A stretch of DNA of 36,599 nt, taken from the NCBI GenBank assembly GCA_902783315.1, contig CACZQK010000002.1:1-36599 (forward strand). The letters are read 5' to 3'. The stretch is from an uncultured Erysipelotrichaceae bacterium (lineage in GTDB: Bacteria; Bacillota_I; Bacilli_A; RF39; UBA660). This document shows positions 1 to 36,599 of this stretch, in pieces (positions within the stretch are counted from its first letter, which is position 1; each line of letters opens with the position of its first letter). The notes under the pieces were generated by a model that saw only the letters and a program-made list of their open reading frames with translations, searched no databases and had not been told where the DNA came from. A program made the translations under genes and the position numbers.

Positions 1-47
1 ACAATTATTAACAATAATATAAATTAAAAAGCTTAGGAGGATGATTT

Positions 48-1313
48 ATGAACAATAAAACAGAAAGACTAAAAGAGTATGCTAAAATGCTAATTAATAA
101 ATATGGAAGCCCTTTATATGTTTATGATTATGAGATGCTAAAAAAAAGATGTGAAGATATGTCGAAGCTCCAAAAACAATTAGAAAACGCTTTAGCAAAA
201 AAAGTAAGAATGCATTATTCAACAAAAGCAAATAGCAATCCATATATATTAGAAACAGTTAAAGAAGCTGGACTTTATGTTGATTGCATGTCACCAGTAG
301 AATTGATGATAAATAAAAAATGTGGCTTTAAGAATCAAGAAATATTATATGTTTGTAATAATATAACTGCCGAAGAAATGAAATTAGTATATGAATCGAA
401 AATATTAATATGCCTTGATTCTATATCTCAAGTAGATACTTGGGGTAAACAATTTCCTGGTACAAAAATTATGGTTCGAATAAATCCGGGAGTAGTCGGA
501 GTAGGACATTCAGAAAAAGTTATTACTTCTGGAAAATTAACTAAATTTGGAATAACAGAAGAGAACTTTGAAGAATTATTCGAAGTGGCCAAAAAATACA
601 ATTTAACAATTATTGGAATCCATCAACATCTAGGTAGTCTATTTCTAAATGATAAAATAGATAATTATATTATGGGAGTAAAAGCCGGACTTAATTTAAT
701 AAAGAAACATTTTAAAAATATAAAAATCGTTGATTTAGGTGGTGGCTTTGGAGTTCCATATAAACCAGAAGAAAAGCCCTTAAATCTTGATATTGTTTCT
801 GAAAAATTAATAAAAGTTTTAAAAGAATTTGTTAATGAATACCAAAGCGTTGAAGAATTCAAATTTGAACCAGGAAGATATATTCCTTGTGAAGCTGGAT
901 ATTTAATAGGACAAGTAACAGCTATAAAACATGAAAACGGTCAATACTATATAGGAACAGATATTGGCATGAATCAATTGGTTAGGCCATCAATGTATGA
1001 TGCTTACCATGAAATAACTATTTTTGGTACTAAAAGTGAAGAAAAAATTCAAGCTAATATTGTTGGAAATATTTGTGAAAGTGGAGATATTCTAGGAAAA
1101 AATCGTACAATAACTCTTCCCAATATAGGGGACCTAGTAGTAGTTTCTAATGCAGGGGCATACGGTTCATCAATGGCTTCAAACTATACTGGAAGGCTTA
1201 GACCAGGAGAAGTAATGATTTATAAAGATGGAAGAATAGAAAAAATGAAAGACAGAGAAACAGAAACAAACATATTACAAGGATTATATTTTCCTAAGAA
1301 ATATAAAATATAA
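48..1313 (+). CDS. lysA: Diaminopimelate decarboxylase
   Basis: This PLP enzyme decarboxylates meso-diaminopimelate to L-lysine, the last step of lysine synthesis, in the cytoplasm. The 421-aa protein has the fold-type III decarboxylase layout. The alanine-racemase-like barrel carries the Schiff-base lysine in YSTKAN (Lys60), the HQHLGS motif (192-197) and the phosphate-binding GGGFG (231-235). These are followed by EPGR (274-277), then the C-terminal beta domain with the catalytic CESGD (Cys343) and the AYG tyrosine (Tyr372). Length is normal for LysA. The start has an AGGAGG box at 35-40. It stands apart from other lysine genes, and a gene of unknown function follows after 11 bases. Carboxynorspermidine decarboxylase is the main alternative, but the DAP-type CESGD block and the length favour LysA. 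Confidence 0.93.
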   Translation: MNNKTERLKEYAKMLINKYGSPLYVYDYEMLKKRCEDMSKLQKQLENALAKKVRMHYSTKANSNPYILETVKEAGLYVDCMSPVELMINKKCGFKNQEILYVCNNITAEEMKLVYESKILICLDSISQVDTWGKQFPGTKIMVRINPGVVGVGHSEKVITSGKLTKFGITEENFEELFEVAKKYNLTIIGIHQHLGSLFLNDKIDNYIMGVKAGLNLIKKHFKNIKIVDLGGGFGVPYKPEEKPLNLDIVSEKLIKVLKEFVNEYQSVEEFKFEPGRYIPCEAGYLIGQVTAIKHENGQYYIGTDIGMNQLVRPSMYDAYHEITIFGTKSEEKIQANIVGNICESGDILGKNRTITLPNIGDLVVVSNAGAYGSSMASNYTGRLRPGEVMIYKDGRIEKMKDRETETNILQGLYFPKKYKI

Positions 1314-1324
1314 TAGAAGTATTT

Positions 1325-1954
1325 ATGAATAATAATAAATTAGAAGCACAAGCCAAAGAAATCTTAGAAATTGGTGAAAAAATATATAAACTTCAAAAAG
1401 TAAGGAATCCACATGCTATATTATCTGATGATGAAAAGTATATATGTGAAAAAGATAAAATAGTTGGTATGACATATGAAGACCAACAAGATTATTTTCA
1501 ATATCATTTTAAGTCAACAATTACTGGATTAAGTATGGAAGGAATTATAAAGAAGAGAACAACAATAACAAAAGAAATACCTAGTAATTATGCGGTAGTA
1601 GTTGCTCTAGAGTATGAACCAAATGAATGGTTCGCAAAAATTAGAATAGAGTACCGTAGTTATGATTCTAAAATTCAAATCAGGGGTTATTGGGGCGGTT
1701 TTATCTTAGGAGAAGATTTTCATGATGAAGACTTACTAGAGACAGAAAAACCACAAGATTTAGAGAAATATTTAAATCAAATAAAATATAGATTAGAAAA
1801 AATGTATACCGAAATGAAGTTTGATGCTACAGTATTTGATGATCCAGAATACAATGATATCCTAGAATATAGAAGAGAATATGATATAATATCAAATAAA
1901 GTAAAGTATAAGAAACGAAAAATAAAAGCAGCAAAAAAATTTCTAAGAAAATAG
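1325..1954 (+). CDS. Uncharacterised 209-aa cytoplasmic protein
   Basis: I do not recognise this protein. It is charged, with no signal peptide and no membrane segment. The first 30 residues and the last 50 look helical and are rich in Lys, Glu and Tyr. The middle (about 85-135) looks like beta strands, with alternating hydrophobics around YAVVVALEYEP, a Tyr/Trp-rich stretch and a GYWGGF turn. It lies 11 bases behind lysA with a weak AGAAG box, so the two are probably co-transcribed. The C-terminus is strongly basic. No catalytic motif is visible. Confidence 0.7.
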   Translation: MNNNKLEAQAKEILEIGEKIYKLQKVRNPHAILSDDEKYICEKDKIVGMTYEDQQDYFQYHFKSTITGLSMEGIIKKRTTITKEIPSNYAVVVALEYEPNEWFAKIRIEYRSYDSKIQIRGYWGGFILGEDFHDEDLLETEKPQDLEKYLNQIKYRLEKMYTEMKFDATVFDDPEYNDILEYRREYDIISNKVKYKKRKIKAAKKFLRK

Positions 1955-1992
1955 TTTGTTTACTTATTATTTACATAGAACTTTACAAAATG

Positions 1993-2021
1993 TTGTATAC
2001 AACTAAAAAATATGTTAAAAT
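1993..2021 (+). promoter_or_regulatory. Sigma-A promoter for the bacteriocin leader RNA and operon
   Basis: The -35 TTGTAT (1993-1998) is followed by a 17-base spacer and the -10 TAAAAT (2016-2021), with the extended TG at 2013-2014. The expected transcription start, about 2027-2028, coincides with the first base of the leader stem described next. Confidence 0.7.
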
Positions 2022-2025
2022 GTAG

Positions 2026-2140
2026 TGGGATAATATTAGAAAAATAATTTTGTTTTTTTGAAGTCTTATCAATTATCACGCGTTTGGTTAAGATCTTATA
2101 ATGATATTTATCCCAAGAAGAGGAAACTCTTCTTTTTTTT
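2026..2140 (+). ncRNA. Structured leader RNA ending in an intrinsic terminator
   Basis: The predicted transcript starts in UGGGAUAA (2026-2033), which pairs perfectly with UUAUCCCA (2108-2115). The stem continues as UAUUA (2034-2038) with UGAUA (2102-2106) across one bulge. Inside it, AAGUCUUA and UAAGAUCUU around 2060-2098 form a second helix. Directly behind comes a terminator: AGAAGAG (2116-2122), GAAA loop, CUCUUCU (2127-2133), U run to 2140. The bacteriocin exporter starts 54 bases later, so the element is either an attenuator/riboswitch-like leader or a free small RNA of about 110 nt. It matches no riboswitch consensus I know; there is no T-box, purine or SAM signature. Confidence 0.6.
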
Positions 2141-2193
2141 GGACAAAAAATATAACATTGCAAATAATAAGATAGGAGGTGAAAGTAATATAA

Positions 2194-4269
2194 GTGAAGG
2201 TAGTTCTACAAGATGGTATAAAAGATTGTGGAATTTGTTGCCTATTATCTATTATTCGATTTTATGGGGGAGATGTATCGAAAGAATATTTAAGAGAAAT
2301 AACAAATACTACAAAAGAAGGAGTCTCTTTTTATGATTTAATAGAAGCCGCTAAAATACTGGGCTTTGAAGCAATAGGTGTTACAGGAAAATTAGAAGAT
2401 ATAAATGTAAATAACTTACCATGTATTGTTCACTTTATTGTAAATAAAAGCTATAAGCACTTTATTGTTCTATACCAAATTGATAAAAAGAAACGAAATG
2501 TTATAATAATGGATCCAGCAAAAGGAAAAAGAACACTTTCTGCTGCTGAATTTCGATTACTAACAAGCTCTAATTATCTTTTTCTAACACCTATAAAGAA
2601 ACTACCAAAATTTGAAAAAAGAAAAAAGATTTATGAAAATATTAAAATTAAGTTTCAAAAAAATAAAAGCATATTTTTTCAAATTGCTCTACTAACTTTT
2701 TCATACTTTATTCTAAATATTATTACATCTTTTCATTTTAAATACATTTTTGAATATGCAATAAACTATAATATTTCAGATAATCTTTTTTTTATTAGTT
2801 ATTGGCTATGTTATGCCTATTTATTAAAAAATTTAAACATATTTTTTAGAAATATATTATTAACAAAATGGACTTTAATCTTTGATGATGAAACAACATC
2901 CTTTGCTTATAAGCAAATACTTTTACTTCCATATTTATATTATAAAAACAGAACTTCAGGAGAAGTTATTTCAAGATTCAAAGATTTAAATACCATTAGA
3001 AGTTTCCTAAGCAACTTTTTTTGCATTTTAACAACAGAATTTATCAGTATGATTATATTTTATATGATAATGAGAAAATATAGTAATAGTTTAACTATGA
3101 TAATGATGATTTCGATATTATTATTAAGTATCAGTTCTTTAACTTTTTATAAACAAAAGAAAAAGCAAATAAGACTAATTAGCAAAGGTGAAGATAAAGT
3201 AAATTCATATATAATTCAAGGTGTTATGAATGTAGATACTATTAAAGGATTTCATCTAGAAAAACGTTTAATAGATAAATTTTCGCTTCAATATAAGAAA
3301 TTTCTGGAAACAATTTATAATGCTAAATTCATAGAAGAATTACACAATTTAATCAAAGAAACTATCGAAAATATAATAAATATTATAATATATGGATTAG
3401 GAGCTTTCTACATTATTAAAGGAAAGTTAACTTTAAGCAATTTTATTTTATATCAAGTTTTCCTAAATTATTTTAAAAATAACTTTCAATCTATCATTAT
3501 GTTAATAGAAGAGTATAGCTCTTATAAAGTTGCCTTAGAAAGAATAGAAGATATTTTTATGATTAGCAAAGACAGTTTTGATAATAATTATTTTTATCTA
3601 TCGTACCAATTAAAGGGTGATATAGTATTTAAAAATATAAATTACAAAGTAGGAAGAAAAGTCTTACTAAACAGACTAAACTTAACAATTAAACAGGGAG
3701 AAAAGGTTTTACTAAGTGGAGAAAGTGGAAGTGGAAAAAGTACTCTGTTAAAGATGTTACTTCGATATATTGAAGTTGATTATGGTCATATTCAAATAGA
3801 TAATATTGATATTAACCATTATCATTTAGAAAATATAAGAACAAACATTACCTATGTCACCAGTAATGAATATCTTTTTACAGATACTTTAAAAAACAAT
3901 ATTCTATTATATAAAGAATATCAAGAAGAAGAATTTCAAAAAGTATGTAAAATATGCTTTGTAAATGACATAATAGAAAACAGAATCATAGGTTATGACT
4001 CATTAATTGAAGAAAATGGCTTTAACCTAAGTACTGGAGAAAGACAAAGAATCGTTTTAGCAAGAAGCATTTTAAGAAAAAGTAATATTTATATTTTTGA
4101 CGAGGCCTTATCGGGAATAGACATTGAAAGAGAAAGAAAAATTTTAAGAGGAATTTTTTTATATCTACAGGATAAAACAATAATTGTTATATCACACCGT
4201 TTTAATAATAAAAAATATTTTAATAGAATTTTAAAAATAGAAAGTGGAAGAATATTTGAAAATACATAA
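2194..4269 (+). CDS. Bacteriocin ABC exporter with N-terminal C39 peptidase
   Basis: This is a peptidase-containing ABC transporter of the LagD/ComA type. It cuts leader peptides behind a double glycine and exports the mature peptide. The 691-aa protein begins with the C39 domain: Gln6, catalytic Cys12 in DCGICC, His89 in KHF and Asp107 in MDP. Membrane segments lie at about 160-180, 196-220, 277-318 and 388-430. The ATPase follows with Walker A GESGSGKST (509-517), signature LSTGE (612-616), Walker B IYIFDE (632-637) and His668. The Q-loop Gln appears to be Ser557 (YVTSNEYLF). The start is GTG, directly behind an in-frame TAA, with AGGAGGTG at 2174-2181. The two peptide genes downstream are the evident substrates. 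Confidence 0.92.
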   Translation: MKVVLQDGIKDCGICCLLSIIRFYGGDVSKEYLREITNTTKEGVSFYDLIEAAKILGFEAIGVTGKLEDINVNNLPCIVHFIVNKSYKHFIVLYQIDKKKRNVIIMDPAKGKRTLSAAEFRLLTSSNYLFLTPIKKLPKFEKRKKIYENIKIKFQKNKSIFFQIALLTFSYFILNIITSFHFKYIFEYAINYNISDNLFFISYWLCYAYLLKNLNIFFRNILLTKWTLIFDDETTSFAYKQILLLPYLYYKNRTSGEVISRFKDLNTIRSFLSNFFCILTTEFISMIIFYMIMRKYSNSLTMIMMISILLLSISSLTFYKQKKKQIRLISKGEDKVNSYIIQGVMNVDTIKGFHLEKRLIDKFSLQYKKFLETIYNAKFIEELHNLIKETIENIINIIIYGLGAFYIIKGKLTLSNFILYQVFLNYFKNNFQSIIMLIEEYSSYKVALERIEDIFMISKDSFDNNYFYLSYQLKGDIVFKNINYKVGRKVLLNRLNLTIKQGEKVLLSGESGSGKSTLLKMLLRYIEVDYGHIQIDNIDINHYHLENIRTNITYVTSNEYLFTDTLKNNILLYKEYQEEEFQKVCKICFVNDIIENRIIGYDSLIEENGFNLSTGERQRIVLARSILRKSNIYIFDEALSGIDIERERKILRGIFLYLQDKTIIVISHRFNNKKYFNRILKIESGRIFENT

Positions 4270-4672
4270 TTATGAAAAAAGAAATTTAATAACAACAACA
4301 ATTGTAGTATTAATAGTAATAGAAATTTCAACAGTACTACTTTTATTTAAAACAAAAAGATTTTCATATCAAAAAATAACAGGAGTTATAACAAAGGAAA
4401 ACTTAATTACGATTATTGCAACAAAAGAGGAAAGAAAAAAAATCTATCAAAACAATAAAATTTATTTGAATGATAAGGTATTTATTTATAGGATAGAAGA
4501 AGATAGAGGTTTTATTTTAAAGAAGAATAACATAAAATACTATGAAATTATAATAATAACAAAAACAAAATTAAAACAAGGGATGAATGATACAGTAAAT
4601 ATGAGTATCAAAGATAAGAAAAAAACAATTATAAAAATGATAAAAGATATATGGGTAGGTGATAATAATTAA
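4244..4672 (+). CDS. Small membrane-anchored exporter accessory protein, HlyD-like C-terminus
   Basis: The 142-aa protein has one N-terminal membrane segment (about 14-35) and then an extracytoplasmic, beta-rich, basic domain. Its end (LKQGMNDTVNMSI followed by a charged amphipathic helix) resembles the last strand-and-tail of HlyD/MFP accessory proteins that work with C39 exporters. The long coiled-coil hairpin and lipoyl halves of normal accessory proteins (over 400 aa) are missing. The gene overlaps the exporter by 26 bases and the first peptide gene by about 14, so translation is coupled. The start is uncertain: GTG at 4244 has a poor ribosome-binding site, while TTG at 4256 has GGAAG five bases upstream. 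An immunity function is a possible alternative. Confidence 0.6.
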   Translation: MEEYLKIHNYEKRNLITTTIVVLIVIEISTVLLLFKTKRFSYQKITGVITKENLITIIATKEERKKIYQNNKIYLNDKVFIYRIEEDRGFILKKNNIKYYEIIIITKTKLKQGMNDTVNMSIKDKKKTIIKMIKDIWVGDNN

Positions 4673-4814
4673 AGAGATAAAAGAAGAACAATTAGAAAAT
4701 ATTAAAGGAGGCGCAACGATTTCTGTTTGGGCAGGAATCGCCATAGCAGCAATTGTTGTTTTCATTAGTGGAATTGTTGAAGGAATAACAAATCCTGCAA
4801 AATGTAGTGGATGA
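4659..4814 (+). CDS. Double-glycine bacteriocin peptide 1 (class IIb type)
   Basis: A 51-aa precursor with leader KEIKEEQLENIKGG. It has the usual hydrophobics at -4, -7, -12 and -15 and Gly at -2 and -1, which suits the C39 exporter upstream. The 33-residue core is hydrophobic, carries a GxxxG motif (GIVEG) and ends in NPAKCSG with a single Cys. The start is unusual. GTG at 4659 overlaps the only good Shine-Dalgarno (TAGGTG, 4656-4661), whereas ATT at 4668 sits six bases behind that box, the spacing seen at GGTGATAA-ATG starts elsewhere in the window. It is followed by peptide 2 with an ATGA overlap. Confidence 0.8.
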   Translation: MIIIKEIKEEQLENIKGGATISVWAGIAIAAIVVFISGIVEGITNPAKCSG

Positions 4815-4984
4815 AAAAGATAGAAGAAAAAGAACTAGAAGAGATTCTAGGAGGAAATACCAGCATAAGTGGCCCAATCATAAATGCAATAACAAATGTA
4901 ATAAAATTATTAAAAGATGCAGGATATTCTCTAGGATCTGGACTTAGAAGAATAGGCGAAAATAACCTATGTCCCTTGGAATAA
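4811..4984 (+). CDS. Double-glycine bacteriocin peptide 2 (class IIb type)
   Basis: A 57-aa precursor with leader MKKIEEKELEEILGG, which has Ile-4, Leu-7, Glu-8 and Ile-12 before the Gly-Gly site. The 42-residue core starts NTSISGP, has an amphipathic basic middle with a GxxxG motif (GYSLG) and RRIG, and ends in NLCPLE with one Cys. Its ATG overlaps the stop of peptide 1 (ATGA), and there is no strong Shine-Dalgarno of its own. Coupled, equimolar synthesis therefore looks likely, as expected for two-peptide bacteriocins. Both cores have GxxxG and one C-terminal Cys. Target and activity cannot be read from the sequence. Confidence 0.8.
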   Translation: MKKIEEKELEEILGGNTSISGPIINAITNVIKLLKDAGYSLGSGLRRIGENNLCPLE

Positions 4985-5105
4985 CATAGAAAAAAGAACT
5001 TCATTTTATAAAACTTAATTTTTCTAAAAATAGCCCTTTATTAAGAATATTTGCTCGAATTTTGTCTATTTTTGTTGTATTTTAACAAAAAAAATATAAA
5101 AACAG

Positions 5106-5134
5106 TTGAAAAATGAATATTCTTCTGATATAAT
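5106..5134 (+). promoter_or_regulatory. Sigma-A promoter of rpsU
   Basis: TTGAAA (5106-5111), a 17-base spacer and TATAAT (5129-5134), with the extended TG at 5126-5127. It is nearly consensus and fits a highly expressed ribosomal gene. A 9-bp inverted repeat (5043-5051 with 5116-5124) surrounds the region and overlaps the spacer. Confidence 0.85.
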
Positions 5135-5167
5135 TCATTTTAGTTAAAACGAAGGGAGGGAAATAGA

Positions 5168-5368
5168 TTGGCAACTAAAGTAACTGTTAGAGGTAATCTT
5201 GATCAAGCTCTAAGAAAGTTTAAGCAAAAAGTAGCAAGAGACGGTGTCCCTTCTGAATGGAAAAAAAGAGAAGCATATGATAAACCAGGGGTTAGAAGAA
5301 GAGCGGCTAAAAAAGAAGGAATTAAAAATTCTCGAAAAAGAGACAGAGCAAATCGTAGAGATTATTAA
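5168..5368 (+). CDS. rpsU: 30S ribosomal protein S21
   Basis: S21 is a small basic protein of the 30S platform near the anti-Shine-Dalgarno end of 16S rRNA. The 66-aa product shows the family pattern: ALRKFKQKVARDGV near the N-terminus, then a PGVRRRAAKK block and a basic tail ending in RRDY. The start is TTG with a strong GGGAGGG seven bases upstream; no ATG is available. It has its own promoter and a terminator directly behind it, so it is a monocistronic unit. It is followed by yqeY, as in B. subtilis. Confidence 0.95.
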   Translation: MATKVTVRGNLDQALRKFKQKVARDGVPSEWKKREAYDKPGVRRRAAKKEGIKNSRKRDRANRRDY

Positions 5369-5371
5369 TAA

Positions 5372-5402
5372 AATAGTATCCAATAAGGATGCTATTTTTT
5401 TG
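5372..5402 (+). terminator. Intrinsic terminator of rpsU
   Basis: A 10-bp stem AATAGTATCC (5372-5381) with GGATGCTATT (5387-5396), one G-U pair, a five-base loop and a T run to 5402. Confidence 0.85.
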
Positions 5403-5508
5403 TCGAAAATATTTGCTTCTTGAAAAAAATAAGTATACTGAATCGGATAAAATAATAATGATGATTTTTTTTTAAGTTTTTAGTATAATAAAAAAAGAGG
5501 TGAATAGG

Positions 5509-5946
5509 ATGGTAGAAAAATTAAATAAAGATATGATTGAAGCAATGAAAGAAAAAGATAAAGATCGTTTAAGTGTTATTAGGATGGTAAAAGCAGCCCT
5601 AAAACAAGAAGAAATTGATCATAAAAAAGAAATAAACGATGATTTATTAATCGAAATTGTCAATAAGCAAATAAAAATGAGAAAAGATTCAATTTCTGAA
5701 TTTGAAAAAGCTGGAAGAAACGATTTAAAGGAAAAAACGCAAGCAGAAATAGATATTCTTATGAATTATTTGCCAGAACAATTATCTCATGAAGAAATTG
5801 TAAAAATAATTGATGAGATTTTTGCAGAAGTAAAACCTAGTAGTATCAAAGAAATGGGACGTGTAATGGGAGTTGCTAGTGAAAAAATGAAAGGAAAAGC
5901 AGATATGAAAGAAGTCTCTGCAATTATTAAAGAAAAGTTACAATAG
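5509..5946 (+). CDS. yqeY: GatB/YqeY domain protein
   Basis: A stand-alone homologue of the helical tail domain of GatB, the tRNA amidotransferase subunit. Its exact role is not settled, and tRNA binding is presumed. The 145-aa protein covers the whole family: LNKDMIEAMKEKDKDRLSVIRM near the start, a KEKTQAEIDILMNYLPEQLS block in the middle and the MGRVMG...KGKAD stretch typical of the C-terminal half. ATG at 5509 has GAGGTG six bases upstream; the in-frame GTG at 5500 lies inside that box. A TATAAT at 5484-5489 suggests a very short leader. The rpsU-yqeY order is conserved in Firmicutes. Confidence 0.92.
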   Translation: MVEKLNKDMIEAMKEKDKDRLSVIRMVKAALKQEEIDHKKEINDDLLIEIVNKQIKMRKDSISEFEKAGRNDLKEKTQAEIDILMNYLPEQLSHEEIVKIIDEIFAEVKPSSIKEMGRVMGVASEKMKGKADMKEVSAIIKEKLQ

Positions 5947-5978
5947 AAATATTAATCAAAAGATTAATGTTTTTTTTT
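5947..5978 (+). terminator. Intrinsic terminator behind yqeY
   Basis: Stem ATTAATC (5951-5957) with GATTAAT (5962-5968), AAAA loop, flanking A/T pairs and a nine-base T run (5970-5978). Confidence 0.8.
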
Positions 5979-6010
5979 CAATCAAAACATATATTTAATT
6001 AGGTGATATG

Positions 6011-6250
6011 ATGTTTGAAAGAGTAGACAACTTTTTAAATGATAGAGAATTCCGTTTTACAATTTATGAAAATAAGATTCATATTATTAATTTTAAACGA
6101 ATTATTAGTTTAGAAGAAAATAATGCTTCCTTCCAAAGCGATAAAAAAATAATTCATGTGACAGGAACTGATTTAGTAGTAAGAAGACTATTAGACGAAG
6201 AAATTATAATAACTGGAACGATTTCAAAAATAGAGGTTCTAAATGAATAA
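6011..6250 (+). CDS. yqfC: YqfC (YabP/YqfC family) sporulation protein
   Basis: The 79-aa protein belongs to the YabP/YqfC family, made in the mother cell during sporulation. Visible signatures are ENKIHIINFKRIISLEEN, a LVVRRLLDEEIIITGTI block and the closing IxKIEVLN, which match YqfC of Bacillus. Two ATGs are adjacent; the one at 6011 has AGGTG five bases upstream and the one at 6008 only two, so 6011 is preferred. CATATATT at 5988-5995 resembles a sigma-E -10, but no -35 is clear. The gene overlaps yqfD by 8 bases, the usual pairing. Confidence 0.87.
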   Translation: MFERVDNFLNDREFRFTIYENKIHIINFKRIISLEENNASFQSDKKIIHVTGTDLVVRRLLDEEIIITGTISKIEVLNE

Positions 6251-7409
6251 CAAATTAAAAATAGAAATCACTGGAAAAAACCCAATAAGCTTTTTAAAAG
6301 AATTAATAAGAAAAAGAATAAATATTTATTCTTTAGATAAAACAGATAAAAGTATTCAAATAATGATAGATAAAGTTGATTATGAAAAAATAAAAGAGAT
6401 TAAAACAACCTATCAAATAAAGATAACAAAAAGATATGGAATCAATAAATTACTTTTTTTTATAAAAAGAAACAACTTACTAATTACATTTTTTAGTATT
6501 GGATTAATACTAATTATTTTATTATCAAACATTGTCTTTCAAATAGAAATTATTCATCCTAATAAAAAAATAAGAGAATTAGTAAAAAAAGATTTAGAAG
6601 AATTTGGTCTTAAAAAATATCATTTTAAAATAGATTATCAACAAAAAGAAGAAATAAAGAAAAAGATATTAGAAAAAGAAAAAAAGAAAATTGAATGGAT
6701 AGAAATAGATAAAAAAGGAACAAAGTATATTGTAAAAGTGATGATACGAAAAATGCCCAAAAAAGAGAAAGAATGCTCACCTAGAAGTATTATTGCTAAG
6801 AAAAATGCTATTATTAAAAAAATAACAGCATCGAAAGGAGAAATCATAAAAAAACAAAATGACTACGTTGAAAAAGGGGATGTTTTAATTAGTGGATTAA
6901 TCTATAACAAAGAAACAATAACTTCTAAAACATGTGCTACAGGTAAAGTATATGGAGAAACGTGGTATACTGTAAAAATAGTAATGCCAAAAGAATATAA
7001 AGTTATTACAACCAAGAAAAACAAAACATGGGGATTTCACTATCAAATATTAGGAAAAGAAAAAAATTTTGGTAACAAATTTTATACCTTTGAAAAAAAA
7101 GAGTACAATATAATAGACAGTAGAATTTTATTATCAAAGCTTGGCATTGTCCAATACAAAGAAACAGAAGAAAAATATATAAAATATACCAAAAAAGAAA
7201 TTTATGATATTGCCACAAAAAAAGCTACAAAAAAAGTCCAAAAGAGACTCTCAAAAGAAGAAAAGATAATTGATAAAAAAGTTTTGAAAAACAAAGTGAA
7301 AAATAGTAAAATAGAGATAGATATATTTTTTAAAGTGGAAGAAGACATATCAAGTTATGTAGATATAAGTGATATAAATATAGAAGAAGAAAATAAAAAA
7401 GAGAGGTGA
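6243..7409 (+). CDS. yqfD: YqfD sporulation membrane protein
   Basis: YqfD is a mother-cell sporulation protein of unknown mechanism, conserved in spore formers. The 388-aa product has a cytoplasmic N-terminal domain of about 70 residues, a membrane segment at about 80-98 (LITFFSIGLILIILLSNIVF) and a large extracytoplasmic beta domain. The central hallmark is easy to see: IIAKKNAIIKKITASKGE, DYVEKGDVLISG and, further on, a GKVYGETWY block. Length matches the family. The C-terminus is unusually rich in Lys and Glu, like the rest of this genome. Coupled to yqfC by an 8-base overlap. In B. subtilis phoH and yqfF follow; here a VanZ-like gene does. Confidence 0.9.
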   Translation: MNNKLKIEITGKNPISFLKELIRKRINIYSLDKTDKSIQIMIDKVDYEKIKEIKTTYQIKITKRYGINKLLFFIKRNNLLITFFSIGLILIILLSNIVFQIEIIHPNKKIRELVKKDLEEFGLKKYHFKIDYQQKEEIKKKILEKEKKKIEWIEIDKKGTKYIVKVMIRKMPKKEKECSPRSIIAKKNAIIKKITASKGEIIKKQNDYVEKGDVLISGLIYNKETITSKTCATGKVYGETWYTVKIVMPKEYKVITTKKNKTWGFHYQILGKEKNFGNKFYTFEKKEYNIIDSRILLSKLGIVQYKETEEKYIKYTKKEIYDIATKKATKKVQKRLSKEEKIIDKKVLKNKVKNSKIEIDIFFKVEEDISSYVDISDINIEEENKKER

Positions 7410-7413
7410 TAAG

Positions 7414-8028
7414 GTGTTAGAACCACTATCAAAAACACTACAAGGGGTTATTAGTTTTACATGGCCGATGGTTTTAATATCTGTTATAGTAATGGTTTCT
7501 TTTCGAACTTGCTATTTAATAAAAAATCAAGAAAAGATAGTTTTGTATAAAGAACTATATATGTTAATATTTGGAATTTACATTTTATGCTTATTCCAAG
7601 TAGTAACATTTCAAGATGATATTTCTCTATCAGGAAATAACTTTATTCCCTTTAAAGAGATATTACGATATAATGTTACAAGTCGTTTATTTATAAAGAA
7701 TGTTTTAGGAAATATGATAATGTTTTTACCATTTGGATTATTTAGCAGTTACTATTTAAAAGCCGAAAAGATAAAATTACCACTGCTATTAACATTACTA
7801 ACATCAGTATCCATTGAAGTTATTCAATTATCGATTGGAAGAATTTTTGATGTTGATGATATTATCTTAAATATACTAGGTGGAACACTAGGATATTTTA
7901 TATATCGAATTTTGAGTTTGATTGGGAAACTTTTTCCTGATTCTTGTAGAAAAGAATGGGTTTTAAATAGTGTGGCCATATTCATATTAAGTGGTTTAAT
8001 CGCATCATTAGTTATAATTATGACATAG
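7414..8028 (+). CDS. VanZ-like membrane protein
   Basis: The 204-aa protein has about five membrane segments and the VanZ core: NMIMFLPFG at about 101-109, then SIEVIQLSIGRIFDVDDIILN with the conserved Glu, Gln, Arg and Asp residues, and LGGTLGY. VanZ itself gives low teicoplanin resistance in enterococci; most chromosomal relatives have no assigned role, so resistance should not be assumed. Start is GTG with GAGGTG about seven bases upstream, 4 bases behind yqfD. The next gene, ybeY, starts 8 bases after the stop, so this gene is part of the operon and occupies the phoH-yqfF position of the Bacillus order. Confidence 0.85.
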   Translation: MLEPLSKTLQGVISFTWPMVLISVIVMVSFRTCYLIKNQEKIVLYKELYMLIFGIYILCLFQVVTFQDDISLSGNNFIPFKEILRYNVTSRLFIKNVLGNMIMFLPFGLFSSYYLKAEKIKLPLLLTLLTSVSIEVIQLSIGRIFDVDDIILNILGGTLGYFIYRILSLIGKLFPDSCRKEWVLNSVAIFILSGLIASLVIIMT

Positions 8029-8036
8029 GAGTAGAT

Positions 8037-8492
8037 ATGAGTAAAATAGAAATATATGTTCAAGTAAATGAAGAAATTAAAGAATTAAAAACAATAGAAA
8101 AAGTTTTATATGGAGCAATAGAAAAAGAAAAGTTAGAGAATGCAGTATTTAATCTAATTATCGTAGATAATGACTATATTCACAATTTAAATAAAATATA
8201 TCGTAATGTAGATAAAGAAACAGATGTAATTACTTTTGCCTTAGAAGATGAAGATAGTATCGTTATTCCAAACGGAGAAAGAATATTAGGGGATATTTAT
8301 ATTTCAATTGATCGAGCAAAAGTTCAAGCAAAAGAATATGGACATTCTCTTCTTCGAGAACTATCTTTTTTAGCAGTGCATGGTTTTTATCACTTATTAG
8401 GGTATGATCATCAAACGGAAGAGGAAGAAAAAGAAATGTTCAAAAAACAGGAGGAGGTATTAGAAGCATATGGCATCCGAAGAGAAAATTAG
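8037..8492 (+). CDS. ybeY: Endoribonuclease YbeY (16S rRNA maturation)
   Basis: YbeY is a zinc metallo-RNase involved in 16S rRNA 3'-end maturation and ribosome quality control. The 151-aa protein carries the signature HGFYHLLGYDH with zinc ligands His115, His119 and His125. Upstream are NxxYRNVDKETDVITFALED and LGDIYIS, both typical. Length is normal. AGGAG lies just before the ATG. The 3' end overlaps dgkA by 23 bases, so the two are translationally coupled, as in many Firmicutes. Confidence 0.95.
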   Translation: MSKIEIYVQVNEEIKELKTIEKVLYGAIEKEKLENAVFNLIIVDNDYIHNLNKIYRNVDKETDVITFALEDEDSIVIPNGERILGDIYISIDRAKVQAKEYGHSLLRELSFLAVHGFYHLLGYDHQTEEEEKEMFKKQEEVLEAYGIRREN

Positions 8493-8889
8493 AAAGAAAA
8501 TCAAAAAGAAGCTAAGGATAGATAATAAAAGGTTAAAAAATAGCTTTAAATACGCTTCTGAAGGAATAATTAAGGCTTATGAAGGAGAGCAAAATTTAAA
8601 AGTACACACATTTGTAGCAATATTAGTTATTGTTTTTGGATTTTTCTTAAAACTTAGTTATATTGAATGGTTAATATGCCTTTTATTAATAGGATTAGTA
8701 TTAATGGCTGAACTTTTCAATACTGCCATAGAATATGTAGTTGACTTAGCTAGTCCTAAAATTCATCCACTAGCAAAATCATCTAAAGATATCGCTGCAG
8801 CAGGAGTATTAATGATATCAATAATATCTGCTATCACAGGCTTAATGATATTCGTACCAAAACTAATAGACTTTTTTAATAAACAGTAA
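8470..8889 (+). CDS. dgkA: Undecaprenol/diacylglycerol kinase, DgkA family
   Basis: A small membrane kinase; Gram-positive members phosphorylate undecaprenol to feed cell-wall lipid carrier recycling. The 139-aa protein has three membrane segments (about 47-60, 66-85 and 108-128). The signature AELFNTAIEYVVDL contains the catalytic Glu and Asn, and AKSSKDIAAAGVL follows. Compared with B. subtilis DgkA, the N-terminus has a Lys-rich extension of roughly 15 residues. The ATG lies 11 bases behind a GGAGGT box inside ybeY. era follows after 13 bases. Confidence 0.9.
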   Translation: MASEEKIRKKIKKKLRIDNKRLKNSFKYASEGIIKAYEGEQNLKVHTFVAILVIVFGFFLKLSYIEWLICLLLIGLVLMAELFNTAIEYVVDLASPKIHPLAKSSKDIAAAGVLMISIISAITGLMIFVPKLIDFFNKQ

Positions 8890-8902
8890 AGAAGGTGGTT
8901 AA

Positions 8903-9793
8903 ATGAAATGTGGTTTTGTAAGCTTGGTTGGGAGACCAAATGTCGGAAAAAGCAGTCTTTTAAATAGTATTTTAGATATGAAACTTGCAATTACTTCAAA
9001 TGTAAGTGGGACAACTAGAAATGTAATACAAGGAATCTACAATGATGAAAATTCTCAAATTGTATTTGTCGATACCCCTGGGATTCATAAACCAAATAAT
9101 AAATTAGGGAATCTTATGAATAAAAAGGCATATAATAATACAGATGGTGTAGATGTGATTTTATTTTTAATTGATATTTCGAAAGGTTTTGGAAAAGGAG
9201 ATCAATTTATTTTAGATAAAATAAAAAACAAGGATATTCCTATTTTTTTATTACTGAATAAAATTGATTTAATAAAAGATAAAAAAATACTATTACAAGA
9301 AATAAATAAACTAAAAGAATTATACAATTTTGCCGAAATAATTCCCATATCGGCTAAGAAAAAAGATAATGTCGAATTATTAATAAAATGTATTAAAGAA
9401 AAGCTATATGAATCTGAAAAAATATTTTCTGAAGAAGAATTAACTAATGTTTCAACAAGATTTATTATGGCAGAATTTGTAAGAGAAAAAATATTAGAAT
9501 TAACTCACGATGAAATACCTCATACGGTAACTTGTTATGTAGAAAGCTATGAAGAGACAAAAAAACTAATCCATATTCAAGTATTAATCGTAGTAGATAG
9601 AGAAAATATCAAAAAAATCATTATTGGAAGGCAAGGTTTAAAATTAAAAGAAATATCAACTAGAGCCAGGAAAGATATGGAAGCCTTCTTGGGAAAAAAA
9701 GCATTTTTAGAAACTTATGTCAAAACCTTAAAAAATTGGCGAGATGAAGAAAAATACTTCCTAGAACTAGGATTAAAAGACGAAGATGAATAA
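8903..9793 (+). CDS. era: GTPase Era
   Basis: Era is an essential GTPase that binds the 3' end of 16S rRNA and checks 30S assembly. The 296-aa protein has G1 GRPNVGKS (10-17), G2 around GTTRN (36-40), G3 DTPG (57-60), G4 NKID and a SAK motif, followed by a type II KH domain containing VDRENIKKIIIGRQGLKLKEI. Length is normal. The start has GAAGGTGG upstream. It sits with ybeY, which acts on the same rRNA end, and before yqzL and recO, the standard Bacilli order. Confidence 0.96.
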   Translation: MKCGFVSLVGRPNVGKSSLLNSILDMKLAITSNVSGTTRNVIQGIYNDENSQIVFVDTPGIHKPNNKLGNLMNKKAYNNTDGVDVILFLIDISKGFGKGDQFILDKIKNKDIPIFLLLNKIDLIKDKKILLQEINKLKELYNFAEIIPISAKKKDNVELLIKCIKEKLYESEKIFSEEELTNVSTRFIMAEFVREKILELTHDEIPHTVTCYVESYEETKKLIHIQVLIVVDRENIKKIIIGRQGLKLKEISTRARKDMEAFLGKKAFLETYVKTLKNWRDEEKYFLELGLKDEDE

Positions 9794-9834
9794 AAATAAA
9801 ATAAAATCACCAATATAATAATAGAGGTGATAAA

Positions 9835-9921
9835 ATGAATACCGATATCCTATGGGAATTATTTAAGAAAACAGGAGATATTAAGTATTATAATTTATGG
9901 TCTAAAATCAAAAATAAATAG
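9835..9921 (+). CDS. yqzL: YqzL-like small protein (28 aa)
   Basis: A 28-codon frame lies between era and recO with a good GAGGTGATAAA-ATG start. The product (MNTDILWELFKKTGDIKYYN, then LWSKIKNK) matches the YqzL pattern: a short N-terminal Asp, a LWELF helix, KTGDIKYY and a closing basic helix. In B. subtilis yqzL is also between era and recO, so position and sequence agree. It is shorter than the Bacillus protein (about 47 aa), lacking the acidic C-terminal tail. Function is unknown. Confidence 0.8.
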   Translation: MNTDILWELFKKTGDIKYYNLWSKIKNK

Positions 9922-9942
9922 CAAATAAAAAGAAGTGATTAA

Positions 9943-10689
9943 ATGAAAATAGAAAGTTTTGAGGGTATTATTTTAACAGAAACAAATTATAGCGAAGCAA
10001 GTAAAATACTAAATGTATTTACTAAAGAACATGGCCTTATTGGAATTATGTCTAAAGGCTGCCGAAAAATGAAAAGCAAGCTAAGAAGTGTCAGTAGAAA
10101 AATGATTTATGGTACCTTTCATGTATATTTTAGAGAAAATGGTTTATCAACTTTAATAGGAATAGATGTAATAAACTCATTTTCTAATACTTTAATGAAT
10201 TTAGAAAAAATATCTTACGCATCTTATATTTTAGATTTAACCAACCAAGTAATTAAACAAAATGAAGATAAGGAAATATTCAATTTATTGAAAAATGCAT
10301 TATTAAAAATTGATGAAGGGCTAAATCCAATTGCAATAACCAATATTTTAGAACTAAAACTATTAGATTACTTAGGGGTATCTCCAAGCATAGATGCTTG
10401 TGCAGAATGTGGAAGCCAAAAACAAATTGTCACAATATCCAGTTATGCTGGAGGATATATTTGCAAAGAATGCTATCAAAATGAACCACTAGTTGGTGAA
10501 AAAACAATAAAAATGATAAGATTATACTATTATATAGATATGAAAAGCCTTAGAAAATTAGAAGTAGATGAAAAAACAACCAAAGAAATTAATAATTTTT
10601 TAGACGACTATTATGATAGGTATACTGGATTATATATAAAGAGTAAAGAATTTATAAAACAACTAAACAAGATAAGTACCATGAAATAA
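9943..10689 (+). CDS. recO: DNA repair protein RecO
   Basis: RecO anneals single strands and helps load RecA with RecR in the RecF pathway. The 248-aa protein has the N-terminal OB fold (EGIILTETNYSEASKILNVFTKEHGL), a helical middle and a zinc motif with Cys153, Cys156, Cys174 and Cys177 (CAECG and CKECY), as in Gram-positive and Deinococcus RecO. Length is normal. AGAAGTGA precedes the ATG. It is the last gene of the conserved yqfC-recO block. Confidence 0.93.
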   Translation: MKIESFEGIILTETNYSEASKILNVFTKEHGLIGIMSKGCRKMKSKLRSVSRKMIYGTFHVYFRENGLSTLIGIDVINSFSNTLMNLEKISYASYILDLTNQVIKQNEDKEIFNLLKNALLKIDEGLNPIAITNILELKLLDYLGVSPSIDACAECGSQKQIVTISSYAGGYICKECYQNEPLVGEKTIKMIRLYYYIDMKSLRKLEVDEKTTKEINNFLDDYYDRYTGLYIKSKEFIKQLNKISTMK

Positions 10690-10736
10690 AACTTTCTTTT
10701 TTATTGAAAATAATATATAATAACTTTGGTGATAAA

Positions 10737-11051
10737 ATGAATTATATAGAATATATAGTAATTGGAATAGTTTTAGTTATTATTTTATTAGCTATTCTAA
10801 AGGCAACAAGAAAAGGTGCAGAGTTAGATTTTAATAAACTAGTAGAGCTTCTAGGAGGAAAAGATAATATTATTTCGACAGAAACAAATATGTCACGATT
10901 TAAAGTAACATTAAAAGATATCACCCTAGCAAACAAAGAGGGAATTCAAAAGTTAGGTGCCAAAGGAATTGTCGAAATTGATAATCAATTAAAAATAATA
11001 CTAGGACCAGAATCAAAACAATTAAAAAAATATATTGATGAAATAAAATGA
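10737..11051 (+). CDS. Membrane-anchored PTS EIIB-like domain lacking the phosphorylated Cys
   Basis: The 104-aa protein has one N-terminal membrane segment (about 5-22) and then a domain like the EIIB unit of glucose/sucrose PTS permeases: LDFNKLVELLGGKDNIIS, a short RFKVTLKD strand, an LGAKGIVEIDN turn and a LGPESKQLKKYIDEI end. In true EIIB the strand before RxxV carries the phosphorylated Cys (as in CxTRLRV). Here the segment reads TNMSRFKV with no Cys in the whole protein, so it cannot transfer phosphate in the usual way. The ATG at 10737 has GGTGATAA directly upstream; an upstream in-frame ATG at 10704 has no ribosome-binding site. A regulatory or scaffold role is inference. Confidence 0.75.
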   Translation: MNYIEYIVIGIVLVIILLAILKATRKGAELDFNKLVELLGGKDNIISTETNMSRFKVTLKDITLANKEGIQKLGAKGIVEIDNQLKIILGPESKQLKKYIDEIK

Positions 11052-11069
11052 CAGAAAAGTCATTTTTTT
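11045..11069 (+). terminator. Terminator overlapping the EIIB-like stop codon
   Basis: Stem AAAATGAC (11045-11052), six-base loop, GTCATTTT (11059-11066), T run to 11069. The stop codon TGA (11049-11051) lies inside the 5' arm. Confidence 0.8.
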
Positions 11070-11106
11070 CTTAAGTTTCGACAAAATGCTACAAAAAAAA
11101 GAGATA

Positions 11107-11115
11107 TGATATAAA
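11107..11115 (+). promoter_or_regulatory. Extended -10 promoter of the histidine kinase
   Basis: TGATATAAA (TG at 11107-11108, hexamer TATAAA 11110-11115) eleven bases before the ATG. No convincing -35; the leader would be very short. Confidence 0.45.
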
Positions 11116-11125
11116 TGGTGATAAA

Positions 11126-11788
11126 ATGAATACTATTATAAGAAAGGTTGAGCAAAAAGAAAACCTTGAGTTGCATCAATTCGCACATGAATTGAAAAAT
11201 CCTTTAGTAGTATGCAGTGGGTATTTAGAAATGATACCAAATAGTACCTTTAAACAAAAAGAAAAATATTACAAAATAATTCAAAAAGAAGTAAAAAGAA
11301 GTTTATCAATAATTTCATCTTTTTCCGAAAAAAAGATGAATAACTTAAACATCGAAGAGTTTGATTTAAAATTGCTTTTGGATGAAGTATCTGAAATATT
11401 TCGAGATTTATTTAAAAAAAATAATTGTAAAATAATGGTTTTAGGAAAAAAAGAAATATATATGCATGGAGATTATGAAAAACTAAAACAAGTCTTTATT
11501 AATTTAGTAAAGAATTCTTATGAAGCAAGGGAAGATAAAGAACTTCAAGTACTAATAAAAATAAAAGAGCGAAGAAAAAAAATAAAAATATATATAGTAG
11601 ATAATGGAATGGGTATGACAAAAAAAGAACTAAAAAATGCAACAAAAAAATACTATACAACAAAAAAATATGGAAATGGCCTAGGAATTCCTTATAGTAA
11701 AGAAATGATAAAATTGCATCAAGGGAATATAAGTATTAAATCAAAAAAAGAGATTGGAACCAAAATAATCGTAAAATTACCAAAATAA
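11126..11788 (+). CDS. Cytoplasmic orphan sensor histidine kinase (KinB/sporulation-kinase-like)
   Basis: The 220-aa protein consists only of the kinase core. The dimerisation helix carries FAHELKNPL with the phosphorylated His21, then the ATPase has the N box (INLVKNSYEA), G1 DNGMGM and G2 GNGLGI. The N box and the H box with LKNPL resemble the KinA/KinB sporulation-kinase branch. No membrane segment, PAS or HAMP domain is present, so any signal must come from a partner or the short N-terminus. There is no response regulator next to it; Spo0A or Spo0F would be candidate partners if the organism sporulates, which is inference. GGTGATAA precedes the ATG. Confidence 0.88.
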   Translation: MNTIIRKVEQKENLELHQFAHELKNPLVVCSGYLEMIPNSTFKQKEKYYKIIQKEVKRSLSIISSFSEKKMNNLNIEEFDLKLLLDEVSEIFRDLFKKNNCKIMVLGKKEIYMHGDYEKLKQVFINLVKNSYEAREDKELQVLIKIKERRKKIKIYIVDNGMGMTKKELKNATKKYYTTKKYGNGLGIPYSKEMIKLHQGNISIKSKKEIGTKIIVKLPK

Positions 11789-11809
11789 AAAGTCCTAAGA
11801 CTTTTAAGA
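11787..11809. terminator. Bidirectional terminator between the kinase and the Tyr-rich gene
   Basis: AAAAGTC (11788-11794), CTAA loop, GACTTTT (11799-11805). It overlaps the kinase stop on + and the Tyr-rich gene stop on -. The - strand version has the better T run (GACTTTTTATTTT). Confidence 0.65.
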
Positions 11810-12067
11810 ATAATAATAAGTATTGCTAGAATAAGTTGGATAAACGGGGTAAGAATAAACAGGAACCATTGGTGGGTAAGGATAATACTGTTGATGATTC
11901 ATCTGATTATTATTAGCAATTCCAAAACCTAAGGCTGTGCCAGCAAGACCACCTACAACAAGAGGAGCCCAAAAAAAACGATCATCACCAGAATAATTAT
12001 CATAATAAGTAGCACCATCACTCATTGGGTAACGCACTTTAGGATAATTCGAATAACTATTATACAT
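11804..12067 (-). CDS. Tyr/Pro-rich small membrane protein, possible spore coat or surface protein
   Basis: An 87-aa protein with a Tyr/Asn-rich N-terminal part, a glycine-rich membrane segment (FFWAPLVVGGLAGTALGFGIA, about 31-51) and a C-terminal tail of Tyr, Pro, Val and Ser (YPYPPMVPVYSYPVYP). Small Tyr-rich proteins of this composition are common among spore coat and envelope proteins of Firmicutes, but I cannot name a family. AGGAGG precedes the ATG. It is one of only three - strand genes in the window, and its upstream region carries a sigma-K-like promoter (separate entry). The spore link is inference from composition, promoter and the yqfC/yqfD context. Confidence 0.7.
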   Translation of the reverse strand: MYNSYSNYPKVRYPMSDGATYYDNYSGDDRFFWAPLVVGGLAGTALGFGIANNNQMNHQQYYPYPPMVPVYSYPVYPTYSSNTYYYS

Positions 12068-12084
12068 AAAAACCTCCTTTACTA

Positions 12085-12111
12085 TAGTTTATGAATAAGC
12101 AAAAAAATCGT
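12085..12111 (-). promoter_or_regulatory. Sigma-K-like promoter of the Tyr-rich gene
   Basis: On the - strand, AC (12111-12110) is followed by exactly 16 bases and CATAAACTA (12093-12085). The late mother-cell sigma-K consensus is AC, 16-17 bases, CATANNNTA. The start would fall just before the AGGAGG box. Confidence 0.45.
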
Positions 12112-12140
12112 TAGTGATTATAGTAAAAGAAAGAAAAATA

Positions 12141-12149
12141 TGATATAAT
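12141..12149 (+). promoter_or_regulatory. Extended -10 promoter of rluB
   Basis: TGATATAAT (TG 12141-12142, TATAAT 12144-12149), 33 bases before the start codon. The -35 region is weak. Confidence 0.55.
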
Positions 12150-12181
12150 AAGCAACATAAAGAACAAAATAGGAGGTTTTT

Positions 12182-12895
12182 ATGGAACGATTACAAAAAG
12201 TAATAGCAGCCTCAGGAATAGCTTCACGTAGAAAGGCCGAAGATTTAATTAAACAGGGAAAAGTAACAGTAAATGGAAACATTATAAATACCCTAGGGAC
12301 TAAAGTTTCTTCCAAAGATATAATTGAGATAAACGGAAAAATTCTTGAAAAAGAGCCTAAAGAATACTATTTATTAAACAAACCACGAGGAATTATTACT
12401 TCTACAAGTGATGAAAAAGGCCGAAAAACAGTAATAGATTTAATTGATACTAAGACTCACATTTATCCAGTTGGAAGATTAGATTATGACACAACTGGAG
12501 TTTTACTTTTAACAAATGACGGAGAATTTGCAAATATTTTAATGCATCCAACAAATAGTATTGACAAGGTATATCTTGCCAAAATAGAAGGAATCATAAA
12601 AAAAGAACAAATTGATATGCTAAAAAAAGGTGTTCAAATAGAAAATTCAAAAGTAAAAGCATCTCATATAAAACTAAAAAAAGTAAATTCAACAAATAAT
12701 ACTTGTATGGTTGAAATAACTATTCATGAAGGAAAAAATCATCAGGTAAAAAAGATGTTTGAAGCTGTTGGTTTTCACGTAGAAAAATTAACAAGAAAAA
12801 GAGTAGGCATTTTTCAGGTAAATGACTTAAAGTCAGGAGAATATCGTAAATTAACACCAAAAGAAGTTCAGATAGTATATAGCTACAAAAAGTAA
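12182..12895 (+). CDS. rluB: 23S rRNA pseudouridine synthase, RluB/RsuA family
   Basis: This enzyme isomerises uridine to pseudouridine in rRNA; by similarity the target is 23S U2605-type (RluB), although the RsuA branch cannot be fully excluded. The 237-aa protein starts with an S4 RNA-binding domain (ERLQKVIAASGIASRRKAEDLI ... VTVNG). The catalytic block GRLDYDTTGVLLLTNDGE (from residue 98, catalytic Asp101) follows, then the GKNHQVKKMFEAVG motif. Length is typical for RluB. AGGAGG lies before the ATG. It is the last housekeeping gene before the accessory patch at 12.9-15.75 kb. Confidence 0.92.
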   Translation: MERLQKVIAASGIASRRKAEDLIKQGKVTVNGNIINTLGTKVSSKDIIEINGKILEKEPKEYYLLNKPRGIITSTSDEKGRKTVIDLIDTKTHIYPVGRLDYDTTGVLLLTNDGEFANILMHPTNSIDKVYLAKIEGIIKKEQIDMLKKGVQIENSKVKASHIKLKKVNSTNNTCMVEITIHEGKNHQVKKMFEAVGFHVEKLTRKRVGIFQVNDLKSGEYRKLTPKEVQIVYSYKK

Positions 12896-12953
12896 AAAAT
12901 GATGTTGTGATACAATTATCCCTAACCTAAATTGGGATTTACAGAAGGTAGTC

Positions 12954-13302
12954 ATGAAAAGTAAAATTATCTATTGCCTGAATTTTCTCTGAACGAGTTT
13001 GTTGCATTTACATTTTCAATATGTTTTAGCTTAATTTTTCTTGATATAACTGGGCACTCAAAAGGCTATTGCTATGATTTAGGCCAGAGAAAAATGTTTC
13101 TATTATGCTTGGCTATATTGAACTACTGATTTGGCTTGCTTTAGCATTGTCCTCAAATATCTATGTGTTTCGGAAAATATTGGGTAAAGGTAAGGCATAC
13201 CTGCTTATTCCTATCATATTATATATAGCACTTGCTGTAATTTACATAATACTTACACATGGTGGGTGGACATCATATGCAAATGAAGTGTTTAATATAT
13301 AA
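12954..13302 (+). pseudogene. Frameshifted small membrane protein gene
   Basis: Three overlapping frames read as one protein of about 115 aa. The first starts at ATG 12954 (MKSK, GAAGG upstream). A second frame, from 12965, gives a hydrophobic segment ending in DITGHSKGYCYDLG. The third, open from 13105 to 13302, gives two more membrane segments (YIELLIWLALALSSNIYVF and YLLIPIILYIALAVIYIIL) and the end HGGWTSYANEVFNI. The breaks fall at short A runs (12963-12966 and 13090-13094). Base composition is richer in G and C than the neighbours. Either a decayed acquired gene or sequencing errors. The last 65 codons could also be a real short protein. Confidence 0.45.
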
Positions 13303-13334
13303 ATTCTGATTTATCTTATCAGACAATTACAATA

Positions 13335-13362
13335 CCCCGAAACACTTTGAAATGCTTCGGGG
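13335..13362. other. Strong GC-rich hairpin without T run
   Basis: CCCCGAA (13335-13341) pairs with TTCGGGG (13356-13362), with further pairing inside (CA with TG). No T run on either side. It is a much more GC-rich hairpin than any other in the window and lies just behind the frameshifted gene. Confidence 0.5.
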
Positions 13363-13374
13363 CAAAACTTCTAT

Positions 13375-13410
13375 ATGGGTATCCGTCTTTTATGCACCCA
13401 TTTTTATTTT
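13375..13410 (+). terminator. Terminator behind the frameshifted gene
   Basis: ATGGGT (13375-13380) pairs with ACCCAT (13396-13401), followed by TTTTATTTT. The 13302-13420 interval holds only this and the preceding hairpin. Confidence 0.55.
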
Positions 13411-13420
13411 GTAATCTTAC

Positions 13421-13666
13421 TTATGCTGCTTTTTTCTCTTCTACATAAGTATTGCTCTCTGTTCCACTATCAGCATTATCTATTTCTACAATTGCTGAAA
13501 CAGGGCAACTATCTATAGTTTCTTTTGCCAAATCTTCCATTTCTTCTGGGATATCTTCAACTTTTAGAACAGATTTCCCATCATCATTCATAGCAAATAA
13601 TTCTTCTGCTGTTGCAACACAAAGTCCACAACCAATGCAATTATCTTGATTAACTGTTAATTTCAT
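13421..13666 (-). CDS. [4Fe-4S] ferredoxin
   Basis: An 81-aa low-potential electron carrier with one iron-sulfur cluster. The ligands are Cys10, Cys13 and Cys16 in CIGCGLC and Cys54 in DSCP. The C-terminal half is acidic and ends in a short VEEKKAA tail. The ATG at 13666 has AAGGAAG upstream; a longer start at 13684 would place its ATG in front of that same box and is less likely. It runs against its neighbours, has its own promoter, and lies in the accessory patch. The redox partner is not visible in this window. Confidence 0.92.
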   Translation of the reverse strand: MKLTVNQDNCIGCGLCVATAEELFAMNDDGKSVLKVEDIPEEMEDLAKETIDSCPVSAIVEIDNADSGTESNTYVEEKKAA

Positions 13667-13688
13667 AATAAAACTTCCTTTCAAATGT

Positions 13689-13717
13689 ATTATATCGAAA
13701 AAAAACTGTATCGTAAA
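13689..13717 (-). promoter_or_regulatory. Sigma-A promoter of the ferredoxin gene
   Basis: On the - strand, TTTACG (13717-13712), a 17-base spacer and TATAAT (13694-13689), about 22 bases before the start codon. Confidence 0.65.
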
Positions 13718-13726
13718 GCTAAAAAA

Positions 13727-13740
13727 AACATTGACGTAAA
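13727..13740 (+). repeat. 14-bp direct repeat, left copy
   Basis: AACATTGACGTAAA, identical to 15733-15746. The two copies flank a segment of about 2 kb holding only the coiled-coil gene. The rest of 13718-13985 holds no gene I can support. Confidence 0.5.
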
Positions 13741-13985
13741 CAACATTTCACCAGTAATTTGTCATATGCTTGTAGACAAGATCATTAAAATGATGTATAA
13801 TAAGCCCGTAGTTTTATATAAACTTTATAAAATACATTTTTTATTAGAACTTTTTTGTATATCATGAAAGAAAATATAATTATGTGAATAAAATGAGTAC
13901 TAATAAAACTTAAAGGAGACATTGCCTTTAAAGAGCAATGGAAAAAATGAAGATTTATTCGATAAATTGAATGGGGTGTTCAAGA

Positions 13986-15647
13986 ATGACTGAAAAAGAT
14001 TTTTTAAATATGATTCGAGATGAGCAGATTAAATTAGAACCAAAAAAAGAAAACTTAGAAGAAGACATTAAGTTTTATAATGCAATAAATTCTAAAGCTA
14101 ATAATCTCTCTATTCAACAACAATTGAAACAATGTCAATATGAGTTAACTATAGTAACAAGAGAAATAGAAATATTGTCAGATTTTTTATATCTACCTTA
14201 TTATGAAGAAATTCAAGTAATGTCAGATGCTGCAATTTGTGAACGTAAGAACACAGAAATAAATAAATTATCGGTAAGGATTAACGAATTAAAGGAAGCA
14301 CAAGCAAAACTAAATAAAACCCTTGAACAACTAAAGACCCAATATCATAACGCTTCTGTTGATTATGGGAAGATAATTGAAGAAAAGGGAAAAAAATATG
14401 TTGAAGAGTTACAAGAGTCTGATCCTAGTAGCAAAGATTATGAAGGTGCGATATCAGAATTGAGTGATTATAGGGAAAGCATTAGATCAATGTCGCTCGA
14501 TGAATATAGAATACTATTACATACCAAACAAGAAGAGGAATATGGTCTCAGTGCCAAGCTAGAAAAACTTATGAACTCTCCCAAAGTTGATGCTATTGTA
14601 TCTCCAGTTGCTTCAGATCTAGAAAAAGCCCATCAACTAGCAAAGTTGTTAGAGAAATATAAAAATTATTATGAAAAAGAAATGAATGTTTGTAGGAAAA
14701 TGGAATTATGTAGAAATTTACCAGCTTTTTTGGAAGAAAAACTATACCACAGGGATTATTATCGCCAAGAAGACAATATGGTATTTGATACCGAATGGTT
14801 ACTGAGTTGTGTTCAAGTCTTTGAAGAAAAATATTTTAATCCAGAAAAAAATAGGTTCGATGAACACTATACGAATGAAAAACTATCAGGATTAGTTGGT
14901 ATAGATTTAAGAGTTGGTACAAATGATGATGATGAGGTAAGCATTGATGAAGACTTTTTGAAACTACATGAACATATAATAGGTACTGATTATGTGAAAG
15001 AACTTTTGGATCTTGTTAAAGAAAGAGATAAATTGAACAACAACATCTTTACCACTTTTATTAAATCAAAAAGAATTAAAGAATTAAATGCGAATATAAA
15101 AGATCAAAAACGTGATCTATATGGTAGTATAATGGGATGGTATGAAAATCTAGAAAAAGACGTTTTAGGTATAAGCCAGGGTATTTTCTTTACTAATCAA
15201 AAGGAGCTTAAAAGCAGTTTAAAGAGATGTCAACAGGAAATTAAACAGGCAAAAGATGCAATAGCTGCTATTAAAGAGCAAATCAATTGGACTAAATCAG
15301 AAATGGATGAGGAAAGAGCTAGATACAAGGCTAAAAAGCAAGAAATTGCTCAACAAATTGCAAGTCTTAGTGGCATCCCAGTATCCACAGACGAAGTAGA
15401 AGAGTATTATCTCATGTCAAGTACTGAAGAAAATTTAAAATATATCGCAAATGTTGCTGCATTTAATTATATGAGAGATTTGGTTGAAAAAGTACGTCAT
15501 GAAGCACAAAAACACGCTCAAGAAGAAACGACTAGATTAGAAACAAATGCTGCTTCACAATTATCTGAAGATAATTCTTATTCATCAAATTCCAATGGAG
15601 AGACACCTGTTGTTTTAAAAAAACTTCCAACATCTCACCCTCTTTAA
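13986..15647 (+). CDS. Large cytoplasmic coiled-coil protein of unknown function
   Basis: I do not recognise this 553-aa protein. It has no signal peptide and no membrane segment. Long heptad-rich stretches at about 15-60, 85-140, 355-390 and 415-465 separate a more globular middle (about 220-345). That middle contains LPAFLEEKLYHRDYYRQED, a LVGIDLRVG strand and an acidic DDDEVSIDEDF loop. The C-terminus (about 515-553) is Ser/Asn-rich, disordered and ends in SHPL. It starts at ATG 13986 with GGGGTG seven bases upstream; ATG 13971 has no ribosome-binding site. It is alone between two 14-bp direct repeats and has a strong terminator, so it may be an inserted cargo gene. No enzyme motif is visible. 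Confidence 0.75.
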   Translation: MTEKDFLNMIRDEQIKLEPKKENLEEDIKFYNAINSKANNLSIQQQLKQCQYELTIVTREIEILSDFLYLPYYEEIQVMSDAAICERKNTEINKLSVRINELKEAQAKLNKTLEQLKTQYHNASVDYGKIIEEKGKKYVEELQESDPSSKDYEGAISELSDYRESIRSMSLDEYRILLHTKQEEEYGLSAKLEKLMNSPKVDAIVSPVASDLEKAHQLAKLLEKYKNYYEKEMNVCRKMELCRNLPAFLEEKLYHRDYYRQEDNMVFDTEWLLSCVQVFEEKYFNPEKNRFDEHYTNEKLSGLVGIDLRVGTNDDDEVSIDEDFLKLHEHIIGTDYVKELLDLVKERDKLNNNIFTTFIKSKRIKELNANIKDQKRDLYGSIMGWYENLEKDVLGISQGIFFTNQKELKSSLKRCQQEIKQAKDAIAAIKEQINWTKSEMDEERARYKAKKQEIAQQIASLSGIPVSTDEVEEYYLMSSTEENLKYIANVAAFNYMRDLVEKVRHEAQKHAQEETTRLETNAASQLSEDNSYSSNSNGETPVVLKKLPTSHPL

Positions 15648-15654
15648 AAGAATT

Positions 15655-15688
15655 AAGCAATGTATTACATACGTAATATGTTGCTTTT
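15655..15688 (+). terminator. Terminator of the coiled-coil gene
   Basis: A 14-bp stem, 15655-15668 with 15673-15686, closed by an ATAC loop and containing two G-U pairs, followed by a short T run. Confidence 0.75.
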
Positions 15689-15732
15689 CTGTTTCATTTA
15701 TATATTAATAAGTAAACACTTTTTCCTTCTCC

Positions 15733-15746
15733 AACATTGACGTAAA
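15733..15746 (+). repeat. 14-bp direct repeat, right copy
   Basis: AACATTGACGTAAA, identical to 13727-13740; see the left copy. Confidence 0.5.
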
Positions 15747-15811
15747 TAAATATTTAATAGCTTTTGTTTTATAAGGGGATATGGTAAACTTATAGTAAGA
15801 AGGTGACTTTT

Positions 15812-16726
15812 ATGAAAAGAATGGACCGCTATCGAGATGAAGATGTAAAAACTCAACGCAGAACAAATAGAAATCAAGATTTATATCAAAATTTGTCTAG
15901 TAATGTTATTTACACAAATATTACTGATGTGACTAATGCCAATGCCTTTGAAATAAATCCATCTCAAATGAATGATTTATCAAAAACTACTAGAGAATCC
16001 TACCAGCAAATGAAAAAATATCAAAATGTTGAACCAACACCAAGAATAAAAAAAGAATTAGAAGATTTTAATTACCTCTATCAAGATAAAGGAAACAAGG
16101 TGTATGATATTAATTGTGTTTTAGAGGAAGCACGAAAAAAACACGAAGATCAAGATGCTAAAGATTCCAAAAGAAAATTAAAAAACAAAGCTTATAATAT
16201 TCTAGCAGATATTAATAAAGGGGAACTTGAAAAATATCGAGAAGAAAAAAGAAAGAGAATTTTAACTCCCGAAGAAGATGAAATAAGAGAACTAATTGAT
16301 ACAATAGCTTCCAAAACTTTAGCAGGAGAAATAGATAAAGCAACTAGTGTAAATCTATTAAGTGATTTAATGGCAACAAGTGCCCTAGATAAAGTGGATG
16401 GCAGTGAAGAAATGAAGGAATTGGCTACAGCAGAAGATGATGAGGAGGAGGAAATACAAACAACTACCGAAGAAAGTATAACAATTTCGAGAACGGTCCA
16501 AATAGAAAAAACAACAGAAGAGGAAGAAAACAAAAAAGAAGAACCACTGGAAAACAAAGATCCTGACTTTTATACTAGAAGTATGGACTTATCCGATAAA
16601 GATTTTAATTTAAGTGATGAATTTAGCGAAAAAAAATTACCATTTATATTAAAATTTTTCATTTTTTTAATTATTACTGCAATAATAGGATTGACAGCAT
16701 TTTATATCTACCAAAAAATGAATTAA
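15812..16726 (+). CDS. Tail-anchored acidic protein of unknown function
   Basis: A 304-aa protein not recognised as a known family. It has a long cytoplasmic, mostly helical and charged part, a strongly acidic Glu/Thr-rich linker (about 205-245, with DDEEEE and TTTEES runs) and a single membrane segment at the very end (about 279-300) with a short basic tail. Topology is therefore tail-anchored with the bulk in the cytoplasm. The start at ATG 15812 has AAGGTG seven bases upstream; the GTG at 15803 is part of that box. An extended -10 (TGGTAAACT, 15782-15790) precedes it. It lies outside the repeat-flanked segment. Confidence 0.72.
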   Translation: MKRMDRYRDEDVKTQRRTNRNQDLYQNLSSNVIYTNITDVTNANAFEINPSQMNDLSKTTRESYQQMKKYQNVEPTPRIKKELEDFNYLYQDKGNKVYDINCVLEEARKKHEDQDAKDSKRKLKNKAYNILADINKGELEKYREEKRKRILTPEEDEIRELIDTIASKTLAGEIDKATSVNLLSDLMATSALDKVDGSEEMKELATAEDDEEEEIQTTTEESITISRTVQIEKTTEEEENKKEEPLENKDPDFYTRSMDLSDKDFNLSDEFSEKKLPFILKFFIFLIITAIIGLTAFYIYQKMN

Positions 16727-16762
16727 AAAGAAAAGTTATTATTCAAATTTTTCTTTTTTTTT
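16725..16762 (+). terminator. Terminator starting in the stop codon
   Basis: AAAAAGAAAA (16725-16734) pairs with TTTTCTTTTT (16749-16758), T run to 16762. The stem contains a single G-C pair, so it may be leaky. A promoter-like TGATATTAA follows at 16767-16775. Confidence 0.55.
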
Positions 16763-16791
16763 GATATGATATTAAAAGGATGGTGAAAGAA

Positions 16792-17634
16792 ATGAATGCA
16801 AATTTTATTGTCAATGATTATGTATTGATATGGACTCTATTATTTGGAACTTCTATTTCTGAAACAATTTACAAATTAAAACAAAAAATATGGAAAACAT
16901 ATAAGAATGAATATAATGAAATATTTAAAGATAAAGATGAGATTTTAAAAGATTATAAGAATTTTATTCCAAATGATGATACAATATACAATATTGTTTT
17001 AGAAAATATCGATTATGAAAGAATCAAAAAACAAACCGAGAAATACCGAATTGAAATCATGAAACTTTGGGATAAAAAGCAAAAAGAGACAGAAAATTTA
17101 GTAAAAAATATTCTACGAATAAAAATGCCTAAATATACAGTATTTATAGTGAGTGAAGAGTTAAATGTAATAAATCATAGTCAAAAAGATAAGTTGATTG
17201 TAGGCAAACAACTTGAAAAAAATGAACCTCTAAGAATATTAATAGACATAAATTTTTCAATAGCCAAAAATCATTTAAAGAAATATAAAGGGGAATATGA
17301 AAATATCAAAAAAACAATACTAGAATTAGCAGTTCAAAATGAATATGCTACAAGATTATTAGGAAGAAGTTGCTATCAAACCGGAGATCCAAAGCTATCA
17401 TCTATAAAAAAATGGTTATACCCATACTGGTTAATGTATTTGGGAGTATCAAAAGAAGAATTTTTCTCATATATGATGAGAGATAAAATTGTATTTGAAG
17501 TAGAAGAATATATATATGAGCCAGAATTAAAAAAGATGGATATAGAAGAATTTATTGAATTTTGTATTAGAAATCAACGATACATAATAAAAAAACCAAA
17601 AGTAGGAATAAAAAAAGAGGTAGAAATTCTTTAA
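16792..17634 (+). CDS. Uncharacterised 280-aa protein upstream of polC
   Basis: Not recognised. The N-terminus has one hydrophobic stretch (VNDYVLIWTLLFGTSI) that may be buried rather than membrane-inserted. Next come a Lys/Glu-rich helical half and a beta-containing segment (PKYTVFIVSEELNVI ... PLRILIDINFSI). A conserved-looking C-terminal part has AVQNEYATRLLGRSCYQTGD and WLYPYWLMYLGVSKEEFF. The latter reads like a structured domain rich in Tyr and Trp. GGTGAAAGAA precedes the ATG at 16792; the alternative ATG at 16780 lies before that box. polC follows after 20 bases. Confidence 0.7.
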   Translation: MNANFIVNDYVLIWTLLFGTSISETIYKLKQKIWKTYKNEYNEIFKDKDEILKDYKNFIPNDDTIYNIVLENIDYERIKKQTEKYRIEIMKLWDKKQKETENLVKNILRIKMPKYTVFIVSEELNVINHSQKDKLIVGKQLEKNEPLRILIDINFSIAKNHLKKYKGEYENIKKTILELAVQNEYATRLLGRSCYQTGDPKLSSIKKWLYPYWLMYLGVSKEEFFSYMMRDKIVFEVEEYIYEPELKKMDIEEFIEFCIRNQRYIIKKPKVGIKKEVEIL

Positions 17635-17654
17635 TAGAAAGCAGGGGGAGAAGT

Positions 17655-20600
17655 ATGGATGAAAAAATACAAATATTGCTGGATAAAATAAATATTGATG
17701 AGGATTCTTATCAATATTTTTATGATTCTAAAATAACCAAAATAAAAGTAAACTCAAGAATAGATAGTTGGTTAATATTTATAGAAAAAGATGAGTTGTT
17801 ACCTATACAAATCTATGAAGAATTAGAAAATAAAAAAAGAGAATTAGACAAAAATGCCAGTAGTATTGAATTCGTTTTCAAAATTAAAAACCAAGATTTA
17901 AATAGTTATGTAAGTTATTATCCATACCTTTTACAAAAATTAAAAGCGGAATTAAGGGTATTAGAAATATATGAAAATTGTTTGCAAATAGAGAATGACT
18001 TTCTAGTACTAGTAGTATCAAACGAATTAGAAAAAGAAAGATTAGAAAAATGTCTAGACAAAATTGCTGACTTTTATAAAAGACTAGATTATAAGTTCAA
18101 TATAGAAGTAATCATAAAGCAAGAAGAAAATATATTAGAAGAAATTCAAAAAGAATTAGAAAATATAGCAATGCCAGTAATAGAAGAAAAAAAGAAAGAA
18201 GAGCCAGTGGAAGAGGCAAAGGAAAAGAAACAATACAAAAGAGAAAAGAAAGATCCTAATAGTATTATTGGAAAAGAAATAAAAGAATCTCCAATAAAAA
18301 TAAAAACGTTACTTGGAGAAGATAATAATGTAGTGATAGAAGGTAAAGTATTTGGAGTTGATTTATTCGAATCTAGTAAAACAGATTTTAAAATAATAAC
18401 TCTAAAGGTAACTGATTTTTCAGATAGTATTTATTGTAAAGTATTTGTAAGAGAAGCAGATGAATATAAAAGACTATGCAAGGAATTAAAATCAGGAAAT
18501 TGGTATAAGATAAGAGGCTATACTAAAAATGATCAATTTGCTAAAGAATTAGTGTTAAATGCTAGGGACATTATTTTATTAGATAAAAAAGAGGAAAAAG
18601 TAATTGATGATGCAGAAGAAAAAAGAGTTGAACTTCATTGCCATACTAAAATGAGTCAAATGGATGGAGTAGCAGATGAAACAGCGATTATTAAACAAGC
18701 AATGGACTTTGGTATGAAAGCAGTTGCCATTACGGATCATAATGGAGTTCAAGGATTTCCGCATGTTTTTAATATGGTGACAAGCTATAATAAAAAGTTG
18801 GAAGAAGGCAAAGAGCCATTTAAAGCAATATATGGAACAGAATTAACAATGATTGATGATTCGGTTAATATTGTTCTAAGACCAAATGATAAAGTAATGC
18901 TAGAAGAAACATATGTCGTATTTGACTTTGAAACAACAGGCTTTAATGCCGGTGGAGTAGATTCTATTATCGAAATAGGAGCAGTAAAAATAAAAGATGG
19001 AATAATTATTGAAAAATATGATGAGTTAATTAATCCAGGAAGACCATTACCTAAAAAGATTACAGAAGTAACTCATATTACAGATGAAATGTTAGCAGGA
19101 AAGGACACTGAAGAACATGCTGTAAAAAGATTTATTGAATGGTTTGGAGATTGCCCAATGGTAGCACATAATGCTAAATTTGATGTTTCTTTCCTAGAAA
19201 TGGCCTATAAAAAGTATAATTTAGGGACATTTCAAAATCCTGTTATTGACACTTTAGAACTATCTAGAACCCTAGATAATAATTATGCCAGACACTCCTT
19301 ATCAGCACTAGTTAAAAGATATGAAGTACCTTGGGATGAGTCAGCTCATCACAGAGGAGATTATGATGCCGAAGGAACTGCATTGGTATTTTATAAAATG
19401 CTCAAGAAATTATCAAATCGTAATATTGAAAAAATGTCAGAATTAGACAAATTAGTAACAAAAGATGAAATTCATAAGTATGGTAGAGCACATCATATAA
19501 ATATCTTAGTAAGGAACAAAGTAGGTCTAAAAAATTTGTTTAAATTAGTTTCCTTAGCCAATACAACTTATTTATATAAAACTCCACGAATTCTTCGAAG
19601 TGTAATAGAAAGTCATCGAGAAGGATTATTAATAGGTAGTGGGTGCTATGAAAGCGAAGTATTTACAGAAGCAAAATCAAAAAGTGATGATGAACTATCC
19701 AATATCATAAGATTCTATGATTATGTTGAAGTTCAACCAATAGAATGTTATGATCACCTAGTTCAAACCGGCGACTTTGGAACAAAGGTAGAAGTAGCTG
19801 CTAATATTGAAAAAATAGTAAGAGTAACAGAAGAGGCTGGAAAAATAATAGTTGCAACAGGTGATGTTCATCATATTAAAAGAGATGATAAAATCTATAG
19901 AGAAATTATTGTTAATCAAAAAGTACCTGGAGGAGGAAGACATCCCCTTGCTAGAAATGGCATAAAAGAAATTCCCTCTAATCATTTTCGAACAACCAAT
20001 GAAATGTTAGAAAACTTTGACTTTTTAGGTGCAGAAAAAGCCTATGAAATTGTAATTAAAAATACGAATGAAATAGCTGATATGTGTGAAATTGTTGAAG
20101 TAATCCCAGATACTGGAGGAATACCGTTCTCACCAAGAGTAAAAGCCGATGATGGAGAAAGCTATCTTGACTGCCCCGTTGTTGTTACAGATTTAGTATA
20201 TACAAAGGCAGCAGATTGGTATGGAAATCCACTACCATATATGATTGAAGAACGAATTGCAACAGAGTTATATGGAGATATTGTTTATCGAATAATAAAA
20301 GAAAATTTAGAAAAAGAAAATCTACTAGAAGAAGAATTTAATAAAAAGGCCCATAAAGAATTGCATGATTTACTATTAAAAGGAAAATCTGAAGTATTTA
20401 AATTTGTATCTATTTATGTTAAGAAAACAAGTGAAGAAGAATTAGATGAAAAAGGCTTAGAAAAAGCAACAAAAAAAGCTTTAGGAGGAGTAATTGGAGG
20501 AGGCTTTGATCCAATTTATTTAATTGCGCAAAGATTAGTAAAACACTCTAATGATGAAGGATATTTAGTAGGTTCTAGAGGATCAGTAGGATCAAGCTTT

Positions 20601-22274
20601 GTTGCTACCATGATGGGAATCACGGAAGTAAATCCACTAGCAGCTCATTACCGCTGCACGAAGTGCAAAATAAGTATTTTTGAAGATGCAAATGGTAAGG
20701 CTTTTGGAGCGGATTATTCATCAGGATTTGATTTGCCAGATAAAGAATGTCCTAACTGCCATATCCCTCTAATAAAAGATGGCCAAGATATGCCCTTTGC
20801 AACTTTCTTAGGATTTAATGCCGATAAAGTTCCAGATATTGACTTGAATTTTTCAGATTTAAATCAAGCTAGTGCCCACGCTTATACAAAAGTGCTATTT
20901 GGAGAAGATAATGTATACCGAGCTGGAACAATTGGAACTGTAGCAGATAAGACAGCTTTTGGATTTGTTAAAGGATATTGTGAAGATAAAGAGTTGGGAG
21001 ATATGAGAACAGCAGAAATAGAAAGACTAGCAATTGGCTGTACCGGAGTAAAAAGAACAACAGGACAGCATCCTGGAGGAATTGTTGTTATTCCTGATTA
21101 TAAAGAAGTATCAGATTTTACGCCATATCAGTTTCCAGCTGAAGATGCAACAGCGGAATGGAGAACAACTCACTTTGATTACCACTCCATTGACCAATGT
21201 TTATTAAAACTAGACATTTTAGGTCACTCAGATCCAACACAATTACGCTTAATTCAAAATCAATCGGGAACAGATATTTTAAAGGTACCACTAGATGATA
21301 AAGCAACTATGTCAATATTTACCTCAACAGATGCCTTGGGAGTAACTAAGGAACAAATTATGTGTAATACTGGCACATTAGGAATTCCAGAATTTGGAAC
21401 TCCATTTACGATAAAATTAGTAGAAGATACGAAACCCACAACTTTTGGTGAGTTAATAAAAATTTCAGGTTTATCACACGGAACTGATGTCTGGTTAGGA
21501 AATGCTCAAGATTTAATTGCTAAAAACATTGTTCCATTTAAAGAAACAATTGGCTGCCGTGATGATATTATGGTATATCTAATGTATAAAGGAGTAAAAC
21601 CATTAAAAGCTTTTAAAATTATGGAGTTTGTCCGTAAGGGAAAAGCATCAAAAGATCCTGAAACATGGAAGGAACACGTCAAAACGATGGAAGAAGCTAA
21701 TATCCCAGAATGGTTTATAGGTTCTTGTGCAAAAATAAAATACATGTTCCCAAAAGCCCATGCCGCAGCATATGTAATTTCTGCATTTAGAATAGCTTGG
21801 TATAAAGTCCATATGCCAGTATACTTCTATGCTTCATGGTATTCATCAAAAGCAACTGATGTTGATGTTGAAAATATGATTAAAGGATATGACTCAATAA
21901 AAGCTAGAATAGAAGATATTCAAGCAAAAGGATATGAAGCAACTAACAAAGAAAATGGTCAAGCTGAAAGTTTAAAGATTGCCCTAGAAGCCGCTGCTAG
22001 AGGCATAAAATTCTTAAATGTAGATTTATATGAAAGTGATGCAACCGTTTGGATAGCTAAAAGTGAAACGGAAATATACCCACCCTTTAATGCCATAGAT
22101 GGTCTAGGAGATACTGTTGCTAAAAATATCGTAGCAGAAAGAAAAAAAGGAAAGTTTATTAGTATTGAAGATATCCAAAAAAGAGCAAAAATATCACAAA
22201 CATTAATTGATAAAATGAAAGAAATGGAGATTTTAGAAGGATTACCAGATTCTAATCAACTATCTCTGTTTTAA
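17655..22274 (+). CDS. polC: DNA polymerase III alpha subunit, Gram-positive PolC type
   Basis: The main replicative polymerase of low-GC Gram-positives, with built-in 3'-5' exonuclease. The 1539-aa protein has an N-terminal domain and Lys/Glu linker (to about 205) and an OB fold (about 215-305). The PHP domain starts at ELHCHTKMSQMDG (about 327). The DnaQ-like exonuclease inserted in it begins YVVFDFETTGF (about 419) and has HNAKFD further on. The palm follows: GSRGSVGSS, zinc-type CTKC and CPNC pairs at about 1001-1040, and VPDIDLNF with the catalytic Asp pair at about 1061. The C-terminus ends in QLSLF, a beta-clamp binding motif. A GGGGGAG box precedes the ATG. The length is slightly above that of B. 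subtilis PolC. Confidence 0.97.
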   Translation: MDEKIQILLDKINIDEDSYQYFYDSKITKIKVNSRIDSWLIFIEKDELLPIQIYEELENKKRELDKNASSIEFVFKIKNQDLNSYVSYYPYLLQKLKAELRVLEIYENCLQIENDFLVLVVSNELEKERLEKCLDKIADFYKRLDYKFNIEVIIKQEENILEEIQKELENIAMPVIEEKKKEEPVEEAKEKKQYKREKKDPNSIIGKEIKESPIKIKTLLGEDNNVVIEGKVFGVDLFESSKTDFKIITLKVTDFSDSIYCKVFVREADEYKRLCKELKSGNWYKIRGYTKNDQFAKELVLNARDIILLDKKEEKVIDDAEEKRVELHCHTKMSQMDGVADETAIIKQAMDFGMKAVAITDHNGVQGFPHVFNMVTSYNKKLEEGKEPFKAIYGTELTMIDDSVNIVLRPNDKVMLEETYVVFDFETTGFNAGGVDSIIEIGAVKIKDGIIIEKYDELINPGRPLPKKITEVTHITDEMLAGKDTEEHAVKRFIEWFGDCPMVAHNAKFDVSFLEMAYKKYNLGTFQNPVIDTLELSRTLDNNYARHSLSALVKRYEVPWDESAHHRGDYDAEGTALVFYKMLKKLSNRNIEKMSELDKLVTKDEIHKYGRAHHINILVRNKVGLKNLFKLVSLANTTYLYKTPRILRSVIESHREGLLIGSGCYESEVFTEAKSKSDDELSNIIRFYDYVEVQPIECYDHLVQTGDFGTKVEVAANIEKIVRVTEEAGKIIVATGDVHHIKRDDKIYREIIVNQKVPGGGRHPLARNGIKEIPSNHFRTTNEMLENFDFLGAEKAYEIVIKNTNEIADMCEIVEVIPDTGGIPFSPRVKADDGESYLDCPVVVTDLVYTKAADWYGNPLPYMIEERIATELYGDIVYRIIKENLEKENLLEEEFNKKAHKELHDLLLKGKSEVFKFVSIYVKKTSEEELDEKGLEKATKKALGGVIGGGFDPIYLIAQRLVKHSNDEGYLVGSRGSVGSSFVATMMGITEVNPLAAHYRCTKCKISIFEDANGKAFGADYSSGFDLPDKECPNCHIPLIKDGQDMPFATFLGFNADKVPDIDLNFSDLNQASAHAYTKVLFGEDNVYRAGTIGTVADKTAFGFVKGYCEDKELGDMRTAEIERLAIGCTGVKRTTGQHPGGIVVIPDYKEVSDFTPYQFPAEDATAEWRTTHFDYHSIDQCLLKLDILGHSDPTQLRLIQNQSGTDILKVPLDDKATMSIFTSTDALGVTKEQIMCNTGTLGIPEFGTPFTIKLVEDTKPTTFGELIKISGLSHGTDVWLGNAQDLIAKNIVPFKETIGCRDDIMVYLMYKGVKPLKAFKIMEFVRKGKASKDPETWKEHVKTMEEANIPEWFIGSCAKIKYMFPKAHAAAYVISAFRIAWYKVHMPVYFYASWYSSKATDVDVENMIKGYDSIKARIEDIQAKGYEATNKENGQAESLKIALEAAARGIKFLNVDLYESDATVWIAKSETEIYPPFNAIDGLGDTVAKNIVAERKKGKFISIEDIQKRAKISQTLIDKMKEMEILEGLPDSNQLSLF

Positions 22275-22294
22275 ATAAAAAGAAAGGAGGAAAA

Positions 22295-22573
22295 ATGGAA
22301 GTAATAAGAGATAATCAAAAGATAAAGATTATCACATATTTAGAATCAAAAGAGGATGCTACTATTTTTAAACATTTTAAAGGACAAGAATATAAAATAG
22401 TTGCTGTAGCAAAAGATTCAGAAAATCTAGAAGAAAAAATAATATATCGAGGAGAATATGAGGATAATCCGCTTTGGATAAGATCATATGAAGATTTCTT
22501 TTCAGAAGTTGATCATGAAAAATATCCAGAAATAAAACAAAAATATCGATTTGAAATAAAGGAGAAAATATGA
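22295..22573 (+). CDS. DUF1653 family protein
   Basis: A 92-aa protein with the DUF1653 pattern: FKHFKGQEYKIVAVAKDSEN, then IIYRGEYEDNPLWIRSYEDFFSEV, and a short charged tail. These compact beta proteins are widespread and without known function. AGGAGG precedes the ATG, 20 bases behind polC. The last bases overlap the ATG of the next gene (TATGA), so translation is coupled. Confidence 0.85.
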   Translation: MEVIRDNQKIKIITYLESKEDATIFKHFKGQEYKIVAVAKDSENLEEKIIYRGEYEDNPLWIRSYEDFFSEVDHEKYPEIKQKYRFEIKEKI

Positions 22574-23631
22574 AAAAGAAATTAAGTATATTTTTAATAA
22601 TATTGATAACTTTAATAACTATCCCAACATTTGTTTCTGCAGAAAATAATTTATTAGTAGATGAAAATGTTAATAATAGAGAAAAAATAGATAATACCAG
22701 TTTTGTTGCAGGAAACACAATAAAAATGTCATCAGAAATAGATGGAATGAATTTTGTAGCTGGTAATGATATTTCACTATCATCTAAACAAGATCATCTA
22801 TTTGCTGCCGGAAATAATATTAATCTAGAAAATGTCATAACAAAAGAAGCTTTTGTTGCTGGATCAACAATAAATATTACATCTTCAACAATCAGAAATT
22901 TATATGTAGCCGCTCGAACGATTAAAGTAGATTCTGATATTTCCCAAAATGCATATTTAGCAGGAAATAAAATAAAAATCAATTCTAAAATAGATGGAGA
23001 TGTTTATCTTGCAGCAGAGGAAATTACAATTGGAGAAGAAACAGTAATAAATGGAACATTAGAGTATCCTAGTGATGCAAAAATTAATATACCAAATACA
23101 GCTCATATTGGGAAATTAAAACCATACAAACCAAGTTCTACTCCAAGCAAAAAATCAATAATTATCACAACAATAACAGAAAAAATCTATTCATTCTTAT
23201 CGATGGCAGTAATAGGAATTATATTATTAGCTATTGCAAAACCATTCTTTAAGAAATTAGAAAAAACTACATTATCCCTAGAAGAAGTAGTAAAACAAAG
23301 TATAACAGGATTCATTTTCTTAATTGTAACTCCTGTACTAGCAATAATATTATTACTCACAGTAATTGGAGTACCAATAAGTATAATAATATTATTAATT
23401 TATGTTTTATTAATCTATTTATCAGTAATACCAACATCTTACTTTATTGGAAAAAACATATTAAAAGATAAGATAAAAAATGATTATTCAATATTATTAA
23501 TATCATTAGTAGTGATTTATATATTAAAACTAATTCCAATAATTGGATCACTTATAACATTTATATCATTAGTACTAGGATTAGGGTTATTCTTTAATAC
23601 ATGTAAAAACGAAATGAAAAAAGAAAAGTAA
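22570..23631 (+). CDS. Secreted-then-membrane protein with bactofilin-like repeats
   Basis: The 353-aa protein starts with a signal peptide or anchor (about 4-24, VSA at the end). A right-handed beta-helix-like region follows (about 35-185), built of repeats of some 17-20 residues around FVAGNTIKMSSEIDG, FVAGNDISLSSK, FAAGNNINLEN, FVAGSTINITSS and YLAGNKIKINSK. Then come four hydrophobic segments (about 205-225, 240-275, 278-298 and 310-345). The repeats resemble polymer-forming bactofilin domains, here placed outside the membrane. Such proteins are annotated as polymer-forming cytoskeletal in Firmicutes. The role is unknown; a structural envelope function is inference. Its terminator begins in the last codons. 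Confidence 0.8.
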   Translation: MKKKLSIFLIILITLITIPTFVSAENNLLVDENVNNREKIDNTSFVAGNTIKMSSEIDGMNFVAGNDISLSSKQDHLFAAGNNINLENVITKEAFVAGSTINITSSTIRNLYVAARTIKVDSDISQNAYLAGNKIKINSKIDGDVYLAAEEITIGEETVINGTLEYPSDAKINIPNTAHIGKLKPYKPSSTPSKKSIIITTITEKIYSFLSMAVIGIILLAIAKPFFKKLEKTTLSLEEVVKQSITGFIFLIVTPVLAIILLLTVIGVPISIIILLIYVLLIYLSVIPTSYFIGKNILKDKIKNDYSILLISLVVIYILKLIPIIGSLITFISLVLGLGLFFNTCKNEMKKEK

Positions 23632-23647
23632 CAGATGTTACTTTTTT
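23624..23647 (+). terminator. Terminator overlapping the stop of the bactofilin-like gene
   Basis: AAAAGTAAC (23624-23632), AGAT loop, GTTACTTTT (23637-23645), T run to 23647; the stop TAA (23629-23631) lies in the stem. Its core is identical to the terminator at 24198-24221. Confidence 0.85.
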
Positions 23648-23648
23648 C

Positions 23649-23676
23649 TTTACAAAAGTATAAAAAAAGATATAAT
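23649..23676 (+). promoter_or_regulatory. Sigma-A promoter of the repeat-protein gene
   Basis: TTTACA (23649-23654), a 16-base spacer and TATAAT (23671-23676). The -35 begins two bases behind the T run of the preceding terminator. Confidence 0.7.
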
Positions 23677-23727
23677 AAGAATTACTGAAATAAGAACCAA
23701 TAATTATATAATATGGAGGAATATTAA

Positions 23728-24204
23728 ATGGTAGACGACGAACAAGACAAGCAAGATAGTAATTTTAAACGAATTTTAAACTTATTGAAAAAAGATAATG
23801 CAAATTTTGCTGCCATAATGAACGAAATAAAACCATTGGATGAAATCAAAAAGTATGCAATAATAGAAAAAATGCTAGATAAGGACTATAAAGACTTTGC
23901 TACAATAATGGAAGAATTACATACATGGAAAAGCATACCTTGCAAGTATTTTATGATATTAAAAATATTAAATAAAGGGTACACAGATTTTTCTGCAATA
24001 ATGGAAGAAATAAAATCATGGGATAATTCAGAACAGAATAGGTATTATAAGTATATAATATTGGAAACAATGGTAAATAATGGCTATGAGGATTTTGAGA
24101 CTATAATGGCTATAATAGAAGAAATAAAAGCATGGGAAGAACCATTAAGAAAGTATACAATACAACCAATAATTCTAAAGCAAAAAAGAAACAAGAGAAA
24201 GTAA
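23728..24204 (+). CDS. Small helical-repeat protein (four repeats of about 35 aa)
   Basis: The 158-aa protein has no signal peptide and consists of four degenerate repeats of about 33-38 residues. Each has the pattern (N/D)xGYxDFxxIMxEIKxW, followed by a second helix with YxIIxxM. Examples are NANFAAIMNEIKPLD, YKDFATIMEELHTWK, YTDFSAIMEEIKSWD and YEDFETIMAIIEEIKAWE. This suggests an alpha-solenoid of helical hairpins, used for protein binding. I know no family with this exact repeat. The tail is basic (KQKRNKRK). It is a single-gene unit with its own promoter and lies between two terminators with the same hairpin. AGGAGG-like GGAGG precedes the ATG. Confidence 0.72.
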   Translation: MVDDEQDKQDSNFKRILNLLKKDNANFAAIMNEIKPLDEIKKYAIIEKMLDKDYKDFATIMEELHTWKSIPCKYFMILKILNKGYTDFSAIMEEIKSWDNSEQNRYYKYIILETMVNNGYEDFETIMAIIEEIKAWEEPLRKYTIQPIILKQKRNKRK

Positions 24205-24221
24205 CAGATGTTACTTTTTTT
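24198..24221 (+). terminator. Terminator overlapping the stop of the repeat-protein gene
   Basis: AAAGTAAC (24198-24205), AGAT loop, GTTACTTT (24210-24217), T run to 24221; stop TAA at 24202-24204 in the stem. Same hairpin as at 23624-23647. Confidence 0.85.
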
Positions 24222-24229
24222 GATATAAT
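24221..24229 (+). promoter_or_regulatory. Extended -10 promoter of the vanY-truB gene
   Basis: TGATATAAT, with TG at 24221-24222 sharing its first base with the terminator T run and TATAAT at 24224-24229. Any -35 would lie inside the terminator hairpin (about 24201-24206). Confidence 0.5.
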
Positions 24230-24247
24230 TTTAAATAGGTGATAGGA

Positions 24248-25639
24248 ATGATTTATACAAAGTTAGTTAATAAAGAAAATCTATGGAAAGAAAAAGATTT
24301 AACAAAGATAAATTTAGTAGAAATAATAGATATTAATGAAAATAAAAGAAAAATAGAAGAAAAAACAAAAGAAGCGTATGATGAATTAAAGAATTATTTA
24401 AAACAAAAAAACATCGAAATAGGAATAACAGAAGGATATAGAACAGTAGAAGAACAAATAAATTTAAGAAATGCTTTATTGAAAGAAAAAGGATTATCTT
24501 ACATTGAAAACTTTGTAGCACTTCCTTATGAATCAGAACATCATACTGGATTAGCTATTGATATTGCTATAAAAAAAGAAAATGAATATATTGATGAAGA
24601 ATTAGAATTAACAAAAGAAGATTATAAAATAATTCATGAAACTTTACCAAAATATGGTTTTATATTAAGATATCCTAAAAATAAAGAAAAAATAACAGGC
24701 TATAACTATGAACCATGGCATTTACGATATGTTGGTAAAGTTCCCGCTCAAATAATTTATAACAATAATTTAACATTAGAAGAATACTTAAAAGACTATA
24801 AGACAGTATTATATATAAATAAACCAAAAGGGATAACATCATTTGATGTAGTAAATGAAATAAGACACATCTTTGGAATAAAAAAAGTAGGACATACAGG
24901 AACTCTAGATCCTATAGCAGAAGGAGTAATGTTAGTCGCTATAGGAAAAGCAACAAAGATAGTAGAACTTTTAACTGCTGAAGATAAAGAATATATTGCC
25001 GAAGTAGAATTAGGATATAAAACAGATACATATGATAATACAGGAACCATTATCGAAAAAAAAGAAGTTCCTAAGATAATAAATTTAGAAGAAAAATTAA
25101 AAAGTTTCAAAAAAACATATTTACAAGAAGTACCAATCTATTCAGCAGTAAAAGTAAATGGAAAAAAACTATATGATTATGCTCGAAAAAAAGAAGAAAT
25201 TTCTCTTCCTAAAAAACAAGTAACCATAAAAGAAATAGAACTATTAGAAGAAAAAGAAAAAGCCTTTACTTTTAAAGCGCTAGTAACAAAAGGTTGCTAC
25301 ATAAGAAGTTTAATACAGGATATTGGTGAATCTTTAGATACATATGCTACAATGACAAACTTAATAAGAACAAAACAAGGAAAAATATCATTAAAAGATA
25401 CCAATACCTTAGAAGAAATAAAAAAGAATAAATTTCAAACTCATAATATAGAAGATATATTAGATTATCCTATTATAAAAGTAGATGAAAAAGAGTATTT
25501 AAAAATATCAAATGGAGTGAATTTAAAAGATAAGTGGAATATAAAAGATAAAGTAATATTCATAGACAAAGAAGAAAAATTAATCGGAATATATGAAAAA
25601 AAAGATGATTTTTTAAAGACATGGAAAAACTTTATTTGA
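24248..25639 (+). CDS. truB: Fusion of VanY-type D-Ala-D-Ala carboxypeptidase with tRNA pseudouridine-55 synthase TruB
   Basis: A 463-aa protein with two complete domains in one frame. Residues 1 to about 180 are an M15B peptidase like VanY: TEGYRTVEEQ, the zinc motif SEHHTGLAID (His98, Asp105) and EPWHLRYVG (Glu155, His158). From about 186 on it is TruB: LYINKPKGITSFDVV, GHTGTLDPIAEGV with catalytic Asp221, a VPIYSAVKVNGKKLYDYAR block and GCYIRSLIQDIG. TruB normally starts at the LYINKPKG position. No signal peptide or membrane segment precedes the peptidase half, so it would stay in the cytoplasm. AGGTGATAGGA precedes ATG 24248. TruB fits the nearby rimP-rbfA cluster; the peptidase half is the surprise. 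Confidence 0.88.
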   Translation: MIYTKLVNKENLWKEKDLTKINLVEIIDINENKRKIEEKTKEAYDELKNYLKQKNIEIGITEGYRTVEEQINLRNALLKEKGLSYIENFVALPYESEHHTGLAIDIAIKKENEYIDEELELTKEDYKIIHETLPKYGFILRYPKNKEKITGYNYEPWHLRYVGKVPAQIIYNNNLTLEEYLKDYKTVLYINKPKGITSFDVVNEIRHIFGIKKVGHTGTLDPIAEGVMLVAIGKATKIVELLTAEDKEYIAEVELGYKTDTYDNTGTIIEKKEVPKIINLEEKLKSFKKTYLQEVPIYSAVKVNGKKLYDYARKKEEISLPKKQVTIKEIELLEEKEKAFTFKALVTKGCYIRSLIQDIGESLDTYATMTNLIRTKQGKISLKDTNTLEEIKKNKFQTHNIEDILDYPIIKVDEKEYLKISNGVNLKDKWNIKDKVIFIDKEEKLIGIYEKKDDFLKTWKNFI

Positions 25640-25664
25640 CTAAAAGTGTAAAGTATGATATAAT
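25636..25664 (+). promoter_or_regulatory. Sigma-A promoter of the lipoprotein pair
   Basis: TTGACT (25636-25641, overlapping the truB stop), a 17-base spacer and TATAAT (25659-25664), extended TG at 25656-25657. Near consensus, so the lipoproteins are probably well expressed. Confidence 0.85.
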
Positions 25665-25718
25665 TAAGCCCAGTTCAGGTAGGAAGACATAAAAAATTAG
25701 AAATTAGGGGTGTAGGAA

Positions 25719-26639
25719 ATGACAAATTTAAAAATAAATAAAAAATTGTTAGCTTTTTTACTAGCAGGATTTGTATTAACAGGATGTGGAAATAGAGTAG
25801 AAGAAGTAGGTGAAAAATCACCAGCAGCAATCATGAATAATATAAAAGATGAATATTCAAATATGATAGATGAAGACTATATAATTAAAATAGATACCTT
25901 AAAAAATAAGATAGATATTCTTCAAGCTATATATGATGCTAATTTAGATTTCTCACAAGCAAAATCAATAATGGAACATATGGATATATCACAGTTGAGT
26001 GTCGAAAAAACAACAGAAATGATTAGAAAAGCAAAACAGCCTCTTTTCATTTGGTCTAATAGAAAACAAAACGATGAAAAATATGACAATCTAGATCAAT
26101 TGAATGATATTAAGACTAGATTGGAAGAAGAATTACTAACAGAAGAAACTTTTAATAATCTGGAAGAAACATTACGAACAGCAATCAAAATTGAAGTAGC
26201 AAATGCTTTGAGATGCAATCCTTCTTATGTAAGAATACCAAAGAGAACTAATCATGATACAAACGAAATATCTGTATGTGTAAGAAAGAATAACAGCATA
26301 GATGAAGAAGTTTATACAATATCAGAAGGAGGAGCACCAGAAACACATGCTGCTACAGCATACCTATATCAGTATCAATTAACAAAACAAGGATTATTAG
26401 AAAGTTCAAAAGAGAATCGATTACAAACTCAACAAAAGATGCTTTGCCACACATCAAAAGCTCTTTTGGAAGGATTAGTTCCACAAGACAATAGATTAAT
26501 TGCACGATACACAAAAAAAAGTATAAAAGAGAAATTAGAAACTTTATCGATAACACCAATGTCAGCAGGATTATTAGTAATGAAAAATACAGGTTCACCG
26601 AATAGTACTGCAGCAGTGTGTACATATACAAAAAAATAG
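25719..26639 (+). CDS. Lipoprotein A, paralogue of the next gene
   Basis: A 306-aa protein with a lipoprotein signal: basic start, hydrophobic run and lipobox LTGC (Cys23). The mature part is helical and charged; it is not a solute-binding protein I recognise. It shares motifs in the same order with the next gene: KIxxLxxKxxILQxIY near residue 60, a TAIxxEVANAL block near 155 and ALxEGLxxQDNxLIAxxT near 250. It has its own strong promoter and GGGGTGTAGGA before the ATG. It would be anchored at the outer face of the membrane. Function unknown. Confidence 0.8.
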   Translation: MTNLKINKKLLAFLLAGFVLTGCGNRVEEVGEKSPAAIMNNIKDEYSNMIDEDYIIKIDTLKNKIDILQAIYDANLDFSQAKSIMEHMDISQLSVEKTTEMIRKAKQPLFIWSNRKQNDEKYDNLDQLNDIKTRLEEELLTEETFNNLEETLRTAIKIEVANALRCNPSYVRIPKRTNHDTNEISVCVRKNNSIDEEVYTISEGGAPETHAATAYLYQYQLTKQGLLESSKENRLQTQQKMLCHTSKALLEGLVPQDNRLIARYTKKSIKEKLETLSITPMSAGLLVMKNTGSPNSTAAVCTYTKK

Positions 26640-26654
26640 AGGGGGAGAAAAAGT

Positions 26655-27638
26655 ATGATAAAAAATTTAAAAATATTTCCAATAGCTTTATTAGTAACAT
26701 GTATTTCAACAGGATGTAAAACAAAACCATCAAAAATATTAGAAAAGGTTCCAACAGAAAAAGCACTAACAACTTCAACTGTTGGTGATAATTATTTTGA
26801 GGGTGAAGGTATATTAGAATATAAGTTTATAAGTAGAATAGAAAAATTAGAAGAAAAACTAGCTATTCTTCAAGAAATATATAATATATGGCAAATAGAT
26901 ATAGACCAATACGAAACAATATCAGAAGCAGATTGGGATCCATCAAATATGAGTTTAGATGCAACGAAAAGAGTAATAGAACAAGCAACAAAGAGCACAT
27001 TTCTTCAAGAAAAAGGTAAAAAAGAAGATATAATACAAAAAAGAAGTCAGTTAAAAACTTTAAAAGAGTATATTGAAAAAAAACTTTTTGTAGACCCAAC
27101 AGATTACTATACAGGATTAGACGAAGCATATATAGAAGATGCTGGATATGAAGAGGTTTGTGATATATTATCAACTGCAATAAGAGCAGAAATAGCTAGT
27201 GCCTGTGATTGTGAAATGGATGACATTGAAATAGCAAGCGAAAGTAAAAACACTTATAAAATAATCATAAATGGAAAAAAATATATATTATCAAAAGAAA
27301 AGGCTCCACACACAAATGAAGCATTGAACGATTTATTTTTCTTCATAAAGGAATTAAGAGCAAAAAAAACCCCTTCAAACGAAATGAAAATTCAAGGATA
27401 TAGAAGAGCTCTTGAACTTACAAAAGGCGCTTTAGTAGAAGGTTTAACGGTTCAAGATAATAATTTAATTGCTAAAAATACAGATGAGCATATAGCCGAA
27501 GTATTCAATATTTATAATGAGAAAGGCATGACTGCTTTTATAGGAATTAGAACAAATGATATAACAGAAATGATGGTAATAGACAACTTAGGAACAAACA
27601 ACTCCCAAGCATTTTATCAAAAAGCTATAAGAAAATAG
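26655..27638 (+). CDS. Lipoprotein B, paralogue of the preceding gene
   Basis: A 327-aa lipoprotein with signal and lipobox STGC (Cys21). It is a clear but distant tandem paralogue of lipoprotein A: RIEKLEEKLAILQEIYN, STAIRAEIASA and ALVEGLTVQDNNLIAKNT occupy the same positions. It is more acidic, with an inserted segment (about 150-175). GGGGGAG precedes the ATG, 15 bases behind A, so the two form an operon. Its terminator starts in the stop codon. No enzymatic motif is visible; binding or adhesion at the cell surface is inference only. Confidence 0.8.
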   Translation: MIKNLKIFPIALLVTCISTGCKTKPSKILEKVPTEKALTTSTVGDNYFEGEGILEYKFISRIEKLEEKLAILQEIYNIWQIDIDQYETISEADWDPSNMSLDATKRVIEQATKSTFLQEKGKKEDIIQKRSQLKTLKEYIEKKLFVDPTDYYTGLDEAYIEDAGYEEVCDILSTAIRAEIASACDCEMDDIEIASESKNTYKIIINGKKYILSKEKAPHTNEALNDLFFFIKELRAKKTPSNEMKIQGYRRALELTKGALVEGLTVQDNNLIAKNTDEHIAEVFNIYNEKGMTAFIGIRTNDITEMMVIDNLGTNNSQAFYQKAIRK

Positions 27639-27657
27639 ACAGAAATGTCTTTTTTTT
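27637..27657 (+). terminator. Terminator overlapping the lipoprotein B stop
   Basis: AGACA (27637-27641), GAAA loop, TGTCT (27646-27650), T run to 27657; the stop TAG (27636-27638) enters the stem. Confidence 0.75.
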
Positions 27658-27679
27658 ATAAGGACTTTTTATAAATAAC

Positions 27680-27709
27680 TTGACACGCAAAAAAAATGTA
27701 TTGTACATT
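27680..27709 (+). promoter_or_regulatory. Promoter of the RNase R-like gene
   Basis: Consensus -35 TTGACA (27680-27685), an 18-base spacer and a weak -10 TACATT (27704-27709). About 60 bases of leader follow. Confidence 0.45.
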
Positions 27710-27769
27710 GAACTAAAAGCTTTAATGTGTTTGTGCAGAAATTGCAAAAAATATGAAGTAGGAGGGGCT

Positions 27770-29956
27770 ATGGTAACTGCAGAAAGAGTACTAGAAAAAT
27801 TGGAACAAAATCAAAAAGCAGTTTCATTGGAAGCTTTAAGGAAAAGCTTAGAAATTACTACGTCAGAAGAAATCCAACAATTCAAAATAATTATAAAGAA
27901 CTTAATAGAAAACTATAAAGTTTATTGCACCTCAGATTTAACTTTCGCACTCATGAGTAACACTTCATTCCTAAAAGGACAATTTCATAAAAATAAAGAC
28001 GGTGATGGAATAGTTTGTGTTACTTATTCTTCTAAAAATGAAACTGGAAAAGTAATTACCCAATATCAAACATTTAAAATATCAAAAGGAAATAATGGAG
28101 ATGCTATTGATGATGATGAGGTATTAATAGTTGTTAATCCAAATGATAATAGTGCTAGAATCGTTAAGGTTATAAAAAGAAATATCAATAATATAGTAGG
28201 AAAGGTCTGTCGAAAAGGCTTCTCATACTTTGTAGAACCGCTTGATAAGAGAAATAGAAATCTAACAATTGACTTAGAAGGAAAACAATCAGAAGGCCAA
28301 ATTGTTAAGGTTGAATTAATACCAATTAAGGGTAATCAGTATATGGGTAATATAATTCGAGTATTTGAGCCTAAAGATGACCCATATGAAGAAATGCTAT
28401 TAGAAGCAATAAGATGTAGAATGCCAGAAGGCTTTAGCAAAGAATCTACAGAACAATTAAAGTATATTCCAAAGTGTGTTAGAAAAGAAGATTTTATCGG
28501 AAGACAAGATTTAAGAGAATGGTCAATCATATCTATCGATGGTGAAGGTACGAAAGATAAAGATGATTGTATATCGATAAAGACTTTACCAAATGGACAT
28601 ATAGTATTAGGTGTTCATATTGCAGATGTATCTTATTATGTTCCAGAAAATTCACCAATTGATCGAGATGCTTATAGAAAAGGAACAAGTTACTATTTTG
28701 GAGGATGTGTTGAACCACAATTACCACATCAATTAAGTAGTGGAATATGTTCACTGATTGATGGAGAAGAACGTTTAGCAAAAACCATATTAATAGAGTA
28801 TAATGAAAATGGTGAGGTTGTTCATAAAGAAGTATTTAAATCTGTCATAAAATCTAAAGCTGGAATGAATTATAGAGATGTGAATAAAACCCTAAATGGA
28901 ATACCAGTGCCAGGATATGAAGAATATCAATCTACCTTATTACAAATGAAAAGACTATCGGATATTCTTTATAAAAAAAGATGGACAAATGGTGCAAGTT
29001 TTTTCTCTCAGCCAGAAATAAAATTCCAATATGATAAGAATGGAAATCCAATAGATATTTCATATAGATATCAGGGAGATGCTGAAAAGATAATAGAAGA
29101 ATTTATGATAGCTGCTAATATAAATATATGTAAAATATTAGAAGAAAATGAAATACCTTGTATTTATCGTGTTCATAAAGAACCTGATAAAAAAAGATTA
29201 AAAGAGTTTCTAAAACTATTAAATACAATTGGTATGCCATTTGAATATACTGAAAAAGAAATATGTGAGGATAAAAAATTATTACAATTGCTAATAAATC
29301 ATATAAGCGATAATAAAAATCTAAGAGATATATTAAATATACTTTTAATTCGTTGCATGTCACGTGCAAAATATAGCTACAAAAAAGAGAAACATTATGG
29401 ACTTTCTAGTACTTATACTCATTTTACTTCTCCAATCAGAAGATTAGCGGATTTAGCAATTTCGAGAATTCTTGATGAATGTTATTTTGAACCGGATTAT
29501 AGTAAAAAAATAGAGAATATTGCAAAATGGCAAGAGTTAGTTGCAAAATATGCAGACCAAGCTTCTAGAATGGAACGTATTGAAGAAAAGGTTGAAAGAT
29601 GTGTTGATGCATTGAGTGTAACTAAATATTTATCAAACTATATAGGACAAGAATTTGAAGGAATGATTGTCGAAATAGGATCAAAATGTATTACAGTTCA
29701 ATTAGATAATTTATTAACTGGACATGTTAGACTTAACCCTGGCGATTATTATTATAATTCAGATAATTTAACATTATTATCACAAAAAGGTTTAGATAAT
29801 TATTATATAGGTGATAGATTAATACTAAAATTAGTGGGGACAAATGATAAAAAAGTATGTTTTGAAGTAATTAAAAAGATATATGAAAATAATTATAGCA
29901 ATATTAAAGGTGATAGTTTCGAAAAAGTGAAGAAGAAAAAATATATCATATCATAA
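27770..29956 (+). CDS. rnr: Ribonuclease R-like 3'-5' exoribonuclease
   Basis: RNase II/R family enzyme that degrades structured RNA to nucleotides. The 728-aa protein starts with a winged-helix-like region (VLEKLEQNQKAVSLEALRKSL), then cold-shock domains (about 60-210). The RNB catalytic domain follows, with SIDGEGTKDKDDCISI giving the metal ligands Asp257, Asp263, Asp265 and Asp266, and later HFTSPIRRLADL. A C-terminal S1 domain (FEGMIVEIGSKCITVQL ... GHVRL) and a short Lys-rich tail complete it. A longer frame reaches back to 27680, but AGGAGGGGCT directly before ATG 27770 decides the start. rnr usually sits with smpB or secG; here it lies before rimP. Confidence 0.9.
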   Translation: MVTAERVLEKLEQNQKAVSLEALRKSLEITTSEEIQQFKIIIKNLIENYKVYCTSDLTFALMSNTSFLKGQFHKNKDGDGIVCVTYSSKNETGKVITQYQTFKISKGNNGDAIDDDEVLIVVNPNDNSARIVKVIKRNINNIVGKVCRKGFSYFVEPLDKRNRNLTIDLEGKQSEGQIVKVELIPIKGNQYMGNIIRVFEPKDDPYEEMLLEAIRCRMPEGFSKESTEQLKYIPKCVRKEDFIGRQDLREWSIISIDGEGTKDKDDCISIKTLPNGHIVLGVHIADVSYYVPENSPIDRDAYRKGTSYYFGGCVEPQLPHQLSSGICSLIDGEERLAKTILIEYNENGEVVHKEVFKSVIKSKAGMNYRDVNKTLNGIPVPGYEEYQSTLLQMKRLSDILYKKRWTNGASFFSQPEIKFQYDKNGNPIDISYRYQGDAEKIIEEFMIAANINICKILEENEIPCIYRVHKEPDKKRLKEFLKLLNTIGMPFEYTEKEICEDKKLLQLLINHISDNKNLRDILNILLIRCMSRAKYSYKKEKHYGLSSTYTHFTSPIRRLADLAISRILDECYFEPDYSKKIENIAKWQELVAKYADQASRMERIEEKVERCVDALSVTKYLSNYIGQEFEGMIVEIGSKCITVQLDNLLTGHVRLNPGDYYYNSDNLTLLSQKGLDNYYIGDRLILKLVGTNDKKVCFEVIKKIYENNYSNIKGDSFEKVKKKKYIIS

Positions 29957-29964
29957 AAAAAAAC

Positions 29965-29992
29965 TTGTAAAATATAATAGATATGATATAAT
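29965..29992 (+). promoter_or_regulatory. Sigma-A promoter of the rimP-nusA-infB operon
   Basis: TTGTAA (29965-29970), a 16-base spacer and TATAAT (29987-29992), extended TG at 29984-29985. Start expected near 29999, directly before the leader hairpin. Confidence 0.75.
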
Positions 29993-30003
29993 ACAATAAA
30001 GAA

Positions 30004-30029
30004 AGGAGTGGGAGAAAAAACCCACTCCT
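30004..30029 (+). promoter_or_regulatory. Leader hairpin of the nusA operon, candidate NusA-dependent attenuator
   Basis: Perfect 9-bp stem AGGAGTGGG (30004-30012) with CCCACTCCT (30021-30029) and an A-rich loop. It is followed by an interrupted U tract (ATTATTGTT) and then by the rimP ribosome-binding site TTAGGAGGTG (30037-30046). A strong stem with a poor U tract is the pattern of NusA-stimulated terminators, and the B. subtilis nusA operon is autoregulated in its leader. CACTCCTA could alternatively pair with the rimP ribosome-binding site. Confidence 0.6.
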
Positions 30030-30050
30030 ATTATTGTTAGGAGGTGTACC

Positions 30051-30302
30051 ATGAAAGAAGAAATTTCAAATCTTGTAAATGACAAAATAAAAGATTTAAA
30101 TGTCTTTGTAGAAGATGCATATATTAGTAATCAAGAAGGTAAAAAAATATTTAACATCGTTCTAGATAGTAATGAGACAATTGATTTAAATAAAATAACA
30201 GATGCCTCAAGAATAATAAATGAAATAATGGATAAAGAAGAAAATATTTTAAAAGATATTGATGAGTTAGACATTTTTTCAAAAGAGAAAGGAGATAATT
30301 AA
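30051..30302 (+). CDS. rimP: Ribosome maturation factor RimP, N-terminal domain only
   Basis: RimP binds the 30S subunit during assembly. The usual protein is about 150 aa: an N-terminal alpha/beta domain plus a C-terminal SH3-like domain. This one has 83 aa and ends where the second domain should begin. What remains fits the family: VEDAYISNQEGKKIFNIVLDSNETIDLNKITDASRIINEIMDKEE. The stop is real in this sequence, and nusA starts one base later with a ribosome-binding site (AAAGGAG) inside the rimP end, so the short form is built into the operon and not a simple frameshift. AGGAGGTG precedes the ATG. Confidence 0.8.
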   Translation: MKEEISNLVNDKIKDLNVFVEDAYISNQEGKKIFNIVLDSNETIDLNKITDASRIINEIMDKEENILKDIDELDIFSKEKGDN

Positions 30303-30303
30303 A

Positions 30304-31518
30304 ATGAATGGCAAAGAATTTAAAAAAGCACTAGACAATATTGTAAAAGAGAAAGATATTGATCCAGAAATAGTATATAGTGCTATGGAATTAGCTTTAA
30401 CATCAGCATACAAGAAAAATTTTAATTCTAAAACAAATGTAAAAGTCTTGTTTGATAGAGTAACAGGAGATATTAAAGTATATTCTTATTTAACAGTCGT
30501 AGCTGATGATAAGATGACTAAAGAAGAATATGAAGAAGCATTATTTGAACGCTATGCAGAAGATGATGAATTAGATACCAAAACAGAAGAATCAGATACT
30601 CCTGATGAAGAAGGAGAAGATGGAGAAAATTCTGGAACTGAGAAGGAAAAAATTTCATTCTTCAATCCTGAAACTGAAATTAAGTTAAGTGATGCGAAAA
30701 AGATAGACAAAACATTAGAAATAGGAGATACAATTGATACCGAAGTAACTCCAAAAGACTTTGGACGAGTAGCAACATCAACGGCTAAACAAGTAGTAAT
30801 CCAAAAAATTCGTGAAGCTGAAAGAAATAGTATCATGGAAGAATTTGGAGATAAACAAGATGAATTGTTAATTGGTACAGTTGCTCTAGAAGATACTGAT
30901 AACTATTTTATTGACTTAGGAAGAACAAATGGTATTTTGCCAAAAAAAGATATCATTCCTGGAGAAAAAATAGAAATGGGTTCTCAAATAAAAGTATATG
31001 TATCAAAAGTAGATAATAATGGAAAGAACCTATTAATTTTATTAAGTAGAGCACACTATGGTTTTGTCAAAAGATTATTTGAATTAGAAATACCAGAAAT
31101 CAATGATGGAACAGTAATGATTTATAGTGTAGCAAGAGACCCAGGAAATAGAAGCAAAGTTGCCGTATATTCAGAAAATCCAAATGTTGATCCAATTGGA
31201 GCTTGTATAGGAGAAAAAGGTTCCCGCATTGCGAGAATTATTGAAGAATTACATGGAGAAAAATTAGATATTGTCAGATATGATTCTGATCCAGCAATCT
31301 TTATTGAAAATGCATTATCTCCTGCAAAAGACTTGACAGTAGCAATTACAGATCCTAAAAAATTAGAAGCAATGGTAATTGCCGATGGTGATAATTTTTC
31401 TTTAGCAATTGGTAAAAAAGGACAAAATGCTCGTCTTGCAACAAGATTAACAAAGTTTAAAAGAATTGATATAAAAACAACAGAACAAGCAAGAGAAGCA
31501 GGAATCAATTTTAGATAG
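30304..31518 (+). CDS. nusA: Transcription termination/antitermination factor NusA
   Basis: NusA binds RNA polymerase and nascent RNA and controls pausing and termination. The 404-aa protein has the N-terminal polymerase-binding domain, TPKDFGRVATSTAKQVVIQKIREAER (149-174), an S1 domain (about 186-250), KH1 with VDPIGACIGEKGSRIARI (about 295-312) and KH2 with NFSLAIGKKGQNARLATRL near the end. The C-terminal acidic repeats of E. coli are absent, as usual in Firmicutes. Residues of about 68-126 form an acidic Glu/Asp/Ser/Thr-rich insertion inside the N-terminal domain. That is much longer than the corresponding segment of B. subtilis. It probably acts on the leader hairpin of its own operon. 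Confidence 0.95.
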   Translation: MNGKEFKKALDNIVKEKDIDPEIVYSAMELALTSAYKKNFNSKTNVKVLFDRVTGDIKVYSYLTVVADDKMTKEEYEEALFERYAEDDELDTKTEESDTPDEEGEDGENSGTEKEKISFFNPETEIKLSDAKKIDKTLEIGDTIDTEVTPKDFGRVATSTAKQVVIQKIREAERNSIMEEFGDKQDELLIGTVALEDTDNYFIDLGRTNGILPKKDIIPGEKIEMGSQIKVYVSKVDNNGKNLLILLSRAHYGFVKRLFELEIPEINDGTVMIYSVARDPGNRSKVAVYSENPNVDPIGACIGEKGSRIARIIEELHGEKLDIVRYDSDPAIFIENALSPAKDLTVAITDPKKLEAMVIADGDNFSLAIGKKGQNARLATRLTKFKRIDIKTTEQAREAGINFR

Positions 31519-31527
31519 AGGGATAAT

Positions 31528-31791
31528 ATGAAGGTTAGGAAAATACCATTAAGAACATGTGTAGTAACAAAAGAAACTCTCCCAAAGCAAGAACTTCTTC
31601 GTATTGTAAGAACAAAAGAAGGAGAAGTAAAAGTAGATGAAACTGGAAAATTAAATGGAAGAGGAGCATATATTAAGAAAGAAGCTGAGGTTCTAGAAAA
31701 AGCTAAGAAGACAAATATCTTAGAAAAAAAACTAGAATGCAAAATAGAGGATATTGTTTATGAAGAAATAAAAAAATGTATAGAAAAGTGA
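31528..31791 (+). CDS. ylxR: YlxR family RNA-binding protein
   Basis: The 87-aa protein has the YlxR signature: PLRTCVVTKETLPKQELLRIVRTKEG, then GKLNGRGAYIKKEAEVLEKAKK. YlxR is a small nucleic-acid-binding protein always found next to nusA; in some species it has been linked to RNase P or to gene regulation. Here the L7Ae-like ylxQ, which normally lies between ylxR and infB, is missing: infB starts 13 bases after the stop. Confidence 0.93.
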   Translation: MKVRKIPLRTCVVTKETLPKQELLRIVRTKEGEVKVDETGKLNGRGAYIKKEAEVLEKAKKTNILEKKLECKIEDIVYEEIKKCIEK

Positions 31792-31804
31792 GGTGGTCAT
31801 CGTG

Positions 31805-33943
31805 ATGACATTGCAAGATTATGCAAATGACGTAGGAAAAACAATAGATGAAATAAAAGCACTATGTGATAAAATAGGAATTAATTATCAAGATGAAAAC
31901 ACATTATTAGATGATATAAGTATTACTCTTTTAGATAATGAAATACAAGATAGTGAAGACTATATAGAAGGAGATATTGAAGAACTAGAAGAAAGAAGAC
32001 TAGATGATGAAGTAACAGATAAAGCCGAAGAATTGGCCTATAATACAAAAATTGATTTAGAAGCTGGAAACTCCTTTACAAAAGTGAAGCAAACAAAGCA
32101 ACCTAAGAAAAATGAAAATAATAAAAAAGATTTTCTAAAAGAACGTAAGAAAATGTATAAACATAAAGAAAAACTACAAAGTAACGAAGTAGAGCAAGAT
32201 AAAAATGTAATTCTTTATAAAAAAGGAATGACTGTTACAGATTTGGCTAATTTACTAGAAATTGCTCCAGTAGAATTAGTAAAAAAATGTATGGGCCTAG
32301 GAGTAATGGCCTCTGTTAACCAATCATTAGATTATGATACCGCTGAAATTCTTGTATCAGATTATGAAAAAATATTAAAAAAGGAAGAAACTGCCGATAT
32401 ATCTAATTTTGAAAATTATGAAATTGAAGATAAAGCAGAAGATTTAGTAGCTCGCCCACCAGTAGTTACTATTATGGGACATGTAGATCATGGAAAAACA
32501 ACTTTATTAGATTACATCAGAAATAGTGATGTTGTAAGTGGAGAAGCGGGAGGAATTACTCAAGCAATTGGTGCTTATTCTGTTAAATGTAAGGATAAAA
32601 CAATTACATTTATTGATACTCCAGGACATGCAGCTTTTACAGAAATGCGTGCTAGAGGAGCACAAATGACAGATATTGTAATTATTATTGTAGCAGCTGA
32701 TGATGGTATAATGCCACAAACAAAAGAAGCAATCGATCATGCTAAAGCAGCAAATGTTCCTATTATTGTTGCGATTAACAAAATTGATAAACCAGAAGCA
32801 AATGTTGAACGAATTATGACTGGTCTTGTTGAAGCAGGACTAACTCCAGAAGAATGGGGTGGAGATATTATTGTTAATAAAATATCTGCTAAAACAGGAG
32901 ATGGAGTATCTCAATTGCTAGAAAGTATTTTATTAGTAGCAGAAATGCAAGAATATAAAGCAAATCCAAATAGATATGCCACAGGAGCAGTAGTAGAATC
33001 TAGAAAAGATGCTAAAATTGGTTCTGTTGCAACACTATTAATTCAAAATGGAACTCTTCGATTAGGGGACCCAATTGTAATTGGAACTTATGCAGGAAAA
33101 GTTAGAACTTTAAAAAATGATAAAGGACAAAACATTGTTGAAGCAGGTCCAGCAACCCCCGTTGAAGTAACGGGTATCTCAGAAGTACCAAGTGCTGGAG
33201 ACAAGTTTATGGCTTTTGAATCAGAAAAACAAGCCAAAGAAATAGCCAGTGCCCGTACTCTTCGTTCAAAAGAAAAAGATACAAACTTTAGTGGAATGAG
33301 CTTAGATGATTTATTCGGAAGGATAAAAGAAGGACAAAAAGAGATCAAAGTAGTCTTAAAAGCTGATGTAAATGGCTCCCTAGAAGCTGTAAGAAATGCT
33401 TTAGAAAAGATAGATGTTGAAGGTGTAAAAGTAACAGTTATTAGAGGTGGAGTAGGAGCTATTACAGAAAGTGATGTTGTCCTAGCATCCGCATCAGAAG
33501 CCATTATCATTGGGTTTAATGTCAGAGCTAATAATTCTACAGTAGATATTGCTAAACAATATGGAATAGAAATTAAAACATATGATATCATCTACAAAGT
33601 AGTAGAAGATATGGAAAGTGCTATGAAAGGAATGTTAGATCCAGAATTTGAAGAAAAAGTAGTAGGTACAGCTGAAATTAGACAACTATTCAAATTCTCA
33701 AAGATAGGTTTAATTGCTGGATGTCACGTAACAAGTGGAATCATAAAAAGCAATTTAAAAGCCCGTATTATTCGAGATGATATTATTGTTTATAATGGAG
33801 CAGTCAATACTCTACAACATGAAAAAGATCAAGTAAAAGAAGTAAAAAAGGATATGGATTGTGGAATTACCTTAGAAAACTGTCAAGATTATAAAGAAGG
33901 AGATATTATTGAAGTCTACGAACTAGTAGAAATAAAACGATAA
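31805..33943 (+). CDS. infB: Translation initiation factor IF-2
   Basis: IF-2 is the GTPase that positions initiator tRNA on the 30S and drives subunit joining. The 712-aa protein has a lysine-rich N-terminal region (to about 150) and the IF2-N helix block ([23 protein letters not shown]). The G domain has G1 GHVDHGKTT (225-233), G3 DTPGHAAF and G4 NKID. Domains II to IV follow, ending in VYELVEIKR. The N-terminal part is short, as in other small Firmicutes. The frame stays open to 31793, but AGGTGG is placed for ATG 31805 (GTG 31802 is the alternative). Confidence 0.96.
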
Positions 33944-33971
33944 TAAAGAATATAATAAGGTGGTAAGTAAT

Positions 33972-34322
33972 TTGTCAAATATAAAAATAGAACGTTTAAA
34001 TCATGCAATACAAGAACAAATTAGTATTATACTAATGCGTGAAGTAAAAAATGAACATCTTAAATTTGTAACAATAACAGGAGTAGAAACAACAACAGAT
34101 CTAAGTTTTGCTAAAGTATATTATACAGTTCTAGATGATTCGAAAAAAGGCCAAACACAAGAAGAACTTGAAAAAGCCTCATCTTTTATTCGTACGAAAC
34201 TAGCAGAACGTATTGATATTAGACATACTCCAGAGTTAAAATTTATTTATGATACATCTATTGCCTATGGGGAACATATAGAAAAAATAATAGATGAAAT
34301 ACATCACAAAAAGAAGGATTGA
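33972..34322 (+). CDS. rbfA: Ribosome-binding factor A
   Basis: RbfA is a KH-fold protein that binds the 30S neck during late assembly, functionally linked to Era and RimP, both in this window. The 116-aa protein shows RLNHAIQEQISIILMREVKNEHLKFVTITGVETTTDLSFAKVYYTVL and the closing RIDIRHTPELKFIYDTS. The start is probably TTG at 33972, with AAGGTGG eight bases upstream; GTG 33960 lies inside that box. It ends the operon, and the terminator stem includes its stop codon. The ylxP gene found between infB and rbfA in Bacillus is absent. Confidence 0.93.
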   Translation: MSNIKIERLNHAIQEQISIILMREVKNEHLKFVTITGVETTTDLSFAKVYYTVLDDSKKGQTQEELEKASSFIRTKLAERIDIRHTPELKFIYDTSIAYGEHIEKIIDEIHHKKKD

Positions 34323-34338
34323 TTTACTCAATCTTTTT
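34314..34338 (+). terminator. Terminator of the nusA-infB-rbfA operon
   Basis: AAGGATTGA (34314-34322) pairs with TCAATCTTT (34328-34336) with one G-U pair, TTTAC loop, T run to 34338. The rbfA stop TGA (34320-34322) is in the stem. Confidence 0.85.
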
Positions 34339-34359
34339 CTTTTCTTCTTTTTTATATTA

Positions 34360-34368
34360 TGTTAAAAT
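34360..34368 (+). promoter_or_regulatory. Extended -10 promoter
   Basis: TGTTAAAAT (TG 34360-34361, TAAAAT 34363-34368), the same form as the bacteriocin promoter at 2013-2021. No clear -35. Confidence 0.45.
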
Positions 34369-34395
34369 AATATTATAAAATAGGAGATGAATATA

Positions 34396-35088
34396 ATGAG
34401 AAAGATAATTACATTCTTATTTCTAGTAATTTTAATAATACCACTTGGAGTACTAGCAAAAACTCCTAATCAAGAAGAAGTAATAAAAGTAATTAACTCC
34501 ATAGAAAATGTTCAAGTAGACGATAGTATTATTATCAAAAAAGCAACAATAAAAGATAAAATGATCGAACTAGAACTATCCGAAAATGACAAAGATTTAA
34601 TAAAAGAAATTCCATATACAATGAACGAAACAGAATTAGAGTTTTTAGGAGGATATGCCCTTATAAATACTGAGACTGGGAAAGTAATAGAGGAGATTAA
34701 AGAAAACAACCATTCATTTTATATTTATTCCCTTCTAGAAAATAAATCTTTTGCTCCATATGAAGAAAATAATTATTATAATAATACAAGAATTAAGGAA
34801 ATAATAGAAACAAAGCAACAAGATGTATATAAAGATTCAAGTAATACATTTGGAGTTTCTTTTAAAGAAGAAATGATAGATCAAAAAACAAAAAAAATTT
34901 CTATAGCATATCATTATTACTTTGATGGTGATTATACAATTATTAATATCGAACAAAATGAATTAGATTCTCCAAATCCACCAACAGGAACATATAATAA
35001 ACAAGTGACAATTATGTTATGTATTGTCATAGGAATAGGTTTATATACATATTTTGATAGTATAAAAAAAGAAAGAAAAGGAATTTAG
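34396..35088 (+). CDS. Type I membrane protein with signal peptide, unknown function
   Basis: The 230-aa protein has a signal peptide (about 3-21, ending VLAK), an extracytoplasmic mixed alpha/beta domain of about 175 residues and one membrane segment (about 203-221, VTIMLCIVIGIGLYTYF) with a basic tail. The exposed domain contains an EELEFLGGYALINTETGKV-like strand-turn-strand and several Tyr/Asn-rich stretches. I do not recognise a family. AGGAG at 34382-34386 fits ATG 34396 better than the directly adjacent ATG 34387. One base separates it from the next gene, so they are co-transcribed. Confidence 0.7.
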   Translation: MRKIITFLFLVILIIPLGVLAKTPNQEEVIKVINSIENVQVDDSIIIKKATIKDKMIELELSENDKDLIKEIPYTMNETELEFLGGYALINTETGKVIEEIKENNHSFYIYSLLENKSFAPYEENNYYNNTRIKEIIETKQQDVYKDSSNTFGVSFKEEMIDQKTKKISIAYHYYFDGDYTIINIEQNELDSPNPPTGTYNKQVTIMLCIVIGIGLYTYFDSIKKERKGI

Positions 35089-35089
35089 T

Positions 35090-35656
35090 ATGAAAAAAAG
35101 AACTAAAGAACAACTACAAGATGATTGCTGGATATATATTTTATTATTAACAACACTAGCAATACTTCTAGAATCTTTGAAAAAATATACCTTTAATATA
35201 GTCGGAGTAGATTTATCAATAGCATTATTCTTTTTACCATTTATTTATTTCATTTCCAATTATATCGCCAAAAAGTATGATTACAAAAAAGCAGTAGCTG
35301 CCATAGCAATCTCTGGAGTTATGTTTGTATCGTTTAGCGCTATTATATCTTTTGCATTTGGAGAAAGACTAATTTTGTCAAATGTTAGTGGGGAGTTTTG
35401 TGGATATGTAGTGAGTCAATTTATCAATTTAACTTTATATATGTATTTACTAAATAATACAAAAATGCCAATACTTTTACTATATTTAAATTATTTGTTT
35501 TCATTAATAATATATTACATGTTCTATACTTTAATATATTTAAATATAATTACATTGAATAGTTATTGGCCAGGATACTTCATCACTTTAGGAATTCAAA
35601 TGATTATATGTCTTCCACTAGCAATACTAGGAAAAAAAACAAAAAGAAAAAATTAA
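35090..35656 (+). CDS. Multi-pass membrane protein, VUT/YhhQ-like (possible queuosine-precursor transporter)
   Basis: A 188-aa protein with about six membrane segments and short basic ends. The pattern FFLPFIYFISNYIAKKYDYKKA and, later, GEFCGYVVSQFINLTLYMYLL resembles the DUF165/VUT family (YhhQ), whose E. coli member takes up 7-cyano-7-deazaguanine precursors of queuosine. The resemblance is in pattern and topology, not in long identity, so the call is tentative. No tgt or que gene is in the window. It starts one base behind the preceding gene. Its terminator includes its stop codon. Confidence 0.55.
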   Translation: MKKRTKEQLQDDCWIYILLLTTLAILLESLKKYTFNIVGVDLSIALFFLPFIYFISNYIAKKYDYKKAVAAIAISGVMFVSFSAIISFAFGERLILSNVSGEFCGYVVSQFINLTLYMYLLNNTKMPILLLYLNYLFSLIIYYMFYTLIYLNIITLNSYWPGYFITLGIQMIICLPLAILGKKTKRKN

Positions 35657-35678
35657 CTTAAAAATTAATTTTTTTTTT
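35649..35678. terminator. Bidirectional terminator between convergent genes
   Basis: AAAATTAA (35649-35656) pairs with TTAATTTT (35665-35672), eight-base loop, T run to 35678. The stop of the + gene (35654-35656) is in the stem and the - gene ends at 35677. The stem is all A-T. Confidence 0.6.
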
Positions 35679-36369
35679 ATAAAGCAATAATAGATAAGAT
35701 AACTAAGACTGTATTGTGAATCATATGCATAAACATAGAAGAAAACACTGTATTGGTTTTATAATAAGTAAGTGCAAATGCTCCACCTAAAGCTCCATAA
35801 GGAATAATATATAAGTAATCTAAAATATTCTTAGCTTGTGAAAATACATGAGCTCCACCAAATAACAAAATTGATAAGAGGATAAAAATATATTTATTAT
35901 CAAAAATATCTTTTAAGATTTTTCGAAAAACAATTTCTTCATTAAATGGAGCAATAATTCCTGCATCAATTACCATCATCCAAGGAAGAGAATGAATCAA
36001 TTTTTGTACAATTTCCTCGTTGTTTGCGCCACCTGCTTTAAAGAAAAAATTAAGAATAAAATTAGATACCATCATAATTGCAAGACCAAGTATCCAATAT
36101 TTAAATGCAATATCCATATTTTCCATAATATTTTTCTTAAAAATACAAAATTCATTCTTTAATTCATTTTTATAAATGAAAAATAAAACAATAAAAACAA
36201 CTAAACTAGAAAAAGTAGATAAAACAACTTGCATACTATCACTAATTTTATGAGGATTTAAATGAAATAAAAAAATTGGTATTAATTGGAGATAAGAGCT
36301 ACACCAAAACAAAATAAAAACAATAACTCCACGAATAATATACTTATATTTATTTTCTAAACTTAACAT
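35677..36369 (-). CDS. CPBP family intramembrane metalloprotease
   Basis: The 230-aa protein has about seven membrane segments and the CPBP (Abi/CAAX) motifs: FNEEIVFRKIL with the Glu-Glu pair and Arg, FGGAHVF with the first His, and HMIHN near the C-terminus. Members process prenylated proteins in eukaryotes; bacterial ones include bacteriocin self-immunity proteins (SkkI, PlnI type) and regulators. It lies 31 kb from the bacteriocin locus, so an immunity role is only a speculation. GGTGATTTT precedes the ATG. A - strand -35 TTTACA with a TGATATTTT -10 lies upstream (about 36378-36410). Confidence 0.88.
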   Translation of the reverse strand: MLSLENKYKYIIRGVIVFILFWCSSYLQLIPIFLFHLNPHKISDSMQVVLSTFSSLVVFIVLFFIYKNELKNEFCIFKKNIMENMDIAFKYWILGLAIMMVSNFILNFFFKAGGANNEEIVQKLIHSLPWMMVIDAGIIAPFNEEIVFRKILKDIFDNKYIFILLSILLFGGAHVFSQAKNILDYLYIIPYGALGGAFALTYYKTNTVFSSMFMHMIHNTVLVILSIIAL

Positions 36370-36500
36370 AAAATCACCATATTTAAAATATCATAAAAAG
36401 GAACAATATGTAAATATATATAATAATTTATCTATTTTTAACCAACATAGAAGGAAAAACTAATTATTAATAAAATAAATAGAATTTAATCATAAATGTC

Positions 36501-36518
36501 ACAAAATGGTAATTTTGT
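36501..36518. repeat. Perfect inverted repeat in the right-end intergenic region
   Basis: ACAAAAT (36501-36507), GGTA, ATTTTGT (36512-36518). It could be an operator or a weak hairpin; a TTGACT at 36529-36534 follows. The rest of 36370-36599 is AT-rich with no gene I can support before the window ends. Confidence 0.35.
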
Positions 36519-36599
36519 TTTACTATATTTGACTAAACAAATAAAAAAATATCTGTATTAGAATAATGATTTAATATATAATAAAAATATAAAGTAGAG

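What the first reader, a model, noticed from the sequence alone, without database searches (positions are those of the whole stretch)
1993..4984. Compact two-peptide bacteriocin locus with a minimal accessory protein
The C39 exporter, a 142-aa accessory protein and two double-glycine peptide genes overlap one another in a single unit. Both cores have a GxxxG motif, the hallmark of class IIb pairs, and both end with a single Cys (KCSG and LCPLE). The accessory protein lacks almost the whole HlyD hairpin. No known bacteriocin gives an obvious match to either core from memory, so this may be an undescribed pair from an uncultured gut Bacilli.
Basis: partly seen in the sequence, partly recalled or inferred. 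Interest (0 to 1): 0.8.

Follow-up and report, generated by a model that had tools for sequence, protein, structure and literature searches.

The report
Order-wide secreted two-peptide (bacteriocin-like) locus
An uncultured gut bacterium carries a small gene set that exports two paired peptides resembling two-part bacterial toxins; nearly every known member of its lineage keeps the same set, often with a third, toxin-like small peptide that may protect the producer.

Summary
Window 2194-4984 encodes a C39 peptidase-exporter, a 142-aa accessory protein and two double-glycine peptides (P1, P2) in one overlapping unit. Best reading: a class IIb-type two-peptide bacteriocin; no activity has been shown.

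Comparison adds five things.
1. P2 occurs in 359/385 sampled genomes of the order (289/305 good ones), usually once, together with the exporter and P1: a core locus, not a patchy bacteriocin.
2. GxxxG and one Cys per core are almost invariant. One Cys per core rules out an intramolecular bond and suggests a P1-P2 disulfide (inference).
3. In 89/152 relatives a third small ORF, P3, overlaps the end of P2: a leaderless one-TM peptide whose C-terminal half resembles P2. It is the best immunity candidate (precedents CbnZ, gallocin GIP). The window has lost it.
4. The accessory protein is predicted as a membrane helix plus a beta domain without hairpin; 14 of 76 relatives leave no room for it.
5. 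A SigH-like promoter precedes the exporter across the family; in the window's genus a new structured RNA with strong covariation lies just upstream.

Verdict: a new variant of a known kind.

The parts
1993..2021 (+). promoter of the structured RNA: TTGTAT, 17 nt, TAAAAT with extended TATG
   Evidence: sequence; the same TATGTTAAAATG-like element lies at the 5' end of the RNA in relatives
2026..2142 (+). new structured RNA: terminal stem 2026-2033/2108-2115, hairpin, second hairpin with loop AUUAUCACGCG, then intrinsic terminator 2115-2134 plus U run
   Evidence: no Rfam match
2141..2168 (+). SigH-like promoter of the exporter operon, a weak copy here (GGACA ... GCAAATAAT)
   Evidence: conserved AGGA ... 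CGAATAAT at fixed distance from the exporter's ribosome-binding site in the family
2194..4269 (+). C39 peptidase-containing ABC exporter, GTG start, motif QDGIKDCG intact
4244..4672 (+). hairpin-less accessory protein: membrane helix 10-36 and beta domain 38-128
4659..4814 (+). P1 precursor: 18-aa double-glycine leader, 33-aa hydrophobic core with GxxxG and one Cys
4811..4984 (+). P2 precursor: 15-aa double-glycine leader, 42-aa core with GxxxGxxxRR and one Cys
4969..4989 (+). what is left of P3: start codon and MSLGIT, then stop
   Evidence: intact P3 in congener G013 (L038) at the same offset of -16

Best explanation
The locus makes a two-peptide, class IIb-type bacteriocin that belongs to the core genome of its order. 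Shown: a C39 exporter with its protease motif, two double-glycine precursors found together, near-invariant GxxxG motifs and one Cys per core, a hairpin-less accessory protein, and a third, P2-like membrane peptide (P3) in most relatives. Inferred: the exporter removes both leaders and exports the cores; P1 (very hydrophobic) and P2 insert as helices in the membrane of a neighbouring cell, pack through GxxxG and are held together by a P1-P2 disulfide; P3, anchored in the producer's membrane, copies the P2 helix and blocks the complex there. Expression is probably driven by a SigH-type factor. The window's species and several others have lost P3 and must tolerate the peptides in another way, or make weak ones.
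For: Pair and exporter kept together in the family and absent together: 15 of 20 P2-negative genomes have no C39 match, and four of the other five are explained by contig ends or an insertion. P1 passes TIGR03949. GxxxG glycines and Cys almost invariant in both peptides. Exporter relatives are PCAT1 and ComA. P3 resembles the C-terminal half of P2 (Prob 90.5, E 1.4e-6) and not P1, and matches the size and place of the proven immunity peptide CbnZ (PMC6957408) and the mimicry idea for gallocin GIP (PMC10100652). No conserved regulator next door.
Against: No activity test. Presence in about 95% of good genomes of the order, one copy each, under purifying selection, is unusual for a bacteriocin. 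P3 is absent in 63 of 152 loci, the window included, and no copy was found elsewhere in the genomes tested. The TIGR03949 match of P1 is marginal and rests partly on the leader; P2 reaches no cut-off.
Confidence: 0.62

Rival explanations
1. A conserved, non-killing secreted peptide pair with a housekeeping, developmental or social role, built from bacteriocin-like parts. P3 would be a membrane partner and not an immunity peptide.
For: Near-universal in the order and single-copy; purifying selection among close pairs; repeated loss of P3 while P1 and P2 stay intact; SigH-like promoter, which suggests a growth-phase programme.
Against: GxxxG in both peptides, hydrophobic cores, class IIb model match and dedicated exporter are the usual marks of pore-forming two-peptide bacteriocins; the whole locus can be lost.
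Confidence: 0.22
2. Peptide pheromones (quorum sensing), like ComC or the inducing peptides of bacteriocin clusters.
For: Leaders match the ComC and EntF induction-factor models weakly; the exporter resembles ComA.
Against: No histidine kinase or regulator is a conserved neighbour in 80 loci; two different peptides are kept together; the cores are long, hydrophobic and have invariant positions near the end.
Confidence: 0.08
3. P3 is a third exported component of the complex (a three-peptide system) and not an immunity peptide.
For: P3 shares GxxxGxxxR and often a C-terminal Cys with P2 and is made from the same unit.
Against: P3 has no double-glycine leader, so the C39 exporter would not be expected to process it; one-TM peptides at this place confer immunity in known systems.
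Confidence: 0.08

Closest known systems
Class IIb two-peptide bacteriocins, lactobin A/cerein 7B family (TIGR03949); lactococcin G and carnobacteriocin XY as types
   Same: Two adjacent double-glycine precursors, GxxxG in both cores, C39 ABC exporter plus accessory gene; a one-TM peptide right behind the pair in relatives, as CbnZ (PMC6957408)
   Different: One near-invariant Cys in each core (the described types named in PMC10100652 have none); near-universal in an order; window lacks any immunity gene; P2 matches no model above cut-off
Gallocin A (GllA1, GllA2, GIP), PMC10100652
   Same: Two peptides and a third small gene; immunity peptide proposed to mimic the peptides; Cys matters
   Different: Gallocin peptides have two Cys each and intramolecular bonds; the GIP likeness rests on models, whereas P3 shows sequence likeness to P2; single Cys here can only bond between chains
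PCAT1 and ComA (C39 peptidase-containing transporters)
   Same: Full-length match E 3e-94 (4ry2) and 2e-80 (8hf4), C39 domain with QDGIKDCG
   Different: Below the cut-off of the bacteriocin_ABC model TIGR01193 (346 against 524 bits); a divergent branch
HlyD/LcnD-type membrane fusion (accessory) proteins
   Same: Membrane helix followed by a beta domain that aligns with the membrane-proximal domain of Spr0693, BesA, MacA and MexA (Z about 7)
   Different: No helical hairpin and no lipoyl domain; Z is no higher than that of unrelated small barrels; absent in some relatives

Membership tests
Class IIb two-peptide bacteriocin | two different double-glycine precursors encoded side by side and co-occurring | tested here: met
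   78 of 80 loci by profile, the remaining two carry P1 remnants
Class IIb two-peptide bacteriocin | GxxxG or GxxxG-like motif in both cores | tested here: met
   P1 77/77 for both glycines; P2 78/79 and 79/79
Class IIb two-peptide bacteriocin | dedicated C39 exporter and accessory gene | tested here: met
   both in the window; accessory gene has no room in 14 of 76 relatives
Class IIb two-peptide bacteriocin | dedicated immunity gene in the cluster | tested here: not met
   absent from the window; candidate P3 in 89 of 152 relatives
Class IIb two-peptide bacteriocin | both peptides needed for antimicrobial activity | not testable with these tools
   needs synthesis and assay
TIGR03949 (lactobin A/cerein 7B family) | score above the curated cut-off | tested here: met
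   P1 22.5 against 21.5; P2 does not reach it
Gallocin A-type (Cys-containing class IIb) | two Cys per core forming an intramolecular bond | tested here: not met
   exactly one Cys in each core in 129 of 145 pairs
Peptide pheromone with two-component system | adjacent histidine kinase and response regulator | tested here: not met
   no such conserved neighbour among 80 loci
HlyD-type membrane fusion protein | membrane helix plus hairpin, lipoyl and barrel domains | tested here: inconclusive
   only helix and beta domain predicted; structural matches Z 6-7.6 not above unrelated barrels; no sequence match
SigH-dependent promoter | AGGA-type -35 and GAAT-type -10 at fixed spacing | tested here: met
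   enriched at a fixed distance in the family; consensus from own knowledge; sigma factor itself not searched

The most novel reading that the evidence does not exclude
A whole order of genome-reduced gut bacteria keeps, as a core locus under SigH-type control and preceded in one genus by a new structured RNA, a two-peptide bacteriocin whose halves are covalently joined by a disulfide and whose immunity peptide P3 is a leaderless, membrane-anchored relative of one of the toxin peptides acting as a decoy.
Probability: 0.3. Interest if true: 0.82.

Novelty: new variant of a known kind. Interest (0 to 1): 0.6.

Why it matters
Bacteriocin genes are usually patchy; a two-peptide system kept by about 95% of good genomes in an uncultured gut order suggests a trait basic to how these bacteria live. 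The family gives about 150 natural versions of one peptide pair, many with a P2-like third peptide and many without, so the idea that immunity can arise by copying a toxin peptide becomes directly testable, as does covalent joining of the two halves. The series from short accessory protein to none is a natural experiment on what C39 exporters need. The new RNA is a separate candidate regulator.

Tried and rejected
P2 in plasmids, phages and viral contigs: none; searches failed because the broad profile has no conserved 7-mer. Matches to P2 outside the family in class and phylum samples cover mainly the leader and were dropped as other double-glycine peptides. P3 elsewhere in P3-less or P2-less genomes (orphan immunity): only weak hits, none convincing. 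Covariation between P1, P2 and P3 by mutual information exceeded shuffled pairings but is confounded by common descent and, for P2-P3, by overlapping frames, so it is not used. Exporter against RpoB distances: r=0.48, 3 conflicting strong splits; mainly vertical descent is likely, exchange is not excluded. Sequence search of the PDB with accessory, P1 and P2 profiles: nothing useful. The RNA as an attenuator of the exporter: the exporter has its own conserved promoter behind the RNA's terminator, and in two genomes it lies 700-950 nt further on, so a separate small RNA is more likely, though read-through control is not excluded. MAFFT alignments of the RNA misplace the terminal stem; pairs were therefore counted from the stem ends. 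PADLOC matches of the exporter are only shared ATPase parts.

Full report
What is in the window. Four genes overlap in one unit: a C39 peptidase-ABC exporter (2194-4269), a 142-aa accessory protein (4244-4672) and two double-glycine precursors, P1 (4659-4814) and P2 (4811-4984). Pfam finds the C39, membrane and ATPase domains in the exporter; its best solved relatives are PCAT1 (4ry2, E 3e-94) and ComA (8hf4, E 2e-80). It is the only strong C39 match in the genome. P1 passes the class IIb model TIGR03949 (22.5 bits, cut-off 21.5); P2 matches nothing above a cut-off.

How widespread. P2 has a relative in 171/193 sampled genomes of the family by translated search and, with a profile, in 359/385 of the order, 289/305 of the good ones, usually as one strong match (all genomes listed belong to one family). 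In class and phylum samples no full-length match was seen outside the family; the remaining hits cover mainly the leader. A scan of 84,980 species for one conserved stretch gave 32 loci, all in MAGs named uncultured Bacilli, Bacillales or Tenericutes, or Candidatus Faecisoma. Plasmids, phages and viral contigs gave none. That scan used a strict pattern, so distant relatives elsewhere are not excluded.

Anatomy of relatives. I took out 80 loci. In 77 the exporter lies upstream, and P1 precedes P2 except where P1 is damaged. The commonest downstream neighbour is ribosomal protein S21, in 44 of 80 loci, as in the window; no sensor kinase or response regulator is a conserved neighbour. Of 20 genomes without P2, 15 have no C39 match; of the other five, three have the exporter at a contig end, one has P1 interrupted by an insertion, and one has only a weak match in another protein. 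Exporter and peptides are kept or lost together.

The peptides. In 77-79 aligned sequences both glycines of each GxxxG and the C-terminal Cys are almost strictly kept: P1 G, G and C 77/77; P2 G 78/79, G 79/79, C 79/79. In the larger set P1 shows GxxxGxxxPxxC in 142/147, and 129/145 pairs have exactly one Cys in each core. One Cys per core rules out an intramolecular bond; a P1-P2 disulfide is the simplest reading but is inference. The best-known class IIb peptides lack Cys, and gallocin A has two per peptide with intramolecular bonds (PMC10100652). Among close pairs dN/dS is mostly about 0.1-0.4 for P1, P2 and P3; distant pairs are saturated.

The third peptide. In 89 of 152 loci a small ORF, P3, starts inside the last codons of P2, mostly 13 or 16 nt before its end. 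P3 is about 40-60 aa, has one hydrophobic segment and no double-glycine leader, and carries GxxxGxxxR near its end, often followed by a Cys. Its profile matches the last 25 residues of P2 (Prob 90.5, E 1.4e-6) and not P1 (Prob 0.1). The matched part lies behind the P2 stop codon, so this is not an effect of the overlap. P3 has no Pfam family. Two precedents make immunity likely: CbnZ, 42 aa with one membrane segment, encoded immediately downstream of cbnXY, gives 250-fold protection (PMC6957408); gallocin GIP, the third operon gene, confers immunity and is thought to act by mimicking the peptides (PMC10100652). Against obligatory immunity: P3 is missing from the window (MSLGIT and a stop remain), from its sister G885 and from other lineages, with 18 parsimony changes on the exporter tree of 76 loci, a decayed copy in L228, and no convincing copy elsewhere in the genomes tested.

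The accessory protein. The model (pLDDT 93) is a membrane helix, residues 10-36, and a compact beta domain, 38-128. Membrane fusion proteins (Spr0693, BesA, MacA, MexA, AcrA) match that domain with Z 6.2-7.6, but unrelated small barrels score equally, so the relation is consistent and not proven. The small size is a family trait (56 loci) and in 14 of 76 loci the exporter abuts P1 with no room for an accessory gene. Loci without an accessory gene nearly always lack P3 too (13 of 14; Fisher 2e-4, not corrected for relatedness).

Control. At a fixed distance before the exporter's ribosome-binding site, AGGA or GGGA is common (38/70 against 12/168 control genes, Fisher 8e-15), with AATAAT or CGAATAAT behind it; 12 of the 46 copies of CGAATAAT in 669 kb lie there. 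This fits the SigH consensus (own knowledge); whether the genome has SigH was not tested. The window's own copy is weak.

A new structured RNA. At 2026-2142 in the window, and at the same place in about 19 of the 31 P2-positive genus genomes, an RNA of about 115-130 nt precedes the exporter; none of the eight P2-negative genus genomes has its motif. It has a terminal stem, two hairpins, the second with a conserved AUCACGCG in its loop, and a terminator. In 21 sequences the terminal stem pairs in 162 of 168 cells, against a shuffled mean of 122 and maximum of 145, with 30 double-sided changes against a maximum of 20. Rfam has no match. As the exporter has its own conserved promoter behind the terminator, a separate small RNA is more likely than an attenuator.

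Verdict. A real, order-wide two-peptide system with the marks of a class IIb bacteriocin. Shown: anatomy, co-occurrence and conservation. Inferred: export, killing, disulfide and immunity. I put the bacteriocin reading at 0.62 and a non-killing conserved role at 0.22.

Noticed in passing
L100 (G126), L081 (G015), L216 (G339): In three genomes the P1 gene is cut at the same codons (GVxDG^YVRP; DNA GATGG^TTATGT): a 526-aa serine recombinase adjoins the P1 remnant in L100, phage holin, endolysin and a siphovirus protein adjoin it in L081, and a ParB-like gene follows in L216. P1 looks like an attachment site for prophages or related elements.
   Followed up: partly
window 2026-2142; L291-L309: New structured RNA (three-way junction with AUCACGCG loop, own promoter and terminator) next to the exporter in the window's genus and some related genera; in G254 and G877 it is separated from the exporter by 700-950 nt.
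   Followed up: partly
L165, L167-L176 (class f4 and f15 genomes): Small one-contig genomes of two other families in the class encode peptides with the same double-glycine leader but unrelated cores, hinting at other C39-exported peptides there.
   Followed up: no
window 6008-7409: yqfC-like and yqfD-like sporulation genes lie downstream, in keeping with a sporulating ancestry and with a SigH-type regulon.
   Followed up: no
window 1325-1954: A 209-aa protein between lysA and this locus has no Pfam or NCBIfam match.
   Followed up: no
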